From contig NW_020653409.1 in the NCBI RefSeq assembly GCF_003589595.1, positions 3,716,982 to 3,780,981 of the forward strand: DNA of 64,000 bases. Direction: 5' to 3'. Below the pieces are notes generated by a model. That model ran no database searches, was not told the DNA's origin, and saw only the letters and a program-made list of their open reading frames with translations. Shown here in pieces: positions 1 through 64,000 of this stretch. This DNA is from Hyposmocoma kahamanoa (Eukaryota > Arthropoda > Insecta > Lepidoptera > Cosmopterigidae). How positions within the stretch are numbered: the first letter of the stretch is position 1; each line of letters opens with the position of its first letter. Made by a program: the position numbers and the translations under genes.

Positions 1-156
1 GAAATTATTGCTCGCACGCCATGTAAACGAATTCCGTTTTTAATTTTGTAAAGTGACAGGTAAATGAATTAGTTCCTCGTTACGTAAATGCTTAGTTGGA
101 AGTTAAAGTTATTACGTCAAAAACAAACATATTTGACGAAAAATATGCATCTTAGC

Positions 157-425
157 AGTAGCAGCAGCTTGTGTAAGATTTCGTCCAAGGAAAACTGCCA
201 CTTTACCTATTTCTGCCGACAAGCAGTATTGTAAACATTACTGTGTTCCAGTTTCGAAAGGCAAGGGTGCTGGTGAAATTACAGGCACATGAGACTTGTC
301 AACTTTTGTCTAAGGTGACGGGCGCAGTGGCAGTGCCCCTCAGATCTTTGCGAGTTCGCGGAATGGCACGCCAACTGCTATAGACTAGCGTGCCGCTTAC
401 CACCAGGTGCACGACTCGTTCGACA
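157..425 (+). repeat. 280-bp interspersed repeat, copy 1 (family R280)
   Basis: This shares ordered blocks with copies near 4125, 6735, 13195 (minus), 16650 (minus, interrupted) and 43600. The blocks are a phrase ending in TTCGTCCAGGG, then TGCCACCTTACCTATTTCTG, then CAAGCAGTAATG, CAGGCACATGAGACTTGTCA, GTGACGGGCGCAGTGG, CTCAGATCTTTGCG and a GCGTGTCGCTTACC end. It contains no open frame of note. The class is unresolved, since no tRNA boxes or clean terminal inverted repeats were seen. Confidence 0.7.
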
Positions 426-1489
426 CGTTCTTTCCGAAAAAAATTGGCTTTAACGCCTTTTCTTCCCCGAAGTATCGACGTATATGCGATTATAAAGTCA
501 GTTCTCGTAACTGACGTTGTTTATATTTACTTTGAGATCAAGAACCCATTGACTCACTGTACGAATGTACGCCGCAGACAGGATGCTCCGAAAACATGTC
601 CATACATTCCATTCTACCAACCTGTTTAGAGTAATTCTGAATATTTAGAGTCCGAGATATAGAACCGACTTATCAAATGACACCAGTGCAGTGTCCACTT
701 GTACTACACTTGTAAAGGCGCTGGTGGGGTTCTGTAGGATAGTAATGTAGCCAGGATAGTAGTAGTAGCCTCCGCAGCCTCTTACTTTGTAAGTTTAAAG
801 TTCAAAATGGTAAAGAACTAGTGGTAATAAATCCAGTTTTATAAATATTTATGCCAGTTTTAACAATATTTATGATTTTTAAAATGTTTATCGTATAAGA
901 GATTTTTAGTAACTGGTAAACGGCTCAAAAAAATAAGAAGGAAAAACGTGTTTGCTGCCGCAATCGTGCAGGGTATGACGATGGAACGAAACAAAATCCG
1001 AATGCGAGGCAAAAGAACTATGGACAATTCAAAATTTAAATTTAAATGCGAGTGGCCAGGAACCGGAGAAAGGCGATAAAAAGGTGGGATAACGATGTAA
1101 GGAAGTCACACCCTCACAGACTTTAGTACATATATCGTAAACCAATGTTTGCAATACAAAAATATTTTTTTAGTAACTTAATAACATAATAATCGAATCC
1201 TTCTTATTCGTTCTTATAAATCATTGTCCCTAAATAGTCTTCGTTACAAATAATCTCGATAGGATATTTAAGTCGTTTTTTTTCTTCGTTCGATTTTACG
1301 TCACTACATCCCTAGAAACTTCAAATCTCAAACTTCACCTTACTCATGCTCTGTGTGAAATGAACTAGTTAATAAATTAGTATGTCTAAACAAAAGAAAA
1401 TAACAATAGATTGATGCTTCACTTAAAACAATAATAACAAGATACTATAATCCAAAATTTTATAGTTAATTGTGTTAACCTGTAAAAAT

Positions 1490-1700
1490 ACATTAAGTTT
1501 TGGAAATAAATTAAACATAATAAATTTAAAAAATATTATTTTGGACAACAGCACATCAGACTACACATTTTTGTTCGAAAATCGCCTCCAGTGCAACGGA
1601 ACAAGATACGTCAATGTGTAGCTTGATGTGCTGTTGACTGTACCATATACAAATATTTTTTTAAATTTATTATGTATAATTTATACTACATGTAACATAA
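1490..1700. mobile_element. Inverted-repeat element (MITE-like)
   Basis: Imperfect inverted arms are visible. The left phrase ACAGCACATCAGACTACACAT (about 1547) mirrors the right phrase ending TGATGTGCTGT (about 1635), and the outer AT-rich flanks also mirror each other. A related phrase (GACGTATCTTG beside an AGCTACACATTGACG block) occurs near 30805. No target duplication was identified. Confidence 0.5.
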
Positions 1701-1759
1701 TAACTAATAAGATTTAGAGCGCTAATAAAATACAATATAGCATAAAAATACTTAATAAC

Positions 1760-1940
1760 TGCCTCCGTGGCCGAACGGTTACCATGCTGGACTGCAATTC
1801 AAGATATCCCGGGTTCGATTCCCATGTCTGGAGAAATATTTGTTTGTCCTACATTTATGTCTCGTGAGTTTGGGTGTCTATTTGTTTGTCCATGGCACCC
1901 GCGATACAAGATTTCCCTAGTGCAGGGCTACCTATATATA
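1760..1940 (+). mobile_element. tRNA-derived SINE, family A
   Basis: It begins GCCTCCGTGGCCGAACGG (box A-like) followed by GGGTTCGATTCCC (box B-like) at a tRNA-like spacing. A non-tRNA body follows, with CTACATTTATGTCTCGTGAG and TTTCCCTAGTGC. Other copies lie at 6358-6565 (minus), 7825-8003 and 30137-30350. The body beyond the tRNA-like head is why this is called a SINE and not a functional tRNA gene. Confidence 0.8.
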
Positions 1941-2153
1941 GAGAAGGAATGAATCTTTAAAATCCTTAATGAGGCAAGCTTTTGAAAGTCTTTGAATGCA
2001 GTACTACTTACTTTTAAAAATAATGTTTCCATGAGGCAAAATAACTATCCTATCTACTACTGGCCCTATAGCTAGATTATATCCCACTTACAACAGAAAA
2101 AGATAAAAAACATTTTGTCACGTACTCAATATTTTTTATATGTATATGTGCAG

Positions 2154-5100
2154 CATAGCGGTGGAACCTTTGTACCCAGTGCTGTGCCAGAAAATGCCGC
2201 CGTATCAAACGCCCGAGAAGTGCATAGGTCCCGTCGACATTGCGCGTGCGCTCAACTCCGTGCCGTGCTCGCTATCGGTAAGAATCAAATTTTACAAACT
2301 TTTCACAAAACTTATAAGATGACAAAAGCAATTGCTCTCACGTCAAATTCAATTAGTGCCACGAGTTCTATCAGAGTCTGTAATGTATCATATAAATATT
2401 TTTAACCTAACGCTCATTTAATACAAAACTTTTTTCTTACAACAATTCACTTAAAGACACTCAGGGGCTATCAGACTGGTTTTCTATTGTACGAGTACAA
2501 TAACTAACCGAAGGAAACAATAAAGGATAATATATATAAAGGCTATAATTAATTAAGATAAAATAACGTCCACGTGGGAGCGTGCCTGTGCGTGCGCACG
2601 GTTCAAAGATGACAATCTGTTTTGTTCAAGATGGCCACCTCACCAGTGCTTGGTTTCCGTTCTACTATTGATGTTAGGTAGCGCTAGAATCGTTTCAATG
2701 ACAACCATTGATTAGAGATGGCGCCACTAATCCTATTTTGTGACAGCGCCGTCACACTTAATATTACGAGTGTTCATATTTATTGACAAAGGATATTCCA
2801 CATAGAAAACTGTTTTCGTCCATTATAGCAAAGCGCAAGTTAACTGGTCGACTTGAAGTGAAACAATTGAGGACACCCATTCACGACACCCGTCAATTGT
2901 TTCATATTCGGGCTGGCCAACCGGAGCGCAGTTGTCACAGTAATGATATGCCAGAATAGTTTTGAAACAAATTAAATGACATTTCGTCTCTATTTCTGGT
3001 TATATACTCGATGAACCCAACCTAACATACTATTACTTGGGCGCACATTACAGGTAGAGGTAATAAACCTTATTACCTGTAAAAATTATCTGAATTGATA
3101 ATATTAAAATGATCGTTATATGAAAATGTTCTTATTAAATGTGAATGTTTGTGATTATAACAAATGATAATTCTATGAAATTAAATTATGGGAATTGTAT
3201 TGAGTCCAAGTGAAAATTATATTAAATTTTTAAAATTATATTAAAATATTTTTTCCATAAAATGTGCCAATATTTAGAATAGCACTAGACTACTTTGTAT
3301 GAGTGATTATAAGTATTAGTTACTGTGATACATCAAAGTCATTTAACAGCTTGTAAAGCTAATAGTGGACCTCGACGTTTAAGCTCAACTTTGAATGTAT
3401 AATATTTTTTTAAAGTTTTTTGTTTTTAAGTTAGCTGGTGGCAAAAACTGCACGGATTTTTTGGCCGACCAATGTTTAATTTCAAGTGAATTTAAAATTT
3501 TCGGTTAGGAAAATTAATAAATAGCCTTTTTTCAGACTTTGCCGCGTTTATAATTATAATAATTTGTTAAATATATATAAATATTAGACAACATCAAATA
3601 CGTTGCTCTGATCCCAAAATAAGTAGCTAAAGCACTTGTGTTATGGAAATCGGAAACAACAACGGTACCACAAACACCCAGACCCGAGACGATATAGAAA
3701 AGTTAGATTTCTACACTGACCCAACCGGGGATCGAACCCGAGACCTCCGAGATGGCGACACCATGAAAACCGGTATGCAAGCTACTCGACCACCGAGGCC
3801 GTCAAAAGATTTGTTAAATACATACGTTGCTCAATGTTACAATTTTCTATATTAACCCGGCTGGGGATCGAACCTGGGACCAAGGAGGTCGTCTGAAGGT
3901 GGTGAAAACTTTTTTTTACTAAAAAATAAGTGATCATTAACGTTAGTATGTACTATTTTAAGAGTACACACAAAACACAATAATAATAATAACTTGGTTT
4001 TACACGCTGCCAATAAAGCTACAAAACAAATGGCAAAATGAGCCGTTCACTAAATACTGCAGTGACAAGGTAAGTTTTTTGTGTGCGTGATCACCATGAC
4101 AATCGTATCAGAAAGTGTGTTGAAGGTTCGTTCAGGGAAGTACTGCCACAGGACCTATTTCTGCCACCAAGCAGTATTGGTAAGAGTGCTTGTGAAACTA
4201 CAGGCACATAGGCCTTGTCAATTTTATGTTTCTGGGTGACCGGCACTGATTTAAACTCTAAATGCACTGCAAATATGATTGGTAGGCGTGTCGCTTACCA
4301 TCAGGCGCACGACTTACTTGTCCCGTCACTTGTTATCCAGGGCCTGATACCGGTTTAAAAAATACATTTTTCATTTCGTTATCGGAATACCGATACCAAT
4401 AGAAAACCGATATAATAAGCTAAAGATACCGGTATACAGTAGCGGTTCGTGAGACGTAGTCAGTTTGCTACGCCCGGTTGCGGCCGTGAATAGTATTATA
4501 AATAGGAAATGAAACTATTTTTCCTGATTTAAATCGCGTATTTTTGTTTTTTCAAACAAACCGACGTTTCGGGCCCTTTACAGGTCCCATGGTCAAGGTT
4601 GTCTGAGACCTGTAAAGGCCTGTAGAAGAAAGACATTTCCTATGTGTAACAATCGCGAAAACCTAAGAACTCGATAGTATTATAAATATAAATAATTTAA
4701 TATTAGTTTGGAGAAAGGGAAGGGAGTCTTCTGGCCTGTAGTAGGACAAAAACAGCTGAAAAATGAAATGAATATTAAATTAATTTTTGCGTAATAATAT
4801 ACCTGTGTATAGTTGTTACAAAAACCTGATAGGTCAGTGAAATCATTTGTTGAAAATACTGGTGTAGTTTATACCGGTACTGAATTTCACCAGTATTTAC
4901 CGCAGCGTACTGTAGTAAGGTTAATGGTACCGGTTCCTGAAAATACCGATATGTCATAAAAAAAACTGTTGGTATCATAAAAAAAACGTTGCCTGGACGA
5001 GATTGCTACTGAGAAAAAAGTCGCGTTTTGTACCTTGTTTTAAAATTGTTGTATTTTTTTTTGTTTTGCTAGAAAGACTATTTGTATTGTATTGTCTTCC

Positions 5101-8100
5101 AGATGACGCGCGACGCAGACGTGTCGCTGTTCACTTTGATAACGATGTCGCGTCACTTCATGGCGTGTCTGTGGAACAGCACACAGTTTTGGATCTGCAG
5201 CGTTTGCTTCATAGCACTACTGCAGGTGACTTAGCTTAAATTTTTAACGTGTTTTCCGTCTAAATTTGTAGCTTCCTATGTGTTTTCACTTGAGTTTTTT
5301 TTACATTTAGTTTTAATTAATATTTACGATATAAAACAACATCAACAACGACGGTGAAAAAGCTATTTAAACCCAATATAATACACACACTTACGCACGC
5401 ACCAACACACACACACGTACGCACGCAATAATTTCTTTTAATTACTCAAGTAACTCTACTGTGATGGTCCTTTGTTTTGTATTGTGGAGATAAACAATAG
5501 TTATTTGTTATGCAAGTCTGCAAAGTTGTTGTTAGACGGGAGTGCCTGTAACTAAAAATATAACGACAGCTCTAGCTTAGTACAAGACGAATATGGTTAC
5601 TCCATTCATACGCCGCAGCGCAGCTTATATATCGTCCGTGTTTTGTAGAAAGGACGTAAGCGATATTTAGTAGATTTTTCAGGGGAGCATGTTTAAGGTT
5701 TTAAGGACTGTTATCGTTTTTGAAAATTCAATTTCGAAACTTAAACTTAAAACAGGACTTATATTTTAAAAGAGTCATTAAAACTTAAAACATGCTCCCT
5801 TGAAAAATCTACGAAATGTCGTTTACGCCCTTTTTACAAAACACCGACGCACACATTCGCAAAATAATGAAATGCCCGTGAGACCAACGCTATGCAACGT
5901 GTGTACACGGCACATACTATATGTTTGTATAGGGTTACCATTATTATATTATGGCTCTAGACTTGGGTCACTACTCGAAACCAATTAAGAAAAATTTGAT
6001 TCTTGAATTGGTCCTACTGGGAATCGAACCAGTGACTTGGTCATCTATGGCCTCATTTTAATGTTCAGGTGGGTTCTCTGTACGCGTTCCTGCCGCTGTC
6101 GCTGTCGGTGGGTGGCGCATTGTGGAGCGGCGTGGTGGTCGTGCCACTGCTGGGCACGGCACTGGCCTTCGCGCCCATCGACCCTGCTGTCATGCAGCGC
6201 GCGGCCAACCCAACCAAAAACATTAACATGCATTATAAGGTAACAGTACAATACAGTGTGTACCACGGCCATGTCACGCGGAGAGAAATCACTTTAAATA
6301 TTACGATATTTAATTTTAAAGTAGATACTACGTATGTTTATTTATCTTAATAATAATAATAACAACGCACACACTCAACATAGCCCCGCACTAGGGAAAC
6401 CCTGTGTCGCGGGTGCCATGGACACGCACATAGACAACTACAAATTACACCCAAACTCACGAGAGAAATAAATGTAGGTCATACAAATATTTCTCCCGGC
6501 CCGGGAATCGAACCTGGGACCTTTGCGTGGCAGTCCTGCATGGTAACCGTTCGGCCACGGAGGCAATTCTGATAATTTAAAAAAATTAAAAAAAATCTGG
6601 TAATTTATAATATTTCTCTCTCATTCTCTCTTGCACGTTGTTGTTGCCTTTGCTCTCGTTGCCGTGGGTTGGCTGGAAAATATATGTTTTAGCGGTAAAT
6701 CCACCTTTGCTCACCTTTCGTTCAAATAATATATAATAATGGTAGCAACAGAAGTCCTTGTGAAAGAGTTCGTCCAGGGTAATACTGCCACCTTACCTAT
6801 TTCAGTCGCCAAGCAGTAATGGCAGCATTTCTGTGTTCCGTTTTGAAGTGTAAGAATGCTGGAGACATTACAGGCACATGGGACTTGTCAACTTGTCTCT
6901 GGGTGACGGGCGCAGTGGTAGTGCCCCTCAGATCTTTGCGATTTAAAGCTCTGAATGGCACTGTAACTGTTATGGACAGGCGTGTAGCTTACCTTCAGGC
7001 GCACGACTTGTACCTCCCGTCACTTGATGTTATAAAAAAAATCTGTTGTATTTATCAAGTTCTTAAGTTTTCGCGATTGTTACACATAGGAAATGAAACT
7101 ATTTTTCCGGAATTAAATCGCGTATATTTGTTTTTTCAAGCAAACCTACGTTTCGGGCCCTTTACCACGGGTGACCGTGACCATGGGACCTGTAAAGGGT
7201 CCGAAACGTTAGTTGGTTTGAAAAAACAAATATAAGCGATTTTAATCCAGAAAAATAGTTTCATTTCCTGTCTGTTGTATGTATTTGGTGCAGTAAAGAA
7301 TATAATATGTTTATTATTAGGTTCCTTTTAGGTGTAAAGTAAGATACTATGTTACTTATTACCATGAACCAATAACTGAAGAGGTCAGTTAGTCTCCAAA
7401 AAAGGTCAAAATTCCTTGTTATATCTAGATGGCGCAGATCAATAGCCTGGACGTTGTTTATATTATGCCAATTGCCGTGCATTAACGTGAAATATAAGAA
7501 ATCAGTTTTTTTTCCTTGTAATATTATTCAAATATTAATCATGGGCTTAAATTATTTTCTGAACTTTGATAAATATGCGTGTCAATAGGTGGCATTGCTT
7601 ATTACAAACTAATTTACAAATTAACGCTTCCTAACTTGAGTAGATGGCGCTAATCCTAAACAAAATAAAAGAATAGCCGATGAAAGAAATAACCGGCACG
7701 ATCCATGATATTCTGTGCAATGAGCGACATCTAGTTAATTTGTTTGTTATCACTAAAATTAGAGTAGCTTTGATAAATTGCAACTTGTCAATGTTAAAGG
7801 AATTAGTTACAAAACTGCCTAACTGCCTCTGTGGCCGAACGATTACTACGCCGGGGTCCCAGGTTCGATTCCCGGGCCGGGAGATATATTTGTATGGCCT
7901 ACATTTATTTCTCTCGTGAGTTTGGGTGTAATTTGTGGTTGTCTGTGTACACTGCGACACAGGGTTTCCCTAGTGCGGGGCTATGTTGAGTGTGTACGTT
8001 ATTAAAAAAAATAGCTATTTGGCACTCGTCGCGACATCTGGTGTACGAATAGGTACTAAATACCTGACTACGCTGTCTTGTATCGCGTTTAGCAGTCAGT

Positions 8101-11100
8101 CCCCTTGAGTTATTTTCCTATGCTTATTGCAAATTAATCCATATAATTGTCTCTCGGATCGGCATCATAAAAATACAGGATTTTTTTTTTTCACATTTAG
8201 TCAGTCTGTTACCCAGATGAACTTTTTTACAAGTCTTTGAATGCAGTATTACTTACTTTTAAAAATAAAATACTGTTTCTACGGAGCAAAATACCATTAC
8301 TACAATATTTAAAGTACTTTTTAACAAATTATTATTTTGACATCTAGTCTCNNNNNNNNNNTAACTAGATGTCAAAATAATACCTAACTACGATATTTAA
8401 AGTACTTTGTAACAATTAATATTTTGACGTGTAGTTACTATTAAAATTGACCCATGTAACTATCACCGCGTTTAAATTACTAACCAACTATTAAATCATG
8501 TATGCACGCCCATGTAATATTATTAAAAAAGAAACGTGTTACACCTGGTTTAGTCTGTCCAAGCGAATGTGAGTGAATGTTTAATATAATAACCTGTAAT
8601 ATTTTTGTATGCCTAATGTCTAGCCGGACAGTCAACTATACTTATTTTGTACATACCAACGACTATACAACCTGTGTTTTCACAAATAAATGAATTATTA
8701 TTGTTTTGGATATCTATTTTAGACTCTCGCCTCTCCCAAGGCTTAATTAATCTTGAATTTTTAAATGGAGAGGCGGTATTCCGCCGCAATGGCACAGTTG
8801 GCCGGGGTTAGGGACTCAGGTTCAAGAACCGGCGAACAATACGTGTCGTATCGAGCAGGACCGCCTTCTGCATTTGTGCTGGAAGCGATTATTATTATTA
8901 ACAAAAGTTGTTGCTTTTGATGTGAGTTACATAGTCCTGCGAAGTTGTTATTATAAATAACCCTGTATAAGTAAAAGTTTCCTTTGTGTAAGACAATAAA
9001 GTCGATTTTCATTTATCTTTCGCAGATGGTAATTTTCGTGTTCTGGTGTTACGCGTGTAAATTCCTTCCCTCGGCCATATCCATATTAACTCTGTACGGA
9101 TTTACGCTGCGAGAATTCTGCGAGCAAATATCGACAGTGACAAACGCGACATCCTGCTGGATAGTTTACCCGATAAACGTGGGCAATTATACAGAGAAAC
9201 ACGACTTGAGTTTACGCAGCTGGCACGGCTGGGGCGATCATTTTTACGATGGCTTCTTTCTCGCACAGCACATTACTCTTGCGTTAATTACTCTGCATTT
9301 AAGTAAGTATATAATTAAAATTCTTAGGTTTTCGCGATTATTTTTGAAACTATTTTTTCTCATGTCGCACTGTTAATACAATAATGTATTAACTCAAAAA
9401 TTGTATTTATTACAGAATTGATGAAAAACGAATTACTTCCTGTGAAAGATCATTAAAATTTATGTATAGGTTAAAATTTATTACAGACATCTAAACAATT
9501 TCCTACGTTGCCAAATATAGTTATAAGTAGAAAAGAAACATTTCATGTTTTTGAGTAAAGACTGTTGCGTCCAGAACTAGCTTACAAAAAGTTTCTAATT
9601 TTGAGTTAAATTCTTTCTCTTAATATTCTAACGGCACTTGTACTGACGTGAAGAGAATTAAATTTTACTTTCAGTAATAGTATAATCATGAATTTCACCT
9701 ATTTTGAGTTATAATACTATTGTAATAGCAGTGCGATATGTCGTCTAAATTTCAAAACCTCGTAACTCCGTTTTTGGATGTATGTCTTTTTTACTCTTCA
9801 AACGCAATATCGGGCTATTACAGCTTAAAATACAATATGTTTTAGTTATAAAGTAAAGGTTCAATCCATTGACTTACAAATAAATGGACGACGGGTCTAA
9901 TACAAAAACCACGACAAAAATGTCCCAAGTCAACCTATTTAAACGTAGTGACATGTAAAGGAATATGAAAAAGCTAAAACGTTGTTTAAATTGTAATGTC
10001 CTCGCAGTACTGTCTAATTTTGCTTGCTTCGCTGTCAGTCGAACAAACGAAGACTAAAGCGTGAATGACGCTCTGTATACGATTTTAGCGCCCTATAAGT
10101 TCGGACACCTTTTAGCGAGGACCCGACGTCCATATAATTGTAAGTCAATGGTTCAATCATATATTGTCATGTAAATTCCTAGTAATTCTGTCTGCCTACT
10201 CAAAAGTTCACATTAATGGAGGTTTCGAGGTTTACGAATTTAGCTGACGAATGAGGCTATCAGCGCAATAGTGGTGTAATCCACATTCATTTTTTTTAAT
10301 AAAAATTTGTGCACATTTGTCCTCCATCTCACCTGATGGAAAGTGACGATGAGGTCGAGGATGTAGCATGATACCTAAATAAAGCCTCTCGCCTTGAAAA
10401 GGTCTAAGTTATAGCGTTCGGGGAACAAGTCTGCAGGCAGGGACTTCCGCTCCCAAGCCGCTCGCCATACAAATGTGGAAGCGAAACGCTTCGTACGAAT
10501 CCGGGGAATATCCACAACATAGGGGTGGAACCCCCGTCCACGTCTAGTCTCCCGATGATGGAAAGGGGAAGGCGGAATCAAATTATGCAATTCCATCGCA
10601 CACTCTCCGTGATACACCTGTATAGGGCCCGAAACGTCGGTTTGTTTGAAAAAACAAATATACGCGATTTAAATCCGGAAAAATAGTTTCATTTCCTATA
10701 AATACGTAATAATTTTACTGCCTCCGTGGTCGAGTGGCTTGCACCACGGTTTTCGTGGGGTCGCCTACTCTAGAGGTCCCAGTCTCAATATCCGACCGGG
10801 TCAGTGTAGAGAAGTAACGTTTCTATATTGTCTCGGGTCTGGGTGTTTGTGGTACGTTGTTTCCGATTTCCATAACACAAGTGCTTTAGCTACATACTTA
10901 GAGATCAGAGCGACGTATGTCATGTTGTCTAATATTATTTAATATTATTATTTTTATTTACTTATAATTATTTTATATTTCGATGTTTTTATAATACCAA
11001 GTGAACGGGCCGAACAACCGAACAACTCGTGGGCCTGGTGGTATCACATTGAGATATAAGTTGACAAGTCTCATGTGTAAAAAAAATATTATTAAACTTA

Positions 11101-13583
11101 CAGTACCATTGTAAAAAAAAACAATTGAATATTATTTACGTTTACCCCTATTGTACTGATAGCCTCATATATTCTGACGCAGCCGTGACCATGGGACCTG
11201 TAAAGGGTCCGAAAAGTTGGTATGTTTGAAAAAACATATGTATACGCAATTTAAATCCGAAAAAATTGTTTCATTTCCTAAAGTATTGAATTTACTTGTC
11301 AAGGACAATAAATTAACAAGTTGTCTCGTTAGAGTACTACGTCACTGATATATACATATAATAACAGTTAGCCTATACATAGTCCAACTGTTGAGCATGT
11401 GTGCATTTCTTCTGGATGTTTTCCTTCACCGAAAAGCTCATAATAAATTTCAAATTTAAATTAGCACATAAATTCCGAAATGCTCAAAAGGGCAAGCCCA
11501 GATTCGAACCCCCGGCTCTGCTTGAGAAGCGATAGGTCAAACCATTTAGCTACCATGATACGTCACTGGTATGCCCATTTTAATGCCAGTTTACATGCCG
11601 GTTTAATCTTCGATGATATTAGGTATCTTTATCTTGCTATTCGACCTCTATTACCCAGTAATAATTTTGTTAAAACCACTCATAAACTCGGCAATCCTGT
11701 GACGTCACAAAGGACAACCTGGGCATTTACAGAGCATGTTTTGCTGTTTTTTTATATTTTAAAATTATAACGTTACCTTTTTTATTTTTTTTAGTTAGAT
11801 TTGTGTAAAAAAAAACGTGAAACTCCATACAAAATATTCTTTATTTTTACAGTTGCAATATCGATATGTTTCATTCATCGACACCATTCAATTTGGCAAA
11901 AGGGCTTTTGGACGAATATTGTTTGGACTGCGACCGTAGTGATTTTGTAAGTTTATTTTTCATATCTTCCAATGTAATCTAATAAAAGTTTATTGTTAGG
12001 GTGAATGCTTGCACGGGAACACAGTCTGATTTTTAATGAACTGGATTTTTTAAATTAATTTATTTATTGAACATTGGCTTACAAAGGTACGAATAATTGA
12101 GGCTATCAGCGCAAAAGTGGTGTAACGCACTTTTTTTCCTGTCATTCATTCTTTTTCTATTGTAAATAATATTACTTTAAATGATACCAAATATATAATT
12201 ATTATAGTTATATGCTATTTTCATTTATAAAAAATAATAATAATGAAATATTTTTCACACATGAAAATAGCATCCAAATATAAAGTAATTATGTACTTTG
12301 GTATCATTTAAAATAATATTGTTGAAAAAAAAAAGTGGGTCACACCATTTTTGCGCTGGTTGCGTCAATTAAGGAATTCGGAACGTAATAAACTTAAAAT
12401 AAACCCCGCCATTTTTTTATTTTCTTTTCTTTCTAAATTAGCTGGACCAAACTGATGTTTATTTTTTTTATGTACGTTTATTATTGTGTTGCCACTTTTA
12501 AATGACAAAAAAAAATGTTGTCGAAGTGATTCAGAATGTATGAAAAATTCATAATTGTTTTTCTTACAGAATAATCCTCCAAACAATCTTCAGCGCGACG
12601 ATATCGAGCTACAAATATGGCGAATGTGAACAATGGGACTTGTGTGATTATCAGTACAATGTGCCGTGGTCCCTCATAGTGGCGTATATCATCTCTATTT
12701 TGGGTACCTTCGCGCTTAACGAGTTTATTAAGTGGCAGGAAATTAAGTAAGTACCATGTTGTAAAATACAGTTTTAGATCCTTATTGTAAACAACACGTT
12801 GCAAAATTTATTAGAGATTTATTACGAAAAACACATTTACTAACGGTTGAAAAACGGATTCTTAGTGTGAGTGGGTTGATTAAGAAAGATTACTGTTTTC
12901 ACAGTTGGAGACTTAGTATTTACAACACAGTTTCATTAATGTGCGACGAATATCACAGTTGTGAGATTTTATGTTAATTATATTGTTATTTTTTGTTAAT
13001 TTATTGTTAATTATGTTCTTCGATAAACAATATTTTAAGTCGCTTCGTTCTGGCGTCGAATTAATTTTTAGGTAACGTAAACAAAAGAAATTGTAATCTG
13101 ACAAACTTTGTAATTGGCTATGTAAGTAGATTATTCAGAATTGTAAACCAAATTTAAAACCTGTAAAGTTTGCAAATAAATAAATAAAAATAAAAACCAA
13201 GTTACGGGACGAACAAGTTCTCGGCCTGCTGGTAAGCGACGTGTTTGTCCATAACAGTTACAGTACCACACAGAGCTTTAAATCAGAAAGATCTGCGCCC
13301 GTCACCTGACTCATAGGTTGACAAGTCAAAACCGGAACGCAGTAATGCTCACATTACTGCCTAGCGGCAGAACTAGGTAAGGTGGCAGTAATACCCTGGA
13401 CGAATTCTTTCACAAGGAGCTCTACAGCTACTAAATGTTGTGGACACAGCTCATACATACACACAACTTATGTAGCACGATAAACCCTATAATATAATCA
13501 TTATTTCCAGAGTGGATAATCGGAACCAGAGGCGCGCTCGACTGGACTTCGGCACCAAACTAGGAATGAACTCACCGTTCTAA
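2154..13583 (+). CDS. TMEM94: TMEM94 (ER magnesium ATPase-like membrane protein), C-terminal exons, 5' end outside window
   Basis: Seven exons with GT-AG borders and consistent phase are seen: 2154-2277, 5103-5225, 6069-6239, 9026-9302, 11853-11946, 12570-12746 and 13511-13583. They encode about 345 residues; human TMEM94 is about 1,350, so only the C-terminal quarter is here. The pieces run through LNSVPCSL, then DADVSLFTLI, several hydrophobic membrane segments (WICSVCFIALLQ; WSGVVVVPLLGTALAF), YGFTLREFCE, WQKGFWTNIVWTATVVI, and end TKLGMNSPF followed by TAA, a tail strongly like vertebrate TMEM94. The family is an ER-resident P-type ATPase-like protein linked to Mg2+ uptake, with a multi-pass C-terminal region. 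The first exon here starts with the last base of a split codon, so the gene continues upstream. Introns carry SINEs, MITEs, Penelope-like fragments and a 10-N gap. Identity is from remembered family sequence, with no search run; exon junctions rest on reading frame and splice sites. Confidence 0.88.
3582..3801 (-). mobile_element. tRNA-derived SINE, family B (minus orientation)
   Basis: On the minus strand it reads a GCCTCGGTGGTCGAGTAGCTTGC head, then GGTTCGATCCCCGG (box B), and a body ending near GTTGTCTAATA. The same family occurs in plus orientation at 10720-10937, and a tail-only piece lies near 57440-57520. A separate tRNA-like B-box fragment (GGTTCGATCCCC on the minus strand) follows at about 3857-3890. 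Confidence 0.75.
4125..4330 (+). repeat. 280-bp interspersed repeat, copy 2 (R280)
   Basis: It has the same ordered blocks as the copy at 157-425 (TACTGCCACAGGACCTATTT, CAAGCAGTATTGG, CAGGCACATAGGCCTTGTCA, GGCGTGTCGCTTACC). It is shortened by an internal deletion. It sits in the TMEM94 intron 2278-5102. Confidence 0.65.
4504..4672. mobile_element. Penelope-like element pseudo-LTR fragment
   Basis: Contains GGAAATGAAACTATTTTTCC, AAACAAACCGACGTTTCGGG and CCCTTTACAGGTCCCATGGTC, followed by an inverted return through ACCTGTAAAGGCC, and ends at ACAATCGCGAAAACC. The same sequence forms the inverted arms of the endonuclease-bearing copy at 58583-59576, which is the basis for the Penelope assignment. 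Confidence 0.65.
5626..5854. mobile_element. Foldback MITE in TMEM94 intron
   Basis: The left arm (GTGTTTTGTAGAAAGGACGT, TAGTAGATTTTTCAGGGGAG, CATGTTTAAGG) is matched as an inverted copy by the right arm (CATGCTCCCTTGAAAAATCT, TTTACGCCC, TACAAAACACCG). The arms are about 70 bp at roughly 85 percent by eye, with an AT-rich centre. There is no coding capacity. Confidence 0.65.
6358..6565 (-). mobile_element. tRNA-derived SINE, family A (minus orientation)
   Basis: It is the reverse complement of the family A layout: GGAATCGAACC (box B) and CCGTTCGGCCACGGAGGC (head) at the right, with AAACCCTGTGTCGCGGGTGCC in the body and GCACACACTCAACATAGCCC at the tail. It lies just downstream of the TMEM94 exon 6069-6239. 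Confidence 0.8.
6735..7025 (+). repeat. 280-bp interspersed repeat, copy 3 (R280), the most complete
   Basis: It contains all the family blocks in order: AGTTCGTCCAGGGTAATAC, TGCCACCTTACCTATTTC, CAAGCAGTAATGGCAGCATT, CAGGCACATGGGACTTGTCA, GTGACGGGCGCAGTGGTAG, CTCAGATCTTTGCGATTTAA, GGCGTGTAGCTTACC. It is directly followed by a Penelope-like fragment. Confidence 0.7.
7056..7269. mobile_element. Penelope-like pseudo-LTR pair, inverted
   Basis: Two copies of the pseudo-LTR end sequence face each other. One reads GAAATGAAACTATTTTTCCGG to TTTCGGGCCCTTTACC. The other is its inverse, GGGACCTGTAAAGGGTCCG to AAATAGTTTCATTTCCTG. Only about 20 bp lie between them. No endonuclease or reverse transcriptase sequence remains. 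Confidence 0.7.
7825..8003 (+). mobile_element. tRNA-derived SINE, family A
   Basis: Head GCCTCTGTGGCCGAACG, box B GGTTCGATTCCC, and body CTACATTTATTTCTCTCGTG through TTTCCCTAGTGCGGGGCTAT. It is about 12 bases shorter than the 30137 copy between the two boxes. Confidence 0.8.
8352..8361. other. 10-N gap inside a palindrome
   Basis: Ten Ns are flanked by TTATTTTGACATCTAGT on the left and its inverse ACTAGATGTCAAAATAA on the right. A further direct repeat (ATTTAAAGTACTTT) lies on both sides. The gap therefore sits at the centre of a hairpin, a usual place for assembly or sequencing to fail. Confidence 0.9.
9867..10150. mobile_element. hAT-like MITE, copy 1, with 8-bp target duplication
   Basis: The terminal inverted repeats are CATTGACTTACAAATAAATG and its counterpart ending TAATTGTAAGTCAATG. 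It is flanked by perfect 8-bp duplications GTTCAATC at 9859-9866 and 10151-10158. It lies in the TMEM94 intron 9303-11852. Length is 284 bp with no open frame. The 8-bp duplication points to the hAT superfamily; the transposase source is not in the window. Confidence 0.88.
10615..10701 (-). mobile_element. Penelope-like pseudo-LTR fragment
   Basis: It contains AGGGCCCGAAACGTCGG, TTTGAAAAAACAAATATACG and GGAAAAATAGTTTCATTTCC, matching the right-hand arm of the endonuclease-bearing copy at 58583-59576. It is truncated before the CCATGGGACC block. Confidence 0.65.
10720..10937 (+). mobile_element. tRNA-derived SINE, family B
   Basis: Head GCCTCCGTGGTCGAGTGGC, with a degraded box B region and a body with TCGGGTCTGGGTGTTTGTGG, CCATAACACAAGTGC and TGTTGTCTAATA. 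It corresponds in inverse to 3582-3801. It starts 19 bp after a Penelope-like fragment in the same TMEM94 intron. Confidence 0.72.
11186..11279 (-). mobile_element. Penelope-like pseudo-LTR fragment
   Basis: It contains GTGACCATGGGACCTGTAAA, GGGTCCG followed by an altered AAAAGTTGG (usually GAAACGTCGG), and ATTGTTTCATTTCCTA. It is a decayed single copy in TMEM94 intron 9303-11852. Confidence 0.62.
11388..11575 (-). mobile_element. tRNA-derived SINE, family C
   Basis: On the minus strand a tRNA-like head (GTAGCTAAATGGTTTGACC, then GGGTTCGAATCTGGG box B) is followed by a body containing, in plus-strand sense, GATGTTTTCCTTCACCG. That phrase is common in lepidopteran tRNA-derived SINEs. It is a separate family from A and B. 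Confidence 0.6.
12085..12370. mobile_element. Foldback MITE in TMEM94 intron
   Basis: Ends read AATTGAGGCTATCAGCGCAA and the inverse TTTGCGCTGGTTGCGTCAATT. Internal arms include TTAAATGATACCAAA against TTTGGTATCATTTAA and TATGCTATTTTCAT against ATGAAAATAGCAT. A related left end lies alone near 10247 (GAGGCTATCAGCGCAATAGT). No coding sequence. Confidence 0.72.
13005..13195 (+). mobile_element. LINE 3' end (5'-truncated, A/T-rich tail)
   Basis: A short non-coding stretch ends in AAATAAATAAATAAAAATAA (about 13175-13195), a tail form typical of 5'-truncated non-LTR elements and like the tail at 37180-37210. It lies in the last TMEM94 intron. Clade is not determined. Confidence 0.4.
13195..13440 (-). 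repeat. 280-bp interspersed repeat, copy 4 (R280, minus)
   Basis: Reverse complement of the family: GGTAAGCGACGTGTTTGTCC, AGATCTGCGCCCGTCACC, TTGACAAGTC, CATTACTGCCTAGCGGCAG, AGGTAAGGTGGCAGTAATAC, CCTGGACGAATTC, ending AAGGAGCTCTAC. It is complete enough to define both ends and lies in the last TMEM94 intron. Confidence 0.7.
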
Positions 13584-13821
13584 ACGCATTTGGATCTAGT
13601 CAATTACGCTTAGTGAAATTTTATAATTTATTTGAAATTTTAAACATGTATTTGGTCAAGAGCACGTCAAGTTTGATAATTAAGGTGTACATTCAACTCT
13701 ATACCGTTTACAACAACAATGGTCCATTTTACTGCATCTGTATCGTATTTCCTTGTTGTGATATCCTACCCCCCGTTTTTAACAATTTCTTTCTGTAGTA
13801 ATTACATTAATCATAAAGAAG

Positions 13822-13827
13822 AATAAA
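13822..13827 (+). terminator. Likely polyadenylation signal of TMEM94
   Basis: AATAAA lies about 240 bases after the TMEM94 stop codon at 13581-13583 and is the first canonical hexamer in that 3' flank. Use is inferred. Confidence 0.45.
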
Positions 13828-14382
13828 GAAGCACAAGCTTCCTTTATAGTAAATATCGCTCTAAATGAAGTCTGCCACCGGAAACCACCGATCAAATTCC
13901 GATTAACAAACGCGTGTCGATACTTCCTCTACCCGAATCAAACTTTCTCCCGTACTAATACGGTTCATTTCGCTTGGGTCGAGCGGCAGGACACTGGCTT
14001 TATTTCAGAATTCATTTTTTTATAAATGAAATTGAAGCCATTTGGAAACTGTATATCGTATACTATACGTGTTGTATTTAGTTCAGTTGATATACAAAAA
14101 TCATTGGTATGTGTAAAGTACGTATTGAATACAGCGGTTTTATTGTAAAATTTCGAGGTAAGTTTGTGTTTTTTTTCTATCGTGAAAATTTTTAAGAATC
14201 ATGTTTTCACACCGTATACTAATCAGTGTATATCCTAAATTTGGTATATAATTTTTCCATAGTGATTGATTTAACACTTTCGCTGTTATGCGGAACCAAC
14301 CAAAGCCATTCGAGGTTGTATCGACACTGCATGTTAACACTTGTGATATGTACGGTTATTTGTAAAATATGTACTATTTAGT

Positions 14383-14609
14383 CATTGACTTACAAATAAA
14401 TGGACGACGGGTCTAATACAAAAACCACGAAAAAAAGTCCCAAGTCAACCTATTCGAAATTTAAATTGTTATGTCATCGCAGTATCGCGCTGTCCGTAGA
14501 ACAAATGAAGACTAAAGCGGAGTGTCGCGCTCTGTATACGATTTTAGCGCCTTACAAGTGCGGACACTTTTTAGCGCGGACCCGACGTCCATATAATTGT
14601 AAGTCAATG
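14383..14609. mobile_element. hAT-like MITE, copy 2, with 8-bp target duplication
   Basis: Same family as 9867-10150: CATTGACTTACAAATAAATG at the left and its inverse ending TGTAAGTCAATG at the right. Perfect duplications TATTTAGT are at 14375-14382 and 14610-14617. Length is 227 bp; it lacks a block of about 57 bp present in copy 1. The longest short frame inside is not protein-like. Confidence 0.88.
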
Positions 14610-16765
14610 TATTTAGTACATATTTTACAACCTCGCAGGACTAATCTACGATTATCATAAACAACAACTTTTGTTCTAGAAAAAGTTTTCTTAAAAAGAT
14701 TATATATGTATATAACAGTTCTGCAATATCAAAATTCAAAATCTAATACGAAAGCTTGTCTTTACCACGTTGTACACCCACAATACACGTTGAACAGCTG
14801 AACCTGCGGAAGCGCTAAGATTACTCAGACAAAAACTCCAATGAGGTAAAAGAAGAAGAATCGCGGCTTTGGCGGAATCATCCTTAATATAGTTGGACTA
14901 TAACCAGCGATCGCAATTGAGAGCGTTAATTGTGCGAAACTAAAGAATAATGTGGACATTCCCTTCTACAAATCCCGTGAATTCTCGGAACTGATTATAA
15001 TAAGTTCAATAGGCGTATTATTTATTGAAATTTATTGAGATTTGATATTGAAATTTGCATTGGCGACAAATCATTCTTTTCTATTAAGTATTTGCTATAT
15101 TATTGTCTCAAAAAATAATATTGCAGTTGTGTTTCTGCAGGTGCTTGCGTATTTAAATTCTTTGGCTATTTAAAAAATAAACATGAGAAAATAATCAAGT
15201 AAAAAAAAAGGAATTTTATACACATTGATGGCGAAATTGGTTTGTCAACGTTAAGAAAACGTTAGGTAAATTTAACTCCCTTAAAAAATTAACTCCCTCA
15301 GCCCAATTCTGATCACTAACTACAACACACAAAAATTTAATGGAAAAATGTCCAAAGTGTCCAGCTTGATGTGCTCTTGACTGTAAAGGCTATGAAGTAA
15401 AATAATTGTCCTCGCCGACATATTGCGGAATTATAAAAATCTATTTACACATTTCAGCCTTCACAAATCATAACGAAGCCAATACAAGGTTGAATTTAAG
15501 TATTTATTTTATAAGAAAAAATGTGAAGTACTTATAACGGGCCTAACATTATGTCACTATTTTGTACTTATTTATAACTCTATGATACTGTTTTAGACGG
15601 ACTATTGTTGTTTAATAAACAAAACAAAAGTTACATGGCTTTTTTTTGTTTACTCTCAAAATCCAGTGTGACAACGTTGTAGCGAGATATCTTTTTTATT
15701 GTTAAAAAATATCCACTCTCCATCTCACCTGGTGGAATTTGACTATGAAATCGACGATAGAGCATGTACACTTAAGGCTCAATTGATATTGCGGCAGAAA
15801 GGAATTGAAGCGAATTTTTGTAACGATAAATTATCTATAACGATAAATTAGCTTCCATTGCCTACTGCGGCAATGTAATTGCGCCTTGCGCCCCGCTTTT
15901 CCCGGCCAATTTTATAAGCTCGTTGGCCAATTGGCTTAGTGTGTTGCTTAAAAATGGAACTTAATGTAAGCTAGACATAAAAACGTCGGCAGTGACGTGC
16001 GATGGTTCTTCGCTCTGTGGCGGTGGCGAGATCGCCGTCAAATCAACGTGACGTATTGTTTAACATTAAAACAAAGTTCCAATCAAAAAGAAACATGATG
16101 CGAGTAAAGGTTCATACTTGACATTGCCTTTTGATTTGGTCGAGTAATATATTTTTTGTTAACCGACTTCAAAAAAGGAGGAGGTTCTCAATTCGTCTTT
16201 ATGTTCTATTTTTTTTTGTATGTATGTTACGCGATAACTCCGGTATTTGTGAACCGATTTTCATGATTCTTTTTTTGTTGAAAAGGGGGTACTTCCATAG
16301 TGGTCCCATTTCATTTTGAAGAAAATCATCCGCCTCAAAGGGTGGCTGTTCACGCATGAAGATTCATTTTTATAAATAGCGCCTAACTTTAATTTAGGAG
16401 CTAATTGCTTTTAGCAATTATTTAGTTGATTTTGCTATTTCTCCAATTCAAGGCGTTTTTCTCTCGATATACTTTGAGTAGTGTCGTAGTGAGAACCTAT
16501 TTTTATTATCTCCAGTATCAAGTCCTGTATAGTGGCGAACTTCAATACAAACAATTTCAATGAAACTTAGCAAATAGACGTAATTCCACGTACTTTTGAG
16601 GTCGGTCTTTTTAGTACTCTGTACTGAGATTATTTTTATATATAATATCTAGTGTTGGGACGAACAACACGTGTGCCTAATGGTAAACTACAAGCCTGGC
16701 CATAACAGTTGCAATGCCACTCAGCAGCTTTACATCGCAAGTTGACAAGTCCCGTGTGCCTGTAT

Positions 16766-17048
16766 GGCTCAACTCACACTGGCGAAGAATCGAAGCGTTG
16801 TGTCGCGTCCTGTTTTTCAACTATACTGCCTGGCAACGCGCGACGACGGTCGCATTAGTGCGCCTGGATCACAGTGTGAGTGGCGTCTGACTGAAGCCGC
16901 TCGAATGCTACCAGGCGTCAACACTCGATTCCATATTTGCAAAACACAAATTTGTACCTTAATTATAGGAAAATAGAGATGAATATGGTATAGGCGAAAA
17001 ACATGACGCATCGCGACGCTTCCACTGTGCGCCAGTGTGAGTTGAGCC
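16766..17048. mobile_element. MITE with 19-bp perfect terminal inverted repeats, nested in R280
   Basis: Starts GGCTCAACTCACACTGGCG and ends CGCCAGTGTGAGTTGAGCC, a perfect 19-bp inverted pair. Subterminal inverted blocks (TCGAAGCGTTGTGTCGCG against CGCATCGCGACGCTTC) follow. Flanks suggest a short TA or TWA duplication, as in Tc1/mariner or PIF/Harbinger derivatives, but this is not certain. Confidence 0.82.
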
Positions 17049-17125
17049 TAATTACACCAACGCCCTTGCCTTTCAAAATCGGAACATAGTAATGCTGACA
17101 TTACTGCTTGGCGGCAGTAAATAGG

Positions 17126-17804
17126 CGCTTCTTCCAACCAGGTGGTCCACGGGCAATTATTTCTTCCCGTGATTCACCTCTTTCGTATAAAATACAAATA
17201 CACAAAACTTATATTGGTGGTGGTCCACAAACATTAACAGTTTGATGCTGGCCATTATAATTTAATAATATCGTTTTAAAAAATATTTGCATACCTATGC
17301 ACAGAAAGTCTTTTTTATGTTTATTGCGTGATATTTATTAATATTATTATTTAGCAAAATCCACAAATTTTACAATACTTATAAAACTTGTATATTGTTG
17401 GCTCAACTCGAAAATGAAAATAAAGATATAACAAAAATAAAATTGTCTCTAGCATTTTAAGACATCAACATTAATCTTTTCTAAACTTATACTTAAATAT
17501 TTTTATTTATATTCTCAGGATGAAATTAAGTTCTTCACTCATCACTACTCATTTTATACCCACAACAAATTAAATTCATTAAAATTTTCAATTAATAAAC
17601 AATAAAGTAGTCTTATATCTTTGCAATTGGAATATTTAAGGAATTTTAATAATAAGGTGATTCACGAGATAAGAAAACCTAGGTGAACCACGGGTAGAAA
17701 TAATTGCCCATGGTCCATCCAGGTGGACATAGGTGACCCACGGGAAGAAATAATAGCCAGAGGTCCACCCAGGTGAACCAGTCAGGTGTTCACAAGGAGA
17801 AGCA
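17126..17804. mobile_element. Inverted-repeat element with 8-bp target duplication, nested in R280
   Basis: Flanked by perfect TAAATAGG duplications at 17118-17125 and 17805-17812. Arms mirror each other: CCAGGTGGTCCACGGGCAAT and TATTTCTTCCCGTG on the left, with AGAAATAATTGCCCATGG and GAACCACGGG on the right, and ends CGCTTCT / AGAAGC. The centre is AT-rich and non-coding. An 8-bp duplication suggests hAT ancestry. Confidence 0.78.
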
Positions 17805-18655
17805 TAAATAGGTAAGGTGGCAGTAATTCCCTGAACGAACTCTTTGGACGAACAAGGAGCTCTACTGCTACTAATAATTAACTGATTTGACAGTAATTTG
17901 TTTAAGACAGATGTCGGATGGAATACGAGAGTAAACGCCCAGAAACAGAAACCTTACATTGATCCTTCACTGTTTCCATTTTTCTATACCTCGTTACTGA
18001 ATCATAGTGAAATCAAAAGGTGGTGCGGCGCCCATGTCTAATGAGAATGGTGAGCGTGAGCTATAATTTTAGTTAAAAAAAAACAATATATGGAAACAAA
18101 ATGTTTTTTATTAGACTAATTAATTTGTGATGTATAGACAGTAAGTTCCACATATTTAATGCCAAATAACAATATCTTTATTCAAGGCAGTTCTGAGTTC
18201 AGCTGTCTCAACTACGTTAACTTTGATTACATAATTACACAATAAAAACAAAGCTCTCCATTTTCTTTCACGATTTTCTGCACTTTATTTGCATCAATGA
18301 AAGCTAATACAGCTTTATGATTACAGCAATCGTGATTTTCATATATTTTCTCTGGAATTGCAGACACGGTCGTAGTGATATCATGGTCACTTTATAAAAA
18401 ACCTTAAACTACCTACTTAAAAGTTTAGATAAATATATGCTGCTTATTCCGGTCCCTGTTTATACAATGAACATTTCTTTGTCCAACAAATAAAATACAG
18501 AAAAACACAGCACACACTATAGCTCACCCCCTAATTAGTTATATATAAATAATTTGTTAATAACAATATTAATTGCGGTCTCCATAACAATCTACATAAT
18601 GTTAGTAACTAAACACTTGTACTTAATGGTACGTATAACGAAGATCTTCCTACCA

Positions 18656-20366
18656 CTAGGAGTCATCGGGTAAGTCTAATATTTCTTGTACAAAGGAAGC
18701 CACGTCTGTATCTTTTAGACTATGCTCCTGACAGAAGGGATGTGCTAATAAAGCATCGTAATTCGGCCTCTCCTTATAGTTCTTCATTAAGCATTTTGTA
18801 ATTATATCTTCGAATTCTTCAGAAAACTGGCCACTAGGCAGTCGTGGCGGGTCATCTTTAACAACTTGCTTCAGTTGCTCAAATGGCGTTCCCCAACTGT
18901 TATAGGGGAATTTTCCAGTGGCCAGTTCAATCATAGAAATACCCAAAGACCAAACATCACTCCGGATATCATATTGGCCGGGATTGCCACTTGGATCAAT
19001 CCTTTCTGGAGCCATGTACGGTTTACAACCAGCATCTATTGTTTTTGCTACAGAGTCAACCAAGTACCCAGAGATGCCAAAGTCACACATTTTGACTTCT
19101 CCTTTTCTGTTAATGAGTATATTTGATGGTTTCACATCTCTATGGATGACCCTAAGCTGGGAGTATAGGTAATGCAAGGCACTAACAACAGAGAACACAA
19201 TTTTTCCCAGAATATTTTCAGGTATGGTACGATTGTTCTTATAGATCTTTGCGTAAAATTTGTCCAGGCTCATGTCCATGACCTCCATGCAGATCCAGAC
19301 ATCTCCTTCACGGAACATAGCTCCATAGAAATGAACTGTGTATGGACATGCACTAGCTCTCATGGAGACATCAAGGTCCATTAAGAGACGCTTCAGTTCC
19401 TGTGATTGTGTGCTGAATGATGCTGTAATTCTCTGAAAATAATGATTTTTTTTATTTCTTGATATATGTTCTTTTTTAGTTTTGTTATTTCTTGTAAGCT
19501 CTACATTAGAATTGTAGCACATAAACAACATTTTTATGCCAATATGATTTGATATTTTGATTTAACTTTTGTTTCTCAGAATGTTACTAATTATTATGAT
19601 TTTAGCTTCTGTCCCACGGAGGACAATTCTGCCAGTGTCCAGGTAGTTTTAATAAAATATTCTAAAAATTATTGCGATTGTCATCAGTATCAGTGAAGAA
19701 ATTAGTTACTAAGAAGTTCCAAAAGCGAAACTAAATCAGAATTCCACCTTATACCTTAACAGCCATGGTAGTGTTACTTGGTCTATGGTGCATTTTCTCC
19801 ACAATACCATAAGCTCCACGTCCAAGGTCACATATCTTTACAAGGTCATCTGCGTGGACTGTGAATGTTTTGTCATCCACTGTAATAGTTGTTTGTTTGT
19901 CCAGGTTCCGCGGTGGGGTCCTGTGAAGAGCAGTTTTAATACTATAGTATTATTTAATATGAATTCATAATGTATACGAATAAGGATAGGATGTCGCATT
20001 GGCAGTCTAGTGGAAGCGTTGCAAGCATTCATTCAAACATTAATAAGTGTACTGACTTCCCTAAACATGGAACATGATTTCTCAATCAAAAATATACTGT
20101 ATCTTGAGCCAGGCAACTAATAGGGACTTCGCTATTGCACAGAAATTTTATATTTTGTATGGAAGTAGCACAGGAATTTGCATACAAAAATTTGTTCCTA
20201 CAATTTATGTCAGTACACAGTTTTTATCACATTAAACATAAAATAAATGGTATTATATAGTAAATCTATGATAAAATGTTGACCGTGTTATGACTGTAAC
20301 TTACACATTTATAGGCGCCTCTGGAGGCGTGATCTTCAAGCCAGGGCCCTTTTTCCGTCCAGACAT
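18656..20366 (-). CDS. lic: Dual-specificity MAP kinase kinase, MKK3/MKK6 type (licorne ortholog)
   Basis: Three exons on the minus strand: 20366-20305 (ATG), 19920-19755 and 19432-18656 (TAG). Phases fit exactly and give 334 residues, the same length as human MKK6. Visible features: N-terminal docking-like RKKGPGLKI (4-12); glycine loop GRGAYG (54-59); ATP lysine in MAVK (K76, at the exon 2 end); catalytic HRD (173-175); DFG (193-195); activation-loop S203 and T207 in SVAKT; PYMAPERI; and a C-terminal DVASFVQEILDL docking region. The enzyme phosphorylates the T-G-Y motif of p38 MAP kinases in stress and immune signalling in the cytoplasm. All residues needed for catalysis and activation are present, so it should be active. 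The start is the only ATG before the docking motif. The symbol is the Drosophila name, given by orthology inference; MKK4/MKK7 is less likely because the SVAKTIDAG loop and tail fit MKK3/6. Confidence 0.95.
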
Positions 20367-20639
20367 TTTAAAGGGGCCCTTTTAACGCAATGATTGGCAA
20401 ATAATTCAATGTTCCACGGTGAAATTCCTCCAAGCAACACTGCAAAGCTACCGTATCTGTAACCTTCGTTGTATTAAAAAATCAACGTATATCGTAATAA
20501 TTACATAGCGGCGACGCACCCGGGAGGTGGTTTATATTAAATCAACTAGTTAATCACAATATTTATCTGTATTTTTACAAAATATCTCTATAATAAGTTT
20601 CAACTTCAACTTTTGTATCTATGGCTCCGTCGTTTGTAG

Positions 20640-21437
20640 TAGAGGTGGGTGATAAATAACGTCACGATGATCCGCCGGCAAACAGTATCACCGTGACTCG
20701 TTCCGAAGGAACGACGTTCCAAAGTCACATAGGTGTTCCTCCGTTCCAATAGCTATCTCCGTCTCTCACATCACGACATACGTATTTGATACAATGCGCG
20801 ATCTCCGTTCCGTGGTAACTGAGCGCGCCACTCGTTGTAGTTCTCTTCAAATCGAGCCATTTCGGCGATGAGAACGAATGAAATAGGATGACTTTCTTTT
20901 CTCACTCACAAGGGTCGTAGGTGCTTATTACTACTAGAGAGGGCGGATGAAAAAAGTCTGCAGCAGTTATTATAAACCTATTTATGAACAAAGTAAAATA
21001 TTTTTGTATATTTGTATTATTATAGGAAGAGTTGGTATTTTATATTTATGTATAATCTATTTTGTGTATTCTAATAGACATATAATTACATTGTACTTTA
21101 TTGCTATTTTTAACAATCCTAAGATTCGCATTACATAAGTAACAAACAAAATTACATTAAATACAAAATTAACTTTGGATGGAATTTAAACTTATTGCAA
21201 AGGGAGTAAAAACTTAAATCATTGTATAAAAAACGGCTATAAGTATTAGAAAGAAGCCGCTGGCTAAAACCGTATATCGTGATGTACGTTATAGGCGTGA
21301 CAAGGTCACGGAAGTAACAGTCGTGACAAAATCACGATGATTTAACACTGTGTTTTTTTTTGGAACCGGAACGACGGTCACGGCGATAGAAATGTAACGC
21401 TATTCCCCATGTCTAGTTCACTTCACTTCACTGTCTA
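20640..21437. mobile_element. Non-autonomous hAT-like element with 8-bp target duplication
   Basis: Left end TAGAGGTGGGTGATAAATAA and, near the right end, AACGCTATTCCCCATGTCTA, whose inverse begins TAGACATGGGGAATAGCGTT. The form TAGAGNTGGG is typical of insect hAT ends. Perfect 8-bp duplications GTTTGTAG are at 20632-20639 and 21438-21445. The right end shows a tandem copy of TGTCTAGTT. No transposase frame was seen. Confidence 0.78.
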
Positions 21438-21680
21438 GTTTGTAGATCGAGTAGTTTTTTGACAGTTAACAATTTGTCATAGACTAAGGAGAAGATTTGT
21501 GTTTTTTTAGTATTAATGCTTTGCCTTCGCATTTAGCCAATGAAAGAAATCTTGCTACTTGCTAGCTTAGTAGATCGAAAAAACTTGCTATAGCAAAGAA
21601 TAATACAAAGACAAAAAAAAAACAAACTATGGAAGAATATCCTAGGATGCTAGATTTCCTTAGAGGATGGAAAAAATGAA

Positions 21681-21960
21681 GATTATGCTAAAACTGCTGA
21701 TGAAGCTGGTACTGCTGATGATTCTGCTGGTGCTGATGATGACGAGTAATCAGGCATGACATCGATATTGGCATCAGCACCATCACCACCGGCATTATTA
21801 GGACTTTTAGCATAATCATCATCAGCACCATCAATATCATTAGCATCATCAGTCATCAGCAACATCAGAATCAAAGCATAATCAGCAACATCAACATTTA
21901 TATAATAATATCATCAACCGCATCAGCATTATTAGCATCTTCGTCATTACCTTCATTCCA
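21681..21960. repeat. GAT/ATC-rich simple repeat
   Basis: A run of degenerate GCTGAT and GATGAT units turns, near 21750, into CATCAGCA and ATCATC units, so both strands of the same trinucleotide appear in succession. Short open frames here are low-complexity and are not called genes. Confidence 0.8.
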
Positions 21961-23246
21961 GTAGCAGTAGGTAGAGCTCCCTGTGAAAGAATTCATCTAG
22001 AGACGTACTGCCATCATACTTATTGTCGGGGGAACTAACATTTGATTAGGAGTCTCCATTTCGGTAATTTAGTCACCAAATCAAAACCGTGTAAATGTCG
22101 TGGCAACCAAATTAGCGTGATTTACGGGGATCTATTGTTATCAGTCCGTAGACGACATGAATTAATGCTTGGTGTGCAAAAATGAAAGTCGTAGCCATTG
22201 AAATAACAAAGTAATAACGTTAAATCCCTCTCCTGTGAAATTTGGTTCACCAATACTACGTACGCGGATTTGCACTATCCCCGACGTTATTTCTTCCTCC
22301 AAGCAGGTTTGTACTGCTGTATGAAAAATTGTAACGAAACTAACTAACTGTAACGAAAAGTTAGTTATCTACTGCATTTTTTTTACATGGCACCGCTACA
22401 ATTAAAATCAAACTTTGACATGAGTAGTTTTGTCCTACGATGCAGTAAAACCATTTCCCGAAATCCGGAATTCAAAAAGTCATCGCTAAACATTATTCAG
22501 TGGTTTTAACAACTCTATAACACTCCTAGCAGCTATATGTGGCTATGGCTTCATGTATCTTTGTATGTGGAATACCTCCGACCTTCCGACCATTGCATTG
22601 AATTAATCATACAAATTGTCGTAAATAATTTTCGCAAATACTTTAGAAAAAATAAAAGTCCTATTTCTTTGACTTTACTTTATTACGATGAAGCTAAAAT
22701 AAAAATTGGAATTATTTCTTAATGGGTAGAAATAATTTAAAAAGTAAAGTACTCGCAAATACCCATGCGCTGTAATGTTTAAATTCCAATTATATTTTGT
22801 TGTGGTCGATCCTCATTCTTCAACAACTATAGAAGTGATTCTGAATAAATATCTTCTGTTATTTGCAAATGATAAATTGAGTTATCTTTATCTTCAGGTT
22901 CATTTTATCTTGTTTTTTTCAAGTGTAATTTAATCATTTTTAATCTATTTTTATCGTACATACATTAAATATCAAGTTTACGCTATAATGTCAAATGCGT
23001 TAAAGAGACAGTTCAACCTTTTGTCATATAATGAAAGATATAACGATGAGATGAATCGGTGCAAATAATATTTCGTCAACTACACACATTTTTGCAAATT
23101 AGTTAACTTAAAAAATGATTAAGACTTCAAATATTTTATTAATTAACTTTATTAAGATAACAAAGATATTGTGTTCACTATAGGTTAGACCTTATATTAA
23201 CTTAACTCATACACTAGCTATAATATACCTAATCATAATAAAATAT

Positions 23247-26186
23247 TTACTCTGGGGAATATTTAATTGCCCTAATGGCCTTTTTCGCCGTCCTCGAGGC
23301 TTCCTCTTGTACTCTGATCCGTCTTTCTTTCTCTGCCAATCCAATTACTACATCATGTTGTAAAGCGTTTTTTACTGAAGACTTTGCAAATAGTTTGCTT
23401 AGAACATAATCATCATCATTACCAAGTTTCTTTTGTTTATCTCTTTTGTGTTTCTTCTTTTTCACTTTTTTCACTGCTACCAAATTCTCTATCTCAGATT
23501 CTAAACGTGAATGTTTTCGTTTTCGTCGATTTGCAATTTTATCTTTATCCTTAACAATGTTTACATTATGCTGTGAGAATTCTTGCTCTGGCCTTTCGTC
23601 TTTTAGTGGTTTTAAGTTACTGGCTGCTATAGGTATATCTTTATTAACTTTTTCAGGTTCCTCTTCATCAGCATCTTTTTTTGATTCTTCAACATCCGAT
23701 ATTTCTCCTTCTTCCAGTTCCTCCTTTTTCATTATAACTTCCTTAATCAAATTCTCTTCGTAATCTTTCTTAACATGCATTGTAACTATATCAAGTTCTG
23801 ATAAAACATTGTCAAATGGAACATCAGTCACTTTGTCATCAATCAAGTTGATTTCAGGTTCTTCAACTTGAGGTGGATTCAGTAACAGTTCCCTTTCTTT
23901 CTTATACCTTTCCCTAGGATCTTCTTTGGGTTCTTTTGCTTTTTCAGTATCTCTCGAAATTTTTTTACTAATCTCTTTTGCCATCCTTTTCATTTCATCC
24001 AATCTTTTCTTTGAAAATGAGACACCTCCACTTAAAGGCACACTGTTATTTCTTTCCATATTTTTGTGGCTTACATTCACTTTTGTGTGTTTAAAAAGGG
24101 ATGCAGTTTCAGTATCTCCTTCACTATTCAGCTCTTCTAAAGTGAACAGACCTTGTAAAGTACTGGTAGTAAGAACATTTTTTTGATTTGGATCAATCAA
24201 AATCTTGTTGCTCAAAAAATGTTTGAAGATCTGTCTCTGATATATTTTTTCTTCAATAGTTCCAGCAGACAACAATCTGTAGACAGTGACATTTCTATGT
24301 TGACCTATTCTCCATGCTCTTTCTTTAGCTTGGTTATCAGTAGCTGGGTTCCAATCAGGGTCGTAAATGATTACTCTGTCAGCACCAGTCAAATTGACCC
24401 CTAATCCTCCAACCCTCGTTGTTGACAAAAACACCAAGTACTCTGAACTCTCATTAAAAGTTTTGATCAGACTTTGTCTCTGACCAACACTGACAGTGCC
24501 ATCCATTTTCAAGTATTTATAATTTTGGTTTTGTAAATACTGTTCTAATAAACAAAGCATGGCTCTGGATTGAGAGAACATTAGAGTTCTGTGACCTTGT
24601 TTTTGCCAGATTTTTAATAAGGAATTCACAACTGTCATCTTTCCACATCTTTTCCAATGACCAAACTTTTCTACGTCAATGTGTTCCATCTCTTCCTGGG
24701 CTTCATACAAGTATAAATCTGGGTGATTGCATATTTTTCGTAATGTAGACAGTGCAACTAACACTCTAGCCCGCAAAGGATCCCCAAATCTACTTTCTTT
24801 ATCAAGTATACTTCTCACTGTGCTGCTCATAAGATATCCCATATACAAATCCCGCTGTTCACGAGTTAATGCACAAAATAACACTTGCTCATTCTTTTCT
24901 GGTAAATTAATGTGTTCTTGAACTTCAGCTTTGGTTCTTCTCAGCATATATGGAGTAATAATGTTTTTCAATGCCTTAGCAATTTCCAATGCTGATGCTT
25001 CTTGCAATTCAGTGGCATTGGCATATCCACCTTGAGTTATAGGTTGAGCAAAATGCTCCATAAATACATTATAAGTACCTAGTAATCCTGGCCGCATGAA
25101 ATCAAATAAAGACCATAGTTCTTGAAGACTATTTTGCATTGGAGAACCAGTCACAAGTATTTTGTGGGGTGTCTGGAATTTTTTAATAAACTTACTAACT
25201 TGAGTTTCTGGATTCCTGATCTTGTGCCCTTCATCCAAAATGAGGTAGTGCCATTTTCGAGACATTAAATCAGCAGCATACCTCACAGCACCTGCATATG
25301 TAATTAATAAGATACCATGCGAGGATTGTACTTCCCTAATGAGTTTATTATGATTTCCAACATGCGAGCCTGAGTGATGCAATACTGCTACTCTTAACGA
25401 TGGGTACCAGTAATGAAAATGTGAAACCCACTGGAAAATAACTGTAGCTGGAGCAACAATTATAGACGGTCCCAGGCCACCGCAAGAACCACTGTCTGTC
25501 TTACAGAGGCCAGTCAGGAAACCTATAATCTGAACAGTTTTCCCTAAGCCCATTTCATCGCCAAGAAGACCTCCGGACTTAGTTTGGTGAAGTTCCCATA
25601 ACCATTTAATTCCAATCTTCTGATATTTATAAAGCTGTTTCCAGATGTAATTAGGAACGCATAAGCCATTCTGCAGTTCATGAAGTTCATTTGGATCATC
25701 ATTTCCACTCAAAACGTATTGTAAATCAGCAGTGTATGGATCGCCTTTGTATGTTTTTGCACACGCCGCCGCCAAGTCCTTCTTCCAGTTACTCACTCTT
25801 TCATTGTAAAGCGTAGTATCCCCATCGTCGATAATTTTCTTAACATGTTGTTTTACGCGGGAAAACGTTGGAAAAGAAGGTGAAAAATGTTCATCTTCTT
25901 CATCACACGAAGGTAAATATTCGTCTTCATCGGAATTCACAGACGTACCACCTTTCGACGACGAATGTCCTGCATTCGTAGATTCTTTGACGCATTTCTT
26001 GGTCTTGCCTTGTTTCTTTCCTATCGACTCTGCAGCAGCTCTGCTTTTATCAGAAACATTGTGTTCTTTCTTGCTGTTTTCACATTTTTGTTTCGCGAGT
26101 GCTAGTTGCGATTCCAGATATTTGTTTATATCAGCCATCGTAATAGGTGTTCGATATTCAAATAATTTCTTATTTGTTTGTATCAT
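23247..26186 (-). CDS. ERCC6: DNA excision repair protein ERCC-6/CSB-like SNF2 ATPase
   Basis: One open frame of 979 codons, no intron. SNF2 helicase motifs in order: Walker A GDEMGLGKT (209-217), DEGH box (318-321), TGSPMQN (346-352), LRRTKAEV (near 415), LRKICNHPDLYLY (near 482), DPDWNPATD (609-617) and QAKERAWRIGQ (619-629). GTIEEKIYQRQIFK follows, typical of CSB and not other SNF2 members. Acidic and basic low-complexity segments and a Lys/Arg-rich stretch (about 880-915, likely nuclear localisation) lie C-terminal. CSB remodels stalled RNA polymerase II and starts transcription-coupled repair in the nucleus. An in-frame stop precedes the first ATG at 26186; an ATG at 26139 (MADINKYLES) has better context and may be the true start (963 residues). 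Compared with about 1,490 residues in human CSB, N- and C-terminal parts are short; the human ubiquitin-binding and winged-helix tail is not seen. The promoter side faces PUM3. Confidence 0.93.
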   Translation of the reverse strand: MIQTNKKLFEYRTPITMADINKYLESQLALAKQKCENSKKEHNVSDKSRAAAESIGKKQGKTKKCVKESTNAGHSSSKGGTSVNSDEDEYLPSCDEEDEHFSPSFPTFSRVKQHVKKIIDDGDTTLYNERVSNWKKDLAAACAKTYKGDPYTADLQYVLSGNDDPNELHELQNGLCVPNYIWKQLYKYQKIGIKWLWELHQTKSGGLLGDEMGLGKTVQIIGFLTGLCKTDSGSCGGLGPSIIVAPATVIFQWVSHFHYWYPSLRVAVLHHSGSHVGNHNKLIREVQSSHGILLITYAGAVRYAADLMSRKWHYLILDEGHKIRNPETQVSKFIKKFQTPHKILVTGSPMQNSLQELWSLFDFMRPGLLGTYNVFMEHFAQPITQGGYANATELQEASALEIAKALKNIITPYMLRRTKAEVQEHINLPEKNEQVLFCALTREQRDLYMGYLMSSTVRSILDKESRFGDPLRARVLVALSTLRKICNHPDLYLYEAQEEMEHIDVEKFGHWKRCGKMTVVNSLLKIWQKQGHRTLMFSQSRAMLCLLEQYLQNQNYKYLKMDGTVSVGQRQSLIKTFNESSEYLVFLSTTRVGGLGVNLTGADRVIIYDPDWNPATDNQAKERAWRIGQHRNVTVYRLLSAGTIEEKIYQRQIFKHFLSNKILIDPNQKNVLTTSTLQGLFTLEELNSEGDTETASLFKHTKVNVSHKNMERNNSVPLSGGVSFSKKRLDEMKRMAKEISKKISRDTEKAKEPKEDPRERYKKERELLLNPPQVEEPEINLIDDKVTDVPFDNVLSELDIVTMHVKKDYEENLIKEVIMKKEELEEGEISDVEESKKDADEEEPEKVNKDIPIAASNLKPLKDERPEQEFSQHNVNIVKDKDKIANRRKRKHSRLESEIENLVAVKKVKKKKHKRDKQKKLGNDDDYVLSKLFAKSSVKNALQHDVVIGLAEKERRIRVQEEASRTAKKAIRAIKYSPE

Positions 26187-26770
26187 TAATTGCTACGAAA
26201 ACATAACTCCATAAATGAAATATTTTGCAATAATAAATTCATTATTTTTAAAATTACTTCGTGCACGGCACAAAAACAAAACATGTTCAGACATATTTTG
26301 TTTTTTTACGGCTCTGGGTACTTTGAAATTTGAGCCAAGAAAGACATATTTTGTTGTGTCCGGTGTGTGTGACCACAAACACAAATTAGATAGAGACAGT
26401 ACGTACACAAACTAATAAGAGATACCTATAGTACGCCGCCGCCGCCGGCGCCGTGTAATGCAGGATTACGATACAATGGACCAAGTTAGTACTCTTTGCG
26501 TAGACCTTAGTCTGGCAACAGTGAAAGCCACAGACAGAGTACTGTAAAAAAAAATAAAGTCAAATTGTCAATTTCAACTTCTGTACAGTACCGCACGTGT
26601 AGTTTTGTACAAAATTAAATACTTAATAAATATATATACATTTTATTCAATTAAGAAGTGTTTATTTCTTTTAAGGTAAGTAATGTAATGGGTTTTGAAA
26701 AAAAAAACACTGACATTTTGTTTGTAACCTCAAACTGTAATTGTAACCTCTGCACTTGTTTTTAATAGAA
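26187..26770. promoter_or_regulatory. Bidirectional promoter region between ERCC6 and PUM3
   Basis: The start codons of ERCC6 (minus) and PUM3 (plus) lie about 585 bases apart, head to head. The space has an isolated GC-rich run of GCC units (26435-26453) in an otherwise AT-rich background, and no recognisable repeat. A shared promoter is inferred from this layout; no core element was proven. Confidence 0.6.
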
Positions 26771-29700
26771 ATGCCGAAAACTAAAATAAAAGGCAATGCG
26801 AGAGACGCGCCTGTGGCCAAGAAAAAGAAAGTGCAATTCGTTAAATCCGAAGACAATCAGGCGGAGAAGACCGGTGGAAAAGAGAACTTAAATGGACAAG
26901 TAAGGGAGTTTAACAAATCGCATTTAAATCAGAAAGGCGAAAAGAAATTTTTAAATAAAGGTGGAAAGAATGTACAGTTTAACAAGAGCGGTCCAAAAGT
27001 AGCTAAAAACCTCAATAAACCTGGCCATGGTAAATCAAATTTTCCTAAAGACAAACAGTTCTCAAAAGAAGGCGCTAATGGAGACAAACCAAAGTGGTCA
27101 GAGATGAAGAAGGAAAAAAAACAATTGAGGATCGTGAGGCGTAAAGCAAAGGCTAGTGCTGAGGTGTTTGAGATCTCGCATAAAGCTAAATTGCTGGCTG
27201 CACAAATACAAAGGTATTATAAGTGTAGTTTATATGCTTATGGTAATTTAAGCTTTACACTTTGGTCAGTTTTCTAAAAAATACTTGTATAGTTTCTTAC
27301 CTGAATTATTGTATCATACTCTATGTATTTTAGGAAAGTGGTGAAACAGGATTTCAAGTTAAATGCTTGCAAAGAGCTACATGGCTTAATGAAAGGACAG
27401 TACAAATCTATTGCTCTAACACATGATCTGAGCAGAGTTATACAGGTGTTACTTAAATACAGTCCTGAAGACGTAAAGATTGAAATAACCGAGGAATTAT
27501 TGGACCTTATTGTCCAAATGGTGCAATCAAAATATGCTCAACATGCTGTGAAGCGTATATTAAAGTATGGTACAGATTTTATTCGTCATGAAGTGTTAAA
27601 GAAATTTTACGGACACATAGTTTCTTTAGCAGCACATAGTATCAGTGCTCCCATTTTGAATTATGCCTATACCGAATTTGCTACTAAGAAAGAGAAAATT
27701 CATATGCACCAGGAATTTTATGGTGACATGTATAAAAATGTAAGTAAATAGTTTTTTACCTTGATTGCTATTATTAGGATATATAAGGACCCAACACAAA
27801 TAAAACAGTATTTTAATTTAAACTACATGTTTGGTTCTTTTTTACTAAACATAATTTTGTGGTGTTGCCTAAAAATGATGAAACAGTGCACATTATAATT
27901 TTCTCTCATTTTCAGACAAAAGATGATAAAGTAAAGACACTCGGTGACACATACAAAGATAGCCCTGAGATGAAAGGTGCCATTATGCAATCATGTAAAG
28001 CCAACATACAAAGAATTCTAGATAAAAATCTGCATGATGGAGAGTAAGCCTTACATAATAATTATTATTCTATTAAATTATATTTTAATATGTACTCATT
28101 TAGGTATAAATTAATGCTATGCAGTTAATAGTTGACACAATAATACTATCTTTTATTGAAGGGACTAGCTAAAACAACTAACTGCACATGCCAAACCATG
28201 AAACCATGCAAAGGAATCATGCTAGGGGTTCAACAATTTCACTTAAAACATGTCTTTAAAAAATGTATATATTTCAGACTCCTTCACTCAGTGCTTTATG
28301 ACTACTTGCAAGTGTGTAACCCTGCAGAACGTGTAGAACTGATATCTACATTGAGCTCTTTGATTGTGCCACTGAGTAATTCACTTCCAGGTGTCAATGC
28401 AGCTAGCATGTGTGTTTGGCAGGGCACTAATAAAGACAAAAAGGTACAAACATTATGATACTATTTTTAGATCCTCAATTAATTTGGCCACCAAAAATGC
28501 TAAATATTTTAGTAGATATTATAGTTTTAACTGGACAGATAATGACAATATACTAATTTCATATTTATTCTTGCAGACTATTCTGAAGGTAGTAAAAGAA
28601 CATGCTGTCTCATTAAGCAAACACAAAACCGGTTACAGGCTTTTGATTACCATATTTGACTCTGTTGATGACACAGTTTTGGTCAAAAAGGCGATTGTAT
28701 CCACATTGGCAAACAATGTGCAAGACATTGCCAAGGATCACTGGGGCAATATGGTGTGTATGACTATGTAACATTTTACACGATTTCTAGTTTCTCTTTA
28801 TAAATTTCCATGTATAAAAATATTATCTTCCACAGACATTACACTGGTTGGTAAAGCCAAAAGACCCAATGGCGTTTCATCCAAGTTTTATAAAATTCCT
28901 CGAAGAAGGCGTCAAAAGTGGAACCTCCAAGAAAGACGCAGACGTAAGAGTAACGGAACTGAGAGAAGCAATTTTACCTGTGTTGACAAAAGACTTACAG
29001 GAAAATCCAAAGTTCTGGCTTAGTAGTAAGACAACTATGCTACTGGCTGTAGCTGTTTTATCTATTGGTAAGAAATGATATATTAGTTACATAGGGCGCA
29101 CTATAAGTTTCCGGAACTGGCCACTTACTTAAACAATATTTAAAAAGTAATTATACATATGTTTGAAAATGGAACTCTTTGGCAGTATGAATACAGTTTG
29201 TTTCATCTGACTGTCATTTGTTTTTACATTGTGGCGTTATTTTAGAAATTGGTTGTCTACATCACCATGGATTTAACTCGTGAAAATTTTCGTAGTATGA
29301 TTTTCTACGACTAAGTGTAATTTAACACCTCAGTGGAGCTTCGCTCGGCTTTAAACTGCTTTTGGCGATGAAGCACCATGCAAGACGACTTTTTGTAGCT
29401 GGTTTGCTGAATTCAAACGCGGTCGTGTGAATCTCAGTGACGAATTTCGTGATCCCGTCCACTGCTGTGAACAACAAAACCATTGGTTTTTTTGCGCCGT
29501 ATGATCAAAACAGACAGGCATGTAACATACCATGAGATTCGGGCATCTTTAGGCATAGGCATGAGTCAAATATAATCAATACTACACAAACATTTGGGTG
29601 TAAAAAAGCTGTGCTCTCGGTGGATCCCACATAATTTGACGAGGCTCAAAAAACGGATTGCGTCACTTGGTGCAATGCCATGCTTACCAGATTCAACGAT

Positions 29701-31564
29701 GGGGCGTCAAATTTGATGTGGGACATACTAATAGCTGACGAAACATGGATTTATAGTTACGTTTATAGATTAGTAGTATGGGTCTTTCAAGATGAGCCGA
29801 AACCAACTAAAAAACCAAAAACTTATTTATTTCCAAAAATTAAGAACCACTTACGCGTTCAACGATTTTCATCACCTGAAGAGGCCGTCGAAGAGTATGA
29901 AAAATATGTTTCAGAGATTGTCACGGATGAGTGGCATAAATGTTTTTATGGAAAAAGTGCAATAACACTAACGGAGAATATTTTGAGAAACAATAAATTC
30001 CTTTCTGGCCATTTATAGTATTTTTTCTTATTAATTCCGGAAACTTATAGTGTTCCCCATTTATACCTTGCAATTATTGAAAATTCTTTCATTTGCTTCA
30101 TATTTTCTAGTTTTTCAAATTGATTGTTTTCAAACTGCCTCCGTGGCCGAACGGTTACCATGCCGGACTGCCACGCACAGGTCCCAGGTTCGATTCCCGG
30201 GCCGGGAGAAATGTTTGTATGGCCTACATTTATTTCTCTCGTGAGTTTGGGTGTAATTTGTGGTAGTTTGGGTGTAATTTGTGGTTGTTTGTGCCCATGG
30301 CACCCGCGACACAAGGTTTCCCTAGTGCGGGGCTATGTTGAGTGTGTGCGTTATTTATTATTTTTCATTTACAAACTAGTTTTACCTACTAAAGCTCAAT
30401 TTACATTGTTGCGGAACCTAAGCGAAATGCGCGGATCATTCAAGGAGCTCGAGCAATCCCGTGACTGCCTCTTCCTGCCTGTAGTAGGTGTTCAATTGTT
30501 TAGTCTAGATCTTTTACATGATAAAGATAATGGACTTGGATATTGTTTGCGTTTCTCTTATTTGTGAAGCAGAAGAGAAAAAAAAAAGGTATTTGGGTTC
30601 ATGATTTGTCGAAAACTTTTTAGACAATATGAAACATTTCACAAAGTTTTAAACTCTATCCACCTATTTTAACATGACTTTTCCACATGCATTATTCAAG
30701 AGAATTTTTGTCGCTAAAGTTTCTAGCTTTGCACAAACACTAGAAATAATTATATTGCACAAATCAGCAACAAATGGATTAACTTAATATCTAATTTCAT
30801 GTACCACGCCGGCACGTCAAGCTACACATTGACGTATCTTGAAATGAAATGACTGAAAGAATGAATGAATGAAAGAAATGACTATAAAGTTCATTATGCT
30901 ATGTACAATATCGTTATAAAAATTAGCTTGTATTCCGTTTCCGCCGCAATGTAAATTGAGCTTAAGTCTGTCGTATACTGTGTCTTGTATTTTCTGTAAG
31001 CAACTTTAAAACTTTCCACCTCCGACTATTTTACGACTTGCTGTAGCATATATCATATTTGTTTTTTATATTACCGAAAGAAATATTATTTACAGAATCT
31101 ACTAAAGAAATATTAGAAGCACTGGCAAAGGTAATCTGCCAGACAGACTGGAAAATATACATAGAAGGCAAAGAGATATTGGCAGTTGAAGATGCTGGGA
31201 TCCATATGTGTCTCAAGAAACTAGCTGCCTTGGATAAAGAGAAAATGGATTGTACACTTGGAGAAGTGATTTCACAACATTTGGATGAACATACTGTGAG
31301 TAACATACTTATTATAATAATGGTAGGTGACAGGATGTCTGTTATATACATCAAGTACTATAATTACATTATCAATTTTTTATTTTACAGATTAGAAAAT
31401 GGTTGCCAACAAATAGAGGATGTTTCTTCTTACTGAAGCTAGTGGAAAGTAATAAAGAGTCTGTTGCTAGCAAATTAATAAAGAAATTAAGACCTCATTC
31501 AACTATGTTAAAGCAGCAATCCACTGAAGGGGCAAAACTGTTGTTAAGAAATGTACAGAAGTAA
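26771..31564 (+). CDS. PUM3: Pumilio homolog 3 (Puf-A / penguin), nucleolar RNA-binding protein
   Basis: Eight exons: 26771-27213, 27334-27739, 27916-28043, 28278-28443, 28577-28753, 28836-29067, 31096-31295 and 31391-31564 (TAA). All borders are GT-AG, phases join exactly and give 641 residues (human PUM3 is 648). The N-terminal 130 residues are very Lys/Asn-rich (AKKKKVQF; KWSEMKKEKKQLR), as in the family. The rest follows the divergent Puf-A repeat fold: LTHDLSRVIQVLLKYSPED, SKYAQHAVKRILKYG, MCVWQGTNKDKK, SKKDADVRVTELRE, IRKWLPTNRGCFFLLKL. Puf-A proteins bind RNA/DNA with little sequence preference and act in large-subunit ribosome biogenesis in the nucleolus. The long intron 29068-31095 hosts a decayed mariner, a SINE and a MITE; other introns are under 250 bases. 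An AATAAA overlaps the stop codon (31563-31568) and another is at 31855-31860; the latter is the more plausible poly(A) signal. Confidence 0.95.
29094..30059 (+). mobile_element. Decayed mariner element, copy 1, in PUM3 intron 6
   Basis: Ends are inverted: CACTATAAGTTTCCGGAACT (29099) against AATTCCGGAAACTTATAGTG (about 30033). A TA precedes the left end. Inside is a broken transposase in plus orientation. It starts near 29267 (MDLTRENFRSMIFYD), then has stops and frameshifts, but ETWIYSY, DEPKPTKK and the C-terminal FSSPEEAVEEYEKYVSE are still readable. A central part present in copy 2 is deleted (FFNKTGHVATVA block absent), so at 966 bp it is shorter than a full mariner of about 1.3 kb. It cannot encode transposase. 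Confidence 0.88.
30137..30350 (+). mobile_element. tRNA-derived SINE, family A, best-preserved copy
   Basis: Head GCCTCCGTGGCCGAACGG, box B AGGTTCGATTCCCGGG, and body CTACATTTATTTCTCTCGTG. An 18-base GTTTGGGTGTAATTTGTG unit is tandemly doubled, then TTTCCCTAGTGCGGGGCTAT and GAGTGTGTGCGTTATTTATT. It sits directly after the mariner in PUM3 intron 6. Confidence 0.85.
30392..30966. mobile_element. MITE with inverted ends in PUM3 intron 6
   Basis: Left end AAGCTCAATTTACATTGTTG followed by CGGAA; right end TTCCGCCGCAATGTAAATTG followed by AGCTTAA. The inverted pair spans about 24 bp. The interior carries a stretch related to the 1490-1700 element (near 30805). No coding capacity. Flanks fit a 3-bp TAA/TTA target, so PIF/Harbinger origin is possible but not proven. 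Confidence 0.6.
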
Positions 31565-32271
31565 TAAACTTTTCCATTTTACTATGCCATTTTATTATAT
31601 CACATAAAACACGAAAATTATAGATTATAATATATATATTTTATATATAATCCCTATAAAATATATAAATACCATCTAATTAAACTCTTATTCTATAATT
31701 ATATAACTGTTGATATTGGTTAAACAGTTTAATAGACTTTATTATGTATTTTCTACTCAATACATGCTAATATAACGATACATTGCCCGTTGTAAAACTT
31801 TAACTGTTCTTGCTAAAATAAGTAACACAGTATGAGTAGCATCATGTCTCCTTCAATAAAAAGCTAAGGACTGAGCTCAATTCAACGAAAGCTGTTTCGA
31901 AAATGCCAAGTCCTAAGAATCGTCAATAACCAATTTCCATCCAATCATTGAAACTTTTTCGGCCGTTGCCGATGAAGCTCACTCATATAATTACAAAAAC
32001 GAAACCTTGAAGCATTGCTCTATGAAATATGTAGGTTTTTTTTTCTTATGGCAAATTTATCTACACCTTATGAACATATTATATGAAGGACATCAGTCCA
32101 TTTAATCAATAATCATGCTTGCTGGACTTTAAACTGCACTGACACATAGTTTCATAACGTGAAATCAGAATTTTGAAAATACATGTTAATTACATAATAT
32201 TCATTATGTACTTGTCCACACCTTGGCAATGGGCACGTGATGAACACTATTTATGACAGTCAGGGACTTTT
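31565..32271. other. Convergent 3' space between PUM3 and DTYMK
   Basis: The two genes end tail to tail, 707 bases apart. The stretch is AT-rich with TATATA runs (31630-31670) and an AATAAA at 31855-31860 for PUM3. No gene or clear repeat was recognised. Confidence 0.6.
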
Positions 32272-35200
32272 CTAGGAGTTGCTCTTGAATTGTGGCGATA
32301 GGTCTGAAAAATACAAGGCGTCTTTAATGTTGGTGGGCTTGGATTGTTGTAGCAGTAAACTTTTTATGCTAACCAATACATCTGCTTTAATCTGGTCTAT
32401 AGATTNNNNNNNNNNNNNNNNNNNNNNNNNNNNNNNNNNNNNNNNNNNNNNNNNNNNNNNNNNNNNNNNNNNNNNNNNNNNNNNNNNNNNNNNNNNNNNN
32501 NNNNNNNNNNNNNNNNNNNNNNNNNNNNNNNNNNNNNNNNNNNNNNNNNNNNNNNNNNNNNNNNNNNNNNNNNNNNNNNNNNNNNNNNNNNNNNNNNNNN
32601 NNNNNNNNNNNNNNNNNNNNNNNNNNNNNNNNNNNNNNNNNNNNNNNNNNNNNNNNNNNNNNNNNNNNNNNNNNNNNNNNNNNNNNNNNNNNNNNNNNNN
32701 NNNNNNNNNNNNNNNNNNNNNNNNNNNNNNNNNNNNNNNNNNNNNNNNNNNNNNNNNNNNNNNNNNNNNNNNNNNNNNNNNNNNNNNNNNNNNNNNNNNN
32801 NNNNNATTAAAACCATTCAATGTGTTGTGGAGCAACAGATGTAAATGACCAAAATGTTGATGAATAGAAGGAATCAATTTAAAGTAAAAGTTAAAGCAGG
32901 CATAAAAAATTGCCTGATCCAGTCCACAACACATATTCTCTAGTGAAACAGGAGTAGGCTGAGTTGAATCCCAAAATAATGACGAAACCACTGGTTCTTA
33001 GCTTCATAATAATATAATTTACACAGTATGCAAAAAGAGATGAGAGTTCATATTTGGTGAGCAAACAAATAAAAATCTTCCTTAGTTATATTATGGTTAA
33101 TCTACAAAAAAGGGGCATCAAGAAGCCGGAAAACTATAGACCAATCAGTCTATTGTCGCATATTTACAAGCTTTTCTCTCGAGTTTTGGTTAACAGATTC
33201 GGCAAAAAATTAGAATTTTTCCAACCCAGAGAACAGGCAGGTTTTCGCTTAGGCTTCAGTACAAATGACCATCTTCAGACTCTCAAAACAGTCATAGAAA
33301 AATGTAACGAATACAGGAAACCACTTAACTAGCCTTCATGGATTACGAGAAAGCGTTCGACTCCATAGAGTGGTGGTTTCTTAGCACGAGCCTTAACTAG
33401 ATGCCGTATCGATGAAAGGTACATGCAAGTCCTCAATCATCTCCATCAGAACGCTAACGCCTGTGTCTCCCTACACAAGAAAACCGACAAATTCCATTTA
33501 GAGCGGTGTCAGGCAAGGAGACACAATATCACCGAAGTTGTTACCCTAGCACTACAATGCATATTCCAACAGGTGCAGTGGACTGGGAAAGGGTTAATGA
33601 TTGATGGAGAGAGACTTATCAATCTGAGGTTGGCTGACGACCTGGTTCTGGTTTTTGAAAGCATCGAGGATATGCTCACGATGCTAGAGGATTTGAGAGT
33701 GGAAACTGAAAAACTGGGCTCAAAATGAACATTGGGAAAATCAAGACCATGACCAATATTCCTGAAGTCACAACTACCAGCTTCCAATGGAGAAAGTCAC
33801 CGAATATATATACTTGGGACATAAGGTTACACTTCGCTTTGAGAACCAAACAGCGGAAGTGGAACGACGGGTCGCTCAGGCGTTGGCTTCATCGTTGGAG
33901 AGAGCAATGTTCGGAGTTACCCTGCGAGACCGAAAGCAACGCTTGGATCCGAAATAGGACCAAAGTCATGGCGAAGAAAAGGTGGGCGTGAGCGGGGCAC
34001 ATCCAAGATTGGATAATAAAACGGCCGTCATGATGATGACGATGCATATGGTTATATTTGTCGACTCCTCCAAAGGTATAATATAGGTAAAAATAATTGT
34101 GAAAAAAAAGTGAATTGAATTACCTATCCGTCCAATAATTGATATTATAACTTTAGACATCAACAAAACTGCCCTCAGAATGAAAAAAGATACAACTGCT
34201 GTATAAAGTACGTTTAGTTGTGTCTTTTTTCGTTACGAGGGCAGAAAATTCCCTTACTAATCCTGATCAATCTCTCCAACTCGAACATTTGATGAAATAC
34301 GAATACATTTTTTTTTCACATATTTACTTTCAAAACTTTTTTTTTATTCCCGCTATTTTTTCGCAAGTAGGGAATTTTAAAAGCAACGTCATTGGCTAGT
34401 TGAATCGGTAGATAAAATATTCGGACCAATCACAATCAAGTCAGACGCGCCATCTACACAGTAGCAAACTTTAAATTAATGTTTGCAATAAGCTTTACCC
34501 TTATATTGTATTAAATAATTTTATAATGAAAATAATTTTTCTATTTTACAATTACATTACACATTAGACTAGATGGTGCACGCGAATTCGCGTAGAATAA
34601 GTACTTCGAGTAGCTTACTGAGAAATTATTGGTTCTCCATACAAACTTTCATACCCTATTTCACTCCCTTTAAGATTTATTTTTGTGACAAAAAGTTGCC
34701 TAGTCCTCCTAGGTCCCATCTATCTCTTCTGTCTCTCCCAAAATTCATCGACGTTAGTTCAGCCGTTTACCGCTGTTCTGGTAACAGATTACGAAACGTA
34801 ACAGACAAAACTACTTTCGCATTAATTTGGATGAGTACTTGCTTAACTGACTTGTTTACTTATAATAAACAAAAAACTGTATAATAACTTAAAAGAACAG
34901 CTGCATCAACTGGCCTTAATTATTATAATATAATATAATATAATAATATAATATTATTATGCAGGACATGACATAAATCCCTACCTGTTTGCATCCACAA
35001 TTTCCCAACTATCATCCTTCAGCTGCATGTACTTCTCCAATACTTTTTTCTGGAAATCCAGTTTTTCATACCTGAGATTGAAAAAAAATATCAAAGACTA
35101 ATGAAAAACTGATGCGAATAGAGGCAGTAAAGATCATCAGCAAAGCACCAAGTACAAATATATTACATTGCAATCTTAATTGAAATATAGTGCTTAATTA

Positions 35201-38200
35201 TTACCTTTCACCGCCATATCCACTCCGTTGCTGGATCTGGTCTAGAGGCATTGTCAAGAAGAATACTTTATCTGGCTTGGGGAGGCCTACATCAGGAGCC
35301 TTGCACCAGTTGATATCAAAACCTGAAACACTATATTATAAAAGTCACGGTTGATGGGACCTGTAAAGGGGCCGAAACGTCGGTTTGTTTGAAAAAACAA
35401 ATATACGCGGTTTAAATCCGGAAAAATAGTTTCATTACAAACAGTACGTTAACCTTGAATGTAACAAACTTTGCACAAACTAAATAACCATAGTTAAGGT
35501 GTTTGTAAATGACTATTTGAACGCTCGATCGTGATTGGTCAAAAAACATAGTCTCCCGTCGAGATGTTCCCATTTCGTATATTTTTCGATAATGAAACGC
35601 TGACGTCATATCGCTGTCGGTACGCGTCGGTTGCAGTAACGATTTTCGTTATCCTGGATTTACAGAATAGCATAATCGGTAAATTGTCGATACGGCAACC
35701 GACGGCTTTCGCTATCAGAGATACCGAATCATCAGATCAGAGGGATCGAAAACTGCAGTAGAAAATTATCGACCCATAGCTATACTATGTTCTCTGGCAA
35801 AGATATTCGAAATGACTCTACACGGGCATTTACTGCCGCAATGTCGGCCATATATCACCGATACTCAGCACGGCTTCCTGCCAAATCGATCAGTCGCTAC
35901 CAACCTCGTCCATCTCGTGGACTATATATCCAGCGAGATACAAGTAGGTAACCAGGTGGACGTTATTTATCTCGACCATCAGAAGGCGTCCGACAGGGTT
36001 GACAATGACGTGTTATTGCTAAAACTAGGAATTATGGGTTTGTCGCCGAGACTTCTTAAATTATTTGCAAGTTATCTGTCTCATAGAGAGCAATATGGGC
36101 CGTTTGTGTCAAGTCCCTATGGAACGCTTTCTGGAATTAGTCAAGGTTCTAACCTGGGCCCATTGCTCTTTGTTCATATGATCAACGATCTCCCAGAGAC
36201 GGTGCAAAATTCCACCGTGCTCCTGTTCGCTGGCGATGTGAAATTGGTCAAGTCCGTGAAGGGTAGAGAGGATGCTGTGGGCTGCTGAAGGATTTTGACA
36301 GAGTGTACGATTGGAGTAACAATAATAAGTTATACATCAACCTTGCAAAGTGTGAGGTGATCAGCTTTACGCGGTCACCACTGCCACGTGAGTGTGTGTT
36401 TTTGTAAAGATGTTGCCGATTACAAGAGTAGCACAAGTACGTGACCTTGGATACGTTCTCAATAGTCGTCTGACATTCTATGCGCACATACAGTCAGTTA
36501 CGTCGATAGCATATCGACGACTGGGGATTATACTCCGAAATGCCTCTCATCTCTCAGACCGAGCGACCTGCACGCTCTAGGTATCATCAGTGCGAAATAT
36601 ATTGGAGACATGCTCAGTTGTTTGGATTCCTTGTGAGATATAATATAACCTCATATTGGAGCAGGTGCTGAAACAGATTCTCCGCCATTTATACAAATCT
36701 TTTGTAGTTAGTAGTAGTAGGTATTACCCATGCATGTATGCTACGCTTTTTTTGCAAGGGCATCTTGGCTTCGACTCTTTACAGTTGCGTAGGTTCCTCG
36801 CGCTGGGCAAATTTTTTGTAAATATTATTCGCGGTAAAATTGACCCCTCTTATTTACTGCAGCGTTTGTTTGCTATTTGTGCTGCTGGCACTGAGCGCGG
36901 CACGCACGCAGGCACACCGAAACACACTGTTGCTGCGCGTTATCACAGACCTCAACTCCGTTTTCGAGGCAGCACCACATAAATAGGTACTGATTTATTT
37001 GATAGCACGATTGAACGTCTGATGAGTGAATGTAGGAAAGTATTAGAACAAATGATGCCTGTAAGTTCAGTTCTGTGAAATGTATTTTGTTTGTTTTTTG
37101 TTTAATTTTTTATTTTTATTTTCGTTGTTTCTGTGTTTGTAGCGATTTGGACTTTTGTCTGTTAAGTGGCAAATGTTAAATGTAAAATAAATAAATAAAA
37201 TAAATAAATTTCGAAAATTTTTTCAAGGGATTGTGTTTTCAGTTTTCACAACTATTTTAAAATATTTACGTCCTATTTTAAATTCAATTTTAAAACTGAA
37301 ACTTAATAAAACCAAAATTGAATTTTGAAACAGGACATTCTAATAAGTGTCTATAAAACACTGACAACATACACATTTATCCCAACATACCTTTGGCAGC
37401 TGTAAATGCTACTCCTGAGAAACAATATCTGTCAACAACAAGGCTGATGCCTGCATTAAGGGTCTGAATGATTTTCTTGGCACACTCCCAACGATTTGCT
37501 GAAAACAGCAAGTGGATCACCTCATCTGACAAATCTTGCTGCAAACCATGACAACTTATAAAAATTTATCATTGATTATTTATAAAATTTGCGATAGTAA
37601 AGTAATTTTGTTTTAAATCATATTGTAACTGTCACAATGTTACACTTATTTATACACAATCAAGGGACAATATGATTACCACCAATACTTATATATAAAT
37701 CAAAATAATATAATTAAAAATAAAGAATAATTCTGAGATATTGTTAACAATAAAAAAGAATATTGGCAGGAAATTCCTCTGCACTGTAGAAAAAGACGAA
37801 AAAGAAGGAATTCAAATGAGAGCTTCAGTAAGGTACTTACACAACATTTTTCACCTGTTGTATCATTTTTTAGAATTCCAAGGTTTGTTTACTGACTACT
37901 CATAGGTTTCTTGTCGAAAATTTGCTTCACTGAGAAACATGTTTTCCAGCAAATCTACTACTACTATACTCAGCCTCGGACTGTACTTTGGCCAAAGTAT
38001 TTAAATTTTAACATAAATAAACAATTTTCTATCAATACATAGTGCTTTTTTTAAAGACGAACTATAAGGCTATTAAGCCTATTATCATAATATAACAAGA
38101 GCAATTAGGGCAACTCCTGTCTGATCTGTGTATAAATGCCCACCTACACTTAGCTCGGAGTGTTGGGTTGTTACATGATTATTTTAGTTGTACCTACAGG

Positions 38201-41200
38201 TTGTATACACATTTTGAAGAAATTAAGGTGTCCATCACGATATTTTCGTACCACATTGAAATTTTTTTTAATGCTATAGGTATTTACATATTGACATTTT
38301 CATATCAGTATTGCGGATTGGTATCTTGATTATGGAGTATGATTATGAAATAGAAATTAAATGCGGAACGAATCTGAAAGGCACTCTTGTTCAAACTACC
38401 ACAAGCACAGCAATAACACTTTTACTATTTGGTGTCATTTTTTTAAGCGACCACTTCAATTCTATAAATTAATGACGCATTCGACAACCCCCGCTACGCA
38501 ACGCGAGTTTACCGCCAGATTTTGAGAATGTATGCGTACGTACACGGCGCGCGTGCACACATACAAGCCGTGCTGCTACGTTAGTATGGAGTTTAGACTT
38601 GTGCCTGATCGGTCGTTAGAGGGAGCGATCCTAGTTAGTTCAATCGGTCAACTGAACTGGGTCAGTCTTCTAGTTCATCTAGTTCCTTAGTTCGTTTTGT
38701 CCTTGCTCGGATGCTGAACGAACGCTACAAACTAGTAATGTTATTCACATGAACTACTATGGACTTCTCGTATTATGAGGTCAATAGTACACTGTATTAA
38801 ATATTTAAAAATACAATTTGTATGAAATCGGTACTATTTGATTTTCCTTCATATTTCACATGTTTAAAAACAGTCATTCTAACTAAATATCCTTTTTTTT
38901 ACAAAACAAGAATTTTAGTTACAATGGTGTATTTAAAATACATATTACAATATTTAAGTACATGCATACAACTATTTCATATACTTGTACATGTAGGTTG
39001 ATATTATACATACAGATACCTACCACACCTACCACAACATATGAGCACTTATTTTTTTGCAAGCTTACATATACAGGGTGTCCCAAAACTCAACGTCAAG
39101 CGGGCATTGGGTGAGAGGCCAGGTTATATCAGTTCTGATAAAAAAAATCCATGTCACTTAGTTAAGTGATAATAGGCATATTTTTGAAAATGTTGAAAAT
39201 CGATACCCTAGACCACATGTTTAGGTATTGTCACATATGTGTATATTGTTATTAAAAAAACAAATAAGCCGAATTTTATGAAAAAAAAATAAAGAAACAA
39301 AAATCAAAATAAAAACAGAACTCGTCCAAAATTAAGTTGGTATAGTATTCATAGGAGGTGTCAATCTCATCACATTGTTATTGTTTTTACGCAACATCCA
39401 AAAATGGCACTTGATACACTTCGATTTATGGACGTGTGTACAACGGGTGCGGTTCGTAATATATAATAACAAATGACATATTAGTCGATATAACGCTCAA
39501 CAGATATTATTAATTTATGGTGCACAGACATTTGGTATAATCTTGCATGATATAAAGGTCACTGGGTATAATAGACGATTGATATAATAACTTTCAATCT
39601 AATACACCTATGGCAAATTGTTCATTTTTCCGACTTCAAAAAAAGTAGGTGGTTCTCAATTCGAGTGTATGTTTTTTTGTAGGTATGTTATGTATGTAGG
39701 TATGTAATGTTTTTTTTTAACGTCATCCTAAACAACCATGCTATTTATTGCAGTCACAAATCAAACAGTAAAGGTTATGAGTTTAGTAAGAAAAATTAAA
39801 TTTCCTTGAGTTCCAGCTTAAAAAAATTATGTCAGCTAGCTTTGATACTTCATTTTTTTTTTAATGTACTACACTACTCTGGGCAAGTTATTTGAAAAGA
39901 TGGCCCATTTAATAAAGATTTCAAAATAGTACAGTACTTGCCACTTGTCATTCCATAAAAAATGTTATAACTTATTTTTTGCAAAAGGATCTCGTTTCAA
40001 AAAAAAATTATACCATGATAAATGATGCTTTTTGTGTACTCAAAGATTGGCTTTACCATCGTCGAAGTGACATGGCCGTATGTGATAGAGTGAGATAGAT
40101 AGTGACGCACTTTAACATGAATTAGAGTGAGACAGATTGATAATCGACATTTAAAATGAGCGAGACGGATAGTGATGCCGATACTCTATTATTGATCATT
40201 GGTTATTATCATTTAGTACGCTACGTACCTTCGTTTACTGTGCATCTTCTCGTAATCGTGTAACTTTTGTACTGACGACTTTTGCTTGTGTTACCGTGGA
40301 CTTGATATTGCACTCGTATTGACGACTTTGGCTTATTCTCTTGACTCGATTTGTGTTGTGTAAACTGTATTAGTTAGCATTTAGCAAAACTATACTAATA
40401 TGCGAACATGCATCTTATTTATGGTGAATGCCATTGCCACTTTTCATTCCATAAAAAATGTTATATTTTTTATGGAATGAAAAGTGGCAAGTACTGTACT
40501 ATTTTGAAATCTTGATTAAATGGGTCATCTTTTCAAACAATTACAGTACATTTAAAAAAAATATGAAGTATCAAAGCTAGCTGACATAATTTTTTAAAGC
40601 TAGAACTCAATGAAACTTAATTTTTTTTCCTAAACTCATAACCTTTACTGTTTATTATTATTATTTATTTATATATCCAGCATTGGCTATAGAGCCATCA
40701 GCTTAAAAGGCAACAAATAATTAAGAAACTCGTAACGTAACATATTTGAACTAAAAATTAATAAATGTAAAACCAGTAACTACACAAATCAGCCATTTCT
40801 ATAATAACCTTTACTGTTTGATTTGTGACTGCAATAAACAGCATGGTTATTTAGGATGAGGTTAAAAAAAATCACTGCAAAATTTGAAAATTTGTGATGA
40901 TAGTACATGTGATCAAGGGTATCGATTTTCAACATTTTCAAAAATATGCCTATTATCACTTAACTAAGTGACATGGATTTGTTTTTATCAGAACTGATAT
41001 AACCTGGCCTCTCACCCAATGCCCGCTTGACGTTGAGTTTTGGGACACCCTGCATACATAATGAAGATACGTATTAGAGAATACTTTAGTACAAGCTAGC
41101 AACATTCAATCATACATCCCACTCGAACTTGTACTAAACAGTGAAAGATCGCTATTTGTCCCGCTTGCACCATTCCTACTGAATAAAAGACAGGTGAACT

Positions 41201-41751
41201 ATCAATGTAGACAGTTCCTAGTTCATACTGAACTAAAAAGAATGATGAACTATTAAAACCGTACAAGACGAACTAGTTCACGTCGGTCAGTGTTAGGAAT
41301 ATATTCCTAATAGTTTGTAGTTCATGAACTATACAAGCCTAATGGAGTTACTATACTTGTCGTATTACACTATGCTTATGCTACTATGGTGCTAACGCAC
41401 GTATTTGGAGAATAGAAATTAAACTCACCTTCGATGTTAAATAACCGTTTATCATTTTCCCTATTTCGGTATCTCTCGCCGGAAAATTCATATTCTCTGC
41501 CTGTATTTGCTTCTTCGTCAACCCCTCAGCTGTGTGACATGATTATTAAATATAGAATTGTTACAATAGGACAAGCAAAATAGGCGCCTTGACGTCAAGT
41601 TCCGGACACCAGCCCGCTACACAAAGTACAATAGGAAATTTGGTTATCTTTTACATGTTAAAACTTGCTTACCTAATGCTCTGCATTGTGTAGATTTACC
41701 AGTCCTATCTACACCCTCCAAAACAATGAAGGCACCTCGTTTTACGTTCAT
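32272..41751 (-). CDS. DTYMK: Thymidylate kinase (dTMP kinase)
   Basis: Six minus-strand exons: 41751-41673 (ATG), 41529-41429, 37538-37391, 35322-35205, 35071-34985, and a last exon from about 32407 to 32272 (TAG). Phases fit. The last acceptor falls in the 400-N gap: the sequence resumes mid-exon at 32405, and phase requires the exon to begin two bases inside the gap. Predicted length is about 222 residues (human 212). Motifs: P-loop [10 protein letters not shown] (12-21); [23 protein letters not shown] at 96-98 in [25 protein letters not shown]; lid [18 protein letters not shown]. It converts dTMP to dTDP with ATP, needed for DNA replication. Introns are large for so short a protein because they hold LINE remnants, Penelope fragments and a nested transposon stack. 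The gene faces away from DFFB across about 4.6 kb. Confidence 0.93.
32406..32805. other. 400-N assembly gap
   Basis: A run of 400 Ns, probably a scaffold join of estimated size. It hides the acceptor and first bases of the last DTYMK exon. Confidence 0.98.
32806..33040. other. Unassigned sequence beside the gap
   Basis: A minus-strand frame of about 60 codons ([15 protein letters not shown]...) runs from 32991 into the Ns. It has no ATG context, splice site or family motif that I recognise, and it lies in the last DTYMK intron. It is left uncalled; it could be part of a transposon hidden by the gap. Confidence 0.35.
33054..34010 (+). pseudogene. Non-LTR retrotransposon reverse transcriptase remnant (RTE-like)
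   Basis: Broken reading frames in plus orientation carry reverse transcriptase landmarks: [20 protein letters not shown], then [21 protein letters not shown], and [15 protein letters not shown], where the catalytic box (F/Y-ADD) is LADD. The frame is broken by stops after NEYRKPLN and by shifts near 33330 and 33420. The C-terminal part ([22 protein letters not shown]) follows in another frame. It sits antisense in the last DTYMK intron and is not functional. The clade call is from motif wording; other non-LTR clades are possible. Confidence 0.8.
34985..34986 (-). promoter_or_regulatory. Donor site of DTYMK exon 5
   Basis: The exon ends GCAAACAG followed by GTAGGG on the minus strand. The split codon begins AG; its third base is in the 400-N gap, which leaves one amino acid of DTYMK undetermined. 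Confidence 0.7.
35347..35437 (-). mobile_element. Penelope-like pseudo-LTR fragment in DTYMK intron 3
   Basis: Reads ATGGGACCTGTAAAGGGGCC, GAAACGTCGG, TTTGAAAAAACAAATATACG and GGAAAAATAGTTTCATT, matching the right arm of the 58583-59576 copy. It begins about 25 bases upstream of the exon 4 acceptor, close to the splice site. Confidence 0.7.
35765..37210 (+). pseudogene. Non-LTR retrotransposon reverse transcriptase remnant (Jockey/CR1-like) with A-rich tail
   Basis: Plus-strand frames carry [80 protein letters not shown] and [18 protein letters not shown]. The catalytic FADD is changed to FAGD, and D to S in KASDRV (usually KAFDRV) is also seen. Frameshifts follow near 36285 and 36400. The 3' end is a non-coding stretch ending AAATAAATAAATAAAATAAA near 37185-37210. 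It lies antisense in DTYMK intron 3 and is 5'-truncated and dead. Confidence 0.85.
39074..41052. mobile_element. Foldback element with long inverted arms, nested in the hAT-like shell
   Basis: Ends CAGGGTGTCCCAAAACTCAA and its exact inverse ending GACACCCTG. Arms continue inverted for at least 130 bp (GCGGGCATTGGGTGAGAGGC; TCACTTAGTTAAGTGATAAT) and resume inside (AAACAGTAAAGGTTATGAGT; GTCAGCTAGCTTTGATACTT; ACAGTACTTGCCACTTGTCA). The left arm has an extra block, 39190-39740, including a CCGACTTCAAAAAAAGTAGG repeat. There is no transposase frame. The target duplication is unclear. Confidence 0.82.
40654..40803 (-). mobile_element. 150-bp retroposed insert with 16-bp target duplication
   Basis: Flanked by exact ATAACCTTTACTGTTT copies at 40638-40653 and 40804-40819. 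The uninterrupted form of this sequence is present once, inverted, in the opposite arm (about 39757-39775). The insert starts ATTATTATTATTTATTTATA, that is, an A/T-rich tail on the minus strand, as for a 5'-truncated LINE or SINE inserted in minus orientation. Confidence 0.85.
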
Positions 41752-43599
41752 TGTCACCAATTTCTTTCAAATTGTGTAAATATTGTTTCACTGTTTTAAT
41801 GTAGCGTTCCTTATGAGTTTTACTCCAAAAAGCAAGAATGGACTAAAAGAAACCGAGAAAACCAATTTATTACATAAAACTCTCTGTTAAGACAGATAAA
41901 TTACAAGTTATCTTTTGTGGATATGGCTACGTCAATTTACGCTATATTTAAGGCGGTAATTTAATGCCATAATATGGCGGGAACATTATTCTCAGAAATT
42001 CACAACAAATCAACAAAACAAAATAGATGTCAAAAGCAAAGAGAATTTAAGCAATTTTTTTAAAATTTATTGCTGGCCTTGGAAACAAAGTTCTTCAGCC
42101 GAAAACATAAACGTTTAATTATATTTCTGTAAATATGGCCACCACAAAGAGGATAGGCAATTTGAGGCGGCGTGTTTGGATTGATTCGGGATTCCTTAGA
42201 ACGGGCCGATACTGGTATTTTAGTTCGAGATTCGTATAATTTCGTGTTTTAAACTGCGATTAAGGCACAATAGTGGAATAGGATAGTGATCCTATTCCAC
42301 TTTAAACTAGATTTCACAAAATAATTGAAAGTCAAAATAAAAACGACACTTTTCCCTCCAAAAGGCCCAGAGCGAATCCACGCAGTCGCAAAGCTTTGCC
42401 GTGTTGCCAGATCCAATTTTTAAAAATCCGTAGAGCGACTCTGGACGACGCTGAAATAACCTTAGATCTCCGCAGATTACCTCAAGAAAAATCTCTACTA
42501 TATGTTTTAAAGTTACATCCTACAAAATTCTTTAAACTCAAGAACCACAACATCTAGCGAAGTACTGATTGTACCCAGAAAATATCGGTTTCAGACGCAA
42601 AATTTTAGGATGGGCTTCTTAGTTGAAAAGATACAGGAAATTCAATTATTTTTCATTGACAATGTAACGTAGTGCGGAGAAACAATATACATAATGAAAA
42701 ATGTGTAACTACTCATTCTTCTATACTGTTATACATAGTAGTAGAGTCTAATTTAATCGTTGAATATGACATGAGTCGTAATCATAAGTAATAAATTACC
42801 TATACATTGTATATTCATCGTTTATTCAATTCTACTATATCTTTCTAATTTGTGACTCAATTAAGCCATTCATTCTTTACCCAAAAAAGGATCTAGTCGT
42901 ACACAAATGTATTCCAAGAGTCTAGCTCGCCTCGGTTAGGCCTGGAGCCGAATACTTATACACCTATGTCTGCACTCAGATTACATGTTTCATAATCTGA
43001 GCCTATATGTATATCTAGATTTATGTCTGTGGCCTATACAGTAATAAAATATCATGTCAGTCTTCGAGCATATTTATGATCAAGGATGTCCGTCGGACAT
43101 CATTATATTAAAGTAACAGTACCTATAGCTTGTATACGTGATTAATAATTAGGTAACTTATTATGATTATAGTGCCCTTACAGGGTTCATGTGAATACAC
43201 ACATGAAACAATGAATAATGTATTATTAATATTATAAAGCACTAGTATTAATACAAGACACTACATACAGAAGTTCAACAAAAACTGTGATATGCAAAAT
43301 ACGCACACGGGGTCCTGAATAACACGGGTATAATCTACTTATACACTAATTCTAAAATTTTGCGACTATTATAGAATCAACTAAAATAATCAATGACTTT
43401 TCTTGGCGCAGTCTTGGGTTCAGCACCGGGAAATCTCGGTCTTTAAAGTACTAAGAACTCCCGGTTCTTCTTTCGGGATTCAGCGTCGATAGTATAATTT
43501 TGTTAGTAAGTTTTAATTACTCGCGAAAGGCACATCGATGCTTTCTCGCGGTCTAAAATAAACGACAATAGATGCGGGCGAGGGGAGGAAGCAGCACAG

Positions 43600-43845
43600 C
43601 TCCTTTTGAAAAGTTCATCCAGGGAAGTACTGTCACCTTTCCTATTTCTGCCGCCAAGCAGTAATGTGAATGTCACTGCGCTCCGGTTTTGGAGGGTAAT
43701 TATGCTGGCGAAATTATAGGCACATGAGAATTGTAAACTTATGTCTCAGGGTGACGGGCGCTTTAGCTGTACTCCTTAAGATCTTTGCGGTTTAAAGCTC
43801 TGAGCGGCACTGCAAGTGTTATGGACAGGCGTGTTGCTCTGAGAT
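43600..43845 (+). repeat. 280-bp interspersed repeat, copy 6 (R280)
   Basis: Blocks in order: AAAGTTCATCCAGGGAAGTA, CTATTTCTGCCGCCAAGCAG, GGCACATGAGAATTGTAAAC, GGGTGACGGGCG, AGATCTTTGCGGTTTAAAGC, TGTTATGGACAGGCGTGTTG. Confidence 0.7.
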
Positions 43846-43955
43846 TTAATGACGAAACAGAAGCAGCATTCATCCTTAAAATCTTAGGAGTACAAATATT
43901 AGTCCACTACTAGGAGTCAAGAAACAAGGATTACAAACGTTTCAGATTTTACATA

Positions 43956-45198
43956 GGGCACACGCACCGTAAGTTTCCGGAACTGGCCACTTACTTAAAC
44001 AATATTTAAAAAGTAACTTAAGTAAAATAGAACTTAACTTTTAGGATTTAACTCGTGAAAATTTTCGTGGTATGATTTTCTACGACTCTAATGGTCGTAT
44101 TCCAGAACTCTACTCAATGCTCAAGTCAGGACTTGAGTATTGGAGCGAGCACTGAAAATCATACACAAGTCCTTGCCATTAGGGTCGTATTTCCAGTGCT
44201 TGTGTTTCCAGTGCAATCCTGACTTGAGCATTGAGTAGAGTTCTAGAATACGACCCTGAATGTAATTTAACAGCTCAGCGGAGCTTCGCTCGGCTTCAAA
44301 CTGCTTTTGGCGATGAAGCACCATGCAAGACGACTTTTTGTAGCTGGTTTGCTTAATTCAAACGCGGTCGTGTGAATCTCAGTGACGAATTTCGTGATTG
44401 TCGCCCGTCCACTGCTGTGAACAACAAAAACATCGATGCTGTGTGCCGTATGATCAAAACAGACAGGCATGTGACATACCATGAGATTCGGGCATCTTTA
44501 GGCATAGGCATGAGCCTAATACAATCAATACTACACAAACATTTGGGTGTGAAAAAGCTGTGCTCTCGGTGGATCCTACACAATTTGACTGAAGCTCAAA
44601 AAACGGATCGCGTCACTTGATGCAATGCCATGCTTACCAGATTCAACTATGCGCCGTCAAATTTGGTGTGCGACATAGTAGTAGGTGACGAAACATGGAT
44701 TTACAGTTACGATCCCAAAACAAAGCAGCAATCGAGCGTATCGATATTTCGAGATGAGCCGAAACCAACCAAAGTGGCGCGCGTGCAAAGTGTCTCTAAG
44801 CAGATGATTGCTTCTTTTTTTAATAAAACTGGACACGTGGCTACTGTTGCTTTTTAGAATCGTTGTACCGTGAATAGTGATTGGTACACGACCATTTGTT
44901 TGCCAGAAGTTATTTACAAACTCCGTAAAAATAACCGTTCTCACACGGCCAGACAGACAAATGAATTTTTGAAGGTGAACAACATTTTCATCGCCTGAAG
45001 ATGCTGTCGAACAGTATGAAAACTATGTTTCAGAAATTGTCACGGAGGAGTGGCATAAATGTTTTCAAAATTGGTTCATTCGTATGATAAAATGCGTTAA
45101 CGCTAACGGAGAACATTTTGAGAAACAATAAATTAATTTCTGACCATTTATAGCATTTTTTCTTATTCATTCCGTCAACTTATAATGCGCCTCACGTT
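43956..45198 (+). mobile_element. Decayed mariner element, copy 2
   Basis: Left end GGGCACACGC...TAAGTTTCCGGAACTGG; the right end AACTTATAATGCGCCTCAC is its diverged inverse. The transposase in plus orientation keeps the middle lost from copy 1: DEFRDCRPSTAVNNKNIDAV, DRHVTYHEIRASLGIGMS, KKLCSRWILHNLTEAQKTDR, GDETWIYSYDPKTKQQSSVS, FFNKTGHVATVA. A stop at 44618-44620, another after the VATVAF block, later frameshifts and a 163-bp nested MITE (44093-44255) near the N terminus make it inactive. Same family as copy 1. Confidence 0.88.
44093..44255. mobile_element. Palindromic MITE nested in mariner copy 2
   Basis: Ends GGTCGTATTCCAGAACTCTA and TAGAGTTCTAGAATACGACC are inverted with one mismatch, and the arms continue (CTCAATGCTCAAGTCAGGAC against CCTGACTTGAGCATTGAG). 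It interrupts the mariner right after ATTTTCTACGACT; copy 1 reads on uninterrupted at the same place. Confidence 0.85.
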
Positions 45199-45574
45199 AT
45201 ATCTCGACGTCACGCTGGAATAATATAATATTAGCATTAGGTCATTCACATGAAAACGAATCTCATCGTCATTTTCATGATGAATTCATTATTTTGTTCT
45301 ATGATATTTTCATTACTAATAAGAACTTATTACGTAAAACTGAATTATATTTGTGGGTAGAAAATTTTCTAATTGGATTACGGCTGGTATAATTAAAACA
45401 AACAAGATCTTTATTTTATAAAATCGTCTAAAGTATCTAACCCACTTCACGGTATTGCTCACTTATCAATCGATTTTGCTAACGCCAGTAAAAAGTAATA
45501 GGTACAGTAAGTGTGGGTAAGTGTATGCGTAGCACAAAGTACTTTGCAATATATCGAGATTACTTAATACTCCG

Positions 45575-45745
45575 GGTCGTATTCCAGAACTCTACTCAAT
45601 ACTCAAGTCAGGGCTTGAGTATTGCAGTGAGCACTGAAAATCGTACTCAAGTCCTTGCCATTGGGGTCGTATTTCCAGTGCCTGAAATCATACTCAAGTC
45701 TGCTCAAGTCCTGACTTGAGCCTTGTAGAGTTCTGGAATACGACT
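45575..45745. mobile_element. Palindromic MITE, second copy of the GGTCGTATTCC family
   Basis: Ends GGTCGTATTCCAGAACTCTA and TAGAGTTCTGGAATACGACT. The internal order is the same as in 44093-44255 (CAAGTCCTTGCCATTGGGGT, CGTATTTCCAGTG). It lies 1.3 kb from the nested copy. Confidence 0.82.
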
Positions 45746-46366
45746 CTCTGTTACTAGTTAAATAGTCATACTTCTTTTTGGTCAGTTTTGGTGCTAAGGA
45801 GGACCATGCAAAGTCGCGCCAACAAGTGTAAGTGATATCGTCAGCCAAAATGCGTAAGGAATGAGAATGCGGGCAGACAAGTGGGCGCAACAGAAGATTG
45901 TTGGATAGTAAATGAAAGATATAATATAAATTGAGCAGTAATTTAATACTCTATCTACCTATACTCTTTGACGGCATTATCATTCTCATATGCCCCCACA
46001 AACTAATAAGAGATACTACGTACATGCCCCTTTAACTTGAACTTTGTTTGGTTTATAGCCATAACTCAAAATAACGCAATCAAAATTAAACTATATTACG
46101 AATCATCAGAACACTATTTAATTTTTTGAATACTTGCCCGGCAAAATACAAGATCGGAATAAACTAATCACATTTCTCACACGCATCCAAAGCTTGTGAT
46201 TGGTTCATAATATTTCACTTATCATAGTGAAGTGAGCGGCAAAGCAGCCATTTCAATTCGAGACAACTTCATTCAAGTTGTAATCGTCGAGCGGTGTTTT
46301 TGTGCGTTTCGATACGTTTTCCTTTGTTTTTATTAATTTTTTGTTACGTGGGTTTGTTGTAAAAAC

Positions 46367-49054
46367 ATGAAAAAAGGCTATAAAGTGACTGATGTTCGAC
46401 GAGAAAAGAAAATTGGTGTCGCCGCTGAGAACCTTGAGGAATTGATCCAGAAGTCTTATAAAAAACTCGGTGTAAGTTGCTTTTGTTTGTGTTTACGATT
46501 TTACCGTAACTTTTAGGGTGCATTTTCTGTTGATTTGGATTATATTATAGACTGTTTAATTCATAAATTTCGTGTGACTATCTTTAGTACAGGTATTAGG
46601 TTGAGGATAGACCCTTGACACGTTTAAATTAGCCTTGACCGATATCCGACGTACCTTGACCTAATTCTCCATGAATATCGGTTTTCAGTTCAATGTCAGT
46701 AGTGCCGATTGTCGATTGTTTGTGGCCGAGGACGGGACGCTGGTGGACGACGATGACTATCTGCGCACTTTGCCTCCTCAGACGCTCTTTATTCTGTTAA
46801 AGAGCACTGAGAAAATGGTAACTGGTAAGTTTTAACAAAATTCAAGGTAAAGCTGTCTACTACGTTTAAGCGAAAACATCGACGATTATTACGTAATTTC
46901 TTAAGTTAACAATTATCTGAATGAAAATTAGGTTAAAATTTTTGCTTAGTACCTATAATTAAAGTTTAAAGATATTTTGTATATTTTTTTAAAATGTGTA
47001 CCATTATAAATTGTAATGTCAGCAAAAAATAAATAAATGAAAAAAAAATATACAGGTCTTGTTCTAAGTAAGAAAGAAGATAAATTGTAGCTTAGCAAAC
47101 AACACCGCACAAGTAATTTTGCTCAAGTTGTTAATTTTAAAGAGTGAAAAAAACCACATACTTCAAGGGAGAAAAGACAGAAGGCCAAACTATAATGAAT
47201 AATAAAATATTTATAAATGTTTTGGTTCATTATTCTTTTTAGTTTTATTACAGTTGGTAGGTTGTATAAATTGTATTGATTTTCAGTAGATCAACATGAA
47301 AACCATGTGCAGAGCTGAATTTTAGCTTTTTCTTGTGAAATACTACAGCTACTTTTACTTTAAATTTAATTTTTGAACGAAAAATGTTTTTTCGACAAAC
47401 AGATGGAAAACTCTTGAAATGTACCTACATCAATAAATAAAAAAATTGTATGAATAGGTCATTTTTGATAAAAGTTTTTTCACCTTTTCTTCTCTGAAAT
47501 GTGTGCGTATGCGCGTGTGTGTGTGCTATATTTATGAATAGGTATCAAATAATTTATTTGTGTGTTGGTTAGGGGTAGGCTGATACCACAGCCTTCTTCT
47601 TACTATGATTCTGCACACATAATATGTATTATTAAAGTTATCAAACAAAATTAGTGGTAGAAATAGTTAAGTGTGCGAAAGAAAGATAATTCCTAATTGT
47701 AGGTACTATGTGGTCATAAAAGCGAAATATTAGAAAATGTAATGAGAATTTATTAGTTATATAAATGGTAATAACTTTATGTTTTACAATCCAAATAGTT
47801 TCTTATTTATATATCTATTTAATTTAAAAAGTATAAAGTTGCACTCTAATTCCCAACTGATTTTTAATGTCCCTAAAATTGTAATAACTTGAAGTATACA
47901 TATATGTAGAGTAGTCGAGTTAGCAAACTATTTTAATTTGTGTTTCAGATTTCGACTTTTACTATAATATGATCAGATCGACAAAGAAGGAGTACATTGA
48001 TACAGGAAGAGCTGCCAAAGAGTTTCTCAGCACTAATATGAAAGAGAAGTTCCGTCTGTTCCAGAAATACATTGCAGCCGCTGATGATGCGCGCACCATG
48101 CTTAGTGAGCGTAAGCAAGATCCCAATTGGTTTGAAGGTAGGCTGGAATCCACTGAATTTAATTTTACAGTGCTAATGACAAAATTTTGCGTACTTAGTT
48201 GCATCGAAGATTCCACTGTCGTGTAAAATCTACGTGTCACTGTTTGGTTTTTATTAAGTGTTCTTTTTTATGTATTGTTTCTCTAACGGGGCAGACATGT
48301 TCAATAATGATAAAAGCCCTTAAATAAATAAACAATAGCAAAATATCTATGAGTCCCACGTAGGGCGCCATAAATTTATTTTGATGAATACATAATTCTC
48401 GTTACAGGTTTGGAGTCCTCAGAAAAAACCAAAGAACAATCTATGTCAAAACGTGTCAAAGACCGTATGAGGGGATATTACTACAAAACCAAAAGTGCAC
48501 TGCAGGCATCCGAGCTCTATGTGCATTCACGTAATTGGCGCGGTAAGAAACTGATAGATCAGTTCCTTCTGGATCTTCGGAAACTTCTTGAATCTAATAA
48601 GTACAATGAGACGTATTTTAATCGAAAAGCCAACGAAGACGATCGTTTATGCGATGAAAAGGGACTATTCGTTTGCAATGGTCTCTGGAACAACAACAAA
48701 TGCGAATACGAGGGCGAACATGTCATAAATCCTTACCGAAGTCGAGAGGAAAGGATTATATTCCAGACTTGGAATTTGGACCACAGGATTGAACTATCCA
48801 GGTCCATAATACCGAAGATATTGGAAGCTATCGTGGCTTTATATAAAGGGGATATTAAATGTATATCATGCGAGAAAGATTTTAAGAGGGGCGGCGTCGA
48901 GACTGATCGGTATTATTTACAGATTTTCACTCGTGAGAATTTAAAACTGGTGCACATTGTTTGCCATTATAAAGGGAAACATGACACTAATTCTGACGTG
49001 TACACGGTATGTAATAAATGTTTCAGGGGTCAGAGCATTGAGTTCTGTAACTAA
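46367..49054 (+). CDS. DFFB: DNA fragmentation factor 40 kDa subunit / caspase-activated DNase
   Basis: Four exons: 46367-46471 (ATG), 46689-46824, 47949-48137 and 48408-49054 (TAA), GT-AG throughout, phases exact, 358 residues. Exons 1-2 form the CIDE-N domain (KGYKVTDVRREKKIGVAAE; EDGTLVDDDDYLRTLPPQT), which pairs with the inhibitor DFFA/ICAD. Exon 4 is the nuclease: H248 in GEHVINPYRSREER, H269 in TWNLDHRIE, and H326, H330 and H335 in KLVHIVCHYKGKH. These five histidines keep the spacing of the mammalian catalytic and metal-binding set (21 apart, then 4 and 5). Cys-rich pieces (CNGLWNNNKC; CISC; CNKC) may hold zinc. The enzyme cuts linker DNA in apoptosis after caspase release; the Drosophila relative is DREP4. 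All key residues are present, so it should be active. Intron 2 (1.1 kb) contains a short LINE-like A-rich tail near 47030. Confidence 0.94.
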
Positions 49055-52000
49055 GTTTTTACAACTTGAAGAATGAAGTTACGAACTTGATTTAGAGGCA
49101 TCATTGTCTTATGTTAAACATGCCATAATATAAAAGCGAAAATATCTTACGTCAACGAAAATTGACAATCAACTTTATTTTCTTAAAATTACAAAAAAGG
49201 ACAACCATGCCTCAATTTTATTTTTGTATAATTAAAAGTTTCAAAAATAGTAATGGAGTAATTAGGCACTTATTTCGTTTATTTTTTAACTTTAAAATTT
49301 ATGTCTGTCTATTTGTGTAATATTTAAATGTGCCAAATATCATACTAAATGTACTTACTAAAATTGGATATACCTACATATACTTTTTTGGAATATAATT
49401 ACTCGAACGGCTTCTAGTATCGTAGTCAATGTAGAAAATATCACTAAAGTAGTGGATTTATGAATGTTAACATGTTATATTGTTATGGGGCCTTTTTAAA
49501 TGGCGAATATATTGTCTGAAAGAGGGACAGGGCTACTGGAAGGAACGAGACATGTATTAATATTTTTCAAGGCAGGATACTGGGAAATAATGGTACATTC
49601 TGATTGATTTTATTTTTAATAATACATATTCTTCGAAAACAAAAGTTATGAGGAACATGAACTAAATTTGTGGCCTAGCCTTAACGAAAGTAAAAGAAGG
49701 GCTCAGTCCAATAAATTTAAAATAGTACAATGTCATAAAATAGGTATAAACAATATAAAATACTTCATACTAATACTAAACAGTATAAATTCCAGGCACT
49801 TATGATGCTTTAAAAACATTTAAATTACGTGAAGTTGAGTTTTATATAATTATTAATAACCACGTCCTCTCGCTTCTACAATGTTAATACGAGTGATAAT
49901 TGAACGAACTAACGCAACGTAAGAATAATGGAAGGAAAGGAATTCGAGAAGAAATAAATAAAGAGGGTGCCAAAAATTTGGATGACGATGAAGGAGTTCA
50001 GCATCGTCATAAACTGTCGGTAGGATTATTTGTGGACCGAGGAACAAAAGTTACAGTAGTGTGTCTAACACTTGTACGCGTACAGGGGTGCTCTCTCTTC
50101 CTGCCGACATATTTGCCAGGGCTCTGTTAGATTACAAAGATTTTTATATTCCACGAATTATTCTCCTTTACCCTTCATTATAGCTAGAGTAGGCGTGTAT
50201 TAGACACACAATTTCCAATATCACTACTATTTTGATATAATGAAATGCTCCAATATGTGATAGTCTTGTTTTCCTGGACGGAGACAGCAGGTGTGAGGGA
50301 AGTGAGGGAAGGAGAATTAGGCTTTGGGCAAATCACCTAATATGTTGTTGACTTGAAGAAACTAACACTTCAAAATCCGCGCTATGTGTATGACGTATTT
50401 GTGTAATTTAATAATAAAAAAATAATTATTTTTTTTTAATCATGTTTCGACTGAAATAAAATTGAATCATGTATCTATTTTGACCCAAGGCAGTCATTTA
50501 AAGGTAAAAAGTACCTACAATAATTTGCTTTTTAGATGCTATGACCAAGATGAGTAAATTTTACTCACCTTGGTCATAAAATTTGAAAAAACTAACATTT
50601 GGTTTACTAATTCATTTTTCAATGCAGTTACAAGAAAAGTTGTACCTTCTATAATTTGAAGCGAGCGAAAAATGGTACCTACGTTTTTGTCTTAGCAAGG
50701 AAACTTCTTATATTTAATGCAATACATTAAAAGTATTTAAATTATATTAAAAAAATTAACAATGGATTCGTAAATTAATCGCCCGCGGTTCGGGCATAAG
50801 GTGCCAATTCGTTTGCAATAATCTAGGTACTTTCCGCGAGTAAAATAATTAATTTTTAAATAAAATAATTTTTGCTGCACTTGTACTTTGACTTAAACAA
50901 GATATCGGAAAGTAACATTCAACCTCAATTTTAATACAGGGTTATTAGATAGCCATAAATGAGAAGCAAATGATATATTTATGTACGAATTATTCTTAAA
51001 AAGGATTATTTTTAGGAAAAATATTTAAAATTATTTTTCTTGAACGACTGAAAATATCGAATTTCTATTTATTTTTATTATTAGATAGGTACGTAATGTA
51101 ATAATGATGGAAAAGGACCTTTTTTTGATAATAATGATGATATTTGCTATTATCAGAAAAGCTCCTATGGTCGAGTTGGAGTAAAGGATTAGTGTGGATA
51201 TATCATTGCATTTTGAAAGCAGCTGTCCACAATACTGTTTTTATAATTGTTCTTCCTATCATTGACAACCTTTCGCAGATAACCTAATGGAACTTAATAA
51301 ATGAATTTCAGTAAATATAACATATAACTATTAACTTAAAATTATGTAGTTACTGTAATCTTTAGAATTAAGAGTTTTAAAAATCGAAGAATATTCTATT
51401 TTGTTACAAGCGTATATTGTTATTAAGTAGATTATGCGATGTATGCGTTGGTCTCATGCCTTTTCTAGAAATAATCGTGGCTCTGTTTATACGTAATAAG
51501 TGATGAAATAATTAAGTTTTTTACTAAATTTTAACTTGTCACATTTACACGTATTTTAGTGAAGCTATTTTGACATTTTAGCAACACTATATAAGTGCTT
51601 CAAACTTTAACTCACGCCTACCGGTGAATGCGCTACATAATGTTGGGATGGAAAAATTTCCATTTAAAAAAAAACATATTTTTCCACATTTTACAGTGAC
51701 ACCCTTATGAAGTTTTAAGAGCTTATTTGAAGAGAACTTTTAAAATAAGCCAAGCAGGGTTCAGAAAATTACATTAGCAATGTTTATACAATTTTATTTT
51801 ATAATTCATGCAAAATAAACGTAAAAAAATTATCCAAACGTAGAACTTCGCATTATACGAGCCTTTTTTCCAATTTTTCCTGAAATATTGCCATTTTCAT
51901 TTTTTCGGAAAATTGCCAACCGCTACCTTAAGTCTAGTCTAGCCTAGCCTAGTAAAGGTCGGTTATTTCGCAAAAAAAAAAGGTTTGATTTTAATTTATT

Positions 52001-53328
52001 TATTATATATCTATACATATTTTTCAAATTTATCACTTATCCATCGATGATTGATTTTGATTACTTGACAGCTGTTAAGTGATTGTTTACATGCACAAAT
52101 TAATTTAAAAATTTATTTAATTACTCTGTCACTTAATACATGTAAACTAGCGATTAGGTAGATTAGTGAAACAGCAATATTAACGTGTAACCTAGAAGCA
52201 CAAAATATTATAAGAAACATAGTTTTATTACTTGTTGAATAGAACATTAGCTTACGTCAGGTCACTCGATTTTTTTTTCTCGATCTATTGCATATAGTCG
52301 GGTTTTTAAGTAAATGTAATAAACTACTAAAGTTGCTTGGAAAGATAATTTGTACGGCTATCAGAGATTCAGTCAGAACTGCCTTAGTCGTCTTTTGTCC
52401 AAAAGGAAGTCTGTCTAAATTTGAATTCCTAGTCTTTCTTTGTGGCCAGTCAGTCCACTGGTCGTCCATGGAGGCTGGACGTGACAATAGTGTTATCATG
52501 TTTATATAGTGTAGTGATGGGTTCGGCTCGGTTTTCAAATATATACATTTAGTCTCTACATACCCATACTTCTAACCATCATTTTTCTGTTATCAAGTTG
52601 GATCAGAGAAGTTAAGTGAACACAATTTTTATTTTACCAAAAACTGGCAACTCATTCATGCCTCCTTAATGTATGAGGCAGAGTAAGGAAATCGGAAATG
52701 AACTCTAGTATCATGAAGAAATTCCGAAGAGCTCAATATGGGTAGAAACTAGTTCTTACAGCAACCTTTCACATAATTAGAATTGCTTAACAATAAGTTG
52801 TTATCCATGCTACCCGAGGTCATGAGACTAACACAGCTGTTAAAATACAGTAGATGCTTCCAGTGCATACTCGTAGTAGTAGCTTTATAGATAGTTGGTA
52901 GAGATGTTCAAGTAGCTAAAATATTTAGAAGTAGGTATCAACTCTATACAGTATTACAAACCTTATCCTGACGTAGTAAAATAAAAGAAAATATAACATT
53001 TAAAAAAGTATTTTATTTAAATAGAAAATATTTACAGGAAATAAGTGTTTTAAGTAAGCTGAAGCAGCCATAGTACTAAATTAAGTTTATTTTTTTATAT
53101 ACTTGTTAATGTATTCGAACCTGTAATAATAATAACAGTCGTCAGCTTTAATATGTGAAATGATTTCATATAGGGTTATTTGTAAAATAATAACTGCCTC
53201 GCAGGACTAAATTACTAATATCATGAACAACAACTGCAGTTTCAGAACTTTTATTTAATCATCAGATTTTACTTTCCTTCAAAAATTAAAATATTTAGGT
53301 ATGTTCCACAACTCTTCAGAAACTAGAG

Positions 53329-53795
53329 TTGCAACGAATATTCAGTTACTATTCGGTATTCGGCTTATTCGGTTTTTTTTGGCTATTCGGCCGAGTACTG
53401 AATATTAAATCACTATTCGGCCGAATACCTAAAAACAGGAGGAATAAATAAGAAACAAGAAACAGTAAATTATCACAAATAGTAACGTCTATGAGATAAA
53501 AAAAGGTGACATCAAATGAACACTACCTACTTATTATGTAATTTTGTCATGAAATCATAATTAAATTAACGCTAACAAAATCAACTTGGTACTTATTACT
53601 CGATACTACTACTTGGTACTTATTATTTGAAAGTTAATCAAACTGAAGTGAAATAAACTATTACTTTCTTCGTTAAGATGTCATAAATTTTTGTTTCTTT
53701 TTACAAAATCATGATATCATCATCCCAAATATTCGGCCTCTGTCCGGGCTGAATATTCGGTATTCGGCTTGAGGGCGAAATACTATTCGTTGCAA
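53329..53795. mobile_element. Inverted-repeat MITE of the TTGCAACGAATA type
   Basis: Left end TTGCAACGAATATTCAGTTA and right end ACTATTCGTTGCAA, with many ATTCGG / CCGAAT units in both halves (GGTATTCGGCTTATTCGG; CTGAATATTCGGTATTCGGC). The middle is AT-rich. This end type is common in arthropod non-autonomous elements. No clear target duplication was found. Confidence 0.65.
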
Positions 53796-54527
53796 TACGC
53801 CACAAACCAATCTCCACTGGTGGGGAAATTTAATTTTTCCTATGTCATCGACTCTGCGCGCGTTTTCTTTTAAAAAGTGTAAAAGCTTCGGTTTTCTTTA
53901 AAAAGTGTAAAAATTCGATATTTTCCCAGTGTCTGCGTAACAAGTACTACGCCAGCGGGATTTGTGGAATAAAATTTAATCAAACTAGGATCCCCACCAG
54001 TAGGGATTAGTGGAATATAGCGAACTTACTAGCAAATACAGTCCTAAAAGTGTCAGATAGTACCTACAGCAAAAACTTGCCACTATTCTTGGTAAAATTA
54101 TGTTTTGTAAAAAGTCATGGAACAAAAGTTTATGGTGTTAGTAATATGATCCCGCGAGGTTGTTACTATTTCACACATAATTCTGCACAACAAAACTATT
54201 AAGAAATAATAACATAGTACTTTCATTCTGTATAACTTCAAACAACAGCTATGTATTAAAAATATATTTATGTTTAAAATTTATTAGTTTTTTATTTTAC
54301 CATTCAAGTATCACCTTATAAAATAGTTATTTCTATTCTTTATCTTTACGCAAAATAATTTCAGACCTTATGGAAGTCTACTCACACACACGATACGACA
54401 TCGCAGAAACAACTTTTATGTCCATGCGCAATGCCTTTTTCGCTCTTATTGCATGACCGACTTTTGTTGACATGAAAGTTTGTCTCGTCTACAGAAAGAA
54501 ATTAGATAGCTAAAAATTTTAATATAT

Positions 54528-55170
54528 AAAGGCTTTGTTCCCACTAACGACAAATGGGAAAAATACCCATATATTACCAGGTGGTGACAAACGGGATAAA
54601 AAAATCCCAGTTGTTGCCAGTGATGATTTCTACTGGCGACAAATGGGGGAAAATAAAATCCCATATAATACCAGGCGGTGATAAACGGGATAAAAAAATC
54701 CCAGTTGTTGCCAATGGTGATTTCTACTGGCGACAAATGGGGAAAAATAAAATCCCATAAGTTACCAGGTGGTGACAAACGGGATAAAAAAATCCCAGTT
54801 GTTGCCAATGGTGATTTCTACTGGCGACAAATGGGGGAAAATAAAATCCCATATGTTATCAGGTGGTGACAAACGGGATAAAAAAATCCCACATGTTACC
54901 AGGTGGTGACAAACGGAATAAAAAAATCCCAGTAGGTTGCAAAAAAAAGTTGTAAAAAAACGAAACGGTATAAAAATTTCAATTAATGCAGTTTGTTGCC
55001 ACCATCGCAAGGGAATAAAATAAAATTCGAGTTAATAAGATCTATACTTTTATCATTAAAATTTTTTGCCCTATTTGTCGCCACGGAAATCACCACTGCT
55101 AACAACTGAGACTTTTTTAACGATTTTTTACCCATATGTCGCCAGTGGGAACAAAGCCAGTGGTGACAAC
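54528..55170. mobile_element. Foldback element with internal 94-bp tandem units
   Basis: Outer ends GGCTTTGTTCCCACTAACGA and the inverse ending GTGGGAACAAAGCC. Between them is an array whose CAGGTGGTGACAAACGGG phrase recurs at about 54578, 54672, 54766, 54860 and 54900: three 94-bp steps, then a 40-bp step. Each unit has two half-units with a small GGGAT...ATCCC hairpin. An open frame runs through the array on both strands because of its composition; this is not taken as coding. Confidence 0.78.
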
Positions 55171-55380
55171 TGGGAATTAGCGCTAAAAATGGATTCATAA
55201 TGTAGTCAAAATATAGTAAGTTCTTAGAATGTCATAGTATACATAACAGTATATGTATACAAGAGTAAGGAATATCCAATGTAGGTTTAAAAAAATGCAC
55301 AAACGGAGAGACAGCTTTGTGGCCTTAAAATGTCTAAATAAAACCAATGAAATTAGCTGTACAATGTAATAACATAAAAT

Positions 55381-56625
55381 CATTGACCTACCAACAAATG
55401 GACGTCGTGTCTAATACAAAAACCACGAAAAAAATGTTCGAAGTTAACCTATACAAACGTTAAATTGTAATGTCATTGCAGTACTGCCTAATTTTGCTTG
55501 CAACAATTTAAAGGCCCAAAAACAACATATTCAGCTTCTACTGGAAAATTAACAAAATGCACAATATTAAGCTTCGACTGAAAATTACAAAATTCAAAAT
55601 AATCTTTATTTCATAAGCATTATTACATTTGAAATCGTCACATGAACACACAGAGTAATGGAGCAGCCTTTATCGTAAATATTAATTAATTTTTATATAT
55701 ATTATCATGTCGAATTTTGTACAAATTCACTTAAAGAAATAATAAAGAGTTGGGCAGGACATCATACATATATACCTACAAATATTACTACAAATGTGAA
55801 AATAAGAAATGTACCGATATTCCAACTAAACGTAAACTCTAATATTCGTAATTCCGAAAACCGGTTTATTATAAAACCATTACGCTTTCCAGTAATTTTG
55901 ATGCTTTTCACAAAGACAAAATTGGCTTTTGTTTTGTAATCTTCCTAAAAAAATACATTCGACATTGTGAAAATTCGAGCAAACGTTATTTCGGGCAAAT
56001 GTATTTTCTGACTTCTGATAGGTAATCACAAGCCGTAAAACGAGTACAACAATATTTTGTTAGTTACTGCTAAAGTTTACTAAAAAATAATTTTAAAAAT
56101 AAGATTAAAATCAAAGCGACTCTATGGTGTCTTTGTTCTAAATATTTCATCGCTTGCGGTTCGAACAATTGAAAATGACCAAGAAGCTTCTTGTTTGTTT
56201 ATATAAGCTTCTTGAAATTGACGTACTGGGTCTCTTTCCATCTTTTGCGCATGCAATGTGTGGAAAACGGACAGTTAGCTATTTGATTATTTTGTGTGCT
56301 TTTGTAATTTATATTTACGAGTTATTTACGATTCATTTATATATAAATTAAATTTATAAAACTGCTCAAAATAACACTTTTAAATGAGAACTATGATAGA
56401 TAACACAATATATTTGTTTAGTGAAATTATGATACGAAATCCTGTTTTTGCACTTTACTGCAGTAATTTTTACAAATTATTATATGGTACTGCATGATTG
56501 ACAACCGCGCTGTCAGTCGAACAAACGAAGACTGTTGCGCGATTGACGCTCTGTATACGATTTTAACGCCCTATACGTGCGGATTTTTAGCGCGAACCCG
56601 ACGTCCATTTATTGGTAGGTCAATG
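55381..56625. mobile_element. hAT-like MITE family, large copy (1,245 bp) with 8-bp target duplication
   Basis: Ends CATTGACCTACCAACAAATG and the inverse ending GGTAGGTCAATG. Perfect CATAAAAT duplications lie at 55373-55380 and 56626-56633. The first about 125 bp and last about 120 bp match the halves of copies 9867-10150 and 14383-14609. About 1 kb in between (near 55501-56508) is absent from the other two copies, so it is either a nested insertion or the longer ancestral form. No transposase frame is seen. Confidence 0.82.
56608..56613 (-). terminator. Candidate RRS1 polyadenylation signal inside a MITE end
   Basis: On the minus strand the MITE end reads CCAATAAATGGACG, placing AATAAA 53 bases after the RRS1 stop codon. 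It is the first canonical hexamer downstream of the gene. Use is inferred. Confidence 0.5.
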
Positions 56626-56665
56626 CATAAAATACATCAATTATGTCATTCTGACAACAACAACC

Positions 56666-59600
56666 TTATCTCCTTTTTCTACCCGGTCCTTTTTTGCCAG
56701 GATTCCTCTGCCCTTTGCCACCCTTTGGCTTTTTTGCTGAGAACTTTGTGGGGTTACCACCCTTGCCTTTACGTTTACCAGCTTTGGGTTTCACGATTTT
56801 CTTTTCGTCAGATCGTCTGAAAAATTAAAACTTTGAATAGTACTTTACTCTTTCCTTTTGAAACAATTTTGACTAGGAATATAATAATTGAAAATTGCTA
56901 CGCTCTAGGGCAATTGAAGCATGAAACTGAAAATGTAGCATTGAAACAGTATGTTTCTTGATATAGTCAACCAATACATCACTACATGTATTTACTGCAA
57001 CTGCAAACCACTTATAAAGCAATGCACAATACTGAATTAAATACAAGTTATATTACAATTAAAATTAATCATAATTGTTACTACTTACTGCACTTGTTCA
57101 TCGTGTATGTGCTTTGCGACAGCCTTATCCATATCAATCTTGGGCCTTTTATTAAGAATTTTGTCTAAGAGGTTTAAATTCTGCTGTTTTTCAGCTTCAG
57201 GAGTAGGTATTGGAGCTTTACGTTTACGCTCTTTCCCAGGGATGAGCTCATGGATACCTTTCCCACGTGCTTCTTTTTCTTTTGGCAGTTTGTCTTGGAA
57301 TTTACCAAGGGATGCTGTTGATGCTTTAGCTACAGTTGCCGCTGTAGCTAACTGAAAGGGAATAATTGTATTTTTTTGTTGGCAGTTAGCAAAATTAACT
57401 ATAAAATATTGACAACTTGTTCAGACAACCTATGTATCTATGGTTGAGTTGAGTTTTTGGTTAGTTACTTTGTGATCAGAGCAACGCATGTGATATTGTC
57501 TAATATTTATTTACAATTTATTGAAACACACAACATTTAAGTATAGAACAAATAGCATGATTTAAGTAAGACTCAATGTTTTCCACATGGATTACTTTTC
57601 GGTCATCTTGGACATCCATTTTGTAATGTATCAGTTATGCTAGAATAGTTATTCTATCATTGTATCGAGTTCTTAAGTTTTCGCTATTTTTACACATAGG
57701 AAGTCAGTCAACTGTGACCATGAAAACCTGTATAGTGCCCCAAATCTTAGTTTGTTTCACAAAACAAATATACACAATTTAAATCCGGAAAATAGTTTCA
57801 TTACCTAAATACATTGTCTTAACCACAGACTTTTATTCTAAGGTATTTATAAAAATTAGCCGCTGATGATTTTGACTGCAGTTTTACACAGAATCCTCTA
57901 GAACCACAGAAGATTCAGGCCCCAAACGTTAATAGTGCAAGTACACATTGAACTATGTGGGTGTTGTTCAGTGTGAAGTGCCTTCAAGTAGCAATGTGAC
58001 TGGAAATGGAAGAGCAGTAAAAGAAAAACATATTATTTTTAATTCGAATACCTGTGTAGCAGAAGCCTTATCAGATGTAACAGGCAAGCCAACCCTTGGT
58101 ATTTTGACTTTTCTAGCACGGGCAATGTTCTTCAATCTTTGCAGTTCATTTTTTGCAACCTTCTCAGACTTCTCTGTAGCTTTCTTTTCATACATGTCTG
58201 TCATTGGGTGTACATTTTGTGGGATTTCAATCAACCAGTTCTTTTCTTTCTCAGCAGCAGCTCGTTTAAAACTAGTAACATAAAATTGATTCTTTATCCA
58301 ATATCATTCATTGTTAGTTGAAGAAATGAATTTTAATGTATATTGAAACTAATTTCTATTTATTAAAGCCTATGTGTATTTCACAAACGCGCGTCATAGA
58401 GGCTCAAAAAGCAAAAATCAAACACAATACAAACGCGCAAGAAGCATTTTACGCAAGTTTGAATCAGTTCAAATGCAATGATTGTGTTGCAAGCGAGAAG
58501 TTTATATACTCCACTAGAGTTTACACTTAAAATTTCATGTAGTAGCTTCATTACAAAAACTAATCGAAATTAACAAACAAAATATCGAGTTCTTAGGTTT
58601 TCGCGATTGTTACACATAGGAAATGAAACTATTTTTCCGGATTTAAATTGCGTATATTTGTTTTTTCAAACAAACCGACGTTTCGGGCCCTTTACAGGTC
58701 CCATGGTCACGGTTGACTGAGGTGGTACAGTCTTCAACCAGATATGTCTAATATTAATGCAAACCACCCTATTTTTGCACTATAGTTACAATAGTTATTA
58801 ATTAAATACCTTATTTTTAATTTTACAAAGAAAACATTCCAAAGTACACTACATTCAGTTTTACGAATTATTTTATTGAATGAATTGTTATTAAGTTTAA
58901 TTTATTATTAATTATTAATAGAAATTAGAATAAACTAAAACATATTAATTAGTACTGCAGTCTTATGTCTGTTTGGGATGTTTCATTAGAGGAAATACTG
59001 GATCCCAAACTGGTGGTACTGAGAAACCACCTTCCCTGTTGAAATTAGGATGTTTTTAAATTTCAATGGCCTCTCGCAGCATCCTGGGCAGATAACGGAC
59101 TTCTTTTGCAAGGACCTGGGGTTTGTCAAACTTCATTGAATGTGTAGGTTTATCCATGACATGCTCGCAGACTGTAGACTTGTTTACGCGACGGTGTTTG
59201 ACATCAGCTATATGTTCTTTGACACGGGCACAAATACTTCGCTTTGTTTGTCCAATATAAATAAAATCTTCTAATTTCTATTAATAATTAATAATAAATT
59301 AAACTTAATAAAAATTCATTCAATAAAATAATTTGTAAACTGTTGTGATTGAATGTTTTCTTTGTAAAATTAAAAATAAGGTATTTAATTAATAACTATT
59401 GTAACTATAGTGAAAAAATAGGGTGGTTTGCATTAATATTACACGTATCTGGTTGAAGACTGTACCACCTGAGTCAACTGTGACCATGGGACCTGTAAAG
59501 GGCCTGAAACGTCGGTTTGTTTGAAAAAACAAATAGACGCAATTTAAATCCGGAAAAATAGTTTCATTTCCTATAATAAACAAACTAAAATTACAACTAC

Positions 59601-60794
59601 CTCTTATCAAAATGCGCAAAACATACATGCAACTACAGTGCGTCTGCGACACGTATAGGTGCAATAATTTGTGAATGTGTGCAAAGGTTTACTTGCAGGC
59701 TACATTGCGATAACGCGCGTCTGCACATGGCGTATAAAATACACCATGTGCAGGCTCTTAATGGTTTTTCAACTACTTTTAAATGCAATAATACTTAGTA
59801 AGGAAACAGAACAATGTGAAAGCTAACCCATATAACGGCACCCATTTCTGAAGCTGTTCATCCCATTTGAGTTTGTCTTTCTTATTTTTAGTGATTCCCT
59901 TGGCTTTAGCAAACTCCTGCCATTTAGTGAGGGGCTTGGGTTTCGGAACAGGCTTGGCACGTGGCAAGATTGTTGTTGGTGCCGGCAACCGTACCACTAT
60001 TGCCTCTTCTATCCTCTCTGTTGGCAACTCCCACACTTTGTTCAACAATAACTGAGTATTGTCACGGGCTAACGATAGTAGATACGCATCTCTGTCTTTA
60101 TCTGATCTGCAAACAGTTTCATCAAGATCATTATTACAGCGATGTTATGAGGAAATGCTTCGCTCAAGGATATTAAATCAGGCAACAAGCTAACTGAGCT
60201 TTGGAGACAACCTAGATATGGAGATAAATAGACTTGAAACTAATATTGTTGTAAAGGAGTCCATAGGTTACTCACAGAAAATATAATCTTAACGTAAAGT
60301 ATTGTATGTCAAAATTGCCAAGTTTACAGGGGAGCCTTTTAAAGTTCTGAATTCACTAAAATAAGCATAACACGTGACTTTAGATTTCTCACTTTTATTC
60401 GGCAAATCTCGTAACACACGTTGAGTATCATAAAATCCTAGATATCGGTTAGATGATCTATTAAATGATCACTCTATGTGAGTAACAAGCTTTGCCAAAG
60501 GAAACGGAGAACTTTAAAACACTCCCCTGTAAACTTGGCAATTTCGACATACGATACTTTACGTAGGAGGCGTCGCTTTGTCAGATTTTGTTATACTTTG
60601 TTACCGTAAATCTTATGAATGAACGTAAAGTAAAACAATACTTACTTCAATAACTTAGCTTCCAAATCATTAGTATCCGACGCAAGTAACGTACCAAGAT
60701 CTATGTCTAAATCTAAATGCTTTTCAACTGTGATAGGTTTGTACTTCTCAGCCTTTTTCTGTTCTCTTTCCAAAATTTCATTTACTATATCCAT
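56666..60794 (-). CDS. RRS1: Ribosome biogenesis regulatory protein RRS1 homolog
   Basis: Five minus-strand exons: 60794-60646 (ATG), 60106-59828, 58271-58052, 57351-57089 and 56816-56666 (TAA). GT-AG borders and exact phases give 353 residues (human RRS1 is 365). Family landmarks: DLGTLLASDTND; LARDNTQLLLNKVWELPTER; RLPAPTTILPRAKPVPKPKP; LTKWQEFAKAKGI; KLKWDEQLQKWVPLYG; NWLIEIPQNVHPMTDMYEKK; VAKNELQRLKNIARARK; KASTASLGKFQDKLPKEK; and a Lys/Gly/Arg-rich tail ending GPGRKRR. RRS1 loads the 5S RNP (with RPF2, uL18, uL5) into pre-60S particles in the nucleolus. Introns are loaded with mobile DNA: a foldback MITE in intron 1, the Penelope-like endonuclease copy in intron 2 and a pseudo-LTR in intron 3. 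The 3' end abuts a hAT-like MITE whose terminal repeat supplies the first AATAAA. Confidence 0.94.
57661..57807 (-). mobile_element. Penelope-like pseudo-LTR, single copy in RRS1 intron 3
   Basis: Runs from TATCGAGTTCTTAAGTTTTC and TACACATAGGAA through GTCAACTGTGACCATG and AACCTGTATAGTGCCCC to GGAAAATAGTTTCATTACCT. It keeps both the outer CGAGTTCTTA end and the inner end in one unit, so it shows the extent of one pseudo-LTR unit, about 147 bp. Confidence 0.68.
58583..59576 (-). mobile_element. Penelope-like element remnant with inverted pseudo-LTR arms, in RRS1 intron 2
   Basis: The left arm (58617-58934) and right arm (59270-59573) are inverted copies of about 300 bp, near 90 percent alike by eye. 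They share GGAAATGAAACTATTTTTCC, CCGACGTTTC.GGCCCTTTAC, GGTGGTACAGTCTTCAACCA, ATGCAAACCACCCTATTTTT and TTATTAATTAAATACCTTAT. Between them lies an endonuclease remnant on the minus strand. Pseudo-LTRs that may be inverted, around a GIY-YIG endonuclease, are a hallmark of Penelope-like retroelements. No reverse transcriptase part remains. The element shares orientation with the host gene. Confidence 0.85.
58963..59268 (-). pseudogene. GIY-YIG endonuclease remnant of a Penelope-like element
   Basis: The minus-strand frame of 102 codons begins DFIYIGQTKRSICARVKEHI, continues HRRVNKSTVCEHVMDKPTHS and VLAKEVRYLPRMLREAIEI, meets a stop at 59056-59058, and then runs on as KHPNFNREGGFSVPPVWDPV. The YIG half, the arginine of KRS...ARVKEH and the catalytic glutamate of REAIEI are kept. 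The GIY half and all upstream sequence are missing because the inverted arm starts there. It is truncated and interrupted, so inactive. Confidence 0.85.
60293..60567. mobile_element. Foldback MITE in RRS1 intron 1
   Basis: Left arm ACGTAAAGTATTGTATGTCA, AAATTGCCAAGTTTACAGGG, GAGCCTTTTAAAGTTCT; right arm is its inverse (AGAACTTTAAAACACTCCCC; TGTAAACTTGGCAATTTCGA; CATACGATACTTTACGT). Arms are about 58 bp with few mismatches. No target duplication was found. Confidence 0.78.
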
Positions 60795-61260
60795 TTTTTA
60801 CGAATATCTAGTATATATCATAAGTAAATTCTTCTTTTTGCATTACTAGACCTGCCACAAAACAAATTGATAACCTCAACGATTCTTGACAGTTGACACT
60901 ACACGTGTTTTACAGCGTTGTCAATGTTAATTATTCAAAATTCCCAAAAATAGATTCCCCACAAATAATATTTTATTCATTCTGACATTATGCGTATTTA
61001 TTATATTTTTATTTTTACGACTACAAATCCATCGCTTGAAAATGTAACATATAATTAAGAAAGTTAAAATGTAACTACCTACGTTACGTTACGCTAAAAT
61101 TACAAATAATCTCAAGAAGTTCAATTAACTTTACATCTTAATATTTTAAGATTGACGAGTGGCAAGTTGTGATACGAAAATACTAACCACAAACTAAGTA
61201 CTAACTGCTCGGCTTTGTTTAGCAACTGCTGGCTGACTTCTTTTTTTTTCATACTGGCGA

Positions 61261-61312
61261 TTGAGCGCGTGACCCTCACGTTTAAGCCTAAACGTGAGGG
61301 TCACGCGCTCAA
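61261..61312. repeat. Perfect 24-bp-arm hairpin
   Basis: Arm 61261-61284 (starting TTGAGCGCGTGACCCTCACG) pairs without mismatch with 61289-61312, leaving a 4-base AGCC loop. Its high GC content contrasts with the AT-rich surroundings. No direct duplication is obvious at the edges. Confidence 0.92.
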
Positions 61313-61969
61313 CATATACCAACTGATCATCATCACCATATTATTTAAGAGCCAGGCTCTTGTCGGTGGCTCATAATAATGGAAATTTTACAAAACAAAG
61401 TGATCCAAATCCTACAGGATAATTTTATATAAGGCGGCATGCCGACAATTCTATATAAAATGTATATCATTTAATGCTGATTTATAAGCCCATGTGCCCA
61501 TGTGCGATGTTGAAAAAAATATCAATAAACAAATAAATTGTGTTTTTATCAATAACCATCAACTTAGCGAGGCAACAGCAATCGATAGATAAAATGAAAT
61601 GGCAAAATGCTAGAATCCCTTCTCATTATTTTCCCCCACACACACAGTCAATTCCCATAAAAATCCCCAATCGAGATGAAATTCCCCGTGATTTAGGGAT
61701 TGCCTCGTAAATTGGCAACACTGCAGCTTTAATTTTTTTTTGTTTTGGTACTGTTTTTTCCATTGGAAAAGGCAAAGGCACTAATGCGCCATACAGCCAA
61801 GACTGATTTTTTTTTATATATTAATAGTTTTATGGCGTCGGCATAAATCTATTGAGGTAAATCTTCAAACATTTTATTTTATAAATCCCCTTTTTAGGAT
61901 GAAAAAAGAAAACCATAGTCTGACACTGCGTTTACACTATCATGCTGGCTATACAAGTACTACTTACAA

Positions 61970-61987
61970 CATTGACTTAAGTCAATG
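61970..61987. mobile_element. 18-bp palindromic micro-insertion with 8-bp flanking duplication
   Basis: CATTGACTTAAGTCAATG is exactly the two 9-bp terminal tips of the hAT-like MITE family (CATTGACTT and AAGTCAATG) joined head to head. ACTTACAA lies directly on both sides (61962-61969 and 61988-61995). The flank also resembles inner end sequence of the same family, so chance resemblance should be kept in mind for this copy. Confidence 0.7.
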
Positions 61988-62034
61988 ACTTACAACTATT
62001 TTCTTAATATAATAATAATATTAAGAAAGTAGTT

Positions 62035-63640
62035 GCTTACTTTAGTAAAAGAACCTCACCGGCAGAATCGAACTACTGTTCATATGACTTGGAAACATTA
62101 GCCATATACAATGCACTAAAACACTTCTGAGTGTACCTGTTAGGTATTAAATTTCAGTTATTCACCGATTGTAATTCCATCAAATCAACAATGAGTAAAA
62201 ACGACTTGTCTCCTCGTGGTGAACATATATGCAAGATTCTGATTTTGAGGTCATATACAAAAAGGGTAAATATATTGGTCACGTAGATTTCCTTAGTCGC
62301 AATCCAGTCAAAGAATCCGTAAAATCCTTTGTGTTAGGCAATGAGCCCAAACCACATCAAAATTATTCCAAACCCCATCTAGTTTCAATACAATTAACAG
62401 AACCTGTTAAATCTGAGGATTTATTGTCTACTACAGTTAACCTACTTGGTACTTGGTGTAACGGGCTGGTGTCCACAACTCGACGTCAAGGCACCTATTT
62501 TGCGTGTGGTACAGTTAACATAATCAATGACCCCCCCATCTTGGTTGGAAACGGCTCAGCAAAATGACAATGAAATGCAGAATTTAATTAATCAAGTTAT
62601 TACTGGTGATCTTGACGGAAATCGTTATTTCATGCAAAATAATTTGCTGTTTTACAAAGACCAATCAAATGAATCTAAACTGTATGTACCCAAAGGATCA
62701 AGATTCAATCTTTTAAAACTTTTTCACGATGAAAATTGCCATGTAGGTCTTCATAAAACAGTGAATAAAATTAAAGAACATTTTTGGTTTCCTCGCATGT
62801 CTGCATTTGTTCAAAAATATTTAAGACATTGCTTAATATGTATCGAACGTAAAGGTCACTCGGTTCCAAACATTGACTTAAGTCAATGGTTCCGAAGCAA
62901 GGTTTTCTATTTCCCATTGATAAAATTCCTATCCCCTTCCACACGATTCATTTAGACTGCACAGGTCCTTTTCCTAGAACAAATGAGGAATACAAGTACA
63001 TTTTGCTCATGTTGGATGGATTTACAAAATTCTGTTCATGACCCCTGAAAACTTTGAATTCTGAAGAATTGATACCTCTTATACGGGACACAATCACCCT
63101 GTTTGGTACCCCTTCAAATGTTATGGCTCTAATTTTAGTTCAAATCAAATACAATCGTTATTTAGAGAATTAGGAATTGGGCATCAAATGATAGCTACGG
63201 GTACCCCAAGACGCAACGGTCAGGTTGAGCGATATGTAGCCACGGTGATAGACATGTTAAATACCACATGTAATTGTTCGTCAGACTGGCCGAGCGGATT
63301 GTTCGAAGTACAACAATCAATTAATACTACTATCCAGAAATCCACTAGCTTCACACCCATTCGTCTTTTAATTGATTGTAATGCAAATATTCCAGGTATT
63401 CAGTCATGTTTGAATGATGTCGATGTTTCTGAACAAAACATAGATGTAAGAGCAGATCGCGAATTGGCTCACCAGCGTTTATTATTACAAGCAAATAAAT
63501 TTAAAACTCGTTTTGACGCGATACTAAAACGTTTGAAATACATGATACGGTGTATGTAAATCAGGATCATAGACGACACGACAAGTGAAGTCCTAGATTT
63601 AGAGGACCCTATGAAATCTCCTCTATTCTCCCACATGATA
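62035..63640 (+). pseudogene. Ty3/Gypsy retrotransposon pol remnant (RNase H and integrase)
   Basis: The RNase H end reads YFSKRTSPAESNYCSYDLET, LAIYNALKHF, then LFTDCNSIKSTMSKNDLSPR, with a shift near 62218 and EVIYKKGKYIGHVDFLSRNP. The integrase zinc-binding HHCC is intact (FHDENCHVGLHK...HCLIC, about 62726-62843). The core keeps the first aspartate region (HLDCTGPFP, 62949-62975) and the glutamate in NGQVERYVATV. The segment with the second aspartate is broken by a small deletion near 63126, where the frame passes directly from VMA to SNF. Frame is lost at several places. LTRs, gag and protease were not seen. It is a dead fragment. Confidence 0.85.
62871..62888. mobile_element. 18-bp palindromic micro-insertion in Gypsy integrase
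   Basis: The identical CATTGACTTAAGTCAATG is flanked by GTTCCAAA (62863-62870) and GTTCCGAA (62889-62896), an 8-bp duplication with one difference. It adds 26 bases to the integrase frame and so shifts it. On either side the protein reads on sensibly only if the insert is skipped. Confidence 0.82.
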
Positions 63641-63977
63641 GATATATTTTGGGAGAATTGTGGCCATGGACAAATTAAGTAAATGGCCTGGTGAATGGGT
63701 AAATGATGATACAATTGCAAATAGATTCCCCTCATAAGTAATGATATTATCATAACTCGGTTTTTTTTGTAATGGTAATAGTAATAAGCGAATAATTCTG
63801 ATTACCTTTCTGTGTTATTTAATTAAATGTTTGGTTGAACTGCTGAAGTCTTTTGCTTTAATCTAGTCTGCTCATGCGCAGCAGGTGTGGGACTAGATGA
63901 TATTGTCCTTAAAGCGATTGATCGCTGTTTACTCGTTTTCTTAATGTGAAAAGCAAAACGGTAACAATGCATGATGT

Positions 63978-64000
63978 AATAATAATAATAATAATAATAA
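63978..64000. repeat. (ATA)n microsatellite at the window edge
   Basis: A run of AATAATAAT units reaches the last base, so its full length is unknown. Confidence 0.85.

Follow-up and report, generated by a model that had tools for sequence, protein, structure and literature searches.

Introduction

In the genome of the moth Hyposmocoma kahamanoa, the integrase sequence of a degenerate Gypsy copy is interrupted by an 18-base palindrome, CATTGACTTAAGTCAATG, which stands between two nearly identical stretches of eight bases. The locus raises the question of how two transposon ends come to lie tip to tip inside a duplicated target, and which kind of element left them there. Excision scars of P elements are known from fly genetics, and the palindrome is ordinary in kind; the natural record of such scars in this one moth genome is unusually rich. 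Here we report an analysis of the window, i.e., the whole stretch of 64,000 nucleotides that contains the locus, and of the genome assembly. We hold with high confidence that the 18-mer is an excision scar, and we consider it very likely that each of these palindromes is the excision footprint of a MITE of the P superfamily.

Sequence data and searches

The genome searches covered an assembly of 727,957,541 bases, with the reversed sequence as control. Pairs of MITE tips were searched with the pattern CATTGACTT, any 0-30 bases, AAGTCAATG (total span up to 48 bp). Junctions were read at 50 listed sites among the 769 that matched, all 50 of which were fetched; one is located on contig C3, and the other 49 fall within the initial 16.1 Mb of contig C8, where they are roughly three times as dense as the genome-wide mean of 769 sites in 728 Mb, so that the sample may be unrepresentative. 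The same 16.1 Mb contain none of the 27 exact 18-mers of the assembly.

Among viral contigs, neither the terminal inverted repeat (TIR) of the MITE nor the 18-mer had a match, and no Gypsy relatives were found; the TIR had no match among prokaryote contigs. A literature search with the letters of the TIR returned no transposon paper, as judged by title, and one with the letters of P-element footprints returned only an unrelated oligonucleotide. A combined-term search yielded no literature on lepidopteran P elements, and no genome-wide account of P scars was found in print by title and abstract, which is not proof of absence.

The palindromes of the window

The interrupted integrase is organized as follows (TSD, target site duplication).

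62533..62868, strand +, Gypsy integrase, zinc-binding part (PF17921), frame 1, interrupted at scar F2
62863..62870, no strand, left TSD GTTCCAAA of scar F2
62871..62888, no strand, scar F2, CATTGACTTAAGTCAATG, MITE tip and MITE tip with the junction at TA
62889..62896, no strand, right TSD GTTCCGAA of scar F2, 7/8 equal to the left
62892..62972, strand +, Gypsy integrase continuation, frame 3, beyond scar F2

The preliminary description had reported the palindrome with its 8-bp duplication at 62863-62896, and both are present. It had also ascribed to them a frameshift of 26 bases, in agreement with the alignment to P0001, the single relative of the Gypsy protein found in a protein database search (69% identity to the upstream integrase piece). 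The segment 62533-62868 aligns with residues 20-131 of P0001 and the segment 62892-62972 with residues 131-157; because residue 131 takes part in both alignments, the window holds 26 nt (18 + 8) that are absent from P0001.

Only one palindrome had been noted at first, and an identical copy 901 bp away, with exact flanks, had been overlooked.

61962..61969, no strand, left TSD ACTTACAA of scar F1
61970..61987, no strand, scar F1, 18-bp palindrome identical to F2
61988..61995, no strand, right TSD ACTTACAA of scar F1, 8/8 equal to the left
62011..62127, strand +, Gypsy RNase H fragment (PF17919, E 9.3e-10; PF17917, E 5.3e-9), right of scar F1

Scar F1 ends 23 nt upstream of the RNase H fragment, which is taken to be part of the same Gypsy copy as the integrase. 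The target of F1 (61962-61995) is identical to positions 6-13 of the MITE TIR, probably by coincidence. A 43-bp imperfect hairpin (61993-62035; 21-nt arms, 90%) abuts the right end of F1 and overlaps the Gypsy RNase H sequence.

Of the perfect palindromes in the window that reach 10 bp (110 in all), only three have 8-bp flanks that are equal at 7/8 positions or more: one is an A/T run at 50416, and the other two are the 18-mers. In 200 dinucleotide shuffles of the window, the mean number of such palindromes was 0.07, and 0.05 matches to CATTGACTTAAGTCAATG are expected in a shuffled window when up to three mismatches are allowed. When loops of up to 20 nt were permitted, two extra 7/8 cases (31638 and 56180) and no further 8/8 case appeared. 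In the assembly, 769 tip-tip sites stand against two in the reversed control. A chance palindrome next to a chance repeat, which has only the AT-rich background in its favour, is refuted by these counts, and its probability is negligible.

Tip-tip scars occur on average about once per megabase (769 in 728 Mb), which makes two scars within 901 bp unusual. Nearby reinsertion is known for P elements, but across 50-150 kb (PMC7776569); from this one case, local reinsertion may be the source of the paired scars.

Other features of the window include two perfect fold-backs, one at 61261-61312 (TTGAGCGCGTGACCCTCACGTTTA..., with arms of 24 bp and a loop of 4 nt), which lacks exact flanking repeats of 8 bp, and one at 40434-40490 (26-bp arms, 5-nt loop). 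Host genes are an ERCC6-like gene (23247-26192, strand -), DFF40 (48374-49054, strand +) and an exon of RRS1 (59779-60144, strand -). The nearest named relatives of the ERCC6-like gene are from Pectinophora gossypiella (74%) and Tuta absoluta (71%), as befits a moth host that is probably gelechioid.

The MITE family and the copies of the 18-mer

Three members of the family that furnished the tips are located in the window.

9867..10150, strand +, full MITE, 284 bp, TSD GTTCAATC (8/8), 31-bp TIR (28/31 left versus right)
14383..14609, strand +, full MITE, 227 bp, TSD TATTTAGT (8/8)
55381..56625, strand +, longer member, 1245 bp, TSD CATAAAAT (8/8), diverged TIR CATTGACCTACC..., no ORF of at least 120 aa

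The TIR of the family begins with CATTGACTTACAA...; it is 31 bp long in all three members and reads CATTGACTTACAAWTAWATGGACGWCGGGTC in both short MITEs, with 28 of 31 positions equal between the ends. The earlier view of the palindrome as two tips of this family is upheld. The same 9-bp end had been assigned to the elements at 9867, 14383 and 55381; the last of these keeps its place in the family, with ends that read CATTGACCT and not CATTGACTT. Five further full MITEs were encountered in other scanned loci (L022, with 7/8 flanks, L027, L043, L049 and L055). A rough density of three full MITEs per 29 loci of about 3.1 kb (L031-L059), which were picked for another repeat, hints at a genome-wide copy number in the order of ten thousand.

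The expectation that copies of the palindrome elsewhere in the genome would also carry 8-bp flanking repeats was borne out. The assembly contains 27 exact copies (reversed control, 0), and the flanks of all of them (2 in the window, 25 fetched) were read; 19 have flanks equal at 8/8 positions and 23 at 7/8 or more. The other four are L009 (1/8), L018 (5/8), L020 (6/8) and L021 (2/8). At L021 (985-1034), the flanks of the 18-mer are inverted copies of each other, giving a palindrome of about 50 bp that could be the fusion of two sister ends.

At L010, the insert lies in a repeat family with 40 listed copies, and 29 copies besides L010 were fetched. The insert is absent from all 29, and the exact single target CATAGAAT is present in 27. 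An event one base away was found at L017, in another copy of the same repeat. This repeat (960-1060 in L010/L017) opens with CTTAGAATAATAACGCATAGAAT, a start similar to the CTTAGA TIR of a P element at L122.

The 18-bp palindrome could itself be the smallest form of a mobile element, able to insert and to duplicate 8 bp of target, akin to the minimal end-to-end insertion that the preliminary description had considered. The 27 identical copies, 23 with a duplication of their own and two only 901 bp apart, would fit such a unit, as would locus L022 (1001-1254), where the order is TSD, 18-mer, TSD, full MITE, TSD, the 18-mer directly adjoining the MITE with one duplicated target common to both. 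The exact 18-mer nevertheless represents just 27 of the 769 tip-tip sites, i.e., one product within a spectrum, and among the 50 listed others asymmetric junctions predominate, as the joining of tails predicts. A junction spectrum in which the listed tips end at 18 nt is not what a mobile 18-bp unit would lead one to expect, and two abutting 9-bp tips are presumably too short for transposase binding. We regard transposition of the tips alone as very improbable and excision of a full MITE as the preferred reading.

Junctions and proposed cut site

Flanks at the 50 listed tip-tip sites were equal at 8/8 positions in 40 cases and at 7/8 or more in 44; the six exceptions are L076, L093, L101, L108, L113 and L114. 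Microhomology of 1-4 nt was present at 33 of the 50 junctions (1 nt in 14, 2 nt in 17, 4 nt in 2), and the remaining junctions were either blunt (8) or had 1-12 added bases (9). Inserts did not exceed 30 bp at 48 of the 50 sites; a few scars have longer or complex inserts, such as L105 (43 bp, 8/8 flanks).

Deletion of a resident MITE by replication slippage or through a hairpin, with no transposase involved, would draw on the TIRs as inverted repeats and on the microhomology at 33 of the 50 listed junctions. Such deletion sets no limit at 18 nt, and 48 of the 50 listed inserts stay within 30 bp though the pattern allowed 48 bp; we give this explanation very little probability in comparison with excision by a transposase.

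In the listed set, the retained tips have an upper limit. The longer tip measures 18 nt at 15 of the 50 listed sites, where the lengths pile up. In eight of these 15, microhomology permits 16 or 17 nt, leaving seven unblurred readings (L077, L080, L084, L085, L087, L093 and L120; six of the seven with a duplication), for which 17 nt plus one added base remains an alternative. Readings of 19 or 20 nt (L082, L097, L106 and L114) have enough microhomology to make them 18, and only L076, which lacks a target duplication, requires tips of more than 18 nt among the 50 listed. Two other loci provided additional scars. A one-sided scar at L128 consists of a TSD, an 18-nt tip (16-18 possible) and a TSD, the right tip being wholly lost. 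A second scar at L009 (24 bp, 8/8 flanks) is read as belonging to the CATTGACCTACC subfamily.

The limit at 18 nt also bears on aborted gap repair, which the preliminary description had offered as a further origin. In this scenario, a clean excision, e.g., of a hAT element, would come first; a short stretch of the element ends would then be copied back from the sister chromatid, and end joining would close the break. Products of synthesis plus joining are frequent after excision of the Drosophila P element (PMC2895639), and the few listed scars with longer or complex inserts (L105) point the same way. Synthesis tracts should vary in length, however, and randomly aborted synthesis predicts no stop, whereas the tips of the listed set stop at 18 nt. 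Moreover, hAT transposases form hairpins on the flanks (PMC6900584; PMC3878927), and the footprint rows of the hAT element Ds are free of tips (PMC1978519, Table 1), consistent with the earlier statement that ordinary hAT excision leaves no tips behind. Aborted gap repair is thus unlikely.

The simplest reading of the 18-nt stop in the 50 listed scars is a long staggered cut inside the TIR, at 18 and not at 17 nt. A tail of 10 nt had initially been expected from the two window copies, because tails of that length need no trimming; it was abandoned when the wider set showed better joins, which 17-nt tails allow, and the stop at 18 nt.

Under this reading, insertion of a MITE with the 31-bp TIR CATTGACTTACAAWTAWATGGACGWCGGGTC would first have produced an 8-bp target duplication within the Gypsy copy. 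A transposase of the P type, acting in trans, would then have cut one strand exactly at the end of the element and the other about 18 nt inside the TIR, and each flank would have retained some 18 nt of the tip in single-stranded form. The tips would stay on the flanks and be joined because a P-like transposase cuts inside the terminal repeat. In end joining, the two tips would pair at the self-complementary TA (TIR positions 9-10), and the loss of 8 nt from each tail would place CATTGACT(TA)AGTCAATG between both target copies, a net gain of 26 bp that shifts the integrase frame. What the letters of the listed scars show directly are the duplications, the retained tips, the range of junctions and the stop near 18 nt; the P-type enzyme and the end-joining pathway are what these features point to, and the strand polarity of the overhang is presumed by analogy with Drosophila P.

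We give even chances to the more specific proposal that the cleavage site of the transposase lies 18 nt into the TIR, unlike that of Drosophila P, and that end joining has left hundreds of frameshifting scars as a natural archive. Our confidence in this proposal, and in the assignment of each palindrome to excision of a P-superfamily MITE, is tempered by a sample drawn almost wholly from one contig and by just seven clean 18-nt readings.

Probable assignment to the P superfamily

The MITE family in all likelihood belongs to the P superfamily. The 8-bp TSDs characteristic of this superfamily were found at 8/8 in all three MITEs of the window, and at 7/8 or more in 23 of the 27 18-mers and 44 of the 50 listed scars. 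In Drosophila, the TIR of the P superfamily has 31 bp, and so has that of the MITE, although this length alone is not specific to the P superfamily.

The genome contains 65 matches to the P transposase domain PF12017, and six of them (L060-L065) have equal scores and an open frame of 874 aa, which suggests a recently active P family in the moth. Ten loci were widened, and in three of them (L122, L123 and L127) a 31-bp TIR pair and 8-bp TSDs enclose the P domain; the protein of L123 carries PF21787, PF21788, PF12017 and PF21789. Two of these TIRs begin with CATCGA or CATGGA and one (L122) with CTTAGA. The MITE TIR bears a modest likeness to those of L123 (matched by 14 of 2000 shuffles) and L127 (by 11 of 2000) and none to that of L122 (by 571 of 2000). 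An autonomous element with the MITE's own TIR on both sides of a P domain was found neither in the 10 widened of the 65 loci nor in a set of 12 loci, each about 3.2 kb long. In five TSDs, no more than four of eight positions agreed with the target motif of Drosophila P, GTCCGGAC; this motif is not taken as defining the superfamily, because the element 1360, also classed under P, has a different target motif (PMC3276498).

If the 18-nt stop holds, the scars disclose where and how a transposase cuts even though its gene was not found, allow an orphan MITE to be assigned to a superfamily without an autonomous partner, and document germline end joining in a moth through junctions that arose in nature. 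If the cut is indeed at 18 nt, cut sites and germline end-joining habits would become readable without experiment. As a caution for annotation, palindromes of 18-30 bp between short repeats may be scars and not regulatory elements or tiny transposons.

Comparison with known systems

The family had been called hAT-like, and the 8-bp TSD is indeed common to the moth MITE and to hAT elements (hobo, Hermes, Ds). Elements of the hAT type form hairpins on the flanks and lose their tips on excision (PMC6900584; PMC3878927; PMC1978519, Table 1), whereas the tips of the moth MITE were kept at 769 counted sites, and both positions of the hAT target rule nTnnnnAn are satisfied in just four of 23 scars. 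A hAT origin was rejected, and the family is better described as P-like.

The Mutator-like element Muta1 of Aedes aegypti has TSDs of 8 or 9 bp, comparable to those of the moth MITE, and in the absence of donor TSDs it occasionally leaves up to 13 bp of TIR (PMC5225508). When TSDs are present, the same source describes its excision as mostly precise, with a cut inferred outside the TIR, whereas the tips of the moth MITE remain between the duplications; with tips so retained in the listed scars, membership among the Mutator-like elements was not supported.

P-MITEs of Anopheles gambiae likewise have 8-bp TSDs, and their parent P subfamilies have TIRs of 27-31 bp (PMC1562414). They differ in that autonomous masters are known there; the main text of that paper never uses the word 'footprint'.

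A close parallel is the Drosophila P element. There, transposase cleavage takes place 17 nt into the TIR (PMC7776569), and the junctions of P{wa} formed without homologous repair consist of target, tip, microhomology or insertion, tip and target, with 17-nt tails (PMC2895639, Table 1). Of 66 isolates as summed from that table (68 according to the figure legend), 19 are perfect palindromes with the join at AT or TA, and many other junctions in the table lack one tip or both. P{wa} and the moth MITE therefore have the same layout of TSD, tip, junction, tip and TSD, in which joins at self-complementary AT or TA yield perfect palindromes (PMC2895639; PMC5466332). They differ in that the Drosophila tails are 17 nt long and stem from experimental events, whereas the scars of the moth are natural and their listed tips stop at 18 nt.
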